From Bacteroidota bacterium (GTDB taxonomy: Bacteria > Bacteroidota > Bacteroidia > Bacteroidales > UBA12481), in contig JABHCC010000061.1 in the NCBI GenBank assembly GCA_018669475.1, positions 124,001 through 188,000 of the forward strand: 64,000 nt of DNA, in the 5' to 3' direction. The stretch's first letter is position 1; every line of letters begins with the position of its first letter. Below are positions 1 through 64,000 of this stretch, one piece after another. The translations under genes and the position numbers were made by a program. The notes under the pieces were generated by a model. That model was given only the letters and a program-made list of their open reading frames with translations, made no database searches and was not told the origin of the DNA.

Positions 1-1
1 G

Positions 2-628
2 GGATACTTAACGATGAGGAAAGGATGCGATTACCCTGTACCATGGTGGATATATATTAAAAAACTACTTGTTCTTCCCTGGCATTTTTTCACTCAGAAA
101 AGATATGCTGAATGTGAGAATAAAAGAGAAACCAAAATATTTATGCCATGGTTCATCCACATGGGGCTGGCTTTTGGTTACATGATAATGCTAATATTGG
201 TTATGGTATTTATTGAAAAGCTTCAATATGGTCCCGAAATTGATTGGTCAGTGCATATTTTTGGATATCTGGCCAGTGTAGGACTAATTATTGGATGCAT
301 TTATTTCATCCGAAGTCGATTCCGGAAGCATCACATCCAGTATAAAAAGACACATAGCACTGACTGGGTATTTGTTGTATTACTCCTCATTATCACGGTC
401 ACCGGTATTGCTCAGCATATTCTTCACCGTACAGGTATTATTGAATGGGCCAATATCATTTATGTAGTCCATCTGATTTGTGTAGCACCATGGTTTTTAA
501 GAATGCCATTTAGTAAATGGTCTCACCTTGTTTACAGGCCATTGGCAATGTATTTTGCAGCTGTTCGCCGCGAAGCACTGGAACGACAAGAAGAGGGTCT
601 ACCATCAATTTCATATTCATATAAATAA
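2..628 (+). CDS. QmoC/HdrE-like membrane cytochrome b subunit (5' end may lie outside window)
   Basis: Integral membrane protein with four to five hydrophobic helices (around residues 45-68, 80-98, 118-138 and 148-163 counted from the Met at position 14). Several histidines lie in or next to helices (FIHMG, VHIFGY, AQHILH, VVHLIC), as expected of a b-haem-binding subunit of the nitrate-reductase-gamma/HdrE type. The frame stays open to the window edge, so the gene may begin upstream; QmoC proteins usually carry an N-terminal iron-sulfur domain before the cytochrome part. It ends 11 bp before an HdrA-like flavoprotein, so the two probably form one quinone-linked electron-transfer complex. The membrane/haem role is inferred from family resemblance, and the exact partner is unknown. 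Confidence 0.72.
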   Translation, partial: GYLTMRKGCDYPVPWWIYIKKLLVLPWHFFTQKRYAECENKRETKIFMPWFIHMGLAFGYMIMLILVMVFIEKLQYGPEIDWSVHIFGYLASVGLIIGCIYFIRSRFRKHHIQYKKTHSTDWVFVVLLLIITVTGIAQHILHRTGIIEWANIIYVVHLICVAPWFLRMPFSKWSHLVYRPLAMYFAAVRREALERQEEGLPSISYSYK

Positions 629-639
629 AACCAGTTGTT

Positions 640-2391
640 ATGAATGATATCAGAATAGGTGTATATGTCTGCTCATGCGGAACCAATATTGCCAAAATGG
701 TAGATGTTGAGCTAGTTAAAACCACTGTCGAAAAGCTTCCCAATGTGGCTATGGTGAGAAATTATAAATACATGTGCTCAAATCCTGGCCAGGAAATGAT
801 TATTCAGGACATCAAGGATAATGATCTGAACAGGATTGTTGTAGCTGCCTGTAGCCCTAACATGCATGAAAGAACCTTCAGAGCTGCATTGAGATCGGCC
901 GGACTGAACCAATACTTATTTGAGATGGCAAATATCCGTGAACAATGCAGTTGGGTGCATGAAGATCGTATTGAAGCTACCGAAAAAGCTATTGATCTGA
1001 TAATTGGATCCGTTAAACGAGTCGCTCTTCATGAAGCTCTTGAGAGCATGGAGGTAGATATGAATCCAAATATATTGGTCATTGGTGGAGGAATAGCCGG
1101 ATTAACAGCTGCTCTGGAGCTGGCAGAAGCAGGAAACAAAGTTCATCTGGTTGAAAAACAAAATAAACTAGGTGGAAATATAAGCAGGGTTGACCTGACA
1201 GCACCCTATCTCTATTCAGCCAGAGACCTGCTAACTGAAAGAATAACAAAAGTAAATGAGAATCCTCTGATTGATCTTCATCTCAACTCAAAAGTGAGCG
1301 ATCTAAAAGGTTTTCTGGGAAACTTTACTGCAACTATCGATAAACAGAACGGTAAGCCTGGAAAGGAAAGTGCTCAAACTGTAGTTGACATAGGAAATGT
1401 TGCGGTTTGTACAGGATATAAAGAATTTGATGCATCACGTATAACACACTATGGCTATGGTAAACTTCCTAATGTGATTACTTCTTTTGAATTAGAAAAA
1501 ATGATTCGTAATGGTCAGGTTGTAACCAAAGAAGGCAAAATCCCTCAATATGTTGCCATTATACATTGTGTTGGAAGCAGAAATCAGGAGTTTCATGCAT
1601 ACTGCTCCCGGGTTTGTTGTATGACCGCATTGAAGTATGTCCATGAAATAAAATCAATGAATCCCAAAAGCTATGTGTCAGATATTTATATAGATATGCA
1701 CGCATTCGGAAAAGGGCATGAGGATTTCTACCGACGATCGTCCGAGGTAAAAACTCTTTTCTTAATGTACGAAAAAAGTGACAGGCCAGTAATTCACAGG
1801 GCTGAACCCAAAGATGATTGTGAAATGCTGATTGAAGTGAATGAAATACTATCTGGTGAATTGATAGAAATCCCAGCCGATCTGGTTGTCCTGATGGTAG
1901 GCATGGAAGCAAGTGATGATTCCAATGAAATAGCGCGCCTGACCAACATAAGCCAGGACAAAGACGGATGGTTCATTGAAAGTCATCCAAAGCTTGAGCC
2001 AGTTGCAACTACAACTGATGGAATTTTTATAGCCGGTGCATGTGTGGCACCTAAAGATATACCGGATTCAGTTGCCCAGGCAAGAGCTGCTGCAGCCAGA
2101 ATTCTATCAAAAGTTTCTAAGGGAAAAATTGAAGTCGATGCCGTTTACTCTGAAGTGAATGAAGAAATCTGCTCGGGATGCCGACTATGCAACAGCCTTT
2201 GTCCCTTTAGCGCAATTGAGTTTCTTGAGGAAGAGCAACGCAGTCATATCATCAGTGCTCTATGCAAAGCTTGTGGCGTTTGTGTGGCAGCCTGTCCTTC
2301 TTCTGCAATAAATGGCCGTCAATTTACTGATCGTCAACTAATTGCCCAAATCGACGGATTATTCAATCACATGGAAGCTCTTGATGTCTAA
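640..2391 (+). CDS. HdrA/QmoA-like iron-sulfur flavoprotein
   Basis: 583-residue soluble electron-transfer flavoprotein of the heterodisulfide reductase subunit A family. The N-terminal HdrA cysteine domain is present (CxCG at Cys11/Cys13, then Cys46 in MCSNPG, Cys71 in CSPNMHE, Cys103 in EQCSWVH). An FAD-binding GGGIAG motif lies at about residues 149-154. The middle of the protein has an HCVGSR...YCSRVCC cysteine cluster. Two C-terminal [4Fe-4S] ferredoxin motifs use Cys511/514/517/521 and Cys542/545/548/552. HdrA-type proteins bifurcate or relay electrons between ferredoxin-like donors and a heterodisulfide or quinone pathway. The adjacent membrane cytochrome favours a Qmo-like quinone-linked role, which is inference. 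All expected cofactor ligands appear intact. Confidence 0.9.
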   Translation: MNDIRIGVYVCSCGTNIAKMVDVELVKTTVEKLPNVAMVRNYKYMCSNPGQEMIIQDIKDNDLNRIVVAACSPNMHERTFRAALRSAGLNQYLFEMANIREQCSWVHEDRIEATEKAIDLIIGSVKRVALHEALESMEVDMNPNILVIGGGIAGLTAALELAEAGNKVHLVEKQNKLGGNISRVDLTAPYLYSARDLLTERITKVNENPLIDLHLNSKVSDLKGFLGNFTATIDKQNGKPGKESAQTVVDIGNVAVCTGYKEFDASRITHYGYGKLPNVITSFELEKMIRNGQVVTKEGKIPQYVAIIHCVGSRNQEFHAYCSRVCCMTALKYVHEIKSMNPKSYVSDIYIDMHAFGKGHEDFYRRSSEVKTLFLMYEKSDRPVIHRAEPKDDCEMLIEVNEILSGELIEIPADLVVLMVGMEASDDSNEIARLTNISQDKDGWFIESHPKLEPVATTTDGIFIAGACVAPKDIPDSVAQARAAAARILSKVSKGKIEVDAVYSEVNEEICSGCRLCNSLCPFSAIEFLEEEQRSHIISALCKACGVCVAACPSSAINGRQFTDRQLIAQIDGLFNHMEALDV

Positions 2392-2402
2392 TAACGCTGT
2401 GA

Positions 2403-2564
2403 ACACTAAAAACCGAGACAGGATTGGGGCTTTCAATTGTGAAGCAGATCATTGATAATCACAAAGGCAGGATCTGGGTCAGTAGCGAAAAAGGGATATG
2501 GACGAAGTTCACCTTCTTCTTACAAAAAGAACCCATTCCTTCAAGTGATAATACTCAGGCTTGA
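2403..2564 (+). pseudogene. Remnant of histidine kinase C-terminus (HATPase G2 box)
   Basis: Between the HdrA-like gene and the phosphatase gene, an open stretch of about 53 codons with no start codon reads TGLGLSIVKQIIDNHKG, then RIWVSSEKG and TKFTFFL. This is the typical end of a sensor histidine kinase ATPase domain: G2-box GLGL, then the NHxGxIWVxSxxGxGTxFxFxLP pattern. The usual second Gly of the GTGLG motif and the GxGT glycine are altered (ETGLG, GIWT). A stop codon lies directly upstream at 2400-2402, and nothing of the dimerisation domain is present. It is therefore a truncated relic, probably left by a deletion. Confidence 0.8.
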
Positions 2565-2577
2565 TTATCTTTAATGC

Positions 2578-4053
2578 ATGAAAACTTCGATTAAGCTATT
2601 TGGGCTGGGATGCCTGCTGTCAATAATTACCCTGGCCTGCAACAAAACAAGCACAGAAGGCCCATACTTTGGTAATGGAATTCATAATGGCTGGGCCGAC
2701 CAGCACTCAATAGTGATTTGGACCCGCCTGACTAAAAACCCTGAGATGAATTCTTCGGGACAAGCATTCACCGTACTCAAGCCCCAGGAACGAAACAATC
2801 TCCATAAATCAGCTGATAAAGAATTGATCATGGCCGCACAAATTCCTGATAGTCTGAGCCTGGAAGATATGGAAGGTGCCTGTCAGGGAGCATTTGGTGA
2901 AGTCAGGCTCATTTATCATCCGGTAGGAGAAGCTGAAAAAACTGAAGAAACGAACTGGCAGGAAGTTGATTCAACTGAAAATTTCACCCGACAATGGAAG
3001 CTTGATAATCTCCAGGCTGGTACGAGATATGAGATATGTATATACGCACGAAAGGGCTCTGAATCTGCAATTTGCGATAGTATCAAAGGTGCATTTTTTC
3101 TGCCTCCGGATGATAATACGATTGAGGATATTAGTTTCGCTATCGTTACCGGTCATGATTACAACCGAAGAGATGACTCTTTAGGCGGACATAAAATTTA
3201 CCAATCCATGGGGGCAGATCAGCCTGATTTTTATGTGCATACAGGTGACACTGAATATTATGATAAATTCAATCCCTGGGCCATGACAGAAGAACTGATG
3301 CGCTTCAAATGGGATCGCCTTTTTGCCCTGCCATACCAGCGCGATTTTTGGACCCATACTACATCATATTTTATCAAAGATGATCATGATGTGCTCAAAA
3401 ATGATTGTTATCCAGGCACTCATTATGGCACGGTAAGTTTTGAACGAGGAGTAGATATTTTCGATAAAGAACAATTTCCAAGTAATGAAAAACGATACAA
3501 AACTATTCGCTGGGCAAAAGATTTGCAAATATGGATTGTGGAAGGTCGTAATTTCAGATCTGATAATCGCCTGCCGGATGGAGCCGATAAGTCAATTTGG
3601 GGTAAAGAGCAAAAAGAATGGCTTTTCAGAACGATCCGGGAATCAGATGCTACATTCAAAATAATTATCTCCCCAACACCCATTCTGGGTCCTGATCGGA
3701 AAAATAAAAACGATAATCATGCTAATGAAGGATTTCAATATGAAGGTGATGAAATCAGAGGTTTTATAAAGCAGTATGACAATGTTTTTATTTGCTGCGG
3801 TGACAGACACTGGCAATACGTATCACATTTGGCCGACTCCAATCTTTGGGAATTCTCAACAGGTCCTGGTTCAGATAGCCATGCAGGAGGATGGTCACAA
3901 AAAGACAAACGCCCCGAACACCGTTATTTACGGGTTGGGGGCGGCTATCTGTTTGGCCAAATTTATCGTGAAAATGAGAAGCCTGTATTAGAATTCCAGC
4001 ATTGCGATGTTGATGGCAATGTTATGCACACTGAACAATTTGGCTTAGATTAA
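2578..4053 (+). CDS. PhoD-like metallophosphatase, predicted lipoprotein
   Basis: 491-residue exported protein with a hydrophobic leader ending at Cys21, likely a lipoprotein signal. The metal-ligand pattern of the PhoD/purple-acid-phosphatase-like fold is visible: VTGHD, then HTGDTEYYD, then KDDHDV, and finally CGDRHWQY with its GDRH. Such enzymes hydrolyse phosphate mono- or diesters in the periplasm or at the cell surface, using Ca/Fe or similar metals. An Ig-like segment (about 100-180) precedes the catalytic domain, as in PhoD proteins. The gene is convergent with the AGFxN-repeat gene and their stop codons overlap (TTAA at 4050-4053). The exact substrate is unknown. Confidence 0.85.
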   Translation: MKTSIKLFGLGCLLSIITLACNKTSTEGPYFGNGIHNGWADQHSIVIWTRLTKNPEMNSSGQAFTVLKPQERNNLHKSADKELIMAAQIPDSLSLEDMEGACQGAFGEVRLIYHPVGEAEKTEETNWQEVDSTENFTRQWKLDNLQAGTRYEICIYARKGSESAICDSIKGAFFLPPDDNTIEDISFAIVTGHDYNRRDDSLGGHKIYQSMGADQPDFYVHTGDTEYYDKFNPWAMTEELMRFKWDRLFALPYQRDFWTHTTSYFIKDDHDVLKNDCYPGTHYGTVSFERGVDIFDKEQFPSNEKRYKTIRWAKDLQIWIVEGRNFRSDNRLPDGADKSIWGKEQKEWLFRTIRESDATFKIIISPTPILGPDRKNKNDNHANEGFQYEGDEIRGFIKQYDNVFICCGDRHWQYVSHLADSNLWEFSTGPGSDSHAGGWSQKDKRPEHRYLRVGGGYLFGQIYRENEKPVLEFQHCDVDGNVMHTEQFGLD

Positions 4054-5252
4054 TTATTAATGCCAACTCTAATTCCTGCTGCAAAACCAGGATACATACT
4101 CACTACAGTATTACGATTGGTACGTTCAAATACTTTCCAGTCGCGAAATGAAGGATTCATACCACTATTGTCATTTCTTGTATCTGTTACCCAAACATTC
4201 CAACTTGGTCCGGCATATGCACTTAGCATTGATGTAAACTGATAGTTGGCTGTTAGATTAGCCCGGTTAAGCATGTTAACATGATTACTCCACCAACGGT
4301 CTTCATTGATGTGATAACTTACTACTTCTAAACTAAGATCTAATTTATTGAAAACAGGTATTAAGGTACCAATACCGTATCCCCATCCCCACTTAATCTC
4401 ATCATCCTGTACGGCAGCACCAACAGAGACAATATTATAGAAGCTTCTCACGCCGGTTTTGAAACTGATCTCTCCATACAAGGTCTCATTTCCACCCAGC
4501 TGAATGACCTTATATCCATTTTTAACAAAGCTCATAAATCCTATAGCTACACCCTTTTCAATGGTATCAGCCACATTCACCACACCAACTTGTAAACCAT
4601 TGACTTTTTTGGCATAATTCACAAACCCGGAAGCCTGAACACCTGTAACTGTACCAAGACTCACGTTAGCAAATCCGGCAAATTGTCCACCCTTGTTTTC
4701 TCCAGTACTTACATTAGCAAAGCCAGCAGCCTGCAGACCTGTACGGGTACCTAAACTGGTATTTAAGAATCCGCTGAACTGACCCAGGGTAGTTCCCCAT
4801 GAGTGGTTGCTGAATCCCGCAGCCTGAATACCTTCAACCTCTTCCAGACACAAGTTGGTAAAACCAGCAACCTGGGTACCATAAACCTTGCGATGGTTAT
4901 AATTATAAAACCCGGCAGCTTCTATACCTTTTGCTGTTCCGAATGTATTGTTGCAAAATCCGGCAAGCTGAACTCCATGCATATCCCATCTCAAAACATT
5001 AGCAAAACCCGACATTTCCAATCCTTCCAGACCACCTGAAAAGCCGGCAAGCATGTTAAATGATAAATGATTAATTGTACTCCATGAGTGTATTCCATTT
5101 GTACTAAGTGGAGTAATAAAACTTACTTGTACCATACTTTCATGAGCATCGTCCTGAGCATTGTGCTGAGGTTCATCCTGAGCATTAATTTGCAACAATG
5201 ATCCGCCAGCAAGCAGCAGTATACATAGGGTAAATAATCTTGATAATTTCAT
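4050..5252 (-). CDS. Secreted AGFxN-repeat surface protein
   Basis: 400-residue protein with a Sec signal peptide ending near Ala24 (INAQ). Residues ~70-230 hold about ten repeats of 16 residues with the pattern GxQxAGFxN. A conserved segment follows (GVAIGFMSF, then FKTG..SFYN) and then a beta-strand-rich C-terminus that could be an outer-membrane or surface sheet. It resembles proteins annotated as LA_2272-type surface repeat proteins, whose biochemical function is not known. It is the last gene of the sigma/FecR/STN operon and is paralogous to the gene just upstream. The repeats predict a regular beta-solenoid-like stack (inference). Confidence 0.85.
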   Translation of the reverse strand: MKLSRLFTLCILLLAGGSLLQINAQDEPQHNAQDDAHESMVQVSFITPLSTNGIHSWSTINHLSFNMLAGFSGGLEGLEMSGFANVLRWDMHGVQLAGFCNNTFGTAKGIEAAGFYNYNHRKVYGTQVAGFTNLCLEEVEGIQAAGFSNHSWGTTLGQFSGFLNTSLGTRTGLQAAGFANVSTGENKGGQFAGFANVSLGTVTGVQASGFVNYAKKVNGLQVGVVNVADTIEKGVAIGFMSFVKNGYKVIQLGGNETLYGEISFKTGVRSFYNIVSVGAAVQDDEIKWGWGYGIGTLIPVFNKLDLSLEVVSYHINEDRWWSNHVNMLNRANLTANYQFTSMLSAYAGPSWNVWVTDTRNDNSGMNPSFRDWKVFERTNRNTVVSMYPGFAAGIRVGINN

Positions 5253-5356
5253 TTTTGTTTGTTTTAATAATTTCGGTTTTTTCTTCTCTCAATAGGATGA
5301 CATATCAAGAGTAAAATACCCCTATCCGGATAGCAAAAAAAAATGAAAAAAATTGA

Positions 5357-7228
5357 TTATATCCTTACACCTGCAGTAATTCCTACCCATGCCCGTGACC
5401 GGGTATTGCCAAGTATTTTGTCATAAAATGGTTTTATAACAGTAAGAGGGAGATCCAGAGATGCTTCAGAATCAAATTCAGTCAGGAGATTAATAGATGG
5501 ACCAAGCAGTAGACTGAAATTCTTGGCCAACATCACGTTAAATGTTGCTTTAAGCTGATTAAGTGTTCCCACCAAAGCTTCAAAACTATCAGTACGGTTA
5601 AGTATTTTTGAATTGGCTTCCAAACTAATTGACAGGCTTCTATTCAGATTAAACTGGGTTCCCAAACCATAACCTGCGTATGCCAACTCTTTTTGAGCAC
5701 CGGCTGAAAATATATTATAGAATCGATGTGTGCCAGTTTTAAATTCGAGGTTAAGCCAGAATAACTCATTGCTGCTTATCTCTACTTCATGAAATCCCTT
5801 TCTGACAAAACTAAAAAAGCCTATCGGAACACCGGAGCTAACTGTATCACTAACATTAAAAACGGATAATTGTAGGCCATCTACTTCTGTAGCATAATTT
5901 ATAAATCCTGCTATCTGTGTCCCACTATTTCGTCGTGAGGCTACATTGGCAAAGCCAGCTATCTGGAGTCCTTCGACACTCCTGCAGTAGTTGGCAAATC
6001 CACTTGCCTGGGCAATCTTAACATCTTTCACAGCAACATTAGTAAACCCTGCAGCCTGTACTCCATCAACATTCTGACTGGTAAAATTTGCAAAACCAGA
6101 AGCCTGCAGTCCATACATTGGCCCATGCAAAGTATTAAAGAAACCAGCAAGTTGAGTACCTCTTATAGTATCCAGCGCAACATTTCCAAAACCAGCTGCC
6201 TGTGTGCCTACCATTGAACCGGCAGTAACATTGAAAAACCCTGCACCCTGAAATCCACGACTTATTCCACCAACAACATTACCAAAACCAGCTAATTGCA
6301 CACCTCTCATATCGCCACGAACAATATTCTGGAAACCACCCAGTTCTAATCCATTCACGCCTCCGGAATAACCAGCAAGAATATTAACAGAAAAACGATT
6401 AGTAATCAAACCAGTCACAAATCTATTCGTACCGACAAAAGGCAAAAATGAGACCTGAACCAGACGTTCCTCATGTACCTGAACGTTATCAGCCATAACT
6501 ACAGCCCTCTTGGGAACGAGAGCAGCAACCACGGGTCGCTTATGAATATCTGGTGAAACCTCTGATTTGCCCTTAAAACCAATCATCACATCCGGCAGGG
6601 GACTTAAATAAACATTGTGTGACCACTCGTCAACAGGGCGAACAATTATGACAGTATCGAGATAGCCTACCTTACTATAGTTCAGATACTGAACCTTTTC
6701 AGTTGCGGGCAGACTCAAAGAATAATATCCTTCCTTGTTCGTAAAAGAATTCTGCCTCAATTCAACTTCATAAATACTAGCCTGGCTAATTTTCTCACCG
6801 GTACGTGAATCAATGATGTAACCGCTAATAGTATATGTTCGTTTGCGTTCGTCCCGTGTAGGTTTCTTTGGAGCTATTGATTCGAGGATTATAAGGTGGT
6901 TACCAATTACTTTATAGCGATACTCATCGCCAAGCAAATCCACGAGCACTTTGTCAACTGTTTCGTTATTTGCATGGACATTGATAATACTGTCTCCGGG
7001 AATTATTTCTGAATTGTATGAAAAAGAGAAACCTGCTGCATCTCCAATCTCAAGCAAGGCATCCTGCAAAGGCATATTTTGAATATCCACATTAACATCA
7101 GCCTCAAGATGATTGGTTTGGGCAGATACTTGATTTGCAAGAACACCCCAGATTAAAAAAGAAAAGTATACAAATGAGTATTTGTAATTTTTGAGGTGAT
7201 CTAATACTCTGATTAGTTGATTATTCAT
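5357..7228 (-). CDS. STN + CarboxypepD-regulatory domain protein with AGFxN repeats
   Basis: About 623 residues from the chosen start. The reading frame could open at 7303, but the ATG at 7226-7228 gives a clean signal peptide (SFVYFSFLIWG...VSAQ) and overlaps the fecR stop by 8 bp (ATGAATAA), indicating translational coupling. After the signal comes an STN (secretin/TonB short N-terminal) domain, then a carboxypeptidase-regulatory-like beta-sandwich (TISGYIIDSRTGEKIS), a linker, about ten 16-residue GxQxAGFxN repeats, and a strand-rich C-terminus shared with the next gene. In Bacteroidetes transducers the STN domain contacts FecR in the periplasm. Here it is joined to surface-type repeats rather than a TonB-dependent barrel. 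Signal-sensing output is inferred from operon position. Confidence 0.85.
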   Translation of the reverse strand: MNNQLIRVLDHLKNYKYSFVYFSFLIWGVLANQVSAQTNHLEADVNVDIQNMPLQDALLEIGDAAGFSFSYNSEIIPGDSIINVHANNETVDKVLVDLLGDEYRYKVIGNHLIILESIAPKKPTRDERKRTYTISGYIIDSRTGEKISQASIYEVELRQNSFTNKEGYYSLSLPATEKVQYLNYSKVGYLDTVIIVRPVDEWSHNVYLSPLPDVMIGFKGKSEVSPDIHKRPVVAALVPKRAVVMADNVQVHEERLVQVSFLPFVGTNRFVTGLITNRFSVNILAGYSGGVNGLELGGFQNIVRGDMRGVQLAGFGNVVGGISRGFQGAGFFNVTAGSMVGTQAAGFGNVALDTIRGTQLAGFFNTLHGPMYGLQASGFANFTSQNVDGVQAAGFTNVAVKDVKIAQASGFANYCRSVEGLQIAGFANVASRRNSGTQIAGFINYATEVDGLQLSVFNVSDTVSSGVPIGFFSFVRKGFHEVEISSNELFWLNLEFKTGTHRFYNIFSAGAQKELAYAGYGLGTQFNLNRSLSISLEANSKILNRTDSFEALVGTLNQLKATFNVMLAKNFSLLLGPSINLLTEFDSEASLDLPLTVIKPFYDKILGNTRSRAWVGITAGVRI

Positions 7229-8312
7229 CCCTTGAGCAACCCACTCCCGTAAGTTTATATTGGTCTCCATCTGTGATAAGTTCAAGTTCAAAAGAAGCTG
7301 CAATAACCGCCATTATATGATCCATTTTTTCTCCAGTGAAGCTAGCTGACAATAAACAGGCCAAAATGCCTTTATCACTAACTAGAATTTCAAATTCGTA
7401 GTATTTTTTCAGGATGACAAATACATCAGCGAGCTCAGTTTCCTGGAAAATCAATTTGCGATCAGCCCAGAAAAGCTCATCGGGCTGCAGATCAGATGAT
7501 CGATACAATTCCTTATTTGCCTTTGATAGTACTCCCTTTTCACCAGCCTCCAGCAAGAGGGTTTTCACCGCTGCCCCCAGACTATCGGTCAGCACAAGCT
7601 CAACTAATCCACTTTCAACCACCACTTCCATATCCTCATTTGGATAAGCTTTTACGTTAAACTCCGTGCCAAGTACACGAACCTGTCCTGTCCCTGCCTT
7701 AATAACAAATGGTTTTGCCGTATCAGCTTTGACCGAGAAGAAAGCTTCACCTTTCAACTCGACACTTCTCTCATTCTCAACAAAGGTTTCAGGAAAAGAT
7801 AAAACAGATTGCTCATTCAATGCAATTGATGATCCATCACTCAAGGTGTCAAATACTACTTCAGCAAAACTTTCAATTTTCAAAGAAGGAAAAATTTCGG
7901 TCGTGTTTTTAAACCAGTCCGTATAAATGACAGATAATACGGATATAATTGCAAGAGCGGCTACAGCAACTGACCAGTAAAGAGTTCTGGCTCTTCCGGT
8001 CATGGGAGGAAGCACATCCTGAAACTGGATGTCTGAATCCAGGCTTTCATCATTCTGAACCTCATTATCATCCAGCATTAGCTGCTCCATCCTGTTCCAT
8101 GCCTTATCAACATCCACAGCTACCGGCTGAGGCTCAAGCTGACCTGTTTCATGCCAGGTTTGCTCCAGTTCTCTGAAGGTCTGTTTATTGCTTGCTGAAT
8201 ATCGAATCCAGGCCTCCACTTCCTGGCGGCCTTTCTCCGAGATCTCATCCAGCAAATAGAGTAACAGCAATCGTTTGTCGATATGGATAGGATCGTTCTG
8301 CATGAATCTCAT
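7221..8312 (-). CDS. FecR-family anti-sigma factor
   Basis: 363-residue inner-membrane anti-sigma factor. A cytoplasmic N-terminal region (1-110) is expected to bind the ECF sigma factor. A single transmembrane helix lies at about 111-130. The periplasmic FecR domain follows (~150-245; RSVELKGEAFFSV, VLGTEFNVKAY), then a C-terminal secretin-like DUF4974 domain (~285-355). The sigma gene is 43 bp upstream and the STN-repeat gene overlaps its 3' end. By analogy with FecR systems it relays an outer-membrane STN signal to the sigma factor. Met1 and Met4 are both possible starts. Confidence 0.92.
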   Translation of the reverse strand: MRFMQNDPIHIDKRLLLLYLLDEISEKGRQEVEAWIRYSASNKQTFRELEQTWHETGQLEPQPVAVDVDKAWNRMEQLMLDDNEVQNDESLDSDIQFQDVLPPMTGRARTLYWSVAVAALAIISVLSVIYTDWFKNTTEIFPSLKIESFAEVVFDTLSDGSSIALNEQSVLSFPETFVENERSVELKGEAFFSVKADTAKPFVIKAGTGQVRVLGTEFNVKAYPNEDMEVVVESGLVELVLTDSLGAAVKTLLLEAGEKGVLSKANKELYRSSDLQPDELFWADRKLIFQETELADVFVILKKYYEFEILVSDKGILACLLSASFTGEKMDHIMAVIAASFELELITDGDQYKLTGVGCSRDE

Positions 8313-8316
8313 AATT

Positions 8317-8336
8317 AAGACAGTTCAAGCTGTCTT
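8317..8336 (-). promoter_or_regulatory. Perfect hairpin in sigma-fecR intergenic leader
   Basis: A perfect 7-bp inverted repeat (AAGACAG / CTGTCTT, 6-nt loop) fills the space just upstream of the fecR start codon, which is 4 nt away. No Shine-Dalgarno-like sequence is visible between them. In fecR mRNA this stem would sit on the ribosome landing zone. No T-run follows in the direction of transcription, so it does not look like an intrinsic terminator for this operon. A role in setting the sigma to anti-sigma ratio is inference. Confidence 0.4.
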
Positions 8337-8355
8337 TTCACTACTTTTTTTTTAG

Positions 8356-8952
8356 TTAATTCAAAAAATCTTTAAAGTCATTAAATAACCCTCTAAATAT
8401 CAGCAATATAAGAGGCATATAGTCAGATAAATTTTTTCGCATAAATTGAAGAGCCTTATACATCTGATTTTCTACTGTTTTGACAGAAATACCTAATTTA
8501 TCAGCAATTTCCCGATATTTCAATCCATCATAACGGCTCATAACGAAAACCTTTCGGCGTTCAATTGGGAGCAAATCAATACTCTCTCTTATTTTATTCT
8601 CTAATTCGCTTACAATGGAATCATCAACAAACTTCTGTTCAGTTTGCTGAATCTCCTGCTCATTGAAACTCTTATAATCCTCCCGGATGGAGATATGGCT
8701 GATTAAGTTGAGACAGGCATTTCTTACCGCCCTGAACAAATATGATTTGACAGAAGATTTAATCACCAGGTTTTCCCTGCCCTTCCAAAGTTTGAACAAA
8801 ACTTCCTGAACTATGTCTTCGGCCGCATCCAGATCATTCAGGAAGACATTAGCATAGGCGCACAGTTTACTATAATGATCACGAAACAGACTTTCGAATT
8901 CTGATTTGCTTCCCAAAACTGCCTGAGCAGATATGTGCAGGGTAGTTTCCAC
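8356..8952 (-). CDS. ECF-type RNA polymerase sigma factor
   Basis: 198-residue sigma-70-family factor of the Bacteroidetes ECF type. Region 2 is at about 22-90 (FRDHYSKLCAYANVFL, AAEDIVQEVLFKLW). Region 4 is at about 128-185, with the helix-turn-helix YREIADKLGISVKTVENQ. The start codon is GTG at 8950-8952, since no ATG precedes region 2 in this frame. A -7-like element lies 28 bp upstream. It heads the operon with fecR and the two AGFxN-repeat genes and presumably directs their transcription once released by FecR. It is divergent from the lipoprotein gene starting at 8975. Confidence 0.92.
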   Translation of the reverse strand: METTLHISAQAVLGSKSEFESLFRDHYSKLCAYANVFLNDLDAAEDIVQEVLFKLWKGRENLVIKSSVKSYLFRAVRNACLNLISHISIREDYKSFNEQEIQQTEQKFVDDSIVSELENKIRESIDLLPIERRKVFVMSRYDGLKYREIADKLGISVKTVENQMYKALQFMRKNLSDYMPLILLIFRGLFNDFKDFLN

Positions 8953-8974
8953 TATTTTTTGCTACGGAACATTA

Positions 8975-10642
8975 ATGCTACAAAAGTATAAAAAATGGAA
9001 AGTACTTTATAACTTCACTCCAAAACTAATTCCTTATATTTTGAAATCCTTATTTATCATCCTGTTCAGTCTGATTATTTTCTCCTCTTGTCAGGAGATT
9101 CAATTCGATCAGAAAATCCTTGACCAAACAAGTATTAATGCTGAACTCGCCCATGAAGGGTTCAGTCGTTGCAGGAGCTTCATATCTGCCTGGCTGGAAT
9201 ATGCTGATTCAGCAACTGGCCTTATTCCCAGGAATATTCAGTCAAGCAAAGATATCTGGAATGCTCAGGATGCCGCAGCAGACAACTACCCATTTATGGT
9301 TTTAAGTACTGCAATAACTGACCCTACCATGTTTCAGGGAAAAATGCTGGATATGCTGCGGATGGAAACTAAACTTACTTCAAGGGTAGGTGCATTACCA
9401 GACACCTGGTCTTTTGAAAAACAAGACTTTGCCAACTCTGAGCTAGACATGAATAGTATTCTTTTTGGCTCATCAGAGTATATCAAAGATGGCTTGCTGC
9501 CTTTAACTGAATGGTTAGGAGAAAGCCCCTGGTCAAACAGGATGATCAGCATACTTGATGATATGTGGGCCCATGCACAATTCGAAACAGATTATGGTAA
9601 TATAGTGACTCCTAATGTTGAAGTTCATGGAGAAATGCTGCAAACATTATCCAGAATTTACTGGATGACAGGCCAGAAAAAATACCTCGACTGGGCCATT
9701 CGTATTGGTGATTATTATCTCTTGGGAGATCAAAACCCGGCGATAAATAAGGAGAGCCTCAGACTACGCGATCATGGCTGTGAGATAATCTCTGGTTTGT
9801 GTGAGCTATATGCTACTCTGAGTGTAGTCAATCCCTCACGGCGAATGATATACAAAGTCCCCATTAATGAGATGCTAAACCGGATTCTTGAAACAGGGAG
9901 AAATGAGCATGGTATGTTTTATAATACAGTCAATCCTCAAACAGGAGCAGTTTTGGATCAAAGAATGTCAGACAATTTTGGCTACAACCTGAACGGATTT
10001 TATACCGTTTATATGGTTGACGGAGTCGAAAAATACCGTCAAGCTGCTCTCACTGCTCTCGGAACACTTAATAATAACTACAAAAAATATTTGTGGGAGG
10101 GCAGCCAGGGGACTGGTAGTGCTGACGGTTATGCTGATGCAATTGAAGGAGCCTTAAATATATATAATCGTGAACCCCTTCCCTCCGCTGCCGAGTGGAT
10201 TGATAGTGAAATTCAGGAAATGTGGAGTAAACAACAAGAGAGCGGTATAATTGAAGGATGGCATGGAGACGGGAATTTTGCGCGTACAACAATCATGTAC
10301 TGTTTATGGAAGACACAGGGAATTACACTGGATCCATGGCGTGATGATCTGAAATTCGGAGCCCTGGTCAATAATGATAGCCTTTACATTTCGATTTCTG
10401 CATCCAGCAAGTGGGAGGGCAGACTAATTTTTGACACTCCACGTCACAATACTTCCCTCAATATGCCCTTTGACTGGCCAAGAATCAACCAGTTTCCCGA
10501 ATGGTATGCAGTTAAGAACAAAAAATACTACGTTTTTTGGTCAGATAAGGAAAGCAGACAATACAAGGGGAAAAAATTATCTGAAGGAGTTAATATACAA
10601 ATCAAACCAGGTAGACAATTGTTTGTCATCACCGAATCCTGA
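8975..10642 (+). CDS. Lipoprotein with predicted (alpha/alpha) toroid, function unknown
   Basis: About 555 residues from the ATG at 8975. An upstream possible start at 8933 would put extra residues in front of the signal and overlap the sigma gene. The leader ends in a lipobox IFSSC (Cys39), so a lipid-anchored envelope protein is predicted. The body is rich in alpha-helical, aromatic segments (WDDYHF-like spacing, YLDWAIRIGDYYL, DGYADAIEGALNIYN, YCLWKTQGI) typical of six-hairpin glycosidase-like folds, with a short beta-rich tail. No catalytic motif can be assigned with confidence. A carbohydrate-active role is only suggested, by fold impression and by similar proteins elsewhere in the window. 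Confidence 0.7.
   Translation: MLQKYKKWKVLYNFTPKLIPYILKSLFIILFSLIIFSSCQEIQFDQKILDQTSINAELAHEGFSRCRSFISAWLEYADSATGLIPRNIQSSKDIWNAQDAAADNYPFMVLSTAITDPTMFQGKMLDMLRMETKLTSRVGALPDTWSFEKQDFANSELDMNSILFGSSEYIKDGLLPLTEWLGESPWSNRMISILDDMWAHAQFETDYGNIVTPNVEVHGEMLQTLSRIYWMTGQKKYLDWAIRIGDYYLLGDQNPAINKESLRLRDHGCEIISGLCELYATLSVVNPSRRMIYKVPINEMLNRILETGRNEHGMFYNTVNPQTGAVLDQRMSDNFGYNLNGFYTVYMVDGVEKYRQAALTALGTLNNNYKKYLWEGSQGTGSADGYADAIEGALNIYNREPLPSAAEWIDSEIQEMWSKQQESGIIEGWHGDGNFARTTIMYCLWKTQGITLDPWRDDLKFGALVNNDSLYISISASSKWEGRLIFDTPRHNTSLNMPFDWPRINQFPEWYAVKNKKYYVFWSDKESRQYKGKKLSEGVNIQIKPGRQLFVITES
8981..8988 (-). promoter_or_regulatory. -7 promoter element (TACTTTTG) for the ECF sigma operon
   Basis: Reads TACTTTTG on the minus strand, a perfect match to the Bacteroidetes TAnnTTTG -7 consensus, 28 bp before the GTG start. 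That gives a leader of roughly 20-25 nt. No convincing -33 TTTG was found at the usual distance. The element lies inside the first codons of the divergent lipoprotein gene. Confidence 0.45.
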
Positions 10643-10833
10643 CCAAGCTCTTCCCGGCATTTCTTTTCTAAAGTTCAGGTGCAAATACTATAGATTATGT
10701 TCTGATATTTGGAATTATTCCCCTTATTGGAATTTGTGGTTTTAAGTGGGGGGTCTTAATGTCCTTATACTCTGCGTGTTCTGTCTTTGGCCTATAACTT
10801 GTCTGCTTTTAGGAAACAAAAAAACATAGAGCC

Positions 10834-12728
10834 ATGTTTTACGGAAATAAATATTTTCAAAACAAGATACTAATTGCACTAGCAGGGGTAGTAATTCTCA
10901 TATCATCGTGTGAAACCGATGATTTCTATTCAAGCATTGAAAATAGCAATCCTGGCAATCGTTTGATTGTGAACAATAACATTTCAGAATTAAATCAAAG
11001 AATCACTCGTTTTGATGACTATTATCTGGAATACAATAATGTTGATTCAAAAACCAAAACTTCCGGAGGAAGTGAAAACTGGGATGATTATATTTTGGTA
11101 TTGCGAGCTGAGGTTGCTCCTGGGAATATAATGGGCATACCTTGCAGGCAACTGACGTCAGAATAATCGATGACCATGTTTTTGTTAGTTATGCAACTAT
11201 TGGAGATTCTTATTTAGGTGGTGTTGAGATTTTTAATGTTAGCGATACAGAACATCCCGAATTAATCTCTCAATTATTATTTACTGATACTGATGTTTTC
11301 TCATTGGATGTTAATGGTAATAAAGTCTATCTGGCCGCGGCTCGGGAGAACTTTGAATATTACAATTTACAAAGTCCTGCTATTGTAGAATCTGTTGAAT
11401 ATACTGACTTCCAGCTAACCACGAACACTAAACATGCAGATTTACCAGGCTTTGTCGGAAAATCAGTGTTGAGTCATGGCCTAAACATATATACAACCTC
11501 GGCAGATAATGGAGGATTATCAGTGCTATATGCTTCGAATCTTGAAACTGTAGGGTTTTCAAGTTTCGAAGAATCAAGAGATGTTGAAATTTACAATAAT
11601 GCAATCTATTTACTTAACGGTGAGCCTGGCAATCTTGTTGAAATCGAGCCCGACAATCTAATAATACAGCACCAGACTGCTCTCGATGGTGCCCGCACAC
11701 CTGACTCAAAGTCTACTTTCGAAATCCATGACAACAAGTTGTTTGTATCACTTGGCGAAGAAGGAGTGAAAATAATGAATCTCGATAATGAAGAGATAAT
11801 CGAAAGTTTGAGTCGCCCTGAAATCCCTGAAGATGCGAATCCATCTGACTATGTAAGTAATGCACTTTCTGTTGACGGAGACTACATATTCATTGCCAAT
11901 GGTGCTGCAGGTTTATATTTGGCTCATTACACCCCAGAGGACGGGTTATCATTAATTGGTAGTGTTGGCTTTCAATCATCAACCAACTATGTCCAAGCCA
12001 AAGACAATATTATTTTCGTTGCCACTGGAAATGGAGGACTCAAAATTCTTGAAATGGTAGAATACAATCCTGATGAAGGAAACTTTCTAACACTCAGCGA
12101 CTATGACGAGGATGGTGTTCCTGTCAACTCTGAAGGAGTACAGGATCTTCCAGGCAGTTTGTTTGATGATCTTGATCGGGCACTACCAGAAAACAGATCT
12201 GCTCTTAAAGATCATCCGGAATATTTTAGTGCTGTTCCAACAAGTGTTGAATTATCGAAAGAGGCTGATATCTATGTTACCTTCCTTAGTGAAGGAGCTA
12301 GTTGGACAAATACATTAGGTTACTACTTGTACAACGCCGACAATCCTCCCGAATCACCAGAAGATATTGAACAACTTACCGTAATTTTCCCTAATACTTC
12401 AGAACCCTTTAGCGGTGGTAATCTGGAACCAGGAACAACAGTGCATCTGGGAAAAATCAAACCGAATCAGGTAGTAGGATTCTTCCAGGTAGCTCGTGGA
12501 TGGAGTCAGAAATTGACTAAAGGCCTTTACACTCACTACAGCGATTATGAGACAGGCTCCCCACAACATAGTGTATTGCTCCATGACCAGAAAAGAAACT
12601 CTTTGATTATAGCTTTCGAAGACATTAAATTGCCATATGGCGACAAAGATTTTAACGATGTTATTGTCAAGGTTTTCAGTTATCCTGAAGACGCCCTTAA
12701 AACTGATGCCTTACCCAAAATAAATTAG
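10834..12728 (+). CDS. LVIVD-repeat/DUF4114 lipoprotein, interrupted by a frameshift
   Basis: Two overlapping frames form one protein of about 630 residues. Frame one (10834-11166) gives a lipoprotein leader (lipobox LISSC, Cys26) and reads into NIMG; the second frame continues HTLQATDVRIIDDHVFVSY from about 11135. One missing base near 11131-11135 (ATGGGC; an extra G restores frame) explains the break. The middle part has propeller-like LVIVD repeats (GVEIFNVSD, LDVNGNKVYLAA, GGLKILEM). The C-terminus is a DUF4114 domain ending in the acidic, probably Ca-binding DKDFNDVIVKVF. It is likely a secreted surface protein of unknown partner. Whether the break is real or a sequencing error cannot be told from sequence alone. 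Confidence 0.8.
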
Positions 12729-12763
12729 ACAAAATTAATATTACATAAAGCTAAATTTGTTTC

Positions 12764-12800
12764 CCCCTGTCAGGTGATCCGTTGCCGGCAGGGGATTTTT
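12764..12800. terminator. Intrinsic terminator between convergent genes
   Basis: An 8-bp stem (CCCCTGTC pairing with GGCAGGGG, including one G-U pair) with a 15-nt loop is followed by ATTTTT. It sits between the DUF4114 gene (+) and the gntR gene (-). The T-run is on the plus strand, so it mainly serves the DUF4114 gene. Confidence 0.75.
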
Positions 12801-12806
12801 GGTATA

Positions 12807-13514
12807 CTAAAATGTACCGAAAATGGCATCAATATCAGTATTGCAAAACACACTTGAATAAACAAAAAAACCAATTCGGTTTGTGTTTAGCTTTCTTTCA
12901 AGATGAAGGATAGGAAATCCAGTTTTTACACCCAAATATTCTGCTGTAGCTGTATCTGCACCTATTGCCCGGATTCTTTGCTCACCTCCGCGGATTTCTA
13001 TACTGTAAAACTGTCGCAGAATATCAAACAATGAAGCATTTTCAAACTTTCTCGACTTAAATCTTGGCAGATTCATATTTGGGATGTAATTCACATCATA
13101 AAATATTGATCTTCCCTCTAGCTTTCGCAAACGCTGAAGAAGAATACATCCCATTTCTTTCTCTACTTCATTCAAAGGATAAATAAAAGGATCAGGCCAT
13201 TGCTGAATTTCTGCCTTTGATAAAACAACAGTTTCCAACTCCTTATTTCGTAATGCTGATGTAGTACCTGAAACAGATAATATCCCTATCCCTCCGGGCG
13301 GATTCTGAACCACACTTCCCTTACCCTGCTTTTTAATTATATACCCATCATAAGCCAAACTGACTAAAGCCTGTCTTACAGTTGGCCGAGTCAAATCATA
13401 CAGACGACACAACTCATTCTCCGAAGGCAATAAATCCCCCTCATGATACATCCCATCTTCAATGTGCTTCCTGAGAATCTCGTATAACTTCTTATGTTGT
13501 GGAACTTTTTTCAT
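12807..13514 (-). CDS. GntR-family (HutC/FarR type) transcriptional regulator
   Basis: 235-residue regulator with an N-terminal winged helix-turn-helix (about 5-75; DLLPSENELCRLY, TRPTVRQALVSLAYDG, GKGSVV) and a C-terminal UTRA ligand-binding domain (about 90-230; ERKLNTNRIGFFVYSS). Proteins of this type usually repress adjacent catabolic genes and are released by a pathway metabolite, often a sugar phosphate. It is divergent from the E2-E3-E1-PHP-aldolase-dehydrogenase operon. Two 16-bp palindromes of the form ACTTGTnnnnACAAGT lie in the shared intergenic region, so autoregulation and control of that operon are likely. The ligand is unknown. Confidence 0.92.
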   Translation of the reverse strand: MKKVPQHKKLYEILRKHIEDGMYHEGDLLPSENELCRLYDLTRPTVRQALVSLAYDGYIIKKQGKGSVVQNPPGGIGILSVSGTTSALRNKELETVVLSKAEIQQWPDPFIYPLNEVEKEMGCILLQRLRKLEGRSIFYDVNYIPNMNLPRFKSRKFENASLFDILRQFYSIEIRGGEQRIRAIGADTATAEYLGVKTGFPILHLERKLNTNRIGFFVYSSVFCNTDIDAIFGTF

Positions 13515-13519
13515 GTTTT

Positions 13520-13535
13520 ACTTGTATAGACAAGT
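13520..13535. promoter_or_regulatory. GntR-type operator-like palindrome 1
   Basis: A perfect inverted repeat, ACTTGT-ATAG-ACAAGT. It covers the -33 TTG (13522-13524) of the rightward promoter and lies in the 5' leader of the gntR gene, 5 bp from its start codon. The half-site and spacing suit the HutC/FarR subgroup. A second, slightly degenerate copy lies at 13617-13632. Confidence 0.65.
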
Positions 13536-13552
13536 TGAATGTCTTATCTTTG
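13522..13552 (+). promoter_or_regulatory. Promoter of the E2-E3-E1 catabolic operon
   Basis: A TTG at 13522-13524 and TATCTTTG at 13545-13552 are 20 bp apart, matching the Bacteroidetes -33/-7 arrangement (TTTG...TAnnTTTG). Transcription would start near 13558, giving a leader of about 110 nt before the E2 ATG. Operator palindrome 1 overlaps the -33, so bound repressor should block polymerase. Confidence 0.65.
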
Positions 13553-13583
13553 CAAAGATATATATTTTAGGCTGATTTTCAAA
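13553..13583 (-). promoter_or_regulatory. Promoter of the gntR gene
   Basis: On the minus strand TTTG (13583-13580) is followed 19 bp later by TATCTTTG (13560-13553). Its -7 element abuts the -7 of the rightward promoter, making a perfect 16-bp palindrome at 13545-13560. Only one polymerase could occupy this point at a time. Confidence 0.6.
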
Positions 13584-13616
13584 TGTTTCTGCATTTCTTT
13601 TCTTAGTATTAGAGCT

Positions 13617-13632
13617 ACTTGTATTTACATGT
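13617..13632. promoter_or_regulatory. GntR-type operator-like palindrome 2
   Basis: ACTTGTATTTACATGT, matching operator 1 at 13 of 16 positions and keeping the ACTTGTAT and ACA-GT parts. It lies in the leader of the catabolic operon and upstream of the gntR -33 element, about 97 bp centre-to-centre from operator 1. Confidence 0.55.
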
Positions 13633-13667
13633 CAATCGAATAATCGACCTTACAACACATTAACTAT

Positions 13668-15035
13668 ATGGCAACTCCGGTAATACTTCCCCGTCAGGGA
13701 CAATCTGTTGAATCTTGCATAATCACTGAACTACTCGTTAAAAAAGGTGATTCTATAAAAAGTGGTGATGTGCTGTTTAAATATGAAACAGACAAAGCTG
13801 CTTTCGAACTGGAAGCAGAACAAGATGGATGCATTATTGAGATTCTGGTAGAAGAAGGAGACGAAGTTCCAGTACTAGCAACAATACTAGCCATAGGAAA
13901 CCCAGGAGAAAAATACGTCCCGGAAGACCAAAAACCAAAGACCAAGGACCAAAGACCAGCGACCAAGGACCAAAGACCAGCGACCAAGGACTCAGGACCC
14001 CGGACAACGGGCCCCGGACCCCGGACCACAGACCACGGACCAAGGACCACGGACCCCGGACCCCGGACCCCGGACCACGGACCCCGCCCCCCGATCTCTC
14101 CCAGAGCAAAAAACCTGGCGCTAAAGATTGGTGTTCCGTTCAGTCGTATTTCAGGTAGCGGTCCTGATGGACGAATCATAGAAAGAGACATAGAAGCCTA
14201 TGCCAAAGATGGTGGCCGTTTGACTTCTCTGGCCAGTGCAAAAAGTACTCAAACTGAGCTATTGCCTGGACCGTCAGGCAATGGTCTGGGTGGTAGAATA
14301 TTAGATACTGATCTTGGAGCAGGAACAATTGGAACAGGCAGTGACTCTTCAATCTCCAAAATATCTAACATCCGGAAAATCATTGCCCAGAACATGCACG
14401 CCTCACTGCAAAACAGTGCCCAATTAACTCATCATATGAGTGCCGATGCCCGGGCTATTCTTGGTATCCGGAAGGTGGTGAAACAGAAATTGGAAACAGA
14501 AGGAGGAGAAAACATCACCCTGAATGACCTGGTCTGCTATTCAGTTATTAAGGCTCTCAAAAACATGCCTGAGATCAACAGTCACTTTTTAGGTGATTCA
14601 ATTAAAACATTTAATAAAGTTCATCTGGGAATAGCTGTTGATACCGACCGCGGACTAATGGTACCAGCCCTGCGGAATGCTGATGACATGACTATAGATC
14701 AACTGTCAAAAGAACTAAAAAATTTAGCTAATAGCTGTAAAAATGGTAATGTTGATCCTGATCTGCTAACTCCAACGGCCGCAAGTTTTACGGTATCGAA
14801 CCTGGGTGCCTTCGGTGTGGAAATGTTTACCCCGGTAATTAATCTTCCTCAATCAGGAATTCTCGGTGTGAATACAATAATTCAACGTCCGGGTGATGCA
14901 GGAAATGGTATTATTGGATTTATCCCTTATATCGGACTCTCACTCACATATGATCACCGGGTTATTGATGGAGCTCCGGCATCAGCTTTCCTCCGGGAGA
15001 TAAAAACACAAATAGAAAATCTCACTATCAACTAA
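13668..15035 (+). CDS. Dihydrolipoamide acyltransferase (E2) of a 2-oxoacid/acetoin dehydrogenase complex
   Basis: 455-residue E2 core protein. The lipoyl domain (1-77) carries the lipoylated Lys43 in ETDKAAFELE. A repeat-encoded linker (87-142) is unusually built from 7-residue units such as GPRTTDP. A peripheral-subunit-binding domain follows (about 144-182; SPRAKNLALKIGVPF, SGSGPDGRIIERDI). A second, shortened copy of that motif appears at ~204-222 (GLGGRILDTDL). The catalytic acyltransferase domain (~228-455) ends with DHRVIDG (His430, Asp434). It transfers an acyl group from lipoamide to CoA. E3 and fused E1 genes follow directly, so a complete complex is encoded. The substrate 2-oxoacid or acetoin cannot be told from sequence alone. 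Confidence 0.92.
   Translation: MATPVILPRQGQSVESCIITELLVKKGDSIKSGDVLFKYETDKAAFELEAEQDGCIIEILVEEGDEVPVLATILAIGNPGEKYVPEDQKPKTKDQRPATKDQRPATKDSGPRTTGPGPRTTDHGPRTTDPGPRTPDHGPRPPISPRAKNLALKIGVPFSRISGSGPDGRIIERDIEAYAKDGGRLTSLASAKSTQTELLPGPSGNGLGGRILDTDLGAGTIGTGSDSSISKISNIRKIIAQNMHASLQNSAQLTHHMSADARAILGIRKVVKQKLETEGGENITLNDLVCYSVIKALKNMPEINSHFLGDSIKTFNKVHLGIAVDTDRGLMVPALRNADDMTIDQLSKELKNLANSCKNGNVDPDLLTPTAASFTVSNLGAFGVEMFTPVINLPQSGILGVNTIIQRPGDAGNGIIGFIPYIGLSLTYDHRVIDGAPASAFLREIKTQIENLTIN
13926..14093 (+). repeat. Heptanucleotide tandem repeat array, 24 units, inside the E2 gene
   Basis: Exactly 24 consecutive 7-bp units of the form GACCNNN (mostly GACCAAG, GACCACG, GACCCCG; a few degenerate) run from 13926 to 14093 with no break in phase. 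Three units equal seven codons, so the encoded linker has a 7-residue period (GPRTTDP/GPRTTDH). The 168-bp array begins on the first base of codon 87 and spans 56 codons. It is visibly more GC-rich than the surrounding gene. Confidence 0.92.
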
Positions 15036-15048
15036 CACAAAGGATATT

Positions 15049-16431
15049 ATGTACGACCTGGCAATCATAGGAGCCGGTTCAGCTGGCTATGTCGCTGCTG
15101 AGCAGGCAGGCAAGGAAGGCCTCAAAGTAGTTCTCTTTGATAAACGTAATCTTGGGGGAGTATGTCTGAATGAAGGCTGCATCCCTACAAAAACACTTCT
15201 CTATTCAGCAAAGTTATATGAGAACGCCATTAATGGAAAGAAATATGGAGTAGGCTCTGCAGATGTCAGCTTCGACTTTTCTGCAATTATGGCCAGGAAA
15301 AATAAGATAATCAGGAAGCTTGTAGGTGGAGTTAGCGCAAAAATGAAGCACGCCAAAGTAGAGCTAATTGAAGCGGAGGCCACAATTAGTGAACGTAACA
15401 AAGATCATTTTGTAATAACTGCGAACAATACCAGCTATCAATGCAAGAATGTCCTTTTGGCAACAGGTGCTGAGGCAATTGTCCCACCTATCACAGGGCT
15501 TAAACCTGATGAGGCCATGACAAGCAGAGAGATCTTGCAAATCAAGGAATTACCAGAAAGTCTAAATATAATAGGAGCCGGAGTTATCGGACTTGAGTTT
15601 GCAAGCTTTTTTAATAGCCTGGGAACAACTGTTAATGTTTTCGAGATGCTCCCTGAAATACTCCCTGAAACCGACATAGAATTAGCCCGAATGCTAAGAG
15701 CAGATCTAAGCAAAAAAGGAATAATCTTTCATACATCAACTACAGTAACCGAAATTCAGGGCAAAAAACTGATATATGAAAACACCGAAGGCAAAGGGGA
15801 AATTGAGGCTGAAAAACTCTTGCTTAGTGTTGGCAGGAAAGCAAATTTATCTGGCCTTGGGCTGGAGGAACTTGGAGTTGAGATGACTCGAGTGGGTATT
15901 AAAATAGACCAAAATTGCAGAACCAACATTCCAAATATTTACGCAGCGGGAGACATCACCGGATTCTCTCAGCTTGCCCACACTGCCAGCCGTGAAGGAA
16001 GCGTTGCCGTTAATCATATCCTTGGTAAAAGTGATACGATGAGATACAGTGCAGTTCCTTCAGTGGTTTACACTAATCCTGAAATTGCTAGTGTCGGACT
16101 AAGAGAATCTGATGCTAAAGACAAAGGAATTGCCTGCAAAACTTTAAAACTACCGATGGCTTATGCCGGCCGTTTTGTTGTTGAGAATGAAGGCAGGAAT
16201 GGCATGGCTAAAATCGTCGTTGGAGAGAAATATGGCGAAGTATTAGGAGTACATCTCTATGGTAATCCCAGCTCTGAAATAATTCATTCTGCCTGCATAG
16301 CAATAGAAATGCAGATGCGTGTGAGTGATCTGCAAGAGATCATTTTTCCGCATCCTACTGTATCTGAAATAATTCATGAAGTTGCTTTTGAAGCAAAATT
16401 AAACTGTAAAATATGCCTAAGTGTCAATTAA
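15049..16431 (+). CDS. lpdA: Dihydrolipoyl dehydrogenase (E3)
   Basis: 460-residue FAD disulfide oxidoreductase. The N-terminal FAD motif is IIGAGSAGY. The redox-active disulfide is Cys39/Cys44 in [13 protein letters not shown], an NAD motif [15 protein letters not shown] follows, and the second FAD motif is IYAAGDITG. The C-terminal catalytic dyad is His435/Glu440 in PHPTVSE. The enzyme reoxidises dihydrolipoamide on the E2 lipoyl domain with NAD+. It lies 13 bp after E2, and its last 19 bp overlap the E1 gene. No key residue is missing. Confidence 0.95.
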
Positions 16432-18881
16432 TTGATCCTAAAGAATCGAGAAAATCAGGAGAAATTACTTTTAAGCCAATTCCTGTAAATCAGTATAATA
16501 AATCACTGAAAGAAGAGCGCTCCGTTTATTCAGATAATGATCTACTCCGGATATATCGCGATATGCAGATAATCCGGGAGTTTGAAACAATGCTCAACCG
16601 TATCAAAACTACCGGGGAATATCAGGGAATTCCTTACAATCATCCCGGCCCGGCTCACTTGTCAATCGGACAAGAAGCATCTGCGGTTGGAATGGCTTAT
16701 CATCTTACCATCGATGACCTGATTTTCGGATCACATCGAAGTCATGGTGAAATTCTTGCCAAAGGTCTGTCAGCAATCCATCAGTTGTCTGATACTGATC
16801 TAATGGATATTATGGAAACATTTTTTAATGGCCGCATTCTGAAAATAATTGAAAAAGGGCACAAAGGAGATGTTAAAAGCCTGGCTATCAGATTTCTGTT
16901 GTATGGTACTTTAGCTGAAATTTTCGCTCGGGAAACTGGTTTCAACAAAGGCCTGGGAGGATCGATGCATGCCTTCTTCACTCCTTTCGGAGTTTATCCA
17001 AACAACGCCATTGTAGGTGGATCTGGTGATATTGCAGTTGGAGCAGCATTATATAAGAGAGTTAATCAGAAGAAAGGTATTGTAATCGCAAATATTGGTG
17101 ATGCATCGGCTGCTTGCGGTCCGGTTTGGGAAGGGATATCCTTTGCCACTATGGACCAGTATAAGCAGTTATGGGAAGGTGCCTATAAAGGTGGTTTACC
17201 AATCATCTTTAATTTCATGAATAACCAATATGGCATGGGCGGACAAACGCGTGGAGAAACCATGGGTTATGATATGCTTGCCAGATTGGGTGCAGGAGTT
17301 AATCCTGAGCAAATGCATGCAGAAAGAATTGATGGCTATAATCCATTGGCTGTTATTGATGGTTTCAAACGAAAAAAAGCATTGCTCGAAGACAAGAATG
17401 GTCCTGTATTGCTTGACACACTAACCTACCGGATAAGCGGGCATTCACCATCTGATGCTTCTTCATATCGTTCAAAGGAGGAGATGGAGGCCTGGCAACA
17501 AGCTGACTCAATACTGAGTTTTGGAACTGAACTTATTTCCAATGGTATTGCTAAGCAAACTGATCTGGAAGAGTTAAAAAATCAGATAACAGAGAATACC
17601 AAGGAGATAATGCATCTGGCAATTGACCCGAAGGTATCTCCGCATATGGATCTGATTGCTCAGCCAGAGCTCATCGGAAGCATGATGTTTTCAAATGAAC
17701 CTGCTGACAAAATGGAAGACAGCGAACCGATAACTCTTCACCCAATGGAAGAAAACCCAAGGGTGCAACAAATTGCAAGAAAAGAAAGATTCGGACTTGA
17801 TGAGAATGGTAAAGCATTCTCAAAGATTAAGACTTATCAATTACGTGACGGACTGTTCGAGGCCATCGTTGACCGATTCTATAAAGATCCTACACTGGTA
17901 GCCTATGGTGAGGAAAACCGGGATTGGGGTGGAGCCTTTGCTGTATATCGCGGCCTTACTGAAGCCCTTCCATATCAGCGTCTTTTTAATTCACCCATTG
18001 CTGAAGGTGCAATTGTTGGTACAGCAATTGGATACGGCATGGCTGGTGGACGGGTAATTGCTGAAATCATGTATTGTGATTTCCTTGGCCGTTCGGGTGA
18101 TGAAGTATTTAACCAGCTTCCTAAATGGCAGGCTATGAGCGGAAATCTCATCAAGATGCCTGTAGTAATTCGCGTTTCAGTTGGATCAAAATATGGAGCT
18201 CAGCACTCACAGGACTGGTCATCTCTTGTTGCACATATTCCAGGACTAAAAGTCGTTTTCCCAGCGACCCCTTACGATGCAAAAGGTTTGATGAACTCAG
18301 CCCTGCAAGGAACTGATCCTGTAATCTTCTTTGAAAGTCAACGTATCTACGACATTGGAGAATTATTTCATGAAGGTGGTGTCCCCGAAGAATATTATGA
18401 GATTGAACTTGGTGAACCGGATGTAAAAAGAGAAGGCACTGACCTGACTATATTGAGCATTGGAGCAACACTGTACAATGCCATCAAAGCAGCCGATATG
18501 TTGGAAGAAAAACATGGAATTTCAACGGAGATTATTGATGCACGTAGCCTGGTACCATTCAATTATGATAAAGTTATTGAATCAGTAAAAAAGACAGGCA
18601 AAATTCTTTTAACCAGTGATGCTTCAAGCAGGGGCTCATTTTTAAAAGAAATGGCTCAAACAATAACCGAGTTAGCTTTTGATGAGCTCGATGCTCCACC
18701 TGTTGTCGTGGGCTCAAGAAACTGGATTATTCCGGCCCATGAGCTGGAAGATTATCTATTCCCTCAACCAGAGTGGATGCTGGATGCAATTCATGAACGA
18801 ATCATTCCACTGAAAGAGCACCGGGTTTCAACTAACTTTACTACTGCTGACCAATTACGAAAAAACAGAGAAGGAGTTTAA
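16413..18881 (+). CDS. Fused alpha-beta thiamine diphosphate-dependent dehydrogenase (E1)
   Basis: 822-residue fusion of E1-alpha (about 45-400) and E1-beta (about 470-800) of the 2-oxoacid/acetoin dehydrogenase family. The alpha half has [16 protein letters not shown], and the thiamine-diphosphate motif beginning GDASAACGP and ending [11 protein letters not shown]. The beta half has [22 protein letters not shown] and GAQHSQDW. The start at 16413 overlaps the E3 end by 19 bp; no other Met fits before the conserved [10 protein letters not shown]. The E1 alpha/beta fusion is known in several Bacteroidetes. It would decarboxylate a 2-oxoacid, or cleave acetoin, and acylate E2. The true substrate is undetermined. 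Confidence 0.92.
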
Positions 18882-18883
18882 GC

Positions 18884-20047
18884 ATGAAAATAAATACTCA
18901 CATCCATACGCCCTACTCCTTCAGTGCTTTTGAATCTATCAGACAAGCTTTCGAGTTGGCCCGTCAGGAAGGTATTGAGGTCCTGGGAATAAATGATTTC
19001 TTCGTCACCGATGGCTATGATGAATTCAATCAACTGGCTCAGGAATTTAGAATCTATCCGCTCTTTAACGTTGAGTTCATTGGCTTACTCAAGGAAGAGC
19101 AGGAAGCCGGAATCAGGGTCAATGATCCTGGTAATCCGGGACGAACATATTTCTGCGGAAAAGCGTTGAAATTTCCTGCTTATCTGTCTGCCGGTAACCA
19201 AAAAAAAATGGATGAAGTTATTCTGGAGAGTCAGAAGCAAACTAAGGAAATGATTCTTCGTCTGGCTGATTGCCTAACTGAAGCAGGGGCACCATTTCTG
19301 CTTTCATTTGAAGAAATCAAGGCAAAATATGCCAAAGAACTTGTTCGTGAAAGACACATTGCTAAAGCTCTTAGAGTTGCAATCAATGATCATTTTTCTA
19401 CAGAGTCAGAAACGAGTAGTTTTCTTACTCGTTTATACTCAGGAAAAGAGCCTACAGTTGATCTTTCTGATAACTCTGCTTTTGAAGGTGAGCTACGTAG
19501 TCGCCTTCTTAAAGCCGGAGGCAAAGCATTTGTACCTGAAGAAGCGAGTTCTTTCCTGCCCATCCCTGAATTGATGGATATAATCATTGATGCAGGTGGC
19601 ATCCCATGTTATCCGGTATTATTAGATGACAAAAATGGAAATTACACCGAATTTGAAGGAGACAAAGAGACATTGTGGAAACGTCTGACTGAATTGGGAG
19701 TAGGTGCCGTTGAGCTCATTCCAGGCAGAAATAATATCGAACACCTGAGTAGTTTTGTCCGCTTTTTCCATGAGAAAGGTTTTCTGGTCACATTTGGCAC
19801 TGAACACAATACACCTGAAATGACACCACTAACAGTACGTGCTGTTGGGAGTACCGACCTGGATAGCTTCCTCAAAGACGTAAGCAATGATAACACATGC
19901 GTTCTGGTTGCCCATCAGAACCTTCTCAAAAATGGCAAAGAAGGCTATCTTGATCCTTCAGGCCGCTGCAAAACAGAACAAAAGGCTAAATTTGTGCTAC
20001 TGGGTGAGAGTATTCTTGAACAATATTTTCAGAAAAACGCAATGTAA
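18884..20047 (+). CDS. PHP-domain metal-dependent hydrolase
   Basis: 387-residue PHP-superfamily protein. The N-terminal metal motif THIHTPYS (His6, His8) opens the protein, followed by EVLGINDFFVTDGYDEF, NVEFIGL, and near the C-terminus TFGTEHNTPEM, which supplies further His/Glu ligands. PHP proteins are phosphoesterases or related hydrolases with two or three metals in the active site. The gene begins 2 bp after E1 and ends 11 bp before the aldolase-SDR gene, so it is clearly part of the operon. A role in removing phosphate from a pathway intermediate is inference; the substrate cannot be read from sequence. Confidence 0.8.
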   Translation: MKINTHIHTPYSFSAFESIRQAFELARQEGIEVLGINDFFVTDGYDEFNQLAQEFRIYPLFNVEFIGLLKEEQEAGIRVNDPGNPGRTYFCGKALKFPAYLSAGNQKKMDEVILESQKQTKEMILRLADCLTEAGAPFLLSFEEIKAKYAKELVRERHIAKALRVAINDHFSTESETSSFLTRLYSGKEPTVDLSDNSAFEGELRSRLLKAGGKAFVPEEASSFLPIPELMDIIIDAGGIPCYPVLLDDKNGNYTEFEGDKETLWKRLTELGVGAVELIPGRNNIEHLSSFVRFFHEKGFLVTFGTEHNTPEMTPLTVRAVGSTDLDSFLKDVSNDNTCVLVAHQNLLKNGKEGYLDPSGRCKTEQKAKFVLLGESILEQYFQKNAM

Positions 20048-20058
20048 TATACTGAGCA

Positions 20059-22044
20059 ATGAAGAAAGAATTGGAACAATTGTTAGCCTTATCGCTAAAA
20101 CTAGGCAATGATGTCAGTCAGATTCAGGCAGCAGGAGGAAATACCTCTTTCAAAGATGACAAGTTCGTCTGGGTAAAAGCCAGTGGCTTTGAGCTGAAGC
20201 ATGCAAGTAAGGATAGTTTTGTTCAATGCTACCGAGACAAACTTGAAAGCAAGCTGAGAAAGACATACAACTCCAATCCTGATATAAGTTTTGAGGAAGC
20301 CAAAGTTGATCTTCTTGCCAGCATGGTAGATAACAATTCGCCTTTGCAGCCATCAGTTGAAACATCCTTGCACGTATCCTTACAATATCCTTTTGTGGCT
20401 CACACCCACCCCACTTTAGTAAATGCCTTGACCTGTAGCCCAAAAGGGAAGGAAATCGTTAAAGAACTCTTTAGTGATACTGCTGTTTTTGTAGACTATA
20501 ATTATCCCGGCTATGCACTATTCACAAGGATAAATGAAGAATTGGATCGTTTTCGAAAAGAAAATAACAAAGATCCACAGATCATCTTTCTTCAAAACCA
20601 TGGCATTGTTGTAAGCGGGAATAGCCCATCTGAGATAGATGCACTTTTTGATCTTATCTTTTCAAAAATCCGTCTCTTAATCAAGGATGAATTAACAATT
20701 AAGGAAGAAAGCGTCCCAAATGAAGTAATAGCTGCCCTGCCAGCTCTTAGGATGCTACTTTCAATAAATCCACTTAACAAGGAAAACAACACCACACCTT
20801 CTCCTCCAATTCTCAAAATTCGTTCCACTTCTCTAACTCAATACTTTTCTGAGGATCTTTCCAAATTCGAGAAAATTGCCAAACCATTCTGTTTCGACCA
20901 TGTCAAATACAATGGTGGATCCTTCCTTTATGTTGATGCTAATCAAGATTTCAGCAAGCTGATTCCGGAATTTGAAAATGCACTTGCAAGGTTCAGGAAA
21001 ACAGAAGGAAGAAATCCGAATATTGCCATAGTCAAAGGACTGGGTTTGATAGCATTTGGTGATAACAATAAAAGTGCCGAAACCAGGCTTGAACTTTTCG
21101 AAGACCAGATGAAAATTAGTTTCTATTCTGATAATTTCGGAGGACCTGTCTTTCTTGCTGATGATCAGATCAGGCTTATAGACGGGAGGCTCGGGAGTGT
21201 CGGGAATCGGGACAAGCGGGATTTGGTTCTTGATCGTATTGCTGTTGTTACGGGAGCAGCTCAGGGTTTTGGCGAGGGGATTGCCAGAGATCTCTTTAGT
21301 AGAGGAGCTAATCTGGTTATCGCCGATCTTAATGAAACTGCCAGCATGAAATTGGTAAACGAACTTATGCATCCGGCAGGAAATAATAAAGCTATTTTTA
21401 TAAAAACAGACGTTTCTGATTCTGATTCTGTTGAAAACCTGATCAATGAGACGATCAAAGAATTTGGCGGACTTGATCTTTTTATAAGCAATGCAGGGGT
21501 TCTGTTTGCCGGAGGTCTTGATGAAATGGATCCTGAGACTTTTGATTTTGTAACCAGGGTGAATTACAAGGGATATTTCCTGTGCGCCAAACATGCTTCT
21601 GCCGTTATGAAGTTGCAGGCGAAATACCAGCCGGAACACTTCACTGATATCATCCAGATAAATTCAAAATCGGGACTAAAAGGAAGCAATAAAAACTTTG
21701 CATATGCTGGTGGCAAATTTGGCGGCATAGGCTTAACCCAGTCTTTTGCAATAGAATTAATGCCCTACCGGATAAAAGTAAATTCTGTTTGTCCGGGTAA
21801 TTTATTCGACGGCCCACTCTGGTCTGACCCTGAAAACGGACTCTTTGTTCAGTACCTGCGGGCCGGAAAAGTACCGGGAGCCAAAACAATTGCCGATGTA
21901 AAAAGGTTCTATGAAGCACAGGTACCGGCGAACAGAGGCTGTACTGTAAATGATGTGATGAAGGCCATATATTATATCATTGATCAGGAATACGAAACGG
22001 GGCAGGCTGTTCCTGTTACCGGCGGACAAAATATGTTAAATTAA
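20059..22044 (+). CDS. Bifunctional class II aldolase / short-chain dehydrogenase
   Basis: 661-residue fusion. The N-terminal class II aldolase/adducin-like domain (about 1-220) has AAGGNTS, Zn ligands His115/His117 (AHTHP) and His181 (QNHGIVV). The C-terminal SDR domain (about 392-655) has the NAD motif TGAAQGFGEG, SNAGV, and catalytic Tyr549-Lys553 (YAGGK). This layout is that of rhamnulose-phosphate aldolase/lactaldehyde dehydrogenase-type fusions, which cleave a ketose phosphate and oxidise or reduce the aldehyde. The linker just before the SDR domain (codons 375-388) is encoded by a CGGGA-repeat element. Co-transcription with a polyol-type dehydrogenase suggests sugar-phosphate catabolism; the substrate is unknown. 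Confidence 0.9.
   Translation: MKKELEQLLALSLKLGNDVSQIQAAGGNTSFKDDKFVWVKASGFELKHASKDSFVQCYRDKLESKLRKTYNSNPDISFEEAKVDLLASMVDNNSPLQPSVETSLHVSLQYPFVAHTHPTLVNALTCSPKGKEIVKELFSDTAVFVDYNYPGYALFTRINEELDRFRKENNKDPQIIFLQNHGIVVSGNSPSEIDALFDLIFSKIRLLIKDELTIKEESVPNEVIAALPALRMLLSINPLNKENNTTPSPPILKIRSTSLTQYFSEDLSKFEKIAKPFCFDHVKYNGGSFLYVDANQDFSKLIPEFENALARFRKTEGRNPNIAIVKGLGLIAFGDNNKSAETRLELFEDQMKISFYSDNFGGPVFLADDQIRLIDGRLGSVGNRDKRDLVLDRIAVVTGAAQGFGEGIARDLFSRGANLVIADLNETASMKLVNELMHPAGNNKAIFIKTDVSDSDSVENLINETIKEFGGLDLFISNAGVLFAGGLDEMDPETFDFVTRVNYKGYFLCAKHASAVMKLQAKYQPEHFTDIIQINSKSGLKGSNKNFAYAGGKFGGIGLTQSFAIELMPYRIKVNSVCPGNLFDGPLWSDPENGLFVQYLRAGKVPGAKTIADVKRFYEAQVPANRGCTVNDVMKAIYYIIDQEYETGQAVPVTGGQNMLN
21183..21223 (+). 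repeat. CGGGA short repeat element in aldolase-SDR linker
   Basis: Five CGGGA units spaced 7 or 9 bp apart (CGGGAGGCT, CGGGAGTGT, CGGGAAT, CGGGACAAG, CGGGATT). The stretch CGGGAATCGGGACAAGCGGG matches the phosphohexomutase element (25613-25680, minus strand) with one difference (A to G). It encodes part of the interdomain linker and keeps the frame open. Confidence 0.75.
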
Positions 22045-22092
22045 GGCTTTGAATAGAGCCCCGTAGCCACAAATGACTAAAAACTTCTTTAA

Positions 22093-23355
22093 ATGAAAAC
22101 TTCTGCTGTTCGATTATATGGAAAAAATGACCTGCGTATGGAGGTCTTTGAATTACCAGCTATAAATGATGACGAGATATTAGCTAAGGTTGTTTCAGAC
22201 AGCATTTGTATGTCATCTTACAAAGCAACTAAGCAGGGGGCTGATCACAAAAGAGTGCCTGATAATGTACATGAAAATCCGATTATAATCGGGCATGAAT
22301 TTTCTGGTGAAATTCTGGAGGTAGGCTCAAAATGGCAGCATAAATTTAATAACGGAGACAAATTTTCCATTCAGCCTGCTCTAAATTATAAAGGTAGTCT
22401 GGATGCACCAGGATATTCTTTTCAATACATTGGAGGCAATGCAAGCCATATCATCATTCCAAATGAGGTAATGGAGGTGGATTGTTTGCTCTCTTACAAT
22501 GGAGAGGGCTTTTTTCCGGCTTCCCTGTCTGAGCCAATGTCCTGTATCGTTGGTGCTTTTCATGCAAGTTACCACATAAAGAATGGCACCTATATTCACG
22601 AAATGGGTATCAAAGAAGGAGGCAATCTGGCCATTCTTGCCGGAGCTGGCCCTATGGGACTTGGTGCCATCGATTATGCTCTTCACTGCGACCGTAAACC
22701 GGGCATACTTGTTGTTACCGATATAGATGATGACAAGCTCAGCAGAGCTGAAAGCCTTTTTTCAGCTCAGAAAGCATCTGCACAAGGAGTTAAACTGGTG
22801 TATCTGAACACTGCCAAATCAAAGGACCCGAAGGCAGATCTTCTTTCCCTGACGGAAGGAAATGGTTTCGATGATGTCTTTGTTTTCGCGCCAGTAAAAC
22901 CTGTGATAGAACAGGCAGATAGCATACTGGCTAAAGATGGCTGCTTAAATTTCTTCGCTGGTCCTACCGATCCCGAATTCAAAGCTGAATTAAATTTCTA
23001 TAACGTTCATTATGCCTTTACTCATATTGTCGGAACCAGTGGTGGAAACACGGATGACATGCGTAAATCCCTGGAGCTCATGTCGGCAGAAGTAATCAAT
23101 CCGGCCGTTATGATTACACATGTAGGGGGTTTAGACGCCGTTGTAAATACCACAAAAAACCTGCCCAATATACCTGGTGGGAAAAAGCTGATTTACACAA
23201 ATATTTCATTACCACTTTTTGCCCTCACTGATTTGCCAGAGCTAGCCAAAACTGACCCATTCTATAAAGGATTGCTTGACATTGTAGCAAAAAATGCCTT
23301 CATATGGAATCTGGAAGCTGAGAATTATATTCTTGAACATGGTACAGCTATATAG
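22093..23355 (+). CDS. Zinc-type alcohol/polyol-phosphate dehydrogenase
   Basis: 420-residue medium-chain dehydrogenase. GHEFSGEILEVG near residues 65-76 supplies the catalytic His/Glu. The catalytic Cys lies in SICMSSYK, a variant of the usual CGSD motif. The Rossmann fingerprint GAGPMGLGA is at about 180. It resembles L-sorbose-1-phosphate reductase-type proteins more than typical alcohol dehydrogenases, by the SYKATKQG segment and overall length. It is the last gene of the operon, 48 bp after the aldolase-SDR. Oxidation of a sugar-alcohol phosphate to the ketose phosphate that feeds the aldolase is a reasonable inference. Confidence 0.82.
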   Translation: MKTSAVRLYGKNDLRMEVFELPAINDDEILAKVVSDSICMSSYKATKQGADHKRVPDNVHENPIIIGHEFSGEILEVGSKWQHKFNNGDKFSIQPALNYKGSLDAPGYSFQYIGGNASHIIIPNEVMEVDCLLSYNGEGFFPASLSEPMSCIVGAFHASYHIKNGTYIHEMGIKEGGNLAILAGAGPMGLGAIDYALHCDRKPGILVVTDIDDDKLSRAESLFSAQKASAQGVKLVYLNTAKSKDPKADLLSLTEGNGFDDVFVFAPVKPVIEQADSILAKDGCLNFFAGPTDPEFKAELNFYNVHYAFTHIVGTSGGNTDDMRKSLELMSAEVINPAVMITHVGGLDAVVNTTKNLPNIPGGKKLIYTNISLPLFALTDLPELAKTDPFYKGLLDIVAKNAFIWNLEAENYILEHGTAI

Positions 23356-23697
23356 CGCCTGTACGATAACCTACTATTAATCGATTTACAGTGGGGGTTC
23401 GCCAAGAAGCTATTGAATCCGCAAAGAGAATTGACCAGGATTTAACAGCATGTTCAGAAATATGGAAATATTGAACAACTATGTCTAAGCAAAATTTGAT
23501 ATATGAGTCTCCTGTCAGTAGCTACCGCTATTTACCCTGTCTTCGGAATTAAAAATCCGGCCAGTTCCCGAGCCTTGGTATAGGTTTTGGCTTCATCAAC
23601 AAAAATAATTCGATGGATTTTCATATACTCGTTTGCCAAGACTTAGCCAGAAATTATACTATCTTCGATTTCAATTGAACCTATACGACTACACTCA
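23356..23697. other. Gene-free stretch with possible decayed coding fragments
   Basis: No intact gene is seen in these 342 bp. On the minus strand, a 31-codon open frame (about 23625-23530) begins MKIHRIIFVDEAKTYTKARE and ends with a stop after LIPKTG. On the plus strand, an open run from about 23391 reads VGVRQEAIESAKRIDQDL and stops near 23479. Both look protein-like in composition but are too short to be assigned. They could be remnants of deleted genes. No clear terminator for the upstream operon was found. Confidence 0.35.
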
Positions 23698-24585
23698 ATG
23701 ATCAAGATAAGTATTTCAATTACCCTCTTCTGTTACGTATTACTATTTACTCCACTTCAAGGTCAGGAGCAAATTTGGACGACAACTGAGGGACAAGGAG
23801 GCGTGCTGTTAGAAAAATTTGAAGTCCTTAAAAGGAAGAAACATGTTAAGCACGGACAGTATGAACGCTATTACCGTGCCGGCCAAACCAATATAGTGGC
23901 AAATTTCACCCAGGGTAAGCTTGATGGAAAATGGTCATCGCTGCACTGGAACGGGAAAGTAGCTGTAAAAGGAACTTATCGGAGCGGGGATCAAACAGGG
24001 ATCTGGCAGTATTTTGATACTGACGGAACAGAAAGGGTCATGGCTAATTTCTATGAGGATAGTATTCTCTGGACATATTATGGCCCCAAGCATGATTCCA
24101 TAAGATTTGTAACTATCGATGGTGAATTGCATGCTAATTGGGAATATTTCAACGAGGAGTTAAGGATTGTCGATCCGGAGTCTGATTCAATTTATCCTGT
24201 ACCACAAATTGATCCGGTTTTTATCATGACCCGTTATTCGGCCAAACAGCGAATTATTGGTCCGGTTCCAAACGAACCTGCATTTGCGATTGGCATCGAT
24301 GCTTTTAATCGCTATCTGAAAGATTATGTAAACTTGCCCAGATCTCTGTTCCCATCCGGTCGTAGCGGTGAGGGAATCAAAAAGACCTGTTATATCCAAC
24401 TCACCCTGAATCAAATAGGAGATATGGAGAAGCTTAATATTATCCGATCCTTCTCCAAACAACTTGACAAGGAATTAAAGCGAGTGATTGAAGAAATGCC
24501 CTTATGGTTCCCGGCTCTGGATAATGGTAGGCCAGTGAAAACCATATTGACAATTCCATACACTTTTCAGGCTACCATTATGTAA
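23698..24585 (+). CDS. Secreted MORN/YwqK-like repeat protein with TonB C-terminal domain
   Basis: 295 residues with a signal peptide (LFCYVLLFTPLQGQ). Residues ~45-130 hold YwqK/MORN-like repeats (GQYERYYRAG, GKLDGKWSSLHWNGKV, GIWQYFDTDG). The C-terminus (~200-293) resembles a TonB C-terminal domain (GEGIKKTCYIQLTLNQIGD, TILTIPYTFQ). It probably acts in the periplasm or at the outer membrane. This domain pairing is common in Bacteroidetes but of unknown function. It is convergent with the phosphohexomutase gene, with an 8-bp overlap at the 3' ends. Confidence 0.75.
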   Translation: MIKISISITLFCYVLLFTPLQGQEQIWTTTEGQGGVLLEKFEVLKRKKHVKHGQYERYYRAGQTNIVANFTQGKLDGKWSSLHWNGKVAVKGTYRSGDQTGIWQYFDTDGTERVMANFYEDSILWTYYGPKHDSIRFVTIDGELHANWEYFNEELRIVDPESDSIYPVPQIDPVFIMTRYSAKQRIIGPVPNEPAFAIGIDAFNRYLKDYVNLPRSLFPSGRSGEGIKKTCYIQLTLNQIGDMEKLNIIRSFSKQLDKELKRVIEEMPLWFPALDNGRPVKTILTIPYTFQATIM

Positions 24586-26116
24586 AATATAACTCTGGAT
24601 ATTTGCTGAGAAAAGCAGATAGCTTAGCAAATATCTTCTCGACCCCTCCTGATATTTCTGATTCAATATTAAGTGGCAGAACCGGGTCGTGAAGAGATAA
24701 CCTTAGCAAAAACCAGCCACTACCGTTTTCCTTGTTGCATGACACCCTGATTCCTTCATGATTAGGAACAGTAAGGGACCAACCCGGAGTTTTTTCAGCC
24801 AGCAACTTCAAGTCTGCAATAACTTTTTCGCCTAAAATCCTGAAATCATCTGTCTGAATATTAATTCGATACTCTTTTGACTCTGCCGCCTCTTCTAATT
24901 TATCCAACAAGCTACCAATGGTCCTGCCGGATGTCATCCTCAGCTGGGCAAACTTTACCAGAATCTTTGCGATCAAAAAAGCACCATCATCGAGAAAATA
25001 ATTCTCCTTCAAAGCCGCATGTCCGGAGGTCTCAATCGCCAGCCACGAAGGTTTTCCTATATCATTCAGTCTGATAGCCTCGTTGATTACATTCTTGTAT
25101 CCTCTTTTAAACCGGTGATGATTCCCTTTTAAATCCTGCCGGATAAAAGTGTTAAGTCCATCAGATGTAATTGAATCAGTAACCACCCATGATCCCGGAT
25201 GTTCCTCAAGAATTATAGCCGAAATCAGGCCGATCAATCTATTTCGATTTATTTCTGATCCGGTAGCATCAACAATGGCTGCACGGTCAACATCCGTATC
25301 AAAAATAATTCCCAGATCAGCTTTCTCCTCCATAACCCTGTCCCTAACAGCCTTCATTGCAACAGAATCCTCAGGATTAGGTGAATGATTAGGAAAGTGC
25401 CCATCTGGTTCCAGAAACTGGCTTCCTGAAATATCAGCACCAAGCGGCTCCAGTATCCGGGAGGCAAAAAAACCACCTGCCCCATTCCCGGCATCCACGA
25501 CAATCTTCTGACCAGCTAAAGGATGATTATAATCAATCTGATTATTTACATTACGACGAATAAAATCAACTAAATAATCTGAATACCTACCCATAAAATC
25601 AATCTCTTCACACTCCCCGACTCCCGCCTGTCCCGATGAAATCGGGAATTCCCGACTCCCGCCTGTCCCGATTCCCGATAAGATATCCCAGATATCTGCC
25701 TTATTCAATCCTCCATTTTTAGTGAAAAACTTCATTCCGTTTCGGTTGTATGGCAGATGGCTTGCTGTTAACATAATAGCACCATCACAATGAGTGGTAT
25801 CATCAATAGTCGACATAAACATAGCTGGTGTTGAAGCCAATCCAAAATCCAGCACCTGACATCCTGAATTACTCAGTCCATCAACTAAAGCCTGTTTTAA
25901 TGATGGCCCTGACAGTCTGGGATCAGATCCAATAGACACACGTAAAGCTTTAGATTCGAGGCTGAGGTGTTTTTTTAACCATCGTGCAAATGATCTGGCT
26001 ATCAAATAACTGCGCTCTGTAGTCAGATTAACTTCTTCACCAATAACTCCTTCAAGAGCAATACCTCTGATGTCTGAACCGTTTTGCAGACTCAGGTAAT
26101 CAAATGATTTTGTCAT
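24578..26116 (-). CDS. Phosphomannomutase/phosphoglucomutase family protein
   Basis: About 512 residues from the chosen ATG at 26114-26116. An upstream Met at 26143 would put the -7 promoter element inside the coding region. Domains of the alpha-D-phosphohexomutase superfamily are seen: NGSDIRGIAL at the start, the phosphoserine loop TASHLPYNRNG, the Mg-binding DTDVDRAAI, the sugar-binding ETSGHAAL, and a C-terminal phosphate-binding region near PNHEGIRVSC. It interconverts hexose 1- and 6-phosphates for glycan or nucleotide-sugar synthesis. A CGGGA-type repeat (25613-25680) encodes an extra loop in the first domain region (REFPISSGQAGVGE). The hexose specificity cannot be assigned. Confidence 0.88.
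   Translation of the reverse strand: MTKSFDYLSLQNGSDIRGIALEGVIGEEVNLTTERSYLIARSFARWLKKHLSLESKALRVSIGSDPRLSGPSLKQALVDGLSNSGCQVLDFGLASTPAMFMSTIDDTTHCDGAIMLTASHLPYNRNGMKFFTKNGGLNKADIWDILSGIGTGGSREFPISSGQAGVGECEEIDFMGRYSDYLVDFIRRNVNNQIDYNHPLAGQKIVVDAGNGAGGFFASRILEPLGADISGSQFLEPDGHFPNHSPNPEDSVAMKAVRDRVMEEKADLGIIFDTDVDRAAIVDATGSEINRNRLIGLISAIILEEHPGSWVVTDSITSDGLNTFIRQDLKGNHHRFKRGYKNVINEAIRLNDIGKPSWLAIETSGHAALKENYFLDDGAFLIAKILVKFAQLRMTSGRTIGSLLDKLEEAAESKEYRINIQTDDFRILGEKVIADLKLLAEKTPGWSLTVPNHEGIRVSCNKENGSGWFLLRLSLHDPVLPLNIESEISGGVEKIFAKLSAFLSKYPELYFT
25613..25680 (-). repeat. CGGGA palindromic repeat element inside phosphohexomutase gene
   Basis: On the minus strand, CGGGA units lie 7 or 9 bp apart in two blocks flanking a perfect CGGGAATTCCCG palindrome. 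A 17-base block, CGGGACAGGCGGGAGTC, is present twice. The CGGGAAT-CGGGACAGG-CGGGA order is shared with the element in the aldolase-SDR gene. It stays in frame and encodes a Gly/Ser-rich loop. Confidence 0.8.
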
Positions 26117-26121
26117 ATCAG

Positions 26122-26149
26122 CAAAGATAGTTGAATTCGTCAACTCAAA
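26122..26149 (-). promoter_or_regulatory. Promoter of the phosphohexomutase gene, nearly leaderless
   Basis: Minus-strand TATCTTTG (26129-26122) with TTTG (26149-26146) 16 bp upstream, a shorter spacing than usual. The -7 element ends 5 bp before the ATG at 26116, so the transcript would begin at or next to the start codon. It overlaps the plus-strand promoter of the next gene. Confidence 0.5.
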
Positions 26150-26161
26150 ACTGTACTTTTG
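26131..26161 (+). promoter_or_regulatory. Promoter of the small lipoprotein gene at 26198
   Basis: TTG at 26131-26133 and TACTTTTG at 26154-26161, 20 bp apart; a good match to the Bacteroidetes -33/-7 consensus. The start site would be near 26167. Confidence 0.6.
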
Positions 26162-26197
26162 CGGAGAATAAACATGAGGCTGATGAGCTAGCCATTA

Positions 26198-26944
26198 TTG
26201 AAAGATCAAGTTTTGAAAGGTATTACTATAACAGCACTGACATTGATTTCACTTCTCATCTTTTCGAGTTGTGAAAAAGATCCGCCCGTTCCGAAAATCG
26301 TAATTGGCAGTCTTGACTTGCTTGACATGACCTATTATGGTGATAAAAACATCTATGCTTCTTATGGAGAAGATTCAAGTTTGGAGCTTGACCTTGATGA
26401 CGATGGACTTGCCGACCTGCTTTTTTATGTTGCTGCCTCGGATTCTTCGGGCGATAAAGATAAAAGGGGCTCGACAGTTTCATCAAGTAATGACAAAGTC
26501 GAAATATGCATGATGCCATCAACTGAAGACTTATTCAGAGTAAGATCTCATGCAAACGACGAGGTCGTGGAATATTTATATAATGAGCGCTCTCATTTTT
26601 ATTGTCCTGAGTGTATCGACCTTGGTGTTTCATACCAAACTTATTTCACATCACCGGTAATCTTCTTAAAAAAAGACACCCTGTCAGATGTAGGACAATG
26701 GTCAGGAAACGTACAGGTTCTGTCAAACTTTGACCAGGGAAAGGTCACCTCCAACCAGGAGGAAGAGTTTCCCAGCTATAATTACATTGTCACAGGTTTT
26801 TGGAATTCGGTTGACAATGGATACCTGATTTTCCGACTCAAAGAAGGGACTCGTCAATATCGTTACGGCTGGATAAAAATTGTGATGAACGATCACCGCG
26901 GAATAAGCATCTCAGAGAAAGCTCTGACTAAAGAAATATACTAA
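26198..26944 (+). CDS. Hypothetical lipoprotein
   Basis: 248 residues with a lipoprotein leader ending in IFSSC (Cys25). The start is taken as TTG at 26198; the only upstream in-frame ATG (26174) is followed by a stop five codons later. A good promoter lies upstream. The mature part has Asp-rich LDLDDDGLADLLFY, like a Ca-binding thrombospondin-3-type motif, a YCPECIDLG segment with two cysteines, and a C-terminal WIKIVM strand. No family with known function was recognised. The position in the outer membrane or periplasm is inferred from the lipobox. Confidence 0.7.
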   Translation: MKDQVLKGITITALTLISLLIFSSCEKDPPVPKIVIGSLDLLDMTYYGDKNIYASYGEDSSLELDLDDDGLADLLFYVAASDSSGDKDKRGSTVSSSNDKVEICMMPSTEDLFRVRSHANDEVVEYLYNERSHFYCPECIDLGVSYQTYFTSPVIFLKKDTLSDVGQWSGNVQVLSNFDQGKVTSNQEEEFPSYNYIVTGFWNSVDNGYLIFRLKEGTRQYRYGWIKIVMNDHRGISISEKALTKEIY

Positions 26945-27141
26945 GCCTACAAGTATTCACTGAGAGCTACAATTCATTCTTTACCTTATAGTTATTTTCT
27001 GTCAGTTTATCGATTATTGCGATACGTTGGTCTGTTTTTTTTGTTCCCGCATTCAAATATCTATAACTTGCTTATAAATCGATTGTCTTGGCAAAGTTTT
27101 TGCTACAGAAGTAAATTCTAATCCGTGAATAATTTGTAATT

Positions 27142-27537
27142 ATGTCAAACTACGTCCATTATATTATCATTCCTATTGCCCTTCTGACAATTCCAATACA
27201 TTATCAATTATCAACGCAAAGCACAGTTGCGGATTCATGTAATCAGATATCCAAGGAAATTAATTGCTCATGGGCGGCACCAAACTATTTAAGTCAACCT
27301 TGCTATTTGTTTAATTTCATTGACCTTTCAGGGATTAATAATCAAAAAATCAAGCCTGAAGTCCGAAAAGTTGCTGAATCGCGTAAATCCGCACCTGTTT
27401 TGTTGAAACAGAGCATCAATTTGAAAAAAGACAGGTTAAAAGATATAAGCAAATCGAAAGTGGATAGTTTCAGGCGACCAGTGCAGGTCATTAAACTTTA
27501 TCATATCCTAAGAGGCTTACAATTTGTATTTCACTAA
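27142..27537 (+). CDS. Small hypothetical protein with N-terminal hydrophobic segment
   Basis: 131 residues. A hydrophobic segment at about 5-25 (IIIPIALLTIPI) could be a signal or anchor. Three or four cysteines follow (DSC, INCSW, QPCYLF), and the second half is basic and Lys/Arg-rich. No family was recognised. The surrounding regions (197 bp upstream, 164 bp downstream) hold nothing else. The chance that this is not a real gene is appreciable. Confidence 0.4.
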   Translation: MSNYVHYIIIPIALLTIPIHYQLSTQSTVADSCNQISKEINCSWAAPNYLSQPCYLFNFIDLSGINNQKIKPEVRKVAESRKSAPVLLKQSINLKKDRLKDISKSKVDSFRRPVQVIKLYHILRGLQFVFH

Positions 27538-27701
27538 TATTCATGCCTCAAGCCAACTGTTTGTGTGCGCTCTCATATTTCTACACTGAATCATCTTCCT
27601 CCTTTGATAAGCTTTGCTGAGGAATAATACTATTTTGAGTGCCCAAACGTTCCTTTTTCAGAAACTAAATTGCCAGATTTTAAACGAATAAATATAAACA
27701 G

Positions 27702-27983
27702 ATGAAAAAGAAAAACTCCATTATTGGTTGGGCTATGGTATTTGCTGTGCTGGCTTTCCTACTATTAATCCTTGATTTTCTCGCGTTACACGATATCAAA
27801 CAAGATTATGTTTCGCCAAATGTACTTAGTGATTTCAATATTAACCTATCAACTCTACTGCCCGAATGGACAGCTACAAAAGCAGAATGGATAGCCGTTC
27901 AGATTAGTCTTTTTGTCAAAGCCTCTCTGCTGGTAGTGATTATAATCGGACTTGTGAAGGCAGTGAAAAGCATGAAGGTGTGA
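27702..27983 (+). CDS. Small two-helix membrane protein
   Basis: 93 residues with two predicted membrane helices (about 8-28 and 65-88) and a short periplasmic or cytoplasmic loop (DIKQDYVSPNVLSDF). The next gene begins at the GTG overlapping this stop (GTGTGA), so they are translationally coupled. No function is known. Confidence 0.7.
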   Translation: MKKKNSIIGWAMVFAVLAFLLLILDFLALHDIKQDYVSPNVLSDFNINLSTLLPEWTATKAEWIAVQISLFVKASLLVVIIIGLVKAVKSMKV

Positions 27984-28474
27984 GTAGTCAGTCTTTGATC
28001 TCAGATTGGCTTCTGAGAAAATATGAAACAGCACCAGAGCACAAAAAACTGATCAGGAGGCTGAGCAAACAGAAGGATAAAATTGTAAGTGCGGAGGCAG
28101 AAAAGCTCCATAATAAAATCTTCAAAGAATTAGATTGTCTTGATTGTGCAAATTGTTGCAAGTCGATACCACCAATAATCAACGAAACAGATATTAAAAG
28201 AGCTGCTAAGGCCTTGTCAATGAAACCTGGCCAGTTCAAAGATAAGTATGTGAAATTGGATGAGGATCAGGACATGGTTATAAACCATTCACCCTGTCCC
28301 TTTCTGGATACCGATAACACCTGTTTCATTTATGAGGCACGACCTAAAGCTTGTCGTGAATACCCTCATACTGATAATCTTGAATTCATGAAACACAAAA
28401 AACTACATGCCATAAATGCACAATATTGTCCGGCAGTTTTTCATATCCTGGAAGCTCTAAACTCAAAGCCCTGA
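27980..28474 (+). CDS. YkgJ-family cysteine cluster protein
   Basis: 164 residues with the CLDCANCCKS N-terminal cluster, followed by SPCPFLDTDNTCFIYEARPKACREYP, which supplies further Cys ligands. This is the UPF0153/YkgJ-type zinc- or iron-chelating fold. The start is GTG at 27980-27982, coupled to the preceding small membrane protein gene. The family is conserved but its physiological role is not established; proposed roles involve a metal or Fe-S centre. Confidence 0.88.
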   Translation: MSSQSLISDWLLRKYETAPEHKKLIRRLSKQKDKIVSAEAEKLHNKIFKELDCLDCANCCKSIPPIINETDIKRAAKALSMKPGQFKDKYVKLDEDQDMVINHSPCPFLDTDNTCFIYEARPKACREYPHTDNLEFMKHKKLHAINAQYCPAVFHILEALNSKP

Positions 28475-28545
28475 GATGAGTAAATTGCCTTCCCGGATTA
28501 ACAATAATTGCTTATTTTCGTCATCAGACAAATCTACTTAGCATT

Positions 28546-30690
28546 ATGATTGCTAAAGCTATCAACAGCATTCTGACTTATTCGCTGCTAATCCCTCTCG
28601 TATTCCTATTGAGTTGTAAGTCCTCAAAATATGTTATTCACATTTCCGGACAAAAAACTACCGATATAATCAGAATTCTGGACTCCGACTATAAGATCAT
28701 CTTTCATAGCTCTCCTCAGGAAGCAGTAACTCAGGCAAATGAAGGAGAAGCTGTATTGATTCTGGCTGAGCAGTACCCACATGAAACGACTTCCCTGAAT
28801 GCTGAACTGTTCAGGCAGATCAAAATAAAGAATTTACCTACTTATATTGAGTATCCATCTTATCTACCTGAATTACAAGTGGATAATCCGGTTTCTAGTT
28901 CGATTGAACGTGTGCTTGTAAATTCACCAAACCTTTCACAATCCCTTGACAGTCTTGACATTCTGGTAATCAATGGTCTTCACTATTGCCCCGTTGATAT
29001 CCAACAAAACTACTTGTTGGCCGCCAGGGTAGCCGGATTCGATGAAGCTGTTTACGGCCTTCCGGATCAGACATCTCCCCTGCTGTTCGAATTGCCAGAT
29101 TATCCTGTACTGGTGGCAACCTGCTGTTTGAGCAGGCCGATAACTGCCCGATATGCCCCCCGTGAATCATGGGAGGCTGTATGGGAAGGGATTTTGAATT
29201 ATATCCTGCCGGATGGAGCAATGGCCAGTGTGAGCTGGATACCAGATGTGCTGCCTATGTACTCTCAAAATGAGACCTTACCCGAAAATTACCAAAACGA
29301 GGCCGTACGCATGGGAGCCGAATGGTTTTATAATGCGAAAATGATTCTTCATGAGTCCTATGTTGATACCCTCAGGAAAATGGAAAATTCTAATTTATTG
29401 AAGTGGAAACAAGAGATGCCGGTTGGTGACGGTCACTTTGGATCCCTTGAAGCCATAATGTCAGTAATAGATGAGAATGGATCCCAGCCTATTGGTACAG
29501 TACAAAGGGGTGATTGTATTGGAGAAACTGCAATGGCCATGGCTGCTTCAGGATCTCTGCTTGATAAAGACAGCTATCATTCAACTGCTAAAAATCTACT
29601 TAATTATTACCTTAAAAATTCCCCCGCTGCAGAAAATGAATGGGCAGATCCGGATCATGGAGCTTATGGACTCATCCCCTGGGGAATCACAAACTACGCA
29701 TGGTATCGTGCTAATTATGGAGATGACAATGCCAGACAACTGATGGGAATCATGGTAACATCAGCACTAACCCAAAGCACAGATTGGGATGATATTGCCA
29801 TGAAATGCCTTCTGGCACAACTACGAACTACAGGAAAAAATGGTTTTCGCGGCAATCGGATTGATTTACCTGATTTCGAACGAAATGGATGGGAGTATTA
29901 CCATAATCGCGACATAATCAATATTGCACCCCATTTCGAATCCTATCTCTGGGCCTGCTTCCTTTGGGCTTATGATAAAACCGGCTATCCTATGTTTCTT
30001 GAGCTGGCAAAAAAGGCCATAGGAATAAGCATGGAACATTATCCACAAGGCTGGCAATGGACAAATGGATTAGTGCAGGAAAAAGCCCGCATGATCCTGT
30101 GTCTATCCTGGCTTCTTAGAGTTGATGACTCTGAGCAACATCGCACCTGGCTCAAAACCATTGCTTATGATCTGATCGCATTGCAAGACGATTGTGGAGC
30201 CATCAGAGAGGAATTGGGTGATCTTTCAATGGGAAAATACCCGCCACCACAAAGTAATGATGCATATGGAACCAATGAGGCTTCACTGCTGGGCAAAAAT
30301 GGAGATGAAGTAAGTGACCTTCTATATACTTCCAATTTTGCCTTTTTGGGCTTGCATGAGGCTGCCCATACGACAAAAGATCCTTTTATTATTGAGGCAA
30401 ATAACAAATTGGCTGAATTCCTTTGCCGGATCCAGGTTAAATCACCAGCTCATCCCGAAATTCATGGGGCCTGGTTCAGAGCTTTTGATTATGGCCGCTT
30501 CGAACATTGGGGATGCAACGCTGATCTTGGCTGGGGAGCATGGTGTATTGAAAGTGGCTGGACCCAGGGCTGGATCACAACCATACTTGCATTACGCGAA
30601 ATGGACACCAGCATTTGGGATCTCACACAAAATTCAGGTGTTGCCAAAAACTTTGATGAACTGCTTATTCAAATGGGCTTACCGGATTAA
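28546..30690 (+). CDS. Large lipoprotein with predicted (alpha/alpha) toroid domain
   Basis: 714 residues; lipobox FLLSC (Cys24). The N-terminal part (~35-230) is an alpha/beta-type domain reminiscent of a glutamine-amidotransferase/ThuA-like fold (LDILVINGLHYC, YPVLVATCCLSRP). The rest (~255-700) is helical with aromatic clusters (WADPDHGAYGLIPWGITNY, FDYGRFEHWGCNADLGWGAW), typical of six-hairpin glycosidase-like toroids. Taken with the nearby GH92 and SGNH genes, a role in glycan processing is likely. No catalytic residue can be named, and the assignment to a numbered family is open. Confidence 0.7.
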   Translation: MIAKAINSILTYSLLIPLVFLLSCKSSKYVIHISGQKTTDIIRILDSDYKIIFHSSPQEAVTQANEGEAVLILAEQYPHETTSLNAELFRQIKIKNLPTYIEYPSYLPELQVDNPVSSSIERVLVNSPNLSQSLDSLDILVINGLHYCPVDIQQNYLLAARVAGFDEAVYGLPDQTSPLLFELPDYPVLVATCCLSRPITARYAPRESWEAVWEGILNYILPDGAMASVSWIPDVLPMYSQNETLPENYQNEAVRMGAEWFYNAKMILHESYVDTLRKMENSNLLKWKQEMPVGDGHFGSLEAIMSVIDENGSQPIGTVQRGDCIGETAMAMAASGSLLDKDSYHSTAKNLLNYYLKNSPAAENEWADPDHGAYGLIPWGITNYAWYRANYGDDNARQLMGIMVTSALTQSTDWDDIAMKCLLAQLRTTGKNGFRGNRIDLPDFERNGWEYYHNRDIINIAPHFESYLWACFLWAYDKTGYPMFLELAKKAIGISMEHYPQGWQWTNGLVQEKARMILCLSWLLRVDDSEQHRTWLKTIAYDLIALQDDCGAIREELGDLSMGKYPPPQSNDAYGTNEASLLGKNGDEVSDLLYTSNFAFLGLHEAAHTTKDPFIIEANNKLAEFLCRIQVKSPAHPEIHGAWFRAFDYGRFEHWGCNADLGWGAWCIESGWTQGWITTILALREMDTSIWDLTQNSGVAKNFDELLIQMGLPD

Positions 30691-30787
30691 GCAAAACTCT
30701 GCTCTACACTAGCCCCGTTTTGGTGATTTATTGTGTATATTATATGCTTGAATTTATTGAAAGATTCACCTGTCATTCTCAACTGTC

Positions 30788-32746
30788 ATGAAAGGAATTA
30801 ATTGGAAAAAAACAGGAGCCCTGTTAGTGGGATTTATAGCTTTATGTTGGTTTCTATTAAGAGTGATCCCCAAACCAAGCAGAGCCACTTATCCATGTCA
30901 AAGAGCCGCATTCCCTGTTGCATCAGCATTTGTAATTTGGGTAACAAGCCTGATTGGCTCAGCATTGTTTTATAAGAAGCTTAAGCGAAACCTGAAACTA
31001 AACAAATGGTTTTACGCATCCTTTTTTCTCCTGATGTTTGGGCTAAGCCTTATTATCTTTTCGGCAACTAGTCCTGTTAATGACCTGTTTGCAGGCAATT
31101 CAAAAACTACACTGAAGCCAGTATGGGATAACACTCAAAGAACAAAAGAGCTTAAAACCAATCATATAAATGATTTTGATGAAGTTGCCATAATCCGCTC
31201 TTCAGAGCAAAAGGCTGCAGATATTGACTTTCTCGAAATAGAAACAATGGTAAGGGATGCCGTGGAACTAGCAGGTGGCTTGGAGAGTATTATCAGCAAT
31301 GGAGACCTCGTAATTTTAAAACCGAATCTGGTAAGCTTACCTCCTACTGCAACAGAGGATTATGTTGAAGTATCAGGTCTGGCAACTGATTGGAGGGTAA
31401 CAAAAGCCGTTGCCAAACTTGTTCGCGAACGAAACCCGGAAGGACAAATTTATATTGTTGAAAGCTCGGCCGCCACATCAACCAGAGAGATATTCGATTT
31501 TTATCAATATACACTCGAAAATATTCCTGAAGTTGATGAGATTATTCCACTAGAAGACAGTTGTGGCAACTTTGAGGATTATAATGATAATCATCTGGAG
31601 CAAGTTCTACTCGATGAGGCTATCCGATTGTATCCGGATGAAATGAAACCTAATCTGTCACCTGAGTATTTCATCAATAAAATCTATAATCGTGCTGATG
31701 TTGTAATTAGCATTCCCGTTCTGAAAAACCATAAACAGGCAACAATTACAGGAGGGGTGAAAAACGTGGCAATAGGTATGACCCCACCAAATATCTATGG
31801 TAATACTGACAGCTTTTTTGGCAAGTGGACAAAGATCGATCACAGTGAGGAGAATCTGCATAAATGGATCCATGATTTCTATCTACTTAAACCAGCAGAT
31901 TTTGTCGTGGTTGACGGCCTGCAGGGATTTGATCATGGACCCACAGGACTCGCAGGATTAAGTATGGAAGAAATGCAACACAACATGAGACTTATTATGG
32001 CAAGTGCTAAGCCTTTGTCATCTGATGCTATTTGTGGAATTATCATGGGCCTCGATCCAACTTATGTCAACTATATGATTTATCTCGACAATGCATCATA
32101 TAATGTGGGCACCATAGATACCAGGTTTATCAGAACCAAAGGAGCAAGAATTCCTGACATCAGAGAAACTTTCTACCATGACTCCGAAATAACAAATGCT
32201 GCATTATATACCGATTTTGAACCACCAGTGTTTAACATCACTTCAAGCTCTGTAACAGGCAACACAATTACAATCAATACTACAAGCGATGCAGATTTAT
32301 CAAAACTCGAAGTGCAAGTAAATACTGAATTGCTTGATCAGATTTACATCACGGACTTTAACACAATCGAAATTCAAATCCCCGATGATGTGGAATCGAT
32401 TGACAGCATCAGGATATTTGCATACGACCGGTTTTATAATGAAGCTCAGGTTCTCATCACTAATTTAGGGATTGATGACCCTGAAGAAATAGTGAACCTT
32501 CTCGACCAAAACTTCCCTAACCCATTTACAAGTACAACAACATTCAGATATAAGCTCAAAGAGTCTGGTCTGGTTGTATTATATATCAGCGACTTGCAGG
32601 GCAGAAAAATTGAAACATTGATAAATGAAATATATCCGGCAGGAGAACATCAATATCTCTGGAATACAGAACTATCTGCTGGCACATATTTTTATACACT
32701 GGAAACAGGTAAGGAAAGATTAACTAAATCTTTTATTAAAAGATAA
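30788..32746 (+). CDS. DUF362 domain protein with T9SS type A sorting domain
   Basis: 652 residues. Three hydrophobic segments at the N-terminus (about 10-25, 40-58, 72-90) precede a DUF362 domain (~130-460; VILKPNLVSLPP, KNHKQATITGGVKNVA, DGLQGFDHGP). Residues ~480-570 look like an Ig-like sheet, and the last ~80 residues match the T9SS C-terminal sorting pattern: LDQNFPNPFTSTTTFRYKL, then LQGRKIETL, SAGTYFYTLETG and TKSFIKR. Membrane helices at one end and a secretion tail at the other give an odd topology. DUF362 proteins often bind Fe-S clusters, but no ferredoxin motif is seen here. Function unknown. Confidence 0.88.
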   Translation: MKGINWKKTGALLVGFIALCWFLLRVIPKPSRATYPCQRAAFPVASAFVIWVTSLIGSALFYKKLKRNLKLNKWFYASFFLLMFGLSLIIFSATSPVNDLFAGNSKTTLKPVWDNTQRTKELKTNHINDFDEVAIIRSSEQKAADIDFLEIETMVRDAVELAGGLESIISNGDLVILKPNLVSLPPTATEDYVEVSGLATDWRVTKAVAKLVRERNPEGQIYIVESSAATSTREIFDFYQYTLENIPEVDEIIPLEDSCGNFEDYNDNHLEQVLLDEAIRLYPDEMKPNLSPEYFINKIYNRADVVISIPVLKNHKQATITGGVKNVAIGMTPPNIYGNTDSFFGKWTKIDHSEENLHKWIHDFYLLKPADFVVVDGLQGFDHGPTGLAGLSMEEMQHNMRLIMASAKPLSSDAICGIIMGLDPTYVNYMIYLDNASYNVGTIDTRFIRTKGARIPDIRETFYHDSEITNAALYTDFEPPVFNITSSSVTGNTITINTTSDADLSKLEVQVNTELLDQIYITDFNTIEIQIPDDVESIDSIRIFAYDRFYNEAQVLITNLGIDDPEEIVNLLDQNFPNPFTSTTTFRYKLKESGLVVLYISDLQGRKIETLINEIYPAGEHQYLWNTELSAGTYFYTLETGKERLTKSFIKR

Positions 32747-32752
32747 GGTACC

Positions 32753-32783
32753 TTGTTTCTGATTATTTCAATGAATACATTTT
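32753..32783 (+). promoter_or_regulatory. Possible promoter of the GH92 gene
   Basis: TTG at 32753-32755, then 20 bp, then TACATTTT (32776-32783), one mismatch from TAnnTTTG. It lies 8 bp before the ATG at 32791, which leaves very little leader. Confidence 0.35.
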
Positions 32784-32790
32784 TGCACTT

Positions 32791-35700
32791 ATGACTGACC
32801 AGCTACGGATATATAGTAAAGTCTCAATTGGATGCATCCTTTGTGCATTATTCCTACTTTCTTCCTGTACAAAAGATAGAATTATCCTGTGGCAGATAGG
32901 GGAAAGTGATAACAGTTGTACAGAATTTGCCCTGGCTCCAAAAGAGTATAAACAATTCCTCGAGAAGGACTTTGGATGGGAGGACAAATATTATCTTATC
33001 GGTTTATCAAGGCCAGACACAAACTGGCCATATGTTTTACCCGGGCCAAGTGATCAATGGGGTGGTACGTGGTCTACCTCAGGCTGGCGCTCCCATCGTC
33101 TGAATATTCTTTTTGGCATAGATGAACTACCAAGATCAGGCAAATGGAGCCTTTATATTGACATCCTGGATTGCAATTCTAAGGACTTACCAATAATAAA
33201 GATTAGTATCAATGGAAAAACCTGGAAATATCAAATTCCCCAAGGATCAGGCCAGAATTCTATTGAAGGAGAGACCATTGACTCGACACAGTTCAGAATT
33301 ACTATCCCCTTCCCATCAGGACTGGTAAAACGGGGAGGGAATGAGATCAGCCTCACTACTCTGCAAGGATCCTGGCTGTTGTTTGATCAAATCAGGCTGG
33401 AAGCCCCAGAATCTACACAGCTTAAAGCTATTAATGAAGCTTTTATCAGGAAAGTAGTAGCTGGTGAATACGAAATTGATAGCCCTTCTGGCAACACTCA
33501 AGCACTACTAGTTGATATTGAGCATATTAACGGACGTCCCCAACTACAGGTTCTCTTAGAAGGGGATGAAATCCTCTCAGAATTTCTCGAGGCAGGTCGT
33601 TATATTTTTGAGGCCCCAATGCCAGCTGTTTCCTCTAAAACCCGGAGTCACTATGAAATACTTCTCAATGATGACATTATCCAGTCGGGTGAAATTGAAA
33701 GAAATCCATATAGCACCAATGGTCCGGCTGATTATGTTGATACAAAAACCGGATCAGCACATTCTCGATGGATGATAGCCCCAGGTCCATGGATGCCGTT
33801 CAGCATGGTGAAGTTAAGTCCGGATAATCAAAATGCAGGCTGGCAGGCTGGGTATGATCCGATCTTTGAAAATATAGCTGGCTTTAGCCATATCCATGAA
33901 TGGACAATGGCCGGATTATTAATGATGCCCACCAATGGTGAACTGAAAATAAAACCAGGTGATGAGAAAAATCCTGATGAAGGGTATCGTTCACGCATAA
34001 ATAAGGAATCTGAACAATCACCTATCGGATATTATGCTGTGGAATTAAGCGATTATAATATCCTGGCCGAAATTACTTCAAGTACGCGATGTGGTTTTCA
34101 ACGATATACTTTCCCCAAAAAGACATTCGGATCACGTATTCTGATTGATTTACAATTTCCGGCAGAATACAACTTCCTTTTGAAAGAAGTACAGTTAAAA
34201 CGCACAGCTGAGAACAGGATTGAAGGATATGCCAAACAATATTCGCCAAACACCTGGTCGGGAGGTGTCTCCCAAGAGTATACGGTTTGTTTCGTGATAG
34301 AATTTGATCAGCCCATTACCAGCATGGGAGTGTGGAAAAATGATGAAGTGACAAAATTCACCGAAACCCTTCAGACACAAGATTGTGAAGATGCCGGGGC
34401 ATTTATTGAATTTAACACCAGAGATCATCCGGTAGTTCAGGCTCGCTCAGGTATTTCGTATGTAAGTATTGAAAATGCCATTGAAAACCTTCGAACAGAA
34501 ATTACAGAGCCTTTTGGCTGGAATTTCGAAGCAGTGAGAGAATCACATCTTAATACCTGGGATGACCTGCTTAGCCGACTTAAAATAAGCAGTATTGACA
34601 GACTGGAAAAAATGCGTTTTTACACAAATATGTATCGCTCTCTGTGTAGTCGCAATATCTTTAGTGATGTCAATGGCCAGTGGGTAGATGCTGAAGAAAA
34701 CATCAGGCAGATGCAAGATCCCTCATCGCCCGCGCTGGGCTGTGATGCCTTTTGGAATACTTTCTGGAATCTCAATCAATTTTGGAATCTGGTAACTCCT
34801 GAATGGAGTAATCGCTGGGTAAACTCACAACTGGCTATGTACGATGCAAACGGATGGCTGGCCAAAGGCCCGGCTGGAATGGAATACATCCCGGTAATGG
34901 TTGCCGAGCATGAGATACCACAAATTGTGGGTGCTTATCAAATGGGAATACGGGATTTCGATGCCAATAAAGCATTCGATGCTGTGAAAAAGATGCAGAC
35001 TACTCCTGCTACTCGTGTTGGTGGAGGATTAGCCGGGAACCGTAATCTCGAGCCATATCTGAAGTACCAATATATCCCTTATGATCTTGGTCGTTTCTCA
35101 AATACACTGGAATATGCTTATGATGACTGGACTGTAGCTCAATTTGCTCAATCTCTGGGAAAAAAGAAGGACTACAAACAGTTTATGGATCGGAGCTCTT
35201 ATTGGAGAAACATTATGGATCCTGAAACCGGATACGCCAGAATGAAGGACTCTGACGGGAAATGGTTGCCGGATTTTAATCCTTTTCGCTCCGGCGCAAA
35301 TCATCATTACGTGGAAGGGAATGCATGGCAGCTGACTTTCTTTGTGCCGCATAACGTGCCGGCATTGGCGAAAGTTATTGGCGAAAAACAATTTATTGAA
35401 AGATTAGACTGGGGATTCACCGAGAGTTATAACTGGCGTTTCAACGGTCCGAATGACCAATACTGGGATTACCCTGTTATGCAGGGCAACCAACAGTCTA
35501 TGCATTTTGCATTCCTATTTAACTGGGTGAACCGACCCTGGCTGACTCAAAAATGGAGCCGCGCAATAATTGAAAGATACTATGGTCATGGCTTGGCAAA
35601 CGCATATCTGGGGGATGAGGATCAGGGACAGATGAGTGCATGGTTTATAATGGCCTCAATAGGATTATTTCAAACTGATGGTGGTTGTAGTACAAATCCA

Positions 35701-35952
35701 GTATACGAAATAGGAAGCCCCTTATATCCGAAAATAGAAATCGATCTGGGCAATCGTTTCGGACGTGGGACTACCTTTATAATTGAAGCAAGAAATACCT
35801 CCAGGCTGAACAAATATGTTCAGTCAGCCACCCTGAATGGTCAGGTTCTGGATGACTTCAAGTTCTATGCCAGTGATCTGCTCAAAGGAGGTACTCTTGT
35901 GCTGGAAATGGGTGCCAAACCCAATATGAAATGGGGCCTTATTAAAAAATAG
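32791..35952 (+). CDS. GH92-family alpha-mannosidase-like lipoprotein with N-terminal beta domain
   Basis: 1053 residues; lipobox FLLSSC (Cys26). Residues ~45-215 form a beta-sandwich like domain III of family-4 polysaccharide lyases (WSLYIDILDCN, GNEISLTTLQGSWLLFDQI). The rest is the GH92 fold: SRWMIAPGPWMPFSM, GFSHIHEWT, ALGCDAFWNTFWN, EGNAWQLTFFVPHNV and GDEDQGQMSAW. GH92 enzymes are Ca-dependent, inverting exo-alpha-mannosidases; the catalytic acid (Glu in EGN) and the base Asp pair (DED) are kept. The usual NEPSHH stretch reads NQQSMH here, so linkage preference may differ from alpha-1,2. It is convergent with the SGNH gene. Confidence 0.88.
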   Translation: MTDQLRIYSKVSIGCILCALFLLSSCTKDRIILWQIGESDNSCTEFALAPKEYKQFLEKDFGWEDKYYLIGLSRPDTNWPYVLPGPSDQWGGTWSTSGWRSHRLNILFGIDELPRSGKWSLYIDILDCNSKDLPIIKISINGKTWKYQIPQGSGQNSIEGETIDSTQFRITIPFPSGLVKRGGNEISLTTLQGSWLLFDQIRLEAPESTQLKAINEAFIRKVVAGEYEIDSPSGNTQALLVDIEHINGRPQLQVLLEGDEILSEFLEAGRYIFEAPMPAVSSKTRSHYEILLNDDIIQSGEIERNPYSTNGPADYVDTKTGSAHSRWMIAPGPWMPFSMVKLSPDNQNAGWQAGYDPIFENIAGFSHIHEWTMAGLLMMPTNGELKIKPGDEKNPDEGYRSRINKESEQSPIGYYAVELSDYNILAEITSSTRCGFQRYTFPKKTFGSRILIDLQFPAEYNFLLKEVQLKRTAENRIEGYAKQYSPNTWSGGVSQEYTVCFVIEFDQPITSMGVWKNDEVTKFTETLQTQDCEDAGAFIEFNTRDHPVVQARSGISYVSIENAIENLRTEITEPFGWNFEAVRESHLNTWDDLLSRLKISSIDRLEKMRFYTNMYRSLCSRNIFSDVNGQWVDAEENIRQMQDPSSPALGCDAFWNTFWNLNQFWNLVTPEWSNRWVNSQLAMYDANGWLAKGPAGMEYIPVMVAEHEIPQIVGAYQMGIRDFDANKAFDAVKKMQTTPATRVGGGLAGNRNLEPYLKYQYIPYDLGRFSNTLEYAYDDWTVAQFAQSLGKKKDYKQFMDRSSYWRNIMDPETGYARMKDSDGKWLPDFNPFRSGANHHYVEGNAWQLTFFVPHNVPALAKVIGEKQFIERLDWGFTESYNWRFNGPNDQYWDYPVMQGNQQSMHFAFLFNWVNRPWLTQKWSRAIIERYYGHGLANAYLGDEDQGQMSAWFIMASIGLFQTDGGCSTNPVYEIGSPLYPKIEIDLGNRFGRGTTFIIEARNTSRLNKYVQSATLNGQVLDDFKFYASDLLKGGTLVLEMGAKPNMKWGLIKK

Positions 35953-35968
35953 AAGATAAACTCATTTG

Positions 35969-37588
35969 TCAGTCTGCCTTTTTAGCCTTCATCTCTCTAC
36001 CATTCACTGAGAAAACCAATCCGCTTACAAGCCCATCTTTAATTGAAAAAGTTATGGTCAGATCAGCCGGGTAACGGATAAAGAATTTATTTCGGGATTC
36101 TGGCAGCAATTCCGCTTCATTACCCCTGTCAGCAAAGAATAATCGATCTTCTTTTCTAATCACTTCAAAATAATCTCCAGGAGCAATTTCATACTTTCCT
36201 GTATATAAATCATAAACTGCCGGATCAAGTTTTATCGGCTGTTTATAGTCAACTTTCAACTCATTATCCCTGGCAATACTGGCCATATTTATCTCTCTTT
36301 TCAAGTCGGATCGACGTTTGTCAGCACCTGCCGGATCAAGTATTGCCTGCGATAAACTCAAAGCCATATTACTTAGCGCAACATTTTTCTCTAATCCATC
36401 ATCATTCAATGCTGAGGCTATTTCCAGACTCCCCGGTAGCACTTTACCCTTGAATAGCTCACTAACTTCATCATGATTCAATGCTGCTCGGTACAATAGC
36501 AAATTCTTATATCCTGCTTCTTTCACTCCATTTCCCAGAATAAATTCATGTGGTTCACATTGCTCTGATAAAATCCCTTGCAGCTCACCATCAAGATATA
36601 AACTGGTCTTTGAATTTAAATAACTATGGGTGATAACGATCTGTTGCCATTCCCTTCCTTTACATTTCTCTATTGATCGGATGCTCCCATTTGGAGATTG
36701 ATATACCAGACGTTTGTCAGAATCTAATGTGATAAGATGTGAACCAGCATTTGACAATATCTCGGCCAGTTTGTCCTTTCTGGAAGTTTTGAAAGAGAAG
36801 GCCTGACTGAATGAATGGATAAGAGATCCTGGTACGTAACTAAGTTGATTGTATCCGGCTTTCTTACCAAGTTTCAGTCCGTCACCATCCGGCAGGGACA
36901 TATTTACTTTTTTACCTAAGCTTAGAGCATCAAAAAGATCAATTGGAATTGAATAGTAGAACTCTTCATGTCCAAGATTACCAGGATGATTTGGATCAAA
37001 AGTAACTCCTTGAGGGAAGTGTCCTTCTCCATTATCAAGAGCTCCTAATAGATTTATGCATGGCACCCCCCATTCGCTGATTTTCAGATTCATCTTTTTC
37101 AGATATTCATATTGAAGAGGAGTATAATTGTCATTTGGATAACACAAACCTACAACCGGTCTGATATTTTCATTTTCACAAAGTTCGATAAGCTTTCGCA
37201 ATCCTTTTTCATAGCTTTCAGATACTGAATCCGGATCTTCGGTCTCGAGTCCCTCATTTGACATTGAGAGGCCGATGTAGATAAAATCAGGATCCAAAGC
37301 GACAAGCTCTTCTTGAAGAAGCTTAATGCTAGCCTTGGTGTCAAAGCCAGGTACACTTTTATTGATAATTGTCCAGCCCTCAGGCTCCATTTTTCTTGAC
37401 AATCGGGTCAGATAACCATTTTGCATATCATACTTTTCCTTGTAACTGCTTACCCAGCCACTTGCCACTGAAGAACCCACAACGACAATAGTTTTTTCTG
37501 AACTTACCGCCTGACCATGACAGGAGACATGAAGAAAACCTGGTAAAATAAAGACTGATAAAATGAATAATAATAACTGTTTTTTCAT
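35969..37588 (-). CDS. SGNH-hydrolase + LamG-like domain protein
   Basis: 539 residues with a signal peptide (FLHVSCHGQA). The N-terminal SGNH/GDSL esterase domain (~32-225) has the nucleophile block GSSVASG (Ser40) and the catalytic Asp-His block DPNHPGNLGH. A LamG/concanavalin-like sandwich follows (~255-400; WQQIVITHSYLNSKTSLYLDG). The C-terminal ~85 residues (YTGKYEIAPGDYFEVI, NKFFIRY) resemble the DUF3471-type beta domain that follows beta-lactamase-like hydrolases. It may remove acyl groups from glycans outside the cell. The GDS Asp is replaced by Ser, as in some SGNH members. Convergent with GH92; its own promoter was not identified. Confidence 0.82.
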   Translation of the reverse strand: MKKQLLLFILSVFILPGFLHVSCHGQAVSSEKTIVVVGSSVASGWVSSYKEKYDMQNGYLTRLSRKMEPEGWTIINKSVPGFDTKASIKLLQEELVALDPDFIYIGLSMSNEGLETEDPDSVSESYEKGLRKLIELCENENIRPVVGLCYPNDNYTPLQYEYLKKMNLKISEWGVPCINLLGALDNGEGHFPQGVTFDPNHPGNLGHEEFYYSIPIDLFDALSLGKKVNMSLPDGDGLKLGKKAGYNQLSYVPGSLIHSFSQAFSFKTSRKDKLAEILSNAGSHLITLDSDKRLVYQSPNGSIRSIEKCKGREWQQIVITHSYLNSKTSLYLDGELQGILSEQCEPHEFILGNGVKEAGYKNLLLYRAALNHDEVSELFKGKVLPGSLEIASALNDDGLEKNVALSNMALSLSQAILDPAGADKRRSDLKREINMASIARDNELKVDYKQPIKLDPAVYDLYTGKYEIAPGDYFEVIRKEDRLFFADRGNEAELLPESRNKFFIRYPADLTITFSIKDGLVSGLVFSVNGREMKAKKAD

Positions 37589-37738
37589 GATTGCATTTTT
37601 GAATTTATACCCCTAAAACGAATAAACAAGACAACAGTTACAGCATTCTAAAGGCTTTGTGATCAGGGTAAGGAATTTGTGACCAAGGGACAAATACAGT
37701 GCTGATAATCACTCATCACTTAGATTAGGACAACAATT

Positions 37739-38797
37739 ATGAAAGGGGTATTTTTGGCAATGGCGGTTTTGAATCAGAAAATAAAAAAAGAGGCACTGTA
37801 CTTTATCGGTTTCTGGCTGATCGGCTATTTATTAATCTATTTGTCATTTCTCACCATACTTGACCCCCTTCACGCACTAAGAAACTCATTCGGATTTGTT
37901 GCACCAATAATCTTACCTGTCGTAATTCTTGAGTTGATATTCACTTATTTCTTCCCGAAAAAAAAATACCATATGCTGATTATCCTGGCAATTGCTACAA
38001 TTGCCGGATTCGGACTGCTTAATTTTTACACTATCAAACTTCTGGTTAATAACCCTGAAGCTGAATCTAATACAGTTTTATCGATTATTATATTTTTTCT
38101 TCTATTCAGGGGAATAAAATTCTTTCGCACAGGGGTTCAGCAGCAATTGGCTCTGACAAAAGCCAAAGAGCTTCAAATGGAGACAAATATTAAACTAAAG
38201 GAAGCTGAAACAAGTAAAATAAAGGCCGAGCTGGATGCGATAAAGTCTCAAATTAATCCGCACTTTCTGTTCAATACACTTAACAGTATCTATTCACTGG
38301 TCATTAACAATACAGATCATGCCGGTGATGCGATTCTGAAGTTGAGCTCACTTATGCGGTACATGCTGGAGTACTCAAAAAACAAAGAGGTATTACTATC
38401 TGATGAAATTAGTTTCATTGAGGATTATCTGAGTCTGGAAAAGATCAGGCTTGAGGATAATTGTCAGATAGAATTTGAAGTACACAATACCATGAAAAAT
38501 CTCAAAATTCCACCTTTACTGTTTGTTCCTCTTGTTGAGAATTGCTTCAAACATGGTATAAGTGCAAATAAGGAAAATAATCAGGTAATGATATCACTCA
38601 GAGCTGAGGCAAAGAGCATTTTATTCACCGCAACTAACAACAAGATGCCAAAGAGAATGAGGGCTTCTGGCCATCAATCCGGAAATAGTCTTAATAATCT
38701 TACAAAACGTCTCTGCTTATTGTATCCTGATCGTCATACCTATAAGGTAAGTGAAAAAGAATCAGCGTATATTGTGGAATTAAGAATTGAGATTTAG
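37739..38797 (+). CDS. LytS/YehU-type sensor histidine kinase
   Basis: 352 residues. Four membrane helices fill residues ~20-125, followed by a coiled linker (~135-165). The His_kinase domain carries His175 in QINPHFLFNTLNS, and the ATPase region has VPLVENCFKHGI. Proteins of this type phosphorylate a LytTR-domain regulator, and the cognate gene follows 9 bp later. No periplasmic sensor domain is seen, so the signal is probably sensed in the membrane. Met1 is supported by position; Met8 is another option. Confidence 0.9.
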   Translation: MKGVFLAMAVLNQKIKKEALYFIGFWLIGYLLIYLSFLTILDPLHALRNSFGFVAPIILPVVILELIFTYFFPKKKYHMLIILAIATIAGFGLLNFYTIKLLVNNPEAESNTVLSIIIFFLLFRGIKFFRTGVQQQLALTKAKELQMETNIKLKEAETSKIKAELDAIKSQINPHFLFNTLNSIYSLVINNTDHAGDAILKLSSLMRYMLEYSKNKEVLLSDEISFIEDYLSLEKIRLEDNCQIEFEVHNTMKNLKIPPLLFVPLVENCFKHGISANKENNQVMISLRAEAKSILFTATNNKMPKRMRASGHQSGNSLNNLTKRLCLLYPDRHTYKVSEKESAYIVELRIEI

Positions 38798-38806
38798 ATT
38801 ATTGGC

Positions 38807-39514
38807 ATGCAAGCTTTCAAATGCATAGTAGTGGATGATGAGAAGCCCGCTCAACGGATTCTGGAGAATTACCTGGCTAAAATCCCGTCGATAGAGATAT
38901 TCAAAGTCTGTGATTCTGCCATTGATGCCCTCCACTGGCTCCATCAGGAAAAGATAGATCTCATCTTTCTTGACATCAACATGCCTGAACTTAGTGGCTT
39001 AGATTTGCTCAGAACTTTACATGATCCTCCTAAAGTAATTCTGACAACTGCATACTCACAATATGCCCTGGAAAGTTACGAATTCGGAGTAATAGATTAT
39101 TTACTTAAACCCTTTTCATTTCAACGATTCACAAAGGCCGTATCCAGATTTCTTGACAATGGAGATGACCCTCCCTCTGGTATAAAAAAAGCTTCTCTGC
39201 CGGTTATATCAGATCAGCATATTATTGTTAGAACGGATTCAGGAGATCAAAAAATTTGTCTTGCCGATATCAGATACATTCAGGCATTTGGTAATTATAT
39301 TAAAATTCAGGGCCTTGAAGATACTATCCTTGTAAGGGAAACCCTAAGCAATATTTTAAAGAAACTGCCAGAATCATGTTTCACCAGGGTACATCGATCC
39401 TATATTGTTCAAACTGCATTAATAACCAGCAGAAGACCTATGTCCTTATCAATTGGACAAACAGATATTCCAATAGGTAATGCATACAGGTCAAATCTAA
39501 AGTCTGTAATGTGA
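38807..39514 (+). CDS. LytTR-family response regulator
   Basis: 235 residues. The receiver domain (1-120) has acidic Asp10/Asp11 and the phosphorylated Asp56 in LDINMP, plus TTAYSQYALESYEFG and the Lys of YLLKPF. The LytTR DNA-binding domain (~140-235) has VRTDSGDQKICLADIRYI and RVHRSYIVQ. It is the partner of the kinase just upstream. Its targets are not evident; the beta-propeller lipoprotein gene 152 bp downstream is one candidate. Confidence 0.92.
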   Translation: MQAFKCIVVDDEKPAQRILENYLAKIPSIEIFKVCDSAIDALHWLHQEKIDLIFLDINMPELSGLDLLRTLHDPPKVILTTAYSQYALESYEFGVIDYLLKPFSFQRFTKAVSRFLDNGDDPPSGIKKASLPVISDQHIIVRTDSGDQKICLADIRYIQAFGNYIKIQGLEDTILVRETLSNILKKLPESCFTRVHRSYIVQTALITSRRPMSLSIGQTDIPIGNAYRSNLKSVM

Positions 39515-39666
39515 AAACTGATCTTTGAAATCACAATTCTCAAACCAAACTACACGATCACTAAAGCTCCCTCCCTGATTGTCTAATTATTAGGGTGTTT
39601 CGTAGATTTGGGCCTTTGCTTTATTCTAATTGAACTAGCTTTATAGCTCACCAACTAATCATTAAA

Positions 39667-40773
39667 ATGAAGTTTCTGAAATTGTATTTTCCGTTAAGCG
39701 CTTCCTTCCTTATCCTATTTGCATGCAGTCAACCCGACACTGCATCAAAATATGAAACAATTAACCACGATGAAGTTTTGGTTTGTGATTTAAGCAAAGT
39801 GGGAGACACGGTGGAAATTGCCTTGAGCAATCTTATTGATAACTGTGACATGATCCAGCTGGAGACACATCCTGATGCATTTTTTGACAGAGCATGGCAC
39901 ACTGTTGTAACAGAGAACTATATTTTGATAAAAAGTTATGGTCGCCATTCGGTAAAACTATTTGAGCGCTCGGGAAAGTTCATCCGCAACATTGGCTCCA
40001 TCGGTAAAGGTCCGGGTGAATATATAAGCTTGTACGGCATTCAACTTGATGAAAAGAAGGAATTAATATACCTCACACCCTTTGCCAACGCCAAAAAAAT
40101 CATGGTATTTAATTTACTGGGTGAATCCCTACCGGATATCCCCTTAGGCATTGTCTCAGGTAAAGTTCGTGCCTACATTGGAGATGATCTTGTTACTTGT
40201 TTGTGTATGCCCTTCGATGACCAGACAGCAATCGCTTTTCAACAAGATCATAAGGGAACTATCAAGCAGTTTGTTACACCTCTCGATGCACAATTCGCCC
40301 AAAGCTTTGATACTGAAATATTCAGCTACCAGAATGGATTTGGTTTAGAAATGCACAATACAGTAGTTGATACACTTTATGAGTATAATACAACTGAAAA
40401 CCGACTTGTTCCACGCTTCACCCTTCAAACACCCGATGATCAGAAATTGTATTTCTCCCTTTTTGAACTACCAAAACACTATTATGTCTGGATCGCAAAA
40501 ACTGGCCGATTACTGGTTAATAAAGATACAGGTGAATCAAGGTTCGTTAAGCTTAAAAATGATTTCTTCGGAAATATTGATGCTGAGATCTGGGGAGGAA
40601 ATAACGGACAATTCATCAATGTTACAGCCGCTATCGACCTCAAAGAAAAAATTGAGACTGCGTTGAATGATAAAAATATCAAGGATGAAGATAGAAGCAG
40701 GCTTCTTGATATTAACAAGAAAATCAATGAGGAAGACAGCCCGGTAGTTTTTGTCGGCCAATACACAAAATGA
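39667..40773 (+). CDS. Six-bladed beta-propeller lipoprotein
   Basis: 368 residues with lipobox LFAC (Cys20). Repeats such as YILIKSYGRHSVKLFERSGKFIRNIG, then GKGPGEYISLYGIQLDEKKELIYL, are typical of the Bacteroidetes six-bladed beta-propeller (DUF4934/BF3164-like) lipoproteins. These bind unknown ligands at the cell surface or in the periplasm. It follows the LytS/LytTR pair on the same strand but with 152 bp between, so it may have its own promoter. Function is not known. Confidence 0.75.
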   Translation: MKFLKLYFPLSASFLILFACSQPDTASKYETINHDEVLVCDLSKVGDTVEIALSNLIDNCDMIQLETHPDAFFDRAWHTVVTENYILIKSYGRHSVKLFERSGKFIRNIGSIGKGPGEYISLYGIQLDEKKELIYLTPFANAKKIMVFNLLGESLPDIPLGIVSGKVRAYIGDDLVTCLCMPFDDQTAIAFQQDHKGTIKQFVTPLDAQFAQSFDTEIFSYQNGFGLEMHNTVVDTLYEYNTTENRLVPRFTLQTPDDQKLYFSLFELPKHYYVWIAKTGRLLVNKDTGESRFVKLKNDFFGNIDAEIWGGNNGQFINVTAAIDLKEKIETALNDKNIKDEDRSRLLDINKKINEEDSPVVFVGQYTK

Positions 40774-40960
40774 GAGTTTTGCACAAATAACTAATTGCCT
40801 TGGAAACAATTAATTATCGGTCATCTTGCCAAATTCACTGCCTATTGGATATAAGCCCATTGCCAATATCAGAATTGAGTAATTATCAATTGCAAGTTCT
40901 CTTCCTCAAAACTATTACCTTAGTGTTGTAATTCTGATTAACTCAACCAATAAGGATAAG

Positions 40961-41824
40961 ATGCGTATTTCAAAAAAAATCCGATTTTATTTAATAAGCG
41001 GAATAATTGTACTGGCAGGTATTATACTTTTATTCAATAAGATTATCATAATCGGGCTTGTGATTCTTGGGCTGGCAGGCTTAGCACTTTTATTGTATGA
41101 GGTCATCCTGAAAAACAAGGACAAGCAGATAGATGCACTTAGTGAAGATTTAGAAAAAGTTAAGTCTGAAAAAAGAGAGATCGAACACGAATTCGAAGTA
41201 CTTTCAAAAAGAAAATTAAATATCTCCGATATTAGTCCAATTTTAGAACTCGGACTTTTTGAAGTAGATACAAATTTCAAGCGAACAGTAAATAAGCAGC
41301 TAAAGATCAAAGAGAAAAGGATTCAGTTTTTTGGAGTATTGAATATTGACTTCGTTGCAAAATATGGCGTTGATATCAGGAAACTGATGTGTAGAATTGA
41401 TGAAAAACGAAATGAAATTTATATTTCAAATGCCAATCCTGAGTTTCTGTCATTCTCAAAAAGAAGTAGCACCTGGGAAATTGCTGAGATTCTTGAATTC
41501 AACATACCTGTTATAGGAAGCAGCCATTGGCGCACTAACCTAAAACTTGAAAGCATCGCTAATGAAATAAAGGAAGAAATTAGGGTGCAAGTCGAAAAGG
41601 AAACTGAAAACGGCCCCTCAGAGTTAAAATGGATTGCAAATCCTCTAAGAAAACACGTTGAAAGAGCGTTGGAATTAATCCTGGGATTGAAAGGTTATTC
41701 CATCCGTTTCACAGAATTAGATAGTGGAGATTACAAACCATTATTTGATTTGTCGCAGGAAGATGGATTAATGGAGGAAAGTGATGATTCCATTTCCAAT
41801 GATGGAAGACGGCTGCCAGAATAA
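40961..41824 (+). CDS. Hypothetical membrane-anchored coiled-coil protein
   Basis: 287 residues. Two hydrophobic helices (about 9-26 and 28-47) are followed by a Lys/Glu-rich coiled coil (~50-85; DLEKVKSEKREIEHEFEVL) and a cytoplasmic or periplasmic alpha/beta domain (~90-260). No family was recognised. The C-terminus is Ser/Asp-rich. The codon use looks like its neighbours. It is convergent with the efflux operon, and an inverted repeat lies between. Confidence 0.7.
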   Translation: MRISKKIRFYLISGIIVLAGIILLFNKIIIIGLVILGLAGLALLLYEVILKNKDKQIDALSEDLEKVKSEKREIEHEFEVLSKRKLNISDISPILELGLFEVDTNFKRTVNKQLKIKEKRIQFFGVLNIDFVAKYGVDIRKLMCRIDEKRNEIYISNANPEFLSFSKRSSTWEIAEILEFNIPVIGSSHWRTNLKLESIANEIKEEIRVQVEKETENGPSELKWIANPLRKHVERALELILGLKGYSIRFTELDSGDYKPLFDLSQEDGLMEESDDSISNDGRRLPE

Positions 41825-41875
41825 TTATCATGCAGGCAGGAACATCAACAAGCCGGATCCGGTATTTTCAAATGG

Positions 41876-41926
41876 CAAAGCCACAGATATCTTCACTTGA
41901 AAGTAATATAGTTACCTGTGGCTTTG
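41876..41926. terminator. Long inverted repeat between convergent genes (terminator-like)
   Basis: An 11-bp perfect inverted repeat (CAAAGCCACAG / CTGTGGCTTTG) with a 29-nt loop sits between the coiled-coil gene and the efflux TolC gene. A 10-bp palindrome, CCGGATCCGG, lies 15 bp to its left and is followed by TATTTT. The stem lacks a strong T-run, so termination is possible but not proven. Confidence 0.45.
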
Positions 41927-41961
41927 GTCAAGGGAAAGCTTATTCGGCTCCTTCCATTATC

Positions 41962-43158
41962 CTAATTCATAATCATTTCCAGTAAATGGTGTTGGTTTTT
42001 GTTAAGTATTGATTTATGATATTGCAGTTCGGCTTCAACAGTACGATCTTCAACACTATAGAAAAAGGGTAGCTCTTTCAGATAGTCAAGCAAAGAAATC
42101 TCTCCTAACTCCCATGATTTTTCGAGCAGGTATTTCGACTTCATAGAGTTCAGACTAGCCTCCAGATTATTCTTTATCTCTTTGGATTGCTTTGCCATTT
42201 CATCATATCGATCCCAATCATTCTGCACTAATTGATTGGTCAGAGCAAGATTCTTGTCAGATAAATCCTTTTTGAGTTTCGCTCTATTAATCAGATTCGA
42301 TTTCCCCCATAAAGGGATTGATATACCCATTTGGATACCGGCCAACTTTTCGTCATTTATCGCCTCACTGGTATAGCCTACAATAACATCCGGCAGGAGA
42401 TTAGTTTTAGCCAGTTTGATATCGGCTTCCGCCAAAAGTGTATTCATTTCAGCTATCTCAACAACAGGATTACCTTCCAGGGCCTGCTTGCCATTCACTG
42501 AGCTGAACAATGTAGCGAGATCTTCATACTCAAGACTTTGTACAGACACAGCTTTGTCGGCATTAAGGCGCTGAAGGTGCAGATAAAGAATCCTTTCTTC
42601 TGATTCCAGCAATAAAAAATCCTGTCTGTAGGTGTCAGTTAATAGTTTTGCTTTTTCAAGCTCAATCTTATTGGCTTCACCAAGCTGAAACTTACGTTCA
42701 GCCATGTCATGTATTTGCTGAACCCGCGTAAGGCGATCAGTAAGCATAGCTTTACGTTTTGACAAAGAAGCTAGGTCGATCATTATGTCCAGAGCATCAA
42801 AAATCACATGGTTTATTTCAAGCTCCAATTGGGTGGTATACTGGTCAGCTGATAATTCATTCCTTTTCTTCTTTTTTGAATAATAAGTTGGGAATTTAAT
42901 CCGCTGATTAGCATTCAGTCCGGTTTTGTTGCCAATTATTGCAGGAGAACCCCACAAATGAGCATAGCTGATCTCAGGATCATCCGGGTAAAGCTCTCCT
43001 TTATCTTGCAACAACTTCACTTGATTTTCAATTTCAAGAGCCTGAAGTACAAGATTATTAGAAAGAATCTCTCTAGTCAAATCCTTAATTGGATTCTGTG
43101 CCATAGAGATGGCTCCCAGACACAGAACTATTAATAATATCGTGCCTCTCTTTCTCAT
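41962..43158 (-). CDS. TolC-family outer-membrane efflux protein
   Basis: 398 residues with a signal peptide (LCLGAISMAQ). The repeated helical hairpins of the TolC/CusC fold are seen (AERKFQLGEANKIELEKAKLL near 150-170; KYLLEKSWELGEISLLDYL near 345-365). It overlaps the RND pump gene by 4 bp and is the last gene of the operon, completing a three-part pump from inner membrane to outside. It lacks the N-terminal Cys of lipidated CusC. Substrate depends on the pump and adaptor. Confidence 0.88.
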   Translation of the reverse strand: MRKRGTILLIVLCLGAISMAQNPIKDLTREILSNNLVLQALEIENQVKLLQDKGELYPDDPEISYAHLWGSPAIIGNKTGLNANQRIKFPTYYSKKKKRNELSADQYTTQLELEINHVIFDALDIMIDLASLSKRKAMLTDRLTRVQQIHDMAERKFQLGEANKIELEKAKLLTDTYRQDFLLLESEERILYLHLQRLNADKAVSVQSLEYEDLATLFSSVNGKQALEGNPVVEIAEMNTLLAEADIKLAKTNLLPDVIVGYTSEAINDEKLAGIQMGISIPLWGKSNLINRAKLKKDLSDKNLALTNQLVQNDWDRYDEMAKQSKEIKNNLEASLNSMKSKYLLEKSWELGEISLLDYLKELPFFYSVEDRTVEAELQYHKSILNKNQHHLLEMIMN

Positions 43159-46100
43159 AATTGTATTGCTTTTTGCGATGATTTGTTTACTTGTTTTCCG
43201 ATCAGCACATAGATGGCAGGAATCACAAACAAGTTTAGCACAGTTGATGAAATAAGTCCACCGAGAATTACTACTGCCATAGGACTTTGAATCTCATTAC
43301 CAGGCTTTTGTCCACTTAACACTAATGGTAATAATGCGAGGGCAGCAGTTAAAGCAGTCATGAGAATTGGATTTAAGCGATCAGCAGAACCTTTAAGGAC
43401 CACCTCATGCATATTCATTCCACGAGCTGCGAGAGCCTCATACCTCGACACCAGTAGAATTCCGTTTCGGGTTGCTATTCCAAAAAGAGTAATAAAGCCA
43501 ATCAATGCTGGAATACTTATTGATCCTGATGTTATCCAAACAGCACCAACACCACCGATAAGAGCCAGCGGCAGGTTAAGAAGAATAATTGCTGCCAAGC
43601 CAAATTTGCGAAACTCCATGAAAAGAATCATTAATATCACAACAAAAGCTAATATAGATGCCCAAAGAATCCTTCTGGTGGCAGTGGCAGCACTCTCAAA
43701 TTGCCCTCCATACTCTATAAAGTATTCTTGCGGTAGGCTTAACTGCTCTGATACAGCATCCTGTAGTTCAGTTACCGCCGTATTTAAATCAGTACCTGAA
43801 ACATTCGCCGATACAACCAGTTTGCGTTGAACATCTTCACGATTTATACTTACTGGTCCACCGGCTGAGACAATATTAGCAACTAACTTAAGTGGCACTT
43901 TTTTACCAGAGTCAGAATCAATATATGCATTCTGAATCTGCTCGATACCATCGCGCTGTTCATCCTTAAGCCTGACCATCAAATCAAAACGACGATTCCC
44001 TTCATATACCTCACCTACTTTCTCACCTCCAAAAGCAACACGAACAAATTCATTGAATTCATGCAGCGGAATTCCATAATGAGCAAGCATTGTTCGATTC
44101 GGTGTGATCTGAATTTGCGGAACATCGATTTGTTGTTCAATGTTTACATCCACAAGTCCGGGAATGGTCTCTGCGATTTCACCTACCTGGCTTCCCAGAT
44201 TGTATAATGTTCCCAGTTCCTTGCCAAATATTTTTACCGCAATTTCAGCTCGTGTACCAGAAAGCATATGATCAATTCGGTGAGACAATGGTTGGCCGAT
44301 TACAAAAGACAATCCGCCTATTGAAGATAGTTCATGACGAACCTCCTCCATAAACTCCTCCAATGTACGTCCTTTAAGATCAAAGGGAACATCAATTTCG
44401 GAGGAATTTGATCCTCCATGTGCATGCTCACTTTTTTCAGCACGTCCGGTTCTTCGCGTTACCAGTTTTACACCATCCATCTCCATCAGTTTATTACCCA
44501 GCTGTTGATTCAGGAGATTTGTCTCCTCCAGGGAAATTCCCGGCACTGATAAAGATGTAATGGTCAGTACTCCCTCATTAAATCTGGGAAGAAAAGTGCT
44601 ACCAAAGCTTGTTAGAACAATGATAGTACCAATTAGAAGTAAAACCGGAATGCCAATAAGCCATTTTTTATACGACAGCAATCGGTCCAGTACTTTTACA
44701 TAAGCCCTGTTCAAACTACGAACTAAGGCATTACCTCCTTCTACCGGTCTGCTCAATTGCTTTTCTGTGGTAAAAGCGAAACTACATAAAACAGGTGTCA
44801 GAGTAAGTGCGACGAACATGGATGCCAGAAGAGAAACGATGAATGTAATACCCAGGGGACGTAACATCCGGCCCTCCATACCCGAAAGGAAAAAAAGTGG
44901 TAAAAAGGCTACAATTATGATGACCGTCGCATGAATAATTGAAGAGCGAATCTCCAGTGAGGCCTGGTACACTACTTTTATTATTGGCTGCCTTTCTTCA
45001 TCCGGCAGGAGTCTATTCTCTTTCAGGCGTTTCAAGACAATTTCCACATCAATAATAGCATCATCAACGAGAACTCCGATAGCAATTGCCATACCTCCCA
45101 ATGACATTGTGTTTATTGAATACCCAAATAATCGGATCACAATTATGGTTATCAATAATGAAATCGGGATGGCTATTAAAGAAATCACCGTTGTTCTGAC
45201 ATTCATTAAAAAGAGAAACAGAATCAGCGTGACAAAAATCCCTCCTTCAATCAAAGCCCGGGCAACATTATTGACAGATGTACGAACAAAATCAGATTGT
45301 CTGAATACATGATCATCAACAATAACTCCCTGAGGTAGTGAAGATCTTAATTCCTCAATTGCAAGGGCAATCCGTTCGGTAATCTCAATACTGTTGCCAC
45401 TGGGTTGCTTCAGCACAGTCATAACCACAGATTTTTTACCATTATAGTAACTCTCCCCAACCTTAGGACTGTGATTGCCAATTTTAACATCGGCTATCTG
45501 ACCTAATAAAACCGGAATACCATTATGCTTCTTAACAAGAATTCCGGCAATAGATTCAAGCTGGTTAGTTTGAGCCATTCCACGAATTATATATTCCAGT
45601 CCATGCTGATTAATTATCCCTCCGGATGTGTTCTCATTCATATCCTGGCAAACTGACATTACCTCATTAAGGTTTATCTTATAATGAGCCATCTTAAGTG
45701 GATCAAGCTGAATTTGGTATTCTTTTAAATCACCACCTATTGTAACTACCTGAGACACTCCGTCAATAGCCAGCAACCTTGGTGTGATTTCCCAATCAAC
45801 CAAAGTGCGCAACTCCATTGGATCAGTTGACTCTGAATGCACGGCAATCAGGATTATTTCACCCATAATCGATGATTGAGGTGCCATAAACGGAACATGT
45901 GAATTGCCAGGCAAACTCTCCTGAATGAGAACCAACTTCTCAGATACAATCTGGCGAGCTTTATAAATATCCATACCCCAGTCGAAATCTATCCACACAA
46001 TAGAGAATCCCATTACTGTGGAAGATCTCACCCTTCGTACATCGCTGGCTCCATTCAGGGCCGTTTCAATAGGAAATGTGATCAATCGTTCCACGTCCTC

Positions 46101-46274
46101 AGGAGCCATACCGGGAGATTCTGTTAAAACGGCGACTGATGGAGCTGTTAAATCCGGGAATACATCGATTTCCAGATTTCTCAATGTTAACCATCCAAAA
46201 GCTGTGATCGCTAAAGCAATCAAAATGATCACAAATCTGTTTGTCAGGCTGTATCGTAATACTGATTTTAACAT
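43155..46274 (-). CDS. CusA/CzcA-type RND efflux pump
   Basis: 1039-residue inner-membrane RND transporter with twelve membrane helices and two large periplasmic loops. The N-terminus has LEIDVFPDLTAPSVAVLTES, and TM4 has IAIGVLVDDAIIDVE with the proton-relay Asp pair. The motif differs from the VDGAVV of well-known CzcA/CusA proteins, so the metal or substrate is uncertain. A His-rich segment (EKSEHAHGGSNS) lies in the first periplasmic region. It is flanked by the adaptor and TolC genes, so a tripartite pump is encoded. Proton-driven export of a divalent or monovalent metal is the likely role (family inference). Confidence 0.9.
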   Translation of the reverse strand: MLKSVLRYSLTNRFVIILIALAITAFGWLTLRNLEIDVFPDLTAPSVAVLTESPGMAPEDVERLITFPIETALNGASDVRRVRSSTVMGFSIVWIDFDWGMDIYKARQIVSEKLVLIQESLPGNSHVPFMAPQSSIMGEIILIAVHSESTDPMELRTLVDWEITPRLLAIDGVSQVVTIGGDLKEYQIQLDPLKMAHYKINLNEVMSVCQDMNENTSGGIINQHGLEYIIRGMAQTNQLESIAGILVKKHNGIPVLLGQIADVKIGNHSPKVGESYYNGKKSVVMTVLKQPSGNSIEITERIALAIEELRSSLPQGVIVDDHVFRQSDFVRTSVNNVARALIEGGIFVTLILFLFLMNVRTTVISLIAIPISLLITIIVIRLFGYSINTMSLGGMAIAIGVLVDDAIIDVEIVLKRLKENRLLPDEERQPIIKVVYQASLEIRSSIIHATVIIIVAFLPLFFLSGMEGRMLRPLGITFIVSLLASMFVALTLTPVLCSFAFTTEKQLSRPVEGGNALVRSLNRAYVKVLDRLLSYKKWLIGIPVLLLIGTIIVLTSFGSTFLPRFNEGVLTITSLSVPGISLEETNLLNQQLGNKLMEMDGVKLVTRRTGRAEKSEHAHGGSNSSEIDVPFDLKGRTLEEFMEEVRHELSSIGGLSFVIGQPLSHRIDHMLSGTRAEIAVKIFGKELGTLYNLGSQVGEIAETIPGLVDVNIEQQIDVPQIQITPNRTMLAHYGIPLHEFNEFVRVAFGGEKVGEVYEGNRRFDLMVRLKDEQRDGIEQIQNAYIDSDSGKKVPLKLVANIVSAGGPVSINREDVQRKLVVSANVSGTDLNTAVTELQDAVSEQLSLPQEYFIEYGGQFESAATATRRILWASILAFVVILMILFMEFRKFGLAAIILLNLPLALIGGVGAVWITSGSISIPALIGFITLFGIATRNGILLVSRYEALAARGMNMHEVVLKGSADRLNPILMTALTAALALLPLVLSGQKPGNEIQSPMAVVILGGLISSTVLNLFVIPAIYVLIGKQVNKSSQKAIQL

Positions 46275-46298
46275 AATAATGCTTCTTACGATTATTGA

Positions 46299-47780
46299 TT
46301 AATGAGAGTGAACAGGTGCTGCTCCCATTGCATTGGCAATTTTAATCGCCATAGCACCCTTAGAGACAATATGTTCACCTGCCTTCAAGCCTCCAGATAT
46401 CAGGTAATTCATACCGTCATTATCTGAAAGAGTAACCAGGCGCTTCTCGTATGTTTCACCTGTTTCCTGAACATATACATAATAGAGGCCATATTCTTCC
46501 AGAAGACTGGATTGAGGTACAACTATCTGATCAGTCATCACATCGCTTAGAAGCCAAAGTTCAACAAAGGTTCCCGCTATAAGTTCCGGACTACTTATGC
46601 TAAAATATACAGGTATCATTCCTGTTTCAGAATCAACAGATCTACTAACACTGGTCAGCTTGCCTCCCCAATCATTTATTGAATGAATCTTCGATCCATA
46701 TGGTAATTTGAAATTAGCTGAGCTAATGGAATTTATTCTATCTGCCTCTGTCACTGGCACCAATGCTTTTATCAATGATCCTCCTTCCTTAATGATTTTC
46801 AACAATATAGATCCTGTTGCAGCGTAAGCATTTGAAGCAGTGAAGACATCTGTAATATAACCTGTTACCGGACTTGTAATTACAATTCCAGATGCTTTAA
46901 CCTGGCTTTGTAATATTTCATATCGTGTTTTGTCAGTATCAAAGATTGCTTTTGCCTCTTCATATTGCTTATTTGATATAGCTCCAATTTTTAATAGCTC
47001 CACCTTCCTCACCATGTTTGCCTGGCTTTTTTCATACTCTGCCCTGGCTGTAGTCAATTCCAATGCAATATTATCCTGTCCAAGACCTGTTCCCATCAGA
47101 GTAAACAACACTGAGCCTTTCCGAACATAGCTACCTTCAACTAAATTACTTCCATTAAAAGAGATCTTTCCACTTGCAGGTGCAATTAGATCAACCAGAT
47201 TCCCTGGAGATATACTTATTTCACCACTACAATGAATTGCTCGTTTATAATCCCTGGGGCTAAGCTGGAGCAATCCAAACTCAGTTTTCCAGGCTTGTTC
47301 TTTTGTAAATGTTGCTCCATCATGATGCTCTCCTTCCGGAGCTATATCATCATGAGTGTAAACACTCAGGGACTGAGAAGTAAACATCACTTCCACGCTA
47401 TCTTCCTGATACAAAAATTCAAAATAACATACTCCCGGATCTCCGGCAATAATATCTCCTGTGAAAATTCCAGCTTGTGCTAATTCGAGGGGAAGCCAAT
47501 CAGGCACATTATTCCCTTGTACTATTCTGGAATAAAGAATTCCTTGTTCTGCTGGTCGATAACTATCCAGAAATGTTAGATGAGCACGAATGCTAACTCC
47601 ATGTCCGGCATATAGTTGGTCTGTTTCAGCAAATAATTCCATGCCATCCTGAAACGACAGTATAGCAAGTTCCCCATGATCATGACCACCGGCAGCATCC
47701 TGATTCTGTGCCTCATTGTCAGTTTTATGACAACTAACCATCATGATTAGATAAATAACAATTAATGTGAAAACTTTCAT
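46299..47780 (-). CDS. RND efflux periplasmic adaptor (CusB/CzcB type)
   Basis: About 493 residues from the ATG at 47778-47780, which starts a lipoprotein leader (lipobox MMVSC, Cys17); the frame opens 90 bp earlier but without a better signal. After an Asp/His-rich stretch (GGHDHGE) comes an extra N-terminal beta domain (~35-150), then HDDIAPEGEHHDG and the lipoyl/barrel-sandwich hybrid (DLIAPASGKISF) split by a coiled hairpin (~250-290). The last His residues (VHSH) and the HDHG motif may bind metal. It is the first gene of the pump operon and probably guides metal to the RND protein. Confidence 0.85.
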   Translation of the reverse strand: MKVFTLIVIYLIMMVSCHKTDNEAQNQDAAGGHDHGELAILSFQDGMELFAETDQLYAGHGVSIRAHLTFLDSYRPAEQGILYSRIVQGNNVPDWLPLELAQAGIFTGDIIAGDPGVCYFEFLYQEDSVEVMFTSQSLSVYTHDDIAPEGEHHDGATFTKEQAWKTEFGLLQLSPRDYKRAIHCSGEISISPGNLVDLIAPASGKISFNGSNLVEGSYVRKGSVLFTLMGTGLGQDNIALELTTARAEYEKSQANMVRKVELLKIGAISNKQYEEAKAIFDTDKTRYEILQSQVKASGIVITSPVTGYITDVFTASNAYAATGSILLKIIKEGGSLIKALVPVTEADRINSISSANFKLPYGSKIHSINDWGGKLTSVSRSVDSETGMIPVYFSISSPELIAGTFVELWLLSDVMTDQIVVPQSSLLEEYGLYYVYVQETGETYEKRLVTLSDNDGMNYLISGGLKAGEHIVSKGAMAIKIANAMGAAPVHSH

Positions 47781-47970
47781 CAGATAATTTTTTAATGTTA
47801 ATTGTGGCTTGCAAATCAAAGAAATAATAATCCACTTGTGTTTCTCAAAACTTCCTGTATCAGAAAACAAGGGCTTTGTTTTTCAATTTGAGAATGTACG
47901 AATTATTGCTCAGATTAATTAAAGCTTCTTCGACCCTTAAAATTTTTAATAATGCTTCAAATATTTTGCT

Positions 47971-47978
47971 TACTTTTG
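47971..47978 (+). promoter_or_regulatory. -7 promoter element (TACTTTTG) for the ABC-F gene
   Basis: TACTTTTG, a perfect TAnnTTTG match, 38 bp before the ATG of the ABC-F gene; the start site would lie near 47984. No clear -33 TTG at the usual spacing. The 190 bp between here and the divergent adaptor gene start hold no other obvious element. Confidence 0.5.
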
Positions 47979-48001
47979 CAGGCTTTTTTACGAACGCCTA
48001 A

Positions 48002-49633
<1,632 letters not shown>

Positions 49634-49652
49634 ATATATCAGATTTTTTTCA

Positions 49653-49660
49653 TATCTTTG
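49653..49660 (+). promoter_or_regulatory. -7 promoter element (TATCTTTG) for the DEAD-box helicase gene
   Basis: TATCTTTG, a perfect TAnnTTTG match, ending 24 bp before the ATG at 49685. The alternative TTG start at 49658 would lie inside it, which favours the later ATG. Confidence 0.5.
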
Positions 49661-49684
49661 CAGCTCATTTTTCAAATTTGTAAT

Positions 49685-51421
49685 ATGTTGACATTTAATA
49701 CAATGGGCTTGTCACCGTCCTTATTAAAAGGGATCGAAGAACTTGGCTTTGAGAATCCAACACCTATTCAGGCAGAAATCATACCACTCATCTTCTCGAC
49801 AGACAACGACATTGTAGGACTGGCTCAAACCGGCACAGGTAAAACCGCTGCTTTTGGACTACCTATAATTGAACAGATAAATATTGAGGACAAGTCAGCT
49901 CAAGCATTGATACTTGCTCCAACAAGGGAGCTGTGTATGCAGATCTCTAAAGATTTACAGAATTTCGCAAAACATTATAAAGGGCTCAATGTTGTACCAG
50001 TATATGGTGGTGCAAGTATTGATATCCAGATCAGAGCCCTGAAAAGAGGTGCTCAGATAATCACAGCCACTCCTGGCCGAATGTTGGATCTGATCAAGCG
50101 AAAAGCTGCCAATATTTCGAATATCAAAACTGTGGTTCTTGATGAAGCCGACGAGATGCTCAACATGGGATTTCGCGATGAACTGGATGGCATCCTCGAA
50201 AAAACACCTGAAGAGAAAAGAACCCTTTTGTTTTCAGCAACCATGCCAAATGATGTGGCACGACTTGCAAAAAACTACATGAAGGATCCCACCCGCATAA
50301 CGGTCGGAACTCAAAATTCGGGTGCTGAAAATGTGCGACACATCTATTATCAGGTACATGCCCGTAATCGCTATTTGGCACTGAAGAGAATTGCTGACAT
50401 TAATCCAGACATTTATGGCATTGTATTTTGCCGTACCCGAGCGGAAACCAAAGAGGTTGCTGATAAACTTATTAAGGACGGATATAATGCTGATGCATTG
50501 CATGGTGATCTTTCCCAGGCACAACGTGACCATGTGATGAAGCGTTTCAGAGAGAGGACCTTACAAATGCTTGTAGCAACTGATGTAGCAGCCCGGGGCA
50601 TTGATGTAAATGATATTTCTCATGTGATTAACTATAATTTGCCTGAAGAGCTGGAGATATATACTCACAGAAGTGGACGTACAGGGCGCGCGGGTAAATC
50701 AGGTATTTCAATAGCAATTGCAAACTACAGGGAAATACATAAGATCCCTCAGATTGAAAAGAAAATTCGGAAGAAGTTTGAAAAATTGCCTGTGCCAAAC
50801 GGAACAGAAATCTGCGAGAAACAATTATTCAAGCTGATTGACCGAATGGAAAATGTTCAGGTAGATGAAGATCAAATTGCTCCATTCATGGAAACAGTCA
50901 ACAAAAAACTTGATTGGCTAAGTAAAGAGCAGATCATAAAACACTTTATATCATTGGAGTTTAATCGCTTTCTTGAATATTATAAAAATGCTCCGGATCT
51001 CAATGAAAAAGCTGACTCGAGAAAGAAAATAACGGAGAGAAGAAGTGATTCACGAGGTGACGGAAGAAGTGGCGAAGGCAGAGGCAGCAGAGGTGGTGAA
51101 GGCAGAGGCAGTAGAGGTGGTGAAGGCAGAGGCAGTAGAGGTGGTAGCTTTACAAGGTTTTTCATCAATGTTGGCAAAAAAGATGGTGTGATTCCAAAGA
51201 ATATTATTGGAATGATAAATGATAATGCCCAGGATCGCGATATCAACATCGGTGCAATTGATCTGAAAGATAGCTTTTCGTTTTTTGAAGTAGGAGAAAA
51301 ACATGCAGCCAAAGTCCTCAATTCTTTTTATAATACCACTTTCAAAGGCCATCGCGTAAAAGTTGAAATTGCTGAGAAGGATGTTGGAGGCAGAAAGAAA
51401 GGAAAACCAAGAAAGAAATAG
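49685..51421 (+). CDS. DEAD-box RNA helicase with RGG repeats and DbpA-type RNA-binding domain
   Basis: About 578 residues. The ATG at 49685 was chosen because an earlier TTG overlaps the -7 promoter element. All helicase motifs are present: the Q motif (GFENPTPIQ), AQTGTGKT, PTRELCMQI, TPGRM, DEADEML, SAT, TDVAARGID and HRSGRTGRAG. After the core comes a Gly/Arg-rich tail of three 8-residue repeats (GEGRGSRG), then a DbpA-type RRM-like domain (FINVGKKDGVIPKNIIGMI to VKVEIAEK). Such proteins unwind RNA and often act in ribosome assembly or cold adaptation. It follows the ABC-F gene in the same direction but has its own promoter. Confidence 0.93.
   Translation: MLTFNTMGLSPSLLKGIEELGFENPTPIQAEIIPLIFSTDNDIVGLAQTGTGKTAAFGLPIIEQINIEDKSAQALILAPTRELCMQISKDLQNFAKHYKGLNVVPVYGGASIDIQIRALKRGAQIITATPGRMLDLIKRKAANISNIKTVVLDEADEMLNMGFRDELDGILEKTPEEKRTLLFSATMPNDVARLAKNYMKDPTRITVGTQNSGAENVRHIYYQVHARNRYLALKRIADINPDIYGIVFCRTRAETKEVADKLIKDGYNADALHGDLSQAQRDHVMKRFRERTLQMLVATDVAARGIDVNDISHVINYNLPEELEIYTHRSGRTGRAGKSGISIAIANYREIHKIPQIEKKIRKKFEKLPVPNGTEICEKQLFKLIDRMENVQVDEDQIAPFMETVNKKLDWLSKEQIIKHFISLEFNRFLEYYKNAPDLNEKADSRKKITERRSDSRGDGRSGEGRGSRGGEGRGSRGGEGRGSRGGSFTRFFINVGKKDGVIPKNIIGMINDNAQDRDINIGAIDLKDSFSFFEVGEKHAAKVLNSFYNTTFKGHRVKVEIAEKDVGGRKKGKPRKK
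51071..51142 (+). repeat. 24-bp tandem repeat encoding RGG tail (3 units)
   Basis: Three direct 24-bp units at 51071-51094, 51095-51118 and 51119-51142, each encoding GEGRGSRG. Units two and three are identical; the first differs at two positions. Copy number could vary without changing frame. Confidence 0.85.
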
Positions 51422-51443
51422 TTCATACCCCTAATATTGAGCT

Positions 51444-52328
51444 ATGAAGGCTAAGATCATAATTATTACAATAGTACTTGCTCTTGTATATGCATTATCA
51501 GCCTATTTTGGTTTCCAAACTTACCAGAGCTCAAAAGCCTATCTGAGTGTTGAGAATGAACACATCGATCAGCAAATCTATAAGTCGAGATTGCTGAGTC
51601 CAAAAGAGTGGTTTCCTAAAATCTCTCCGAGACAAGATGTAAGCAAAAAAACAAGTCGTTTAGAATCGGAATCTGCATTTCATAAGAAGACGCTTGAACG
51701 AAATGCCTTTTTTGCCTCAATATCTATGTTGGCCTTTCTAGTTCTTGCTCTTTTCTTCGTCAAATTTTTCAAGCTCAGACCGGAGTACAATATTTTGATA
51801 GTTTCACTCGGATCATTTCTATTGCTGATAATTGGATTGGTCAGTCCCCTTTTGGAAATTTGGGCTTATGAAGAAAACCTGACAATACCGGTAAACATTC
51901 CCCTTTTCAGGGATAAAGTGTTTTACGGTAAGATGTACTTTTATTACCAAAACAAATCAATCCTCAGCCTGATCGGATTTTTATTCAACAGTAAAAACTG
52001 GATTGTAGCTATCCCAATATTAATTGCCTCTGTGATTCTGCCTTTGGTCAAACTTACTTTAATCACGCTCATTTCAGTTTTCAAAATATCCAAAAACTGG
52101 ATAGAGTCATTCCTGGCCATAATCAGCCCATGGTCAATGTTAGATATTTTCACTGTTTCTATTCTATTGGCGTTTTTAGGTTTGTCAGACATGAATATGG
52201 GAGTTGAAACCAAAACTCTGATTGGTCCAGGATTTTGGTTTTTCCTGGCCTATTGCGTATTAAGCATTATGAATTTTCATTGGTATAAAACAAAATTTTC
52301 GAATCAAACTCAATTGCTTCGAAATTAG
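51444..52328 (+). CDS. PqiA-like (paraquat-inducible protein A) membrane protein
   Basis: 294 residues. A hydrophobic N-terminal segment, then about four helices (~92-112, 120-145, 185-215, 230-275) with the PqiA-family stretch SPWSMLDIFTVSILLAFL and FPILYC-like ending FFLAYCVLSIMNFHWY. In Proteobacteria PqiA works with MCE-domain proteins in envelope lipid transport; no MCE gene is seen here. It lies 22 bp after the helicase gene and is likely co-transcribed. Function in this organism is not clear. Confidence 0.78.
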   Translation: MKAKIIIITIVLALVYALSAYFGFQTYQSSKAYLSVENEHIDQQIYKSRLLSPKEWFPKISPRQDVSKKTSRLESESAFHKKTLERNAFFASISMLAFLVLALFFVKFFKLRPEYNILIVSLGSFLLLIIGLVSPLLEIWAYEENLTIPVNIPLFRDKVFYGKMYFYYQNKSILSLIGFLFNSKNWIVAIPILIASVILPLVKLTLITLISVFKISKNWIESFLAIISPWSMLDIFTVSILLAFLGLSDMNMGVETKTLIGPGFWFFLAYCVLSIMNFHWYKTKFSNQTQLLRN

Positions 52329-52484
52329 CACTATAGAACATTCACATTGTAGGTAGACCCACATGGATATTCGCCTTTAGTCTCCCCAAAAAAATCTATA
52401 AATACTTTTTTTTGACGAATGAATTAGGATTGTTCAAAACAAATCTGCTTTTTTATTCTCATTATCCAAACTCATCCACCTAGG

Positions 52485-53144
52485 ATGGATAATAATTATA
52501 TAATGCCTATAAGAATAATAATTGCAGATGATCATCAACTATTCCGCGAAGGTGTTGTCAATCTATTATCCAACGCTCCGAATATAGATATCGTAGGACA
52601 AGCAGAAAACGGAAAAGAGGCCATTTCTCTGGCTGCAAGACTAAAGCCTGACATTATCATCATGGACATAGGGATGCCAGAGATAAGTGGGATAGATGCA
52701 ACTCGTATACTAAAAGAACAATATCCATCTGTAAAAGTGCTTGCTCTGTCGATGCATGCTGACAAGCATTATATAAAAGGAATCCTGGAGGCTGGAGGCT
52801 GGGGGTATCTATTGAAGAACTGCACTTATAATCAACTAATTGAAGGCATTACCACTGTTTATAATGGAAAAAAGTATCTGGATGGTGATACTACAGAAGT
52901 GTTAATAGAATCTTACATTAAACCTGATAAAGAAGAAATCGGTGATCCGAATTTATCTGACCGGGAAAATGAGATTCTGAAACTGATTGCAGAAGGGAAG
53001 TCCAACAGAGAAATTGCAGACACGCTATTCATCAGTATTAAGACAGTTGGAACACATAAGCAACATATTTTGGAGAAGCTAGAATTAAGCACTACAGGGG
53101 ATCTGATAAGGTACTGCCTGAAGAAAGGGATCATAACTCTCTAG
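52485..53144 (+). CDS. NarL/FixJ-type response regulator
   Basis: 219 residues. The receiver domain (8-125) has Asp15/Asp16 in IIADDHQLF, phosphorylated Asp61 in IIMDIGMP, and the conserved Lys (LLKNC). The LuxR-type helix-turn-helix (~155-215) has LSDRENEILKLIAEGKSNREIA and TVGTHKQHILEKL. The nearest gene of the matching kinase class is the REC-PAS-HisKA_3 kinase at 60925-62436, with the small secreted protein/GldM locus between. It lies 67 bp upstream of that locus and probably controls it. Confidence 0.92.
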   Translation: MDNNYIMPIRIIIADDHQLFREGVVNLLSNAPNIDIVGQAENGKEAISLAARLKPDIIIMDIGMPEISGIDATRILKEQYPSVKVLALSMHADKHYIKGILEAGGWGYLLKNCTYNQLIEGITTVYNGKKYLDGDTTEVLIESYIKPDKEEIGDPNLSDRENEILKLIAEGKSNREIADTLFISIKTVGTHKQHILEKLELSTTGDLIRYCLKKGIITL

Positions 53145-53211
53145 AGATCACATTTATCAAAAAAATGAGAACTTCCTTTTTAGTTATTAAGGAATATCGT
53201 ACTTTATACGC

Positions 53212-53781
53212 GTGAGAGGCTCAAAATACATAGTACTGTTGTTATTTTTCATTTTGTCCAGTCAGATAGGCAGAAGCCAGGGGATCAGTCAGGCTGAGAT
53301 TCCCATTACTTTGAGGATCCCTGAAGTAGCCTTAATAGATTTCGAAGGAAGTACAAGATTGATAAGTTTTGAATCTTCCCCGCAACAATCTAATCAGATT
53401 GATCAGATCGTGACTCCCTCAACAATGGATAAAACCTGGATTAATTACTCCTCAATTATAAAGGAAGGAAGGACTAATACAATTTCGGTATATATAAGTT
53501 CAGGTAAGTTGCCACCTTATACATCAATTGAATTGGATATTGGTGGTGACGTAGGAGCTGGAGCAGGATCATTAGGAAATTCTTCAGCACCGATCATCCT
53601 ATCTCAGTATCCACAAAATATTATTACCAATATTGGAAGCTGTTATACGGGGAAAGGTATTAATAAAGGTCATCAGTTATCTTACTCCTGGATTCGTCAT
53701 GACGGTCCCGACAATCATATTCTTACTGAAGATTCTTTCTCAATTGTAGTCACATTTACCATTTCTTCCACTGATAGCTAG
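53212..53781 (+). CDS. Small secreted protein, paralogue 1 (SCYTG family)
   Basis: 189 residues from GTG at 53212, with a signal peptide (IVLLLFFILSSQIGRSQ). The mature part is predicted all-beta: PITLRIPEVALIDFE, then WINYSSII..GRTNTISVYISSGKLPPYTS, then the family motif NIGSCYTGKGINKGHQLSY, ending in a strand (FSIVVTFTISS). Three more members lie at 53911, 54671 and 58763. The family was not recognised. The beta-sandwich size, single Cys, and linked chaperone and barrel genes suggest a structural subunit of a surface fibre (inference). Confidence 0.8.
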   Translation: MRGSKYIVLLLFFILSSQIGRSQGISQAEIPITLRIPEVALIDFEGSTRLISFESSPQQSNQIDQIVTPSTMDKTWINYSSIIKEGRTNTISVYISSGKLPPYTSIELDIGGDVGAGAGSLGNSSAPIILSQYPQNIITNIGSCYTGKGINKGHQLSYSWIRHDGPDNHILTEDSFSIVVTFTISSTDS

Positions 53782-53829
53782 CTCACCTTTGAGTTTGCAA
53801 TGTTCTAAGCGCCATTCAGGAAAAATTGC

Positions 53830-53872
53830 AATATCAGCCTTTTACACCCAAAAATCAGCAATTTCCTTATAG
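53830..53872 (+). promoter_or_regulatory. Two direct repeats, 21 bp apart, upstream of paralogue 2
   Basis: AATATCAGCCTTTT (from 53830) and AAAATCAGCAATTTCCTTATA (from 53851) repeat with a 21-bp period, two turns of DNA. The same layout occurs at 54557-54599 before paralogue 3. The second repeats of the two loci match at 18 of 22 positions. Probably binding sites for a regulator of the locus. Confidence 0.55.
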
Positions 53873-53910
53873 TATTCAGGTATACTGTGAGTGTATCTTT
53901 ACGCTTATCT

Positions 53911-54516
53911 ATGAACTCAAATATTAACAGTTCAATTTTGAATAGCAATAAATCGTTTCTGATGATGCTTGCTGTGATCCTTTGTTTCTCATTTACCGAA
54001 CATGTCAAGACTCAGGATTATACAGCTGGAGACATTGTAACGTTACAAGTAAATGACTTTTCCCTTATTGAATCGAATCATGCTCCTGTATCTTTAAACC
54101 TATCAGCTACAGTAGCAGGAGCAGCTGTAACAGAGGTAAGTAATTCAGATATGTTTCTTAAAATCTCATCAATTGTCCCTGGTGGTACAAACAGAGAAAT
54201 CACTGCCCGTATCGCATCCGGCGTTATTCCTACTGGTACCTACCTGAAGCTCCAGGCAGCCCCTTGTACCACAGCAAATAGTGGAGGGCGTCTGGGAGAA
54301 ACAATACCCACTCCCATTTTACTATCTGATTTAGATCAGGATTTGGTTCTTAATATTGGCAGTTGTTATACAGGTACCGGATATAATGACGGCTACCAGT
54401 TAACTTTCATCTGGGGACCGGATATACCTGAGACAAACTACCATCTGATTGAAGCCACCGAGTCTCCTACGGCCATTACAGTAGTCTTTACCATTACTGC
54501 TCATGACGGAAACTAA
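53911..54516 (+). CDS. Small secreted protein, paralogue 2 (SCYTG family)
   Basis: 201 residues from the ATG at 53911; a GTG at 53887 would only add eight residues before the signal. The signal peptide is FLMMLAVILCFSFTEHVKTQ. The family pattern follows: VTLQVNDFSLIE, FLKISSIVPGGTNREITARIASGVIPTGTYLKL, NIGSCYTGTGYNDGYQLTF, and a final strand AITVVFTITAHD. It follows the tandem 21-bp repeats and lies 130 bp after paralogue 1, so it may have its own promoter. Function unknown; see paralogue 1. Confidence 0.78.
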   Translation: MNSNINSSILNSNKSFLMMLAVILCFSFTEHVKTQDYTAGDIVTLQVNDFSLIESNHAPVSLNLSATVAGAAVTEVSNSDMFLKISSIVPGGTNREITARIASGVIPTGTYLKLQAAPCTTANSGGRLGETIPTPILLSDLDQDLVLNIGSCYTGTGYNDGYQLTFIWGPDIPETNYHLIEATESPTAITVVFTITAHDGN

Positions 54517-54556
54517 TCCTTTCTTTCCGGATATGAATTAAGAATTGTTCTGATAG

Positions 54557-54599
54557 AAAATCAGCCATTTGCCTACTAAAATCAGAAATTGTCTTATAT
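54557..54599 (+). promoter_or_regulatory. Two direct repeats, 21 bp apart, upstream of paralogue 3
   Basis: AAAATCAGCCATTTGCC (from 54557) and AAAATCAGAAATTGTCTTATA (from 54578), again exactly 21 bp apart, about 70 bp before the ATG of paralogue 3. The AAAATCAG core is identical in both. Confidence 0.6.
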
Positions 54600-54670
54600 G
54601 CCAATAAGTATTTGTTCTACACTTTTGTCTTCCTGCAAAACATTCACAATTAATAATTAACAATACGATT

Positions 54671-55234
54671 ATGAAAAAAAATGCTTTAAAAGTCTGCCTT
54701 ATCAGTATCTGTATTGGTATGACAATGAATCTAAATGCACAGGTTAATGTTGCATCTCATGGTTTGACCTTAGGATTACCGGAGGTCTCACTTCTTGCCA
54801 CTCAAAGTGCAGGAGTAAACTTAACACTTAGTTCTGCCACTACAGCTGGTGAAGCAGTATTATCAGAAATTGCTGACTCAAGTGCTTATGTTCAGTTCTC
54901 TTCAGTTATTTCTGATGGCTCCCCACGAAACCTAAGTGTAAAATATACCGGCAGCATGCCTGGAGGTACATCACTAAAGGCAAAAGCACAGGATCCAAAT
55001 GCAAACTCAGCGGGTGACTTTGGCACTCTTGTATCAACTGATGTAACTCTTAGTACAACTGACAATACATTAATTTCAGACATTGGTAGTTGCTATTCTG
55101 GCACAAGTGCAGATGATGGATATCGCATCAAGTATACCTGGGGTCTGAATGATCCAGAATCCAACTATGCCGACATCAGGGCAACTGCATCTGCTTCCAT
55201 TACTGTTGTTCTAACATTAACTGCAGCTCTCTAG
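54671..55234 (+). CDS. Small secreted protein, paralogue 3 (SCYTG family)
   Basis: 187 residues with signal peptide (LISICIGMTMNLNAQ). Family features: GLTLGLPEVSLLA, AYVQFSSVISDGSPRNLSVKY, GSMPGGTSLKAKA, DIGSCYSGTSADDGYRIKYTW, and a final SITVVLTLTAAL strand. It is followed 30 bp later by the chaperone gene, so these two and the genes beyond likely form one operon. The start has an A-rich leader and the tandem repeats upstream. Function is inferred only from context. Confidence 0.8.
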   Translation: MKKNALKVCLISICIGMTMNLNAQVNVASHGLTLGLPEVSLLATQSAGVNLTLSSATTAGEAVLSEIADSSAYVQFSSVISDGSPRNLSVKYTGSMPGGTSLKAKAQDPNANSAGDFGTLVSTDVTLSTTDNTLISDIGSCYSGTSADDGYRIKYTWGLNDPESNYADIRATASASITVVLTLTAAL

Positions 55235-55264
55235 CTCTGCAATTCATAAACATAATTATTTGTT

Positions 55265-56056
55265 ATGCATATAAAAAAGGTTGTAAATTGGGCTTTATTC
55301 CTTTTGCTACTCTCGGTTTCATGCCATGCTTCAGTAGAGGTTATCGGGAGTTTAAAGCACTTATACAAGGGGATGCCCGGTGAAGTTTATACTGGTGAAA
55401 TAAAGCTCCAGAATAGCGGTGATACAGACCAGGAAGTCAGGGTATACCAAACAAATTTATTGTACAATTTTGAGGAGTTCACGTACTATGAAGAATCATC
55501 CTCACATCCGAGATCAAATAAGGGATGGATCAATTTTAGTCCAAAAACTTTAGTTATAAAAGCAAAGGAAGTCAGGTATATTCAATATGAAATTACTATT
55601 CCTGATTCTAGCTCCATTTTAGGTACATACTGGAGTGTAATTATGGTTGAAGGAGTTAATCAAATTGATCCGAATCAGGAAGGTGAATTAAAAATTAATA
55701 CAGTTACACGGTATGCCATTCAAATGGTTACCGAGATCAATGATCCTGGTGAAGGTTCACTAAAGTTTTTGAAACCCACACTGGTCACAGAGGGAGAAAA
55801 ACTATTCCTGGCAATTGATCTGGTTAACACCGGGGAACATTACATAGCTCCTGAACTATCTATGGAGCTATTTGATGAATCCGGAGTATCAGTTAAGGTA
55901 TTGAAAGCTCGAAAAAAAGGACTCTTTCCCACAACTTCAGCAAGGTTTCGCCTTGATTTGCAGGATCTGCAAAGTGAAAAAACCTACGAGTGCCTGATAA
56001 TAGCAGCTGGGGATAATGATGATGTTTTTGGTCTTGAATACACATTATTCTTTTAA
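55265..56056 (+). CDS. PapD-like periplasmic chaperone
   Basis: 263 residues; N-terminal hydrophobic signal (ALFLLLLSVSCHA). Residues ~24-130 form an Ig-like domain (GEVYTGEIKLQNSGDTDQEV, PKTLVIKAKEVRYIQYEI, SILGTYWSVIMVEG) like the first domain of pilus-assembly chaperones; residues ~165-260 form a second sheet domain (KLFLAIDLVNTGEHYIAPEL). The second Ig-like domain has no close match to classical subunit-capping residues, so chaperone activity is inferred from layout. It lies between the small secreted proteins and the barrel protein; the 3' end overlaps the barrel gene start by about 40 bp. Confidence 0.68.
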   Translation: MHIKKVVNWALFLLLLSVSCHASVEVIGSLKHLYKGMPGEVYTGEIKLQNSGDTDQEVRVYQTNLLYNFEEFTYYEESSSHPRSNKGWINFSPKTLVIKAKEVRYIQYEITIPDSSSILGTYWSVIMVEGVNQIDPNQEGELKINTVTRYAIQMVTEINDPGEGSLKFLKPTLVTEGEKLFLAIDLVNTGEHYIAPELSMELFDESGVSVKVLKARKKGLFPTTSARFRLDLQDLQSEKTYECLIIAAGDNDDVFGLEYTLFF

Positions 56057-58744
56057 ACTGTTTCTTGCCCTGTGGATCAGTTTAATGTTATTCGGGAAAG
56101 GGTTTGGGCAGAACTCAGATTGTGCAATAGAATTAGTTAGTGATGAACCCAAACAATTATCTCCGGGAACCGCTTCTAATGTAGTGATTCGATTGATTAA
56201 CAATTCGAATACAAGCAAAGAATTTAGCCTTAAAATCCAAACTCCGACTGGATGGAATCAACTAACTGATTATTCCTCTGTTCTGTTACGAATCAATGAG
56301 AGGAAACTGAAGGTTCTAAGTTTTCATATTTATGAGTCAACCCCTGTGGGTGACTATAACATTCAGGTTCAAGCTTTTGATAAATCCAATGACTCCTTAA
56401 TTGGGGCAGTCAAGATTCCTGTTTACGTTAAGCCCCGATATGAAGTATTGATAAAAACACTACAAGCGCCAAAATATGTGGTTTCAGGCGATAGCCTCAC
56501 AGTAGGCTTTCTCATTCACAATTTGTCAAATGTAAACGCTTCAATGAGGGCAACAATAATAAATGGGAGTAAAACCTGGGTTCAGAATCTAAGTCTGGAG
56601 GCTGATTCATCAGAAATGCTCAATATCTCACTGTTGACAATAGCTAATTTGCAGCGCTCAGCTCGACAAGCAGTCAGTTTAAGTGTTAATTTTAAAGATG
56701 CACCGGAAATCAGTAGCACCAACTCTTATCTTTTCGACATTTTACCTAACAAATTATTAAACTTTGATGTCTACAGGAGAGTCCCGATAAAAGCCACAGG
56801 CTTGTTTGTATCAGATCAATCCGGAACAAAACAGAAATATGGTGCTATGTTCGACATCAGGGGATCGGCCTCGCTTTCCTCTGATAATCAGCATAACCTT
56901 GAATTTCATTTCAGAGGTCCAAACAGAAACGGCAATCCTCTATTGGGTTTAATGACAAGTATTTTGCAAGCTATAGCTCCCCAAAAACCAGAATAATTCT
57001 GGGTGATTATAATTACCGTTTGAGTGACCTGACTGAGTCATCCCGTAACGGAATAGGGGTTCTGATTGAACGAGATATTGGGAATCTTTCAACAGGGGCA
57101 TTCCTGAATTATCCCAGGTATTATCCAAAAATCCGACGTCTGGCCTCGGGCTGGTTGAGTTTCGAAAAGGAAAAAAAATACACGCTTCTGACAGGGTATC
57201 TCAATAAACAATATGAAACAGGAAAGTCAGCACATTTATTAACAGTTTCAGGCAATGCATTCCTGAAATCCTGGGGACAGATAAATGTTGAATTGGCAGC
57301 TGGTAAGCGTGACAACTTGCTCGGATATGCAATGAAAACCAGGGTATATGCTAAAAATCAATGGGTCAGAGCTTATGTCAACTACACCCTTGCAGATCAC
57401 GATTTTCCTGGTTACTTCTCAAACACCAGTTACTTTTCTAGCGGTGTTGGGACAAAAATCAAAAAAAGCATTGATTTAGCTGCCAACTATGACTTCAATC
57501 ATTCAAACATAGCCCTTGATACTCTGTATTCAAATGCCCCATTGAGCCAAAATGCTTCATTGACTGCTAATTACAGAATAAAATCAAATAATATAATAGG
57601 GCTGGCATTATATATGCGCTCACGAGAAGATCGCTCGGAGCCTAAATTATTTGACTATGCTGAGCAATCAGCCCGTCTTACAATCCAGAACAAATTCAAA
57701 TCCTTAGGAATAAGCTCATATGGTGAAATTGGAAAGGTCAAGAACTTTCTGACATTAAATGAAGGGGAGACGACTCGGGTTTTCAAAGCGAATGTGTCAG
57801 TAATATACAAATTGAATTCTATCCTCTTTATAGAAAGTTTTATTAATTACCAGGGCGGTAAAAAATACTTATTGGATGACTTTAATAGATTCTATTATGG
57901 AACTTCGGTAAATTTAAATTGGCAAAAAGGCCCGCAGATAAGACTTAGCTATCAAAACAACTATGAGATTGAAGAATACTATCGTGACCGAAGTTTATTG
58001 TCGTTAAGTGCCAGGTACAGAATACATCATAAACATGAAATAGGATTAGGAACCCACTATAACCTGGTAAAGAACTCACTTAACAAAAAAGAATTTAATG
58101 CATTTATTCGCTACACATATATCATTGATGTGCCTGTTGCCAAGAAGAATAATCTGGGAAGTCTTAAAGGCAAAGTAAATAATCTGGGTGTTCGCTCTGT
58201 TGAGGGAATAGTATTCTCTCTTAGTGGAAATATTGCCATTTGTAATAAAAGTGGTGAATTTAGTTTTCCGGCTGTTCTTCCCGGGGTCTATTATTTGTTG
58301 ATTAATTATTCGAATCTGGGAATTAATTCTATTGCAGATCAACCCGGGCCATATCAGATTATTATTGAACCGGGAATGGAGAAGAATTTCACTATTTCAA
58401 TGACCAAGTCTGCCACAATCAAAGGACGGATTGTTTTGCAATCAGATGCTAACAAGAATAATAAAGGATATGTACAAGTTAAAGAAACCTTGGGTAAACT
58501 TATTATTGAAGCAAAAAACAAAGAGGAAATATTCAGGGTGTTAACTAAAGAAAACGGAACATTCGAATTTCTGGATCTCAGACCAGGTTTCTGGAATATA
58601 AAAGTCTACAAAACCGGTATTCCTCAAGGCTATACCCTCATTACTGAACAAGTGAATATTGATCTTGCATCTGGACAAGTGCATAATCTGGATGTGCTAA
58701 TCAAGAAAAAATCAATACAAATTAAATTCCAGAAGAAACTGTAA
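56016..58744 (+). CDS. Large usher-like outer-membrane barrel protein, interrupted by a frameshift
   Basis: Two frames join to about 910 residues. Frame one (56016-56996) has a signal peptide (LWISLMLFGKGFGQ), then NEW3/Ig-like domains (LSPGTASNVVIRLINNSN, APKYVVSGDSLTVGFLIHN) and reads to TSILQ. The second frame takes up SYSSPKTRIILGDYNYRLSD, and gives a long amphipathic beta-barrel part and two carboxypeptidase-regulatory-like domains (GSLKGKVNNLGVRSVEG, ATIKGRIVL). One base lost in the TTTT at about 56962-56968 (a fifth T restores frame) explains the break. The early start overlaps the chaperone gene; a TTG at 56034 is also possible. An usher role is inferred from the linked chaperone and subunits. 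Confidence 0.72.
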
Positions 58745-58762
58745 TTCTGATAGGCAACTACA

Positions 58763-59266
58763 ATGAGGCAAAGACTTTCTAAATATTATCTCCTACTATT
58801 TGCTCTGATTTCAATCAGCCACACTATCATTGCACAAAATCGTTTATCAGTATCCCGAGGTGGTTCAATTGCCATTGATATTAATCAGCTTCTTTTAAAT
58901 AATCAGCTGGGGAATTTGGTTGCTGACAGCACTATATGGCTAAATTACACCACTTTAGTTCGTGAAGAACAACCCGATTTCTCCATAACTATAGAATTGG
59001 CTTCAGGCAGCATTCCTGAAGGAGTGGAGCTCTTAGTGGAAGCAAAGCCATACAACGGAATCAGTCAGGGAAGACATGGTCATTCAACCGGTTTGATGCC
59101 AATATCTCAAATACCCAGAGTTATAATAGATCAAATCGGCACCTCCTACACAGGCAACGGCATATATGTTGGTCATCAGCTTATCTTTTCATTCAGAGTT
59201 ACAGACTTTGGACTTATTGAGCCTGGTATTCATTCCATTTTCGTTCAATTCACTCTTTCACAATAA
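58763..59266 (+). CDS. Small secreted protein, paralogue 4 (SCYTG family, Cys replaced)
   Basis: 167 residues with signal peptide (LLLFALISISHTIIAQ). It keeps WLNYTTLVREEQPDFSITIEL, SGSIPEGVELLVEA and QIGTSYTGNGIYVGHQLIF, so the single Cys of the other three (GSCYTG) reads GTSYTG here. It lies 18 bp after the barrel gene and 4 bp before the gldM start, so it is tightly coupled. A specialised tip or cap subunit is possible but speculative. Confidence 0.8.
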   Translation: MRQRLSKYYLLLFALISISHTIIAQNRLSVSRGGSIAIDINQLLLNNQLGNLVADSTIWLNYTTLVREEQPDFSITIELASGSIPEGVELLVEAKPYNGISQGRHGHSTGLMPISQIPRVIIDQIGTSYTGNGIYVGHQLIFSFRVTDFGLIEPGIHSIFVQFTLSQ

Positions 59267-59270
59267 GCAT

Positions 59271-60878
59271 ATGGCTGGTCGCAAAGAAACTCCCAGACAA
59301 AAAATGATATCCATGATGTATTTGGTACTAACTACCTTGTTAGCTCTAAACGTTTCTAAGGAAGTTCTTGAGGCTTTTGTTGTTGTTAATGAGGGGGTGA
59401 TAAGAACCAACTTGTCATTCTCCAAAAAGATCAATGACAGCTATTCCAATTTTGAAAAAAGCTATCAAATCAATCAAACCAAAGTTCTGCCTTATTGGAT
59501 AAAAGCACAAACAGTGCAGAAAATATCCCGTGAAATGATCACATATATTGGTAATATGCGTGATGAACTAATTGCTGTTACAGAAAGAATCTCCATCGAT
59601 TCGGCCAGAGTATCTTCCCTCATGCATCTCACCAGAAAAGATGATAACAGTGTCACAACAAATTTCCTGATAGGATCATTAGAAGATGGATCGAACGGAA
59701 AAGCCAGAGAATTAAAGAATAAGATCATTGAATACCGGGAACAGCTATTAAATTTGATCGATCCGGAGTTAAGAAAAGAACTGACACTTGGTCTCATTAC
59801 TGATGGTGACTATTATAATGCCGATGGACAAAAACAATCATGGGAGATTTATCATTTCTTTGACACTATTCTTGCTGCTGATGTTACCATTCTAAATAAA
59901 CTTATCACTGAAGTATATATAGCAGAATTTGACGTGATCAATCATTTACTAAATGCCATTGGAGCTGAGGATTTCCAATACGATAAAATCGCAGCAAAAG
60001 TATTGCCGATGAGCAATTACGTTTTCCTTGGTGAACAGTATAATGCTGAAATCATCGTCGCCGCTTATGATACAACCCAGAGTCCGGAAGTACTCCTTAT
60101 GCCAGGAGTAGATTCACTCAAAGAAAGTTTGATGGATCAGGCCCATCTGATTAACAGCAATGGGGGACAAGTCAAATTTAGTCTGCCGGCCAACAGAGAG
60201 GGAATACATCGCTATGCTGGTTTAGTAAGAGTTAGAAATGCTGCAGGAACACCGAATGATTATCACTTTTCCAATAATTATACTGTTGTTTCCCCAACAC
60301 TTACCGTTTCTGCAACAAAAATGAATGTATTCTATATTGGTGTTGACAATACTGTATCCATCTCTGTTTCAGGAATACCAAAGGAGAACCTTCGTGTATC
60401 AATCTCGTGTGGCAGTCTTCACCAGGATCCTGTGAACCAGGTATGGATAGCCCAGGTTCCATCTGGATACCCTGAAACCACAGTGTCTGTATCTGGAATT
60501 ATCGATGGAAAAATACGCCGTATGGGTTCAGAGCGATTCAGAATTAAACAAATCCCGGATCCGGTTGCCAGAATTGCGAACAAAAGAGAAGGATATATAG
60601 ACAAAGAAATTATAATTGCAACTGGTTCAATAATTCCGGAAATGCCATCAGATTTTGAATTCTATTATAATTTCAGAATTAAATCTTTTCAGTTAAGCTT
60701 GCAAAGAGGATTTAAAAGTTATCAGTTTACAGCTGAAAGCGGCCAACTTACTCAGGAAATGGTTTCTCAAATCGAGCGGACTAACAGAGGACAGCAAATT
60801 GTTTTCGATCAGATTATTGCTATTGGTCCCGATAATGACGAACGATACCTATCCCCAATCATTTTGACAATCAACTAA
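59271..60878 (+). CDS. gldM: GldM-family gliding/T9SS motor-coupling protein (orphan)
   Basis: 535 residues from the ATG at 59271, 4 bp after the preceding stop; an earlier start would fall inside the previous gene. The N-terminus AGRKETPRQKMISMMYLVLT plus the membrane helix (~12-30) is typical GldM/PorM, followed by helical (~40-190) and beta-domain periplasmic parts ending PISNIL-like SPIILTIN. In T9SS, GldM spans the periplasm and passes proton-motive force from the GldL motor to outer-membrane partners. Here no gldK, gldL or gldN is adjacent; instead it ends a cluster of chaperone, barrel and small secreted proteins. That it energises this cluster is inference. Confidence 0.92.
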   Translation: MAGRKETPRQKMISMMYLVLTTLLALNVSKEVLEAFVVVNEGVIRTNLSFSKKINDSYSNFEKSYQINQTKVLPYWIKAQTVQKISREMITYIGNMRDELIAVTERISIDSARVSSLMHLTRKDDNSVTTNFLIGSLEDGSNGKARELKNKIIEYREQLLNLIDPELRKELTLGLITDGDYYNADGQKQSWEIYHFFDTILAADVTILNKLITEVYIAEFDVINHLLNAIGAEDFQYDKIAAKVLPMSNYVFLGEQYNAEIIVAAYDTTQSPEVLLMPGVDSLKESLMDQAHLINSNGGQVKFSLPANREGIHRYAGLVRVRNAAGTPNDYHFSNNYTVVSPTLTVSATKMNVFYIGVDNTVSISVSGIPKENLRVSISCGSLHQDPVNQVWIAQVPSGYPETTVSVSGIIDGKIRRMGSERFRIKQIPDPVARIANKREGYIDKEIIIATGSIIPEMPSDFEFYYNFRIKSFQLSLQRGFKSYQFTAESGQLTQEMVSQIERTNRGQQIVFDQIIAIGPDNDERYLSPIILTIN

Positions 60879-60924
60879 CATAGCAAATAACAGCTGCTCG
60901 TATCATACCGGCTTGTACGTGGCT

Positions 60925-62436
60925 TCATACCGGAACCCTTATTTGCACCTTTGTATATTCATCTGTCGCTGATTCAATAATAATAGACCCTTGCAGTGTC
61001 TCAATCCTTTCCTGAATAGAGAATAAGCCAAAACCATCTGTTGTTTCATTTCTGGTTAAAGGGTTACCATCGACTCCTTGTCCATTATCAAAAACAGACA
61101 ATATAATCTCATTATTTTCGCAAATCACTTCAACTTCAACAAGCTCACCACCAGAATGCTTGAGGACGTTTAGTAATAATTCACTGATTGTTCTGTACAA
61201 AAATATTCTCAAATCGTATTCAATTTCCGGTATTTCCCCTGTAACAAATAACTGAGACCTCATACGACTCTGTTTTTCCATCTGTTCCAGTTTCCACTTT
61301 ATGGCTGGAATTAGTCCCAATTCATACAAAATGGGTGGACACAATTCATAGGTAAGACTTCGTGAATCCTTTATAGCATCTAATATTAAACCAGTAGAGT
61401 CTTTGATGACATCGATTACCTTTTCAGGCAGATCATCTTGAAATATTGAAGATAATTTTAAATTGGCAATGGCCAAAGTAGCTCCCAAGCCGTCGTGCAA
61501 ATACTCCGAAATCCTTCTTCTTTCCTTTTCCTCAGCAATGTTCAACGCAGAATGCAAGTTTTTCAACTTGATCTGTGAACTCTTTATTTTCTCCTGACTT
61601 CGAGTCAGATCTCTTTCAATCTCTTTCCTTTTAGTAATATCATGACTAATACCACGATATCCATCAAATCTATTCCCTGAATTGATCAATGGGAATCCAC
61701 TCATTGACATCCACACCGGATGGCCTGTTTTGTGGCGGATAAGATATTCCACATCCTTGAAACTATATTGATTCTTCAAATCACGAATCAAAACCTGCTT
61801 CAATCTGTCCATTTCAGTGGATAGCTCGAATAATGAGAAATACTTACGACCAATGAGCTCACTTAAAGAATAGCCCAGTATTATTTCAGCACCACGGCTT
61901 AGATAAACGATACTTCCTGATTGATCAGTTTCCCAAAAGAATAAGCGATCATGTTCGGAAATCTGCGCATACCTATCTTCATGATCATGAAATTCTTTGG
62001 TTTTCTCCAGCAGATGTTTTGTGAGAGACTCATTCTGCTGTCGTAATATTTCCTCAGCATGACTAATTCGCAGCATTACCTTAACCAATCCAACAAACTC
62101 AAAACGATCAAAAGGCTTCGTCACAAAACCATCGGCGCCTGACTTCAGGGCTTTAACTCTGACACCAGCATCATACCCAAGAGCTGAGATCATCAATATA
62201 GGAGTACTGCCAATTTGATCATTGGCCTTCAATTCCTTACAAAATTCGAGTCCATTGTGATCAGGCAGAGCGATATCTAAGATGATAGTATCTGGTTTTT
62301 CTGCAATTGCAAGCTCCAGACCTCGGGTAGCCGTTTCAGCCATCAGTATCTTATACTCAGGTAAAGCTTTCATGAGTATGGTCTGGATTAAATCCAGGGC
62401 CGGCCTTCCATCATCTATGACCAAAATCTTTCCCAT
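60925..62436 (-). CDS. REC-PAS-HisKA_3 hybrid sensor kinase
   Basis: 503 residues. An N-terminal receiver (1-125) has phospho-acceptor Asp54 (LDIALPD) and Lys107 (VTKPFD). A coiled coil leads to a PAS domain (~155-275; YRGISHDITKRKEIE). The NarX/DegS-type dimerisation region has His314 in ISEYLHDGLG, and the ATPase domain (~390-500) has VLKHSGG, DNGQGVDG and GFGLFSIQERI. It is cytoplasmic, so it senses an internal signal or another phosphorelay. This kinase class phosphorylates NarL-type regulators, the best candidate being the one at 52485. Convergent with gldM. Confidence 0.92.
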   Translation of the reverse strand: MGKILVIDDGRPALDLIQTILMKALPEYKILMAETATRGLELAIAEKPDTIILDIALPDHNGLEFCKELKANDQIGSTPILMISALGYDAGVRVKALKSGADGFVTKPFDRFEFVGLVKVMLRISHAEEILRQQNESLTKHLLEKTKEFHDHEDRYAQISEHDRLFFWETDQSGSIVYLSRGAEIILGYSLSELIGRKYFSLFELSTEMDRLKQVLIRDLKNQYSFKDVEYLIRHKTGHPVWMSMSGFPLINSGNRFDGYRGISHDITKRKEIERDLTRSQEKIKSSQIKLKNLHSALNIAEEKERRRISEYLHDGLGATLAIANLKLSSIFQDDLPEKVIDVIKDSTGLILDAIKDSRSLTYELCPPILYELGLIPAIKWKLEQMEKQSRMRSQLFVTGEIPEIEYDLRIFLYRTISELLLNVLKHSGGELVEVEVICENNEIILSVFDNGQGVDGNPLTRNETTDGFGLFSIQERIETLQGSIIIESATDEYTKVQIRVPV

Positions 62437-62504
62437 CCTTGTAAAATTAGCTCTAAATACCTGGAACCCATTATACGTTAGTCAAAAAATGAAAAGTATT
62501 AAGC

Positions 62505-62532
62505 AAAAAAAAGGGCCTTGAAGCCCTTTTTT
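62505..62532. terminator. Bidirectional intrinsic terminator
   Basis: A perfect stem of ten base pairs (AAAAAAGGGC with GCCCTTTTTT, loop CTTGAA) with A- and T-runs on either side. It lies 55 bp after the DUF2807 stop and before the kinase start (both minus strand), so it ends the DUF2807 transcript. Confidence 0.85.
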
Positions 62533-62586
62533 AAATCTATCCTACAAATATCTTAGATGGAGATCTTTTATCATCATATGATAATA

Positions 62587-63294
62587 TTATTTCTTCTTTA
62601 CGCTACCAAGGCTTGAAACAGTCTTATCGAGTTTTGGATTACCGTAATAGGTTATATCTCCTACGCTACTCGCTATAGCCCGCAATTTGTCAGAAACCCT
62701 GACAGTGATATTGGCTGAACTGGATGAGATCACCTCCGCTTCCTTTACTTCAAGTTTTCCGGCTTTCAGATCACCTGCACTACTGGCAGTTCCCTTTAAT
62801 ACAACTGCCTTACCAGATAATATTATATCACCAGCGCTACTGCATTCTGCAATTACTTTCTTTGCTTTCAGGTCGAGTTTTATGTCACCAGCACTACTTG
62901 CATTAAGATACAATTCGCCAGCTTCAATAGTATTCTCTCCTAAAACATCACCAGCACTCGACGCATGGATTGTTTCTATCTTTCCCATTGTAACATGAAC
63001 CTTGTGAGTTTTTGAATCTTTAAAACTTACCTTTTTGTAAACATGAAGTGTTCCATCTTTGACTTCAGTTTTAACATATTCATGCAGGTTTTCCTCAGTT
63101 TCAACAGTAACACTTATTCCATTACCCTGAGTAAGATAAACATCTAATCCAGCCGACACTTCGATGCTGGTAAAATCGTTCATCGAACGTTCTTTGGTAA
63201 CAACAGGGCCTTCGGCCTTAACTTTTTTGCTTTTTTGGGCTGAGACCGAGATGGTAGCAGCTAAACACAATAATAAAACAGCAATTTTCTTCAT
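62587..63294 (-). CDS. Secreted GIN-domain (DUF2807) protein
   Basis: 235 residues with signal peptide (LLLCLAATISVSAQ). The mature part is the GIN/DUF2807 beta-helix: repeated ASSAGD units (HASSAGDVLG, NASSAGDIKL, CSSAGDIIL, ASSAGDLKA, SSSANITV). Such proteins are found throughout Bacteroidetes; their function is uncertain, though the fold resembles adhesin head domains. The single gene is ended by a strong terminator. It is not clearly linked to the GldM locus. Confidence 0.88.
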   Translation of the reverse strand: MKKIAVLLLCLAATISVSAQKSKKVKAEGPVVTKERSMNDFTSIEVSAGLDVYLTQGNGISVTVETEENLHEYVKTEVKDGTLHVYKKVSFKDSKTHKVHVTMGKIETIHASSAGDVLGENTIEAGELYLNASSAGDIKLDLKAKKVIAECSSAGDIILSGKAVVLKGTASSAGDLKAGKLEVKEAEVISSSSANITVRVSDKLRAIASSVGDITYYGNPKLDKTVSSLGSVKKK

Positions 63295-63384
63295 GGCAAA
63301 TGATTTTAAATTATTTTATTTACTACAAAGACGTAAAAAAATGTCAAGTGCTACAAAAAAAATGATCAGGACTCCTGAATAATC

Positions 63385-64000
63385 CTATTCCTTATCCAGG
63401 TCTCCATACCCCAATAATTTTTCCATCCTGCTTAAAACATATGAAAAGCCTTGTACCCTATCGCTTTTATTGCCTTCGATTGTGTACAACATTCCATCCT
63501 TAACCTGAAAAACGAAACCAACATGTCCTTTCCAGCCAGCCAGTCTCTCACGCCACCAAACGACAATATCGCCGGGTTTAGGCACATAGGAACTACCAGG
63601 CGGATGGGTTTTTCCTGATTCCTTTAATTGCCTGAGCATATCACGAGCTCCCAGCGTGTAAGAAAAAGGCATTTCGCCATCAACCTGAGAAAAACACCAG
63701 CTAACTAAAGCAGCACACCAAGAGCTACCAGCAGGAGCTATGCTGTTGAGATATTTCTCCACATAAGGGCCCTGATTGTTGCCTCCAATCTCACGGGCCC
63801 CGGCATTCATCTCACTGATAGCTAACTCCAGGGCCTTTCGTCCCAGGTCACTCCCTCCTTCTTCTATTGCTGGCATCTGAGTAAAATCTACCGGAACAGG
63901 TAGCTCAATGAATACTTTTGCGTGATTCAGACTCCACCATGTTAATGGCCCCACTTTACCGTCAACTACCAGAGGCTGACCATGCTGATCCAGGTTTTGT
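63385..64000 (-). CDS. Peptidoglycan-binding/CHAP amidase-like protein (5' part outside window)
   Basis: Minus-strand gene whose 5' end lies beyond position 64000. The frame is open through the window edge: upstream of the GTG at 63954 it reads LVVDGKVGPLTWWSLN, the end of a PG_binding_1 peptidoglycan-binding repeat, so the true start is outside. The following CHAP domain has the catalytic Cys in SSWCAALVSWCF, His in GHVGFVF and the late IEGNKSD. CHAP enzymes cleave peptide or amide bonds in peptidoglycan. Involvement in cell-wall turnover is a family inference. Confidence 0.82.
   Translation of the reverse strand, partial: QNLDQHGQPLVVDGKVGPLTWWSLNHAKVFIELPVPVDFTQMPAIEEGGSDLGRKALELAISEMNAGAREIGGNNQGPYVEKYLNSIAPAGSSWCAALVSWCFSQVDGEMPFSYTLGARDMLRQLKESGKTHPPGSSYVPKPGDIVVWWRERLAGWKGHVGFVFQVKDGMLYTIEGNKSDRVQGFSYVLSRMEKLLGYGDLDKE

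Follow-up and report, generated by a model that had tools for sequence, protein, structure and literature searches.

The window, the whole 64,000-nucleotide stretch of DNA that was analysed, carries four open reading frames between positions 4050 and 8952, all on the minus strand: genes for an ECF sigma factor, an adjoining FecR-type anti-sigma factor, a protein that joins an STN domain to AGFxN repeats, and a second repeat protein (Table 1). These are the four genes that the sequence-only reading had listed. The sigma factor matches TIGR02985 (Sig70_bacteroi1) at E 2.1e-51, with 174 bits against a cut-off of 126, and a FecR profile built from 23 homologues matches both the putative anti-sigma factor 4m0n (E 2e-47) and the PupR periplasmic signalling domain 6ovk_R (E 7.7e-18). 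The third frame is open from an upstream TTG at 7303; the ATG at 7228, which overlaps the 3' end of fecR by 8 nt, is the more likely start.

Table 1. Features of the sigma/FecR/STN-repeat gene set, in window coordinates.
Feature	Position	Strand	Description and basis
ECF sigma factor	8356..8952	(-)	198 aa, GTG start; Sigma70_r2 E 2.1e-13, Sigma70_r4_2 E 4.2e-19
FecR-type anti-sigma factor with FecR_C	7221..8312	(-)	363 aa; FecR E 9.1e-16, FecR_C E 4.1e-7
Proposed transducer (STN + CarbopepD_reg_2 + beta-solenoid + 8-strand barrel)	5357..7228	(-)	623 aa from ATG 7228; ORF open from TTG 7303
STN domain	6887..7030	(-)	residues 67-114, 29.5 bits vs cut-off 28.4; same position in genome search
Carboxypeptidase-regulatory-like domain	6647..6829	(-)	CarbopepD_reg_2 35.9 bits vs cut-off 32.2
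Ten 16-residue AGFxN repeats, predicted beta-solenoid	5804..6406	(-)	unit positions and structure model
Predicted C-terminal 8-strand outer-membrane barrel of STN protein	5357..5797	(-)	VIA-align, model residues 475-623
Candidate sigma-dependent promoter TAGGGGTA-N14-TGTCAT	5297..5324	(-)	44-46 nt upstream of second repeat gene
Second repeat protein without STN	4050..5252	(-)	400 aa; signal peptide, 9 repeats, 8-strand barrel; predicted sigma target

The tabulated STN score comes from a scan of the N-terminal 215 residues alone, counted from ATG 7228; in the whole ORF the match has 23.3 bits, under the Pfam cut-off of 28.4. As 23 of 25 homologues also match STN at E ≤ 0.01, we do not regard it as a chance match, and the carboxypeptidase-regulatory domain that had been read beside it scores above its cut-off. 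A domain scan of the STN protein gave no TonB plug match at E ≤ 0.1, and none of the eight proteins scanned between 2578 and 12728 matched SusC or SusD, in keeping with the claim that no SusD follows. Thus, the domain scans support the core of the earlier proposal, a sigma/FecR/STN unit in which STN is not carried by a TonB-dependent receptor.

The 10 AGFxN units of the STN protein, where about ten 16-residue repeats had been counted, and the 9 of the second repeat protein follow a 16-residue period with one 15-residue step in each protein. A longer repeat motif occurs 9 and 8 times, respectively, whereas 2000 shuffles averaged 0.024 and 0.029 and never exceeded 2. Structure prediction of the repeat part had been proposed as a check, along with a survey of gene order and a genome search for target promoters. 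AlphaFold2 models the repeat block of the STN protein as alternating 7- and 4-residue strands (pLDDT about 80-96), a predicted beta-solenoid, and its STN/CarbopepD part poorly (mostly pLDDT <60); the model of the second repeat protein has a pLDDT of 83.6. Both proteins are predicted to end in an OmpA/NspA-like 8-strand barrel, with VIA-align Z of 12.5-16.1 to OmpA, NspA, OprF and a designed barrel (for the STN protein, 6x9z Z 16.1, OprF 4rlc 14.7, OmpA 1qjp 13.8 and NspA 1p4t 13.4). The sequence-only description "no plug/barrel" therefore holds for the plug and the TonB-receptor barrel and fails for this other, predicted barrel. Outer-membrane barrels commonly have F, L or I as their last residue, and the same is true of 45 of 52 STN-repeat proteins (leaving out L044, at a contig end), which is consistent with the predicted membrane insertion.

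For the solenoid part, VIA-align returned GlmU (Z 13.6, rmsd 9.5), whose helix is left-handed, and tailspike (Z 11.3, rmsd 3.9), whose helix is right-handed; because the rows go to helices of both hands, we leave the handedness open. Searching solved structures by sequence gave no relatives of the repeats at E ≤ 1, and Foldseek gave none in the PDB at E 0.001 (best E 2.9e-3). Four Foldseek matches to viral models at E ≤ 0.001, some with barrel or autotransporter-like names, were uninformative.

The gene set is widespread in Bacteroidota and no local oddity. Across 53 STN-repeat loci, partly hand-chosen, FecR lies directly upstream in 50 and FecR plus sigma in 48, so the survey of gene order bears out the arrangement; sigma, or sigma and FecR, are missing at five loci, among which L044 is a contig end. 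The loci came in four sets: 20 places plus the window and a paralogue from its own genome; 8 of 9 loci (L036, on the same contig as L050, was dropped); 40 places out of 83 matching genomes, with none of the 17 long-frame ones in the class left out; and 40 places out of 56 matching genomes, 25 of them picked for frames of at least 546 aa. Loci that have no STN-repeat ORF yielded 59 repeat ORFs lacking STN, and FecR was found within 6 kb of two of these, both of which are pieces of one broken operon copy (L168). Split fecR genes, each in two ORFs, were seen in L048 and L150.

In a repeat-protein tree (rows L042, L043, L131, L134-L136 and the cut L051 dropped; L137-L176 fetched later and so absent), the STN-less twin has been recruited several times. 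A divergent STN-repeat lineage (L056, L060, L160) has a signal-peptide-like segment at the join. Linked sigma factors cluster in their own tree, which shows clustering only, because the outgroup branches are very long. In relatives, repeat, DUF2807 and STN-less TonB-receptor type genes are found in one operon.

Three further STN receptors of the genome, identified partly by reading their sequences, bear on whether a SusC/SusD pair elsewhere could be the real partner of this FecR. One (C211) belongs to a second sigma/FecR pair with its own receptor; the others, an STN receptor with DUF4249 (C71) and one of SusC/SusD type (C133), have no sigma/FecR gene beside them in the fetched stretch. A SusC/SusD receptor with STN does exist in this genome, and we consider it an unlikely partner. 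Since the fecR and STN genes overlap and are conserved as a pair, the sequence evidence points to the repeat protein, rather than to the C71 or C133 receptors, as the partner of FecR.

A promoter-like motif, AGGGGT-N16-GTC, precedes the second repeat gene. In 1,507,854 bases of fetched loci it has 59 matches with its 16-nt spacer, and each of 13 other spacer lengths gave 0-7; with the ending GTC[AT]T the figures are 41 and 0-1. These counts include the six loci in which the motif was first seen. Such exact 16-nt spacing and the GTC element fit an ECF promoter. The strict motif occurs in 8/8 same-family genomes with the system and 0/4 without (p 0.002), and in 80 further genomes in 23/42 with and 5/38 without (p 1.3e-4); together the tests cover 50 genomes with the system, and six of these had helped define the motif. 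The form AGGGGT-N15-TGTC is absent from the fetched stretch at 18 of 53 STN-repeat loci, including L056, L060 and L160. Several matches were set aside as chance: strict ones outside the family in G022, G025 and G048 and trans matches in L249, L256 and L257, all inside ORFs, and a trans match 232 nt from a Clp-like start (L254). Separately, G030, also outside the family, has an intergenic strict match that a DUF4139/Plug protein follows after 37 nt.

In the genome of the window, the loose motif shows no enrichment (15 matches against 28 for a reversed control). Three of the 15 are intergenic with a full -10 and are candidate promoters. The genes behind them are unlinked to one another: the second repeat gene, at C211 one of four DUF2807 genes, and at C133 one of four related TonB receptors that lack STN. 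Within this genome the full motif is missing from the other three TonB-receptor paralogues and three other DUF2807 genes, with one weak site inside L206, and a site before a gene read as rpoB, with a poor -10, was taken as chance. In another genome (G531) the four matches precede one repeat gene, one DUF2807 gene and two genes of CarbopepD/TonB-receptor type, all on contigs other than the one that carries the G531 sigma operon.

From the observed gene order, domains, recurrence and motif placement, we consider it probable (about 0.75) that these genes form a cell-surface signalling system of the ECF sigma/FecR type in which something other than a TonB-dependent receptor serves as outer-membrane transducer. 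This protein would consist of periplasmic STN and CarbopepD domains, a linker and the predicted beta-solenoid, with the 8-strand barrel as outer-membrane anchor. STN could dock onto the periplasmic end of FecR, and this contact would be altered, presumably independently of TonB, when something changes in the solenoid or at the outer membrane; FecR would then set the sigma factor free to read promoters of the form TAGGGGTA-N14-TGTC(A/T)T. Its putative targets are the STN-less sensor twin, a head-GIN (DUF2807) protein and a TonB receptor of plug type that lacks STN. Activation would produce the twin, which could then compete with the sensor and damp the response.

Ordinary TonB-coupled signalling, in which the regulon's plug-type TonB receptor would be the true sensor and the STN-repeat protein an adaptor to FecR, is the best-surviving alternative, and we think it unlikely. 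A CarbopepD-Plug TonB receptor without STN is indeed a recurrent neighbour of STN-repeat loci and bears the motif in the genome of the window; however, many STN-repeat loci, including the window, have no such receptor within 6 kb, and the receptor is placed downstream of the motif, as a target would be. The earlier suggestion that the system serves something other than nutrient uptake has to be modified: the receptor is not the STN carrier, yet as it is both a recurrent neighbour and a predicted target, uptake may be an output.

We infer that the window sigma factor reads AGGGGT-N16-GTC promoters. A motif-bearing DUF2807 gene shares its contig with the C211 sigma gene, some 5 kb away, which could suggest that the C211 sigma/FecR pair, or else a DNA-binding regulator, is the reader and that the window sigma factor has other targets. 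This appears somewhat less likely still: in other genomes the motif precedes the sigma or fecR gene of the STN-repeat operon or an adjoining repeat gene, its presence tracks that of the STN-repeat system, and the spacing and GTC element are those of an ECF-type promoter.

The sequence-only reading had suggested that the system may read a surface-layer state; the repeats would then be exposed at the cell surface. NCBIfam does call related repeats "surface repeat", and the repeated recruitment of the STN-less twin would suit sensing of an external or surface-layer structure. However, an 8-strand barrel has its N-terminus on the periplasmic side, where STN must meet FecR, and this topology would place the solenoid there as well; no surface-layer gene or other evidence for such a signal was found, and we consider the idea improbable. 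A decayed or chance arrangement without signalling function, for which the broken copy and split fecR genes might speak, is scarcely credible, since protein-level homologues throughout the class retain the gene order and a conserved promoter motif lies next to it.

A broader reading of the signalling proposal is possible, and we advance it tentatively, at rather less than even odds. The STN-repeat proteins could be phylum-wide, TonB-independent outer-membrane sensors in which a solenoid-barrel scaffold took over STN from transporters on at least two occasions; the divergent lineage retains the signal-peptide-like segment at the join. Activation would yield the competing STN-less twin, the DUF2807 protein and the STN-less TonB receptor, so that a single recognisable promoter would provide both homeostasis of the outer membrane and feedback.

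FecR/STN signalling is generally seen as belonging to transporters. In the window the relay seems to sit on an outer-membrane protein that is common in Bacteroidota and is not a transporter; besides Dma factors, this phylum may therefore own a second route by which the condition of the outer membrane is reported to an ECF sigma factor. A promoter and a small regulon are predicted for the gene set, which also provides two little-understood families, the AGFxN repeat barrels and the DUF2807 proteins, with their first context.

A description of this gene set was not found in the literature searched, and its parts resemble several known systems. As in signalling of the FecA/PupB/FpvA type, the set has an ECF sigma factor, its FecR resembles PupR in the periplasmic part, and its transducer carries STN at the N-terminus; the available part of PMC7186176 also reports PupR crystallised together with the signalling domain of its transducer. 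In contrast, the window transducer appears to be a solenoid on an 8-strand barrel, without plug or TonB-receptor domain. The SusC/SusD ECF/FecR systems of Bacteroidota share the order of STN, then CarbopepD, ahead of the membrane part, and in solved SusC homologues it is the CarbopepD part that the N-terminal profile of the STN protein matches (best E 4.3e-8); unlike them, the window set has no SusC barrel or SusD, and its TonB receptor lacks STN. The LA_2272/VC2662 repeat family (NCBIfam NF047436, NF047437) has a similar short repeat, and NF047436 matches 6 of 10 family members at E ≤ 0.01 (best 3.1e-16). However, the window proteins score 18.1 and 19.4 bits, below its curated cut-off of 25, and the two model descriptions give no STN or sigma link. 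Dma anti-sigma factors, associated with ECF21 sigma factors in the available text of PMC13088901, likewise connect an outer-membrane beta-barrel that is no transporter with an ECF sigma factor (PMC13088901, PMC9308784, as far as their available text goes). In those accounts a single Dma polypeptide, comprising anti-sigma domain, TM helix, tether and barrel, crosses both membranes, whereas in the window FecR and the barrel protein are separate ORFs whose products would meet via STN.

The four ORFs of the sequence-only reading are all present on the minus strand (see table). They encode a Bacteroidota-type ECF sigma factor, a FecR protein matched by both the FecR and FecR_C domains, and two proteins with AGFxN units spaced 16 residues apart (10 units in the STN-repeat protein and 9 in the second repeat protein). 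The STN domain scores above the Pfam cut-off if the N-terminal part of its protein is scanned, and a profile of window FecR homologues (n = 23) matched the PupR signaling domain, whose structure was solved in complex with the signaling domain of its own transducer (PMC7186176). The STN-repeat protein probably starts at ATG 7228, giving an 8-nt overlap with fecR in the sequence.

A plug and TonB-receptor barrel are indeed absent from this protein, but the broader claim that it has no barrel was wrong because the models of both repeat proteins show an 8-strand barrel. For the second repeat protein, AlphaFold2 (input alignment of ten rows; mean pLDDT 83.6) modeled the repeats as a beta-solenoid with strands of 7 and 4 residues in alternation, and a VIA comparison of the model likened residues 243–399 to 8-strand outer-membrane barrels (designed barrel, Z 14.3, rmsd 1.6 over 110; NspA, Z 13.5, rmsd 2.7 over 133; OmpA, Z 12.9, rmsd 3.3 over 135). 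The same predicted solenoid and barrel appear with high confidence in the STN-repeat protein, whose model has a mean of 69.4 and is poor in the STN/CarbopepD part and linker.

The repeat family was matched in 18/60 near relatives, 83/395 phylum genomes and 56/295 order genomes, with cut-offs differing between surveys. The gene order recurs: of the 53 STN-repeat loci fetched, 50 have FecR directly upstream and 48 have the sigma gene as well. Two loci (L100, L143) have FecR with no sigma gene found adjoining, two (L109, L161) have neither, and L044 is at a contig end. At loci lacking an STN-repeat ORF, FecR occurs within 6 kb of 2/59 STN-less repeat ORFs, both pieces of a single broken operon copy (L168), and a sigma gene is near four (L039, L042, L173 and, on the opposite strand, L169). 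Relatives often have three further members in the set, namely a repeat protein lacking STN, a DUF2807 protein (E 1.3e-38), and a TonB receptor of CarbopepD-Plug type that likewise has no STN.

A tree built from 76 C-terminal parts (L160 not among them) places 25/28 STN-repeat proteins, 10/12 STN-less operon twins and two stand-alone proteins in one group (support 96), and its supported branches force at least four label changes each for twin and STN. We read the L056/L060 type (and L160) as a separate STN fusion, since L056 and L060 stand apart in the tree and lack CarbopepD, and all three have a signal-peptide-like segment directly ahead of the repeats. This segment (Met, Lys/Arg, hydrophobic run, AQ) could be either a gene-fusion fossil or an internal start yielding an STN-less form from one gene.

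Coordinates of genes, motif sites and related loci
Feature	Location	Remark
Sigma gene	window 8356-8952	minus strand
fecR	window 7221-8312	minus strand
STN-repeat gene	window 5357-7228	minus strand
Second repeat gene	window 4050-5252	minus strand
Full-motif site 1	before window second repeat gene	
Full-motif site 2	before DUF2807 gene at C211	~33 nt
Full-motif site 3	before CarbopepD-Plug TonB receptor at C133	~95 nt to ORF start, ~145 nt to later ATG
C211 in the window's own genome: another sigma/FecR pair plus a receptor of its own	L066:1220-8132	motif-bearing DUF2807 gene downstream, same contig
Further DUF2807 gene, near far end	window 62587-63294	E 3.4e-47; no promoter motif
Acyltransferase-like (lipoyl-type) ORF	window 13668-15035	repetitive linker (KDQRPATKDQRPATKD...GPRTTDHGPRTTD)
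Divergent-lineage STN-repeat proteins	L056:7592-9196; L060:6210-8057; L160:5377-7320	
STN-repeat protein	L161:6047-7786	neither sigma nor FecR gene in vicinity
Sigma ORF and repeat barrel	L173:213-2704	374-aa ORF
Sigma gene and caspase-domain repeat barrel	L042:375-3937	Spirochaetales
Sigma gene and repeat-barrel ORF	L039:2097-4629	Microscillaceae; record appears frame-shifted

A promoter-like motif, AGGGGT-N16-GTC, precedes the repeat gene in 6/6 cases, namely the window and five genomes in which that gene is located apart from the sigma operon. Across 1,507,854 bases of fetched loci, spacer 16 gave 59 matches vs 0–7 for each of 13 other spacers (41 vs 0–1 with GTC[AT]T added), most of them a short distance ahead of a gene for a repeat protein, a DUF2807 protein, a TonB receptor, a sigma factor or FecR. 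AGGGGT-N15-TGTC was found in 35/53 STN-repeat loci vs 8/57 other repeat loci, six of these eight (L166–L169, L171, L172) being repeat clusters or a broken operon of this kind. Among same-family genomes, the strict motif occurred in 8/8 with the STN-repeat system, seven of which played no part in its definition, and in 0/4 without. A slightly looser form occurred in 23/42 further genomes with the system, five of the 42 having contributed to the pattern, vs 5/38 with no repeat-family match at the phylum and order survey cut-offs (p = 1.3e-4).

In the window's own genome, the loose pattern by itself proves nothing because it gave 15 matches vs 28 in the control; three of the 15 are intergenic with a full -10 (full-motif sites 1–3 of the table) and mark the predicted regulon. 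The C133 receptor is one of four close own-genome homologues of a relative's operon receptor (529 bits; the others 402–591, every further match ≤83), and the full motif is absent at the other three. In another genome (G531), the motif stands ahead of a repeat gene, a DUF2807 gene and a pair of receptor-type genes, none on the contig carrying its sigma operon. Copies away from the sigma operon also precede receptors (G249, G468) and a repeat-DUF2807-like pair (G574). Similar secreted proteins of 206–216 aa (G108, G245; L250, L251) and proteins of 209–224 aa (G568, G660; L255, L260) are likewise preceded by the motif and are possible further targets.

Parts, gene order, recurrence and motif are established at the sequence level. 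We infer that the barrel would hold the STN-repeat protein in the outer membrane, with periplasmic STN touching FecR; a ligand or altered outer-membrane state would shift this contact, setting sigma free to transcribe its target genes, with the STN-less twin possibly attenuating the signal. Because the plug is absent, TonB energy has no obvious route into the STN-repeat protein. That the predicted regulon's TonB receptor is instead the primary sensor, with the STN-repeat protein as adaptor, is a less likely alternative.

Repeat barrels also adjoin sigma genes in other arrangements. At L173, an ORF with sigma regions, then an apparent Dma-type anti-sigma stretch and membrane helix, overlaps a repeat-barrel gene with an internal signal-peptide-like segment. 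At L039, the ORF after the sigma gene encodes a repeat barrel together with a membrane helix and a proline-rich tether. At L042, an ECF sigma gene accompanies an anti-sigma-like ORF (~260 aa) and a protein that combines a caspase domain with the same repeat barrel at its C-terminal end: another phylum couples this barrel with a sigma factor.

In literature searches of mainly open-access papers, no title or abstract pointed to an STN-solenoid-barrel transducer or the motif. The window system would share its mode of working with FecR/STN surface signaling, but its transducer is not a TonB-dependent receptor. Dma anti-sigma factors likewise link a sigma factor with a barrel that is not a transporter; unlike the window system, they carry anti-sigma and barrel in one chain (PMC13088901, PMC9308784).

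Follow-up and report, generated by a model that had tools for sequence, protein, structure and literature searches.

What a GldM protein does at the end of a row of genes resembling those of a chaperone-usher pilus is the question raised by the locus described here. GldM normally works with GldK, GldL and GldN in type IX secretion (T9SS) or gliding. The locus lies in a stretch of 64,000 nucleotides of contig JABHCC010000061.1 (GCA_018669475.1), here called the window, and all coordinates are positions in it.

Gene content and order of the locus

The locus occupies positions 52485-62436. On the + strand it contains, in order, a NarL-type regulator, three small secreted proteins (S1 to S3), a two-domain periplasmic protein, a barrel protein, S4 and GldM, and a kinase gene converges on them. 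The first gene (52485..53144, +) encodes a NarL/LuxR-type response regulator with Pfam matches to Response_reg (E 6e-27) and GerE (E 5e-18). It is followed by S1 (53212..53781, +), S2 (53887..54516, +) and S3 (54671..55234, +), secreted beta proteins which family alignment places in one putatively pilin-like family; S3 was the member chosen for modelling with AlphaFold2 (AF2). The next gene (55265..56056, +) encodes a chaperone-like periplasmic protein with two Ig domains, found to be WxLIP-related by a profile search of the PDB and by Pfam matches in its relatives. The candidate usher-like outer-membrane barrel protein (56016..58744, +) was characterized from ORFs, alignment, an AF2 model, Foldseek and VIA. 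S4 (58763..59266, +) is by the same family alignment a fourth and shorter S member. The module GldM (GldM2; 59271..60878, +), recognized by TIGR03517 and Pfam, consists of a TM helix and four domains, D1-D4, and its ATG is separated from the stop codon of S4 by 4 bp. Finally, a domain search identified a convergent hybrid sensor kinase with REC-PAS-HisKA_3-HATPase organization (60925..62436, -), which is probably the partner of the regulator at 52485.

ORFs, Pfam/TIGRFAM matches and the S family alignment agree with the gene set and order given by an earlier sequence-only reading of this DNA. Its remark that gldK, gldL and gldN are missing was borne out, as none of the three was found within the window locus. 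The kinase does converge on the end of the locus as described, but its REC and PAS domains make it a hybrid kinase. Similarly, the barrel protein with Ig domains is present, but its gene is not intact. The loss of a single base near 56943-56950 divides it into two ORFs, 56016-56996 and 57020-58744. Homologues align in one frame before this position and in another after it, and in nearly all relatives the gene is a single ORF. The window copy of the barrel may thus be dead or mis-assembled. This frameshift is the ground for viewing the whole locus as a decaying copy, a reading which is extremely improbable. The sequence comes from a MAG, and the deletion falls in a G/T homopolymer run, where errors of assembly are common. 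The reading frame of the barrel is intact to either side, and all remaining genes of the locus are open and conserved.

Conservation of the GldM-bearing block

Relatives were searched with the chaperone and then with a profile of the barrel, 85,000 species genomes were searched with a larger profile, and the loci obtained were annotated by profile. The synteny of small proteins, chaperone, barrel and GldM proposed by the sequence-only reading was recovered. The order S (1-4 copies)-chaperone-barrel-S4-GldM was found in 14 distinct genomes wherever the contig was long enough. S4 is always situated between barrel and GldM in these loci, and an S1 orthologue is found in each one with a complete 5' end. 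In most of the 14 genomes the regulator, often together with the kinase, heads the block. The regulator occupies the same position in L035, L092, L093, L094, L102-L104, L110 and L115, and kinase homologues lie directly upstream of it in L035, L092, L093, L102, L103 and L110. Three genomes have GldL directly after GldM (L094, L106 and L115). In a Paludibacter genome (G404) the barrel is at one contig end, while a GldM fragment and a GldL of the same type are at the end of another contig. All the gldM-bearing genomes found are uncultured, and no relatives were found in viral contigs. Second copies of GldM elsewhere in the order (L036-L046) were considered as further modules and rejected, being GldL_N/GldM_1st fusions or lying in other contexts. 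As the ordered block recurs in 14 genomes and its barrels and GldMs share their clade pattern, it is more than a chance arrangement.

Phylogeny and domain divergence of the module GldM

The window GldM matches TIGR03517 above the cut-off (E 4e-94), and its Pfam matches to GldM_1st, 2nd, 3rd and 4th are all above their cut-offs. The TM motif PRQKMI..MYL..LLALNVS is intact in the module GldM. To place it among its homologues, a tree was built from 59 GldMs including 13 full-length module copies. These 13 formed a single clade with 100/100 support, apart from the T9SS GldMs of the same genomes, which supports the dedicated GldM suspected earlier. The clade neighbours T9SS GldMs from a single Bacteroidales group; the T9SS GldM of the window genome branches far away from it. 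The small proteins co-occur with the block in other genomes, and gldM of the window is neither the sole copy nor grouped with the T9SS type, so neither of the two outcomes named beforehand as refuting occurred.

In a tree of 53 barrels, those from GldM-bearing loci also formed a single clade (SH-aLRT 99), and its sub-groups match those of the GldM clade. This agreement indicates a single acquisition of GldM, followed by joint inheritance with the barrel. As judged from the two trees, GldM is a one-time addition to an older core.

The domains D1-D4 of the module GldMs were compared one by one with those of sister T9SS GldMs. D4 is the most conserved of the four within the module clade and the most different between the clades. 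Its gap is 0.157 compared with 0.085-0.106 in the other domains (permutation p 5.5e-4, with columns treated as independent). In PorM, D4 is the part which binds PorKN (PMC8986121), so the divergence of the module D4 fits a change of partner.

T9SS in the host genomes

The window genome has gldK-gldL-gldM-gldN together on contig C151, the complete separate set which the sequence-only reading had suggested looking for. It also has SprA and at least 150 T9SS sorting tails, with one GldL gene and two GldM genes. By its gene content, the window genome has a normal T9SS. The situation differs in two other genomes. G405 (Bacteroidetes bacterium GWF2_40_14, 3.4 Mb) carries a single GldM and a single GldL, each of module type, and showed no match to SprA, GldN or GldK and no T9SS sorting tail. 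In G403 (a Prolixibacteraceae MAG, 1.9 Mb) GldM and GldL are likewise only of module type, and no SprA, GldN, T9SS GldM or sorting tail was found; two GldK-like matches there are below the family cut-off. Loss of all tails from G403 and G405 by incompleteness is unlikely because the other gldM-type genomes counted (G000, G362, G399, G401 and G404) have many of them, 39 to at least 150, and scattered. The module GldLs keep the glutamate of TMH2 equivalent to E49, as observed in an alignment with the genome's T9SS GldL.

These genomes bear on the possibility that GldM2 is an alternative motor subunit of T9SS or gliding which lies beside an unrelated surface operon by chance. GldM2 is a full member of the GldM family, and in most other gldM-type genomes the sole GldL is the T9SS one, so GldM2 there would have to share it. 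Due to this missing second GldL, a dedicated motor is shown for one sub-branch only. Such a role is nevertheless very unlikely. The module GldM occurs with GldL in G405 and G403, where SprA, GldN, T9SS GldM and sorting tails were not found, GldM2 is strictly linked to one barrel clade in 14 loci, and D4 is its shifted domain.

Relationship of the chaperone with WxLIP

The two-Ig protein had been described as a PapD-like chaperone, and this description did not hold. A profile of 30 chaperone homologues matched EfmWxLIP1 in the PDB with E 2.9e-7, and the same profile gave no PapD-family match up to E 10. Among the 30 family members, Pfam WxLIP_PGBD was found in 11 and WxLIP_HBD in 6, while none had a PapD-family Pfam match. 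Alignment with eight E. coli K-12 chaperones reached an hhalign value of 2.3%. A relationship with PapD was rejected after the Pfam, PDB profile and hhalign comparisons. On the basis of these profile matches, the chaperone is related to WxLIP (DUF916-DUF3324) over both of its domains. Its only hydrophobic stretch is the N-terminal signal peptide, and the C-terminal membrane helix of WxLIP is not present. The chaperone is also similar to the N-terminal Ig pair of the barrel protein (hhalign 91.5%, E 9e-7). In WxL clusters, AlphaFold2 predicts that a hairpin strand of WxLIP completes the WxL sandwich in a chaperone-like act (PMC10599100).

Predicted structures of the barrel and S proteins

The AF2 model of the barrel protein (pLDDT 84) is composed of two N-terminal Ig domains, a barrel of about 26 strands and two C-terminal transthyretin-like beta domains, with no obvious plug domain. 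In a Foldseek search of the PDB its top nine rows were FimD or PapC (E 2e-15 to 7e-11), with TM-scores of about 0.3. When the barrel alone was compared by VIA, MtrB scored higher (Z 20.8) than FimD (Z 17.0), and ordinary porins scored about 16. Given this ranking and the low TM-scores, the usher likeness rests mainly on domain order. Sequence homology with ushers was sought and not found, as there was no usher Pfam match and hhalign to ushers gave 2.9%. The prediction supports a protein that is usher-like in layout. A LysM-like N-terminal extension (L092/L093) and a SPOR-like C-terminal extension (L097), noticed by eye as hints of periplasmic barrel termini, were not confirmed by Pfam.

The S3 model (pLDDT 85) is a beta sandwich in which the mature N-terminal extension is unpaired. 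The best Foldseek rows in the PDB were CfaB and other chaperone-usher pilins, though weak (E at least 3.8e-3). By VIA many pilins appeared at Z 5.6-7.3, with all values at Z 7.5 or lower. The S proteins are thus predicted to resemble chaperone-usher pilins weakly. Assignment as WxL, DUF4402 or FimA proteins was rejected, as no profile matched; in particular, 32 S proteins gave no WxL-domain Pfam match at E <= 1. They show no FimA/Mfa Pfam match and no cysteine at the predicted cleavage site, the signal peptide ending at AQ.

The S proteins could instead remain monomers and serve as surface coat or adhesion proteins, corresponding in Gram-negative cells to WxL, with the WxLIP-like protein as their carrier and the barrel as their anchor, and no fibre would then be formed. 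The WxLIP relationship of the chaperone, the lack of any known family for the S proteins and the several paralogues per locus all fit this view. It is quite unlikely in the face of the missing WxL matches, of a predicted S fold closest to that of pilins, with its N-terminal extension free, and of a chaperone which has no WxLIP membrane helix. The surface fibre made by a chaperone/usher-like set, as the sequence-only reading proposed, stands in part. The predicted pilin-like subunits and usher-like layout agree with it, while its PapD-type chaperone was not retained.

The core without GldM

The core of S proteins, chaperone and barrel is found without GldM in cultured Flavobacterium oncorhynchi, F. 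plurextorum, Elizabethkingia occulta and Marinifilum breve, and in many MAGs. A different small secreted protein usually occupies the position of GldM in such loci. Of 395 Bacteroidota genomes sampled, 16 (about 4%) have the barrel, and the chaperone gene adjoins it in all 14 loci inspected from this sample. Among the 51 classifiable rows of the barrel tree, 37 have no GldM beside the barrel. Going by sequence comparison, the core predates the motor and is more widespread. In its GldM-less form it constitutes an undescribed pathway of chaperone, barrel and subunits which occurs across Bacteroidota.

Since most relatives of the core are without GldM, the motor is not needed for export as such in general. 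The earlier idea of export or assembly driven by a dedicated GldM hence keeps its dedicated GldM, which the tree supports, while the need for a motor is weakened by the 37 barrels with no adjacent GldM. One possibility is that GldM2 powers assembly or export, its proton-driven strokes opening the barrel or pushing subunits out. GldM2 is operonic and co-inherited with the barrel and S4, and the large barrel has no obvious plug in the model, both of which suit such a role. Against it, most relatives keep the core with S4 but no GldM, and classical chaperone-usher export requires no energy source, so powered assembly is unlikely. Actuation of the platform or fibre is preferred because no part of the core is missing from relatives which have no GldM. 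The roles which would be left for GldM2 are this actuation, or an assembly boost specific to the GldM branch.

Proposed mechanism

The reading preferred here is a chaperone-usher-like surface-fibre system whose outer-membrane platform would be driven by a recruited GldL-GldM motor through a presumed coupling. Its chances of being correct are about even. S1-S4 would be exported by signal peptide and, according to the predicted fold, would be pilin-like subunits whose sandwich is incomplete and whose N-terminal extension is free. In the periplasm the WxLIP-related two-Ig protein would hold them, probably by lending a strand, in the manner of the AlphaFold2 prediction for WxLIP with WxL. The barrel, with presumably periplasmic termini and a chaperone-related N-terminal Ig pair, may then take over the subunits and export them as a fibre, and S4 may be the basal or anchoring subunit; both suggestions come from gene layout and fold. 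In the GldM branch only, GldM2 would dock in a GldL pentamer, formed by its own GldL where present and otherwise by the T9SS one. The tip of D4 would touch the periplasmic domains of the barrel or S4 instead of the GldKN track, and proton-driven motion would pass to the platform. The motor may thereby move, turn or gate the platform or fibre, and would not be needed for export itself. The NarL-type two-component pair would presumably control the operon.

A more specific proposal is a new class of powered surface appendage, in which a WxLIP-type chaperone and a non-PapC barrel would build a fibre or adhesin platform and GldL-GldM would give it direct rotary drive without T9SS or the GldKN track. 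It is offered tentatively, with doubt prevailing.

Comparison with known systems

Like the GldLM motor of T9SS and gliding (GldKLMN; PorKLMN), the module possesses a GldM family protein with a TM helix and four periplasmic domains, and some loci possess a GldL with the TMH2 glutamate. Unlike it, the module locus has no GldK, GldN or SprA, its GldM forms a clade of its own with a diverged D4, and it occurs in two MAGs in which no T9SS was found. With the chaperone-usher pili (Fim, Pap, CFA/I and Csu) it shares the order subunit-chaperone-barrel-subunit, a two-Ig chaperone, periplasmic N- and C-terminal barrel domains and a predicted subunit fold weakly like that of pilins. However, its chaperone and barrel have no sequence relation to the PapD or usher families, the barrel protein begins with a double Ig domain resembling the chaperone, its barrel comprises about 26 strands with no plug in the model, and a proton motor is added. 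By homology, the module belongs neither to the chaperone-usher family, having no PapD feature, nor to the T9SS motor complex, on account of its gene linkage and GldM clade. In function it plausibly resembles a chaperone-usher system to which a T9SS-type motor has been joined.

The WxL/WxLIP clusters of Bacillota (PMC10599100) likewise encode a WxLIP-related protein with small partner proteins beside it. The module differs from them in its diderm host, in a WxLIP-like protein without membrane helix, in S proteins with no detected WxL domain, and in having an outer-membrane barrel and GldM instead. The type V (FimA/Mfa) pili of Bacteroidia belong to the same phylum and would share surface fibre subunits with it, if the S models are right. 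In contrast to them, the module S proteins have neither a FimA/Mfa Pfam match nor a lipobox cysteine, and the module encodes a chaperone and a barrel.

To our knowledge, GldLM is regarded as a motor found only in T9SS and gliding. A literature search covering mostly open-access papers found no paper on GldM outside these two systems and none on chaperone-usher-like Bacteroidota systems with GldM. If the proposal is true, the GldLM motor is modular and able to drive another outer-membrane partner. The module would then be a simpler system for asking what the GldM tip touches and what GldM motion does. The GldM-less core, whose hosts include cultured Flavobacterium and Marinifilum, connects the WxLIP family of Gram-positive bacteria with export across the outer membrane.

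Variation in the barrel gene and the slot following S4

In the window, the barrel gene is split by a one-base deletion in a G/T run (56943-56950), and this break is found only in this assembly. Among the loci of relatives, some barrel proteins have extensions specific to their lineage: those of L092 (9158-12211) and L093 (7970-11011) possess an additional N-terminal stretch of about 120 residues with a LysM-like look, and that of L097 (8460-11480) carries a SPOR-like C-terminal tail; Pfam confirmed neither the N-terminal nor the C-terminal resemblance. The slot 3' of S4, the fourth small secreted protein, is occupied by GldM in gldM-type loci, whereas GldM-less loci have a further family of small secreted proteins, X91, in this position (L118:13169-13702, L129:13095-13583 and equivalents in other such loci).

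Relatives of GldM and proteins upstream of the module

L046 (9408-11123; G023:C350) encodes a GldM paralogue whose N-terminus is a zinc ribbon; it is surrounded by a cluster of further zinc-ribbon proteins, with no gldKLN nearby. Several members of the order encode membrane proteins which combine the GldL_N transmembrane hairpin and the GldM_1st domain in a single chain (L039:3876-6442, L043:9129-11691, L041:8748-10377, and further cases in L040 and L037). These fusion genes frequently form tandem pairs, with a PadR regulator adjoining. The fusions look like one-chain relatives of the GldL-GldM motor. In L034 (1423-3042) and L109 (3820-7042), the region immediately 5' of the module encodes a pair of secreted proteins of the DUF4402 type as well as a second chaperone-like protein, a distant one; a related pathway may have DUF4402 proteins as its subunits.
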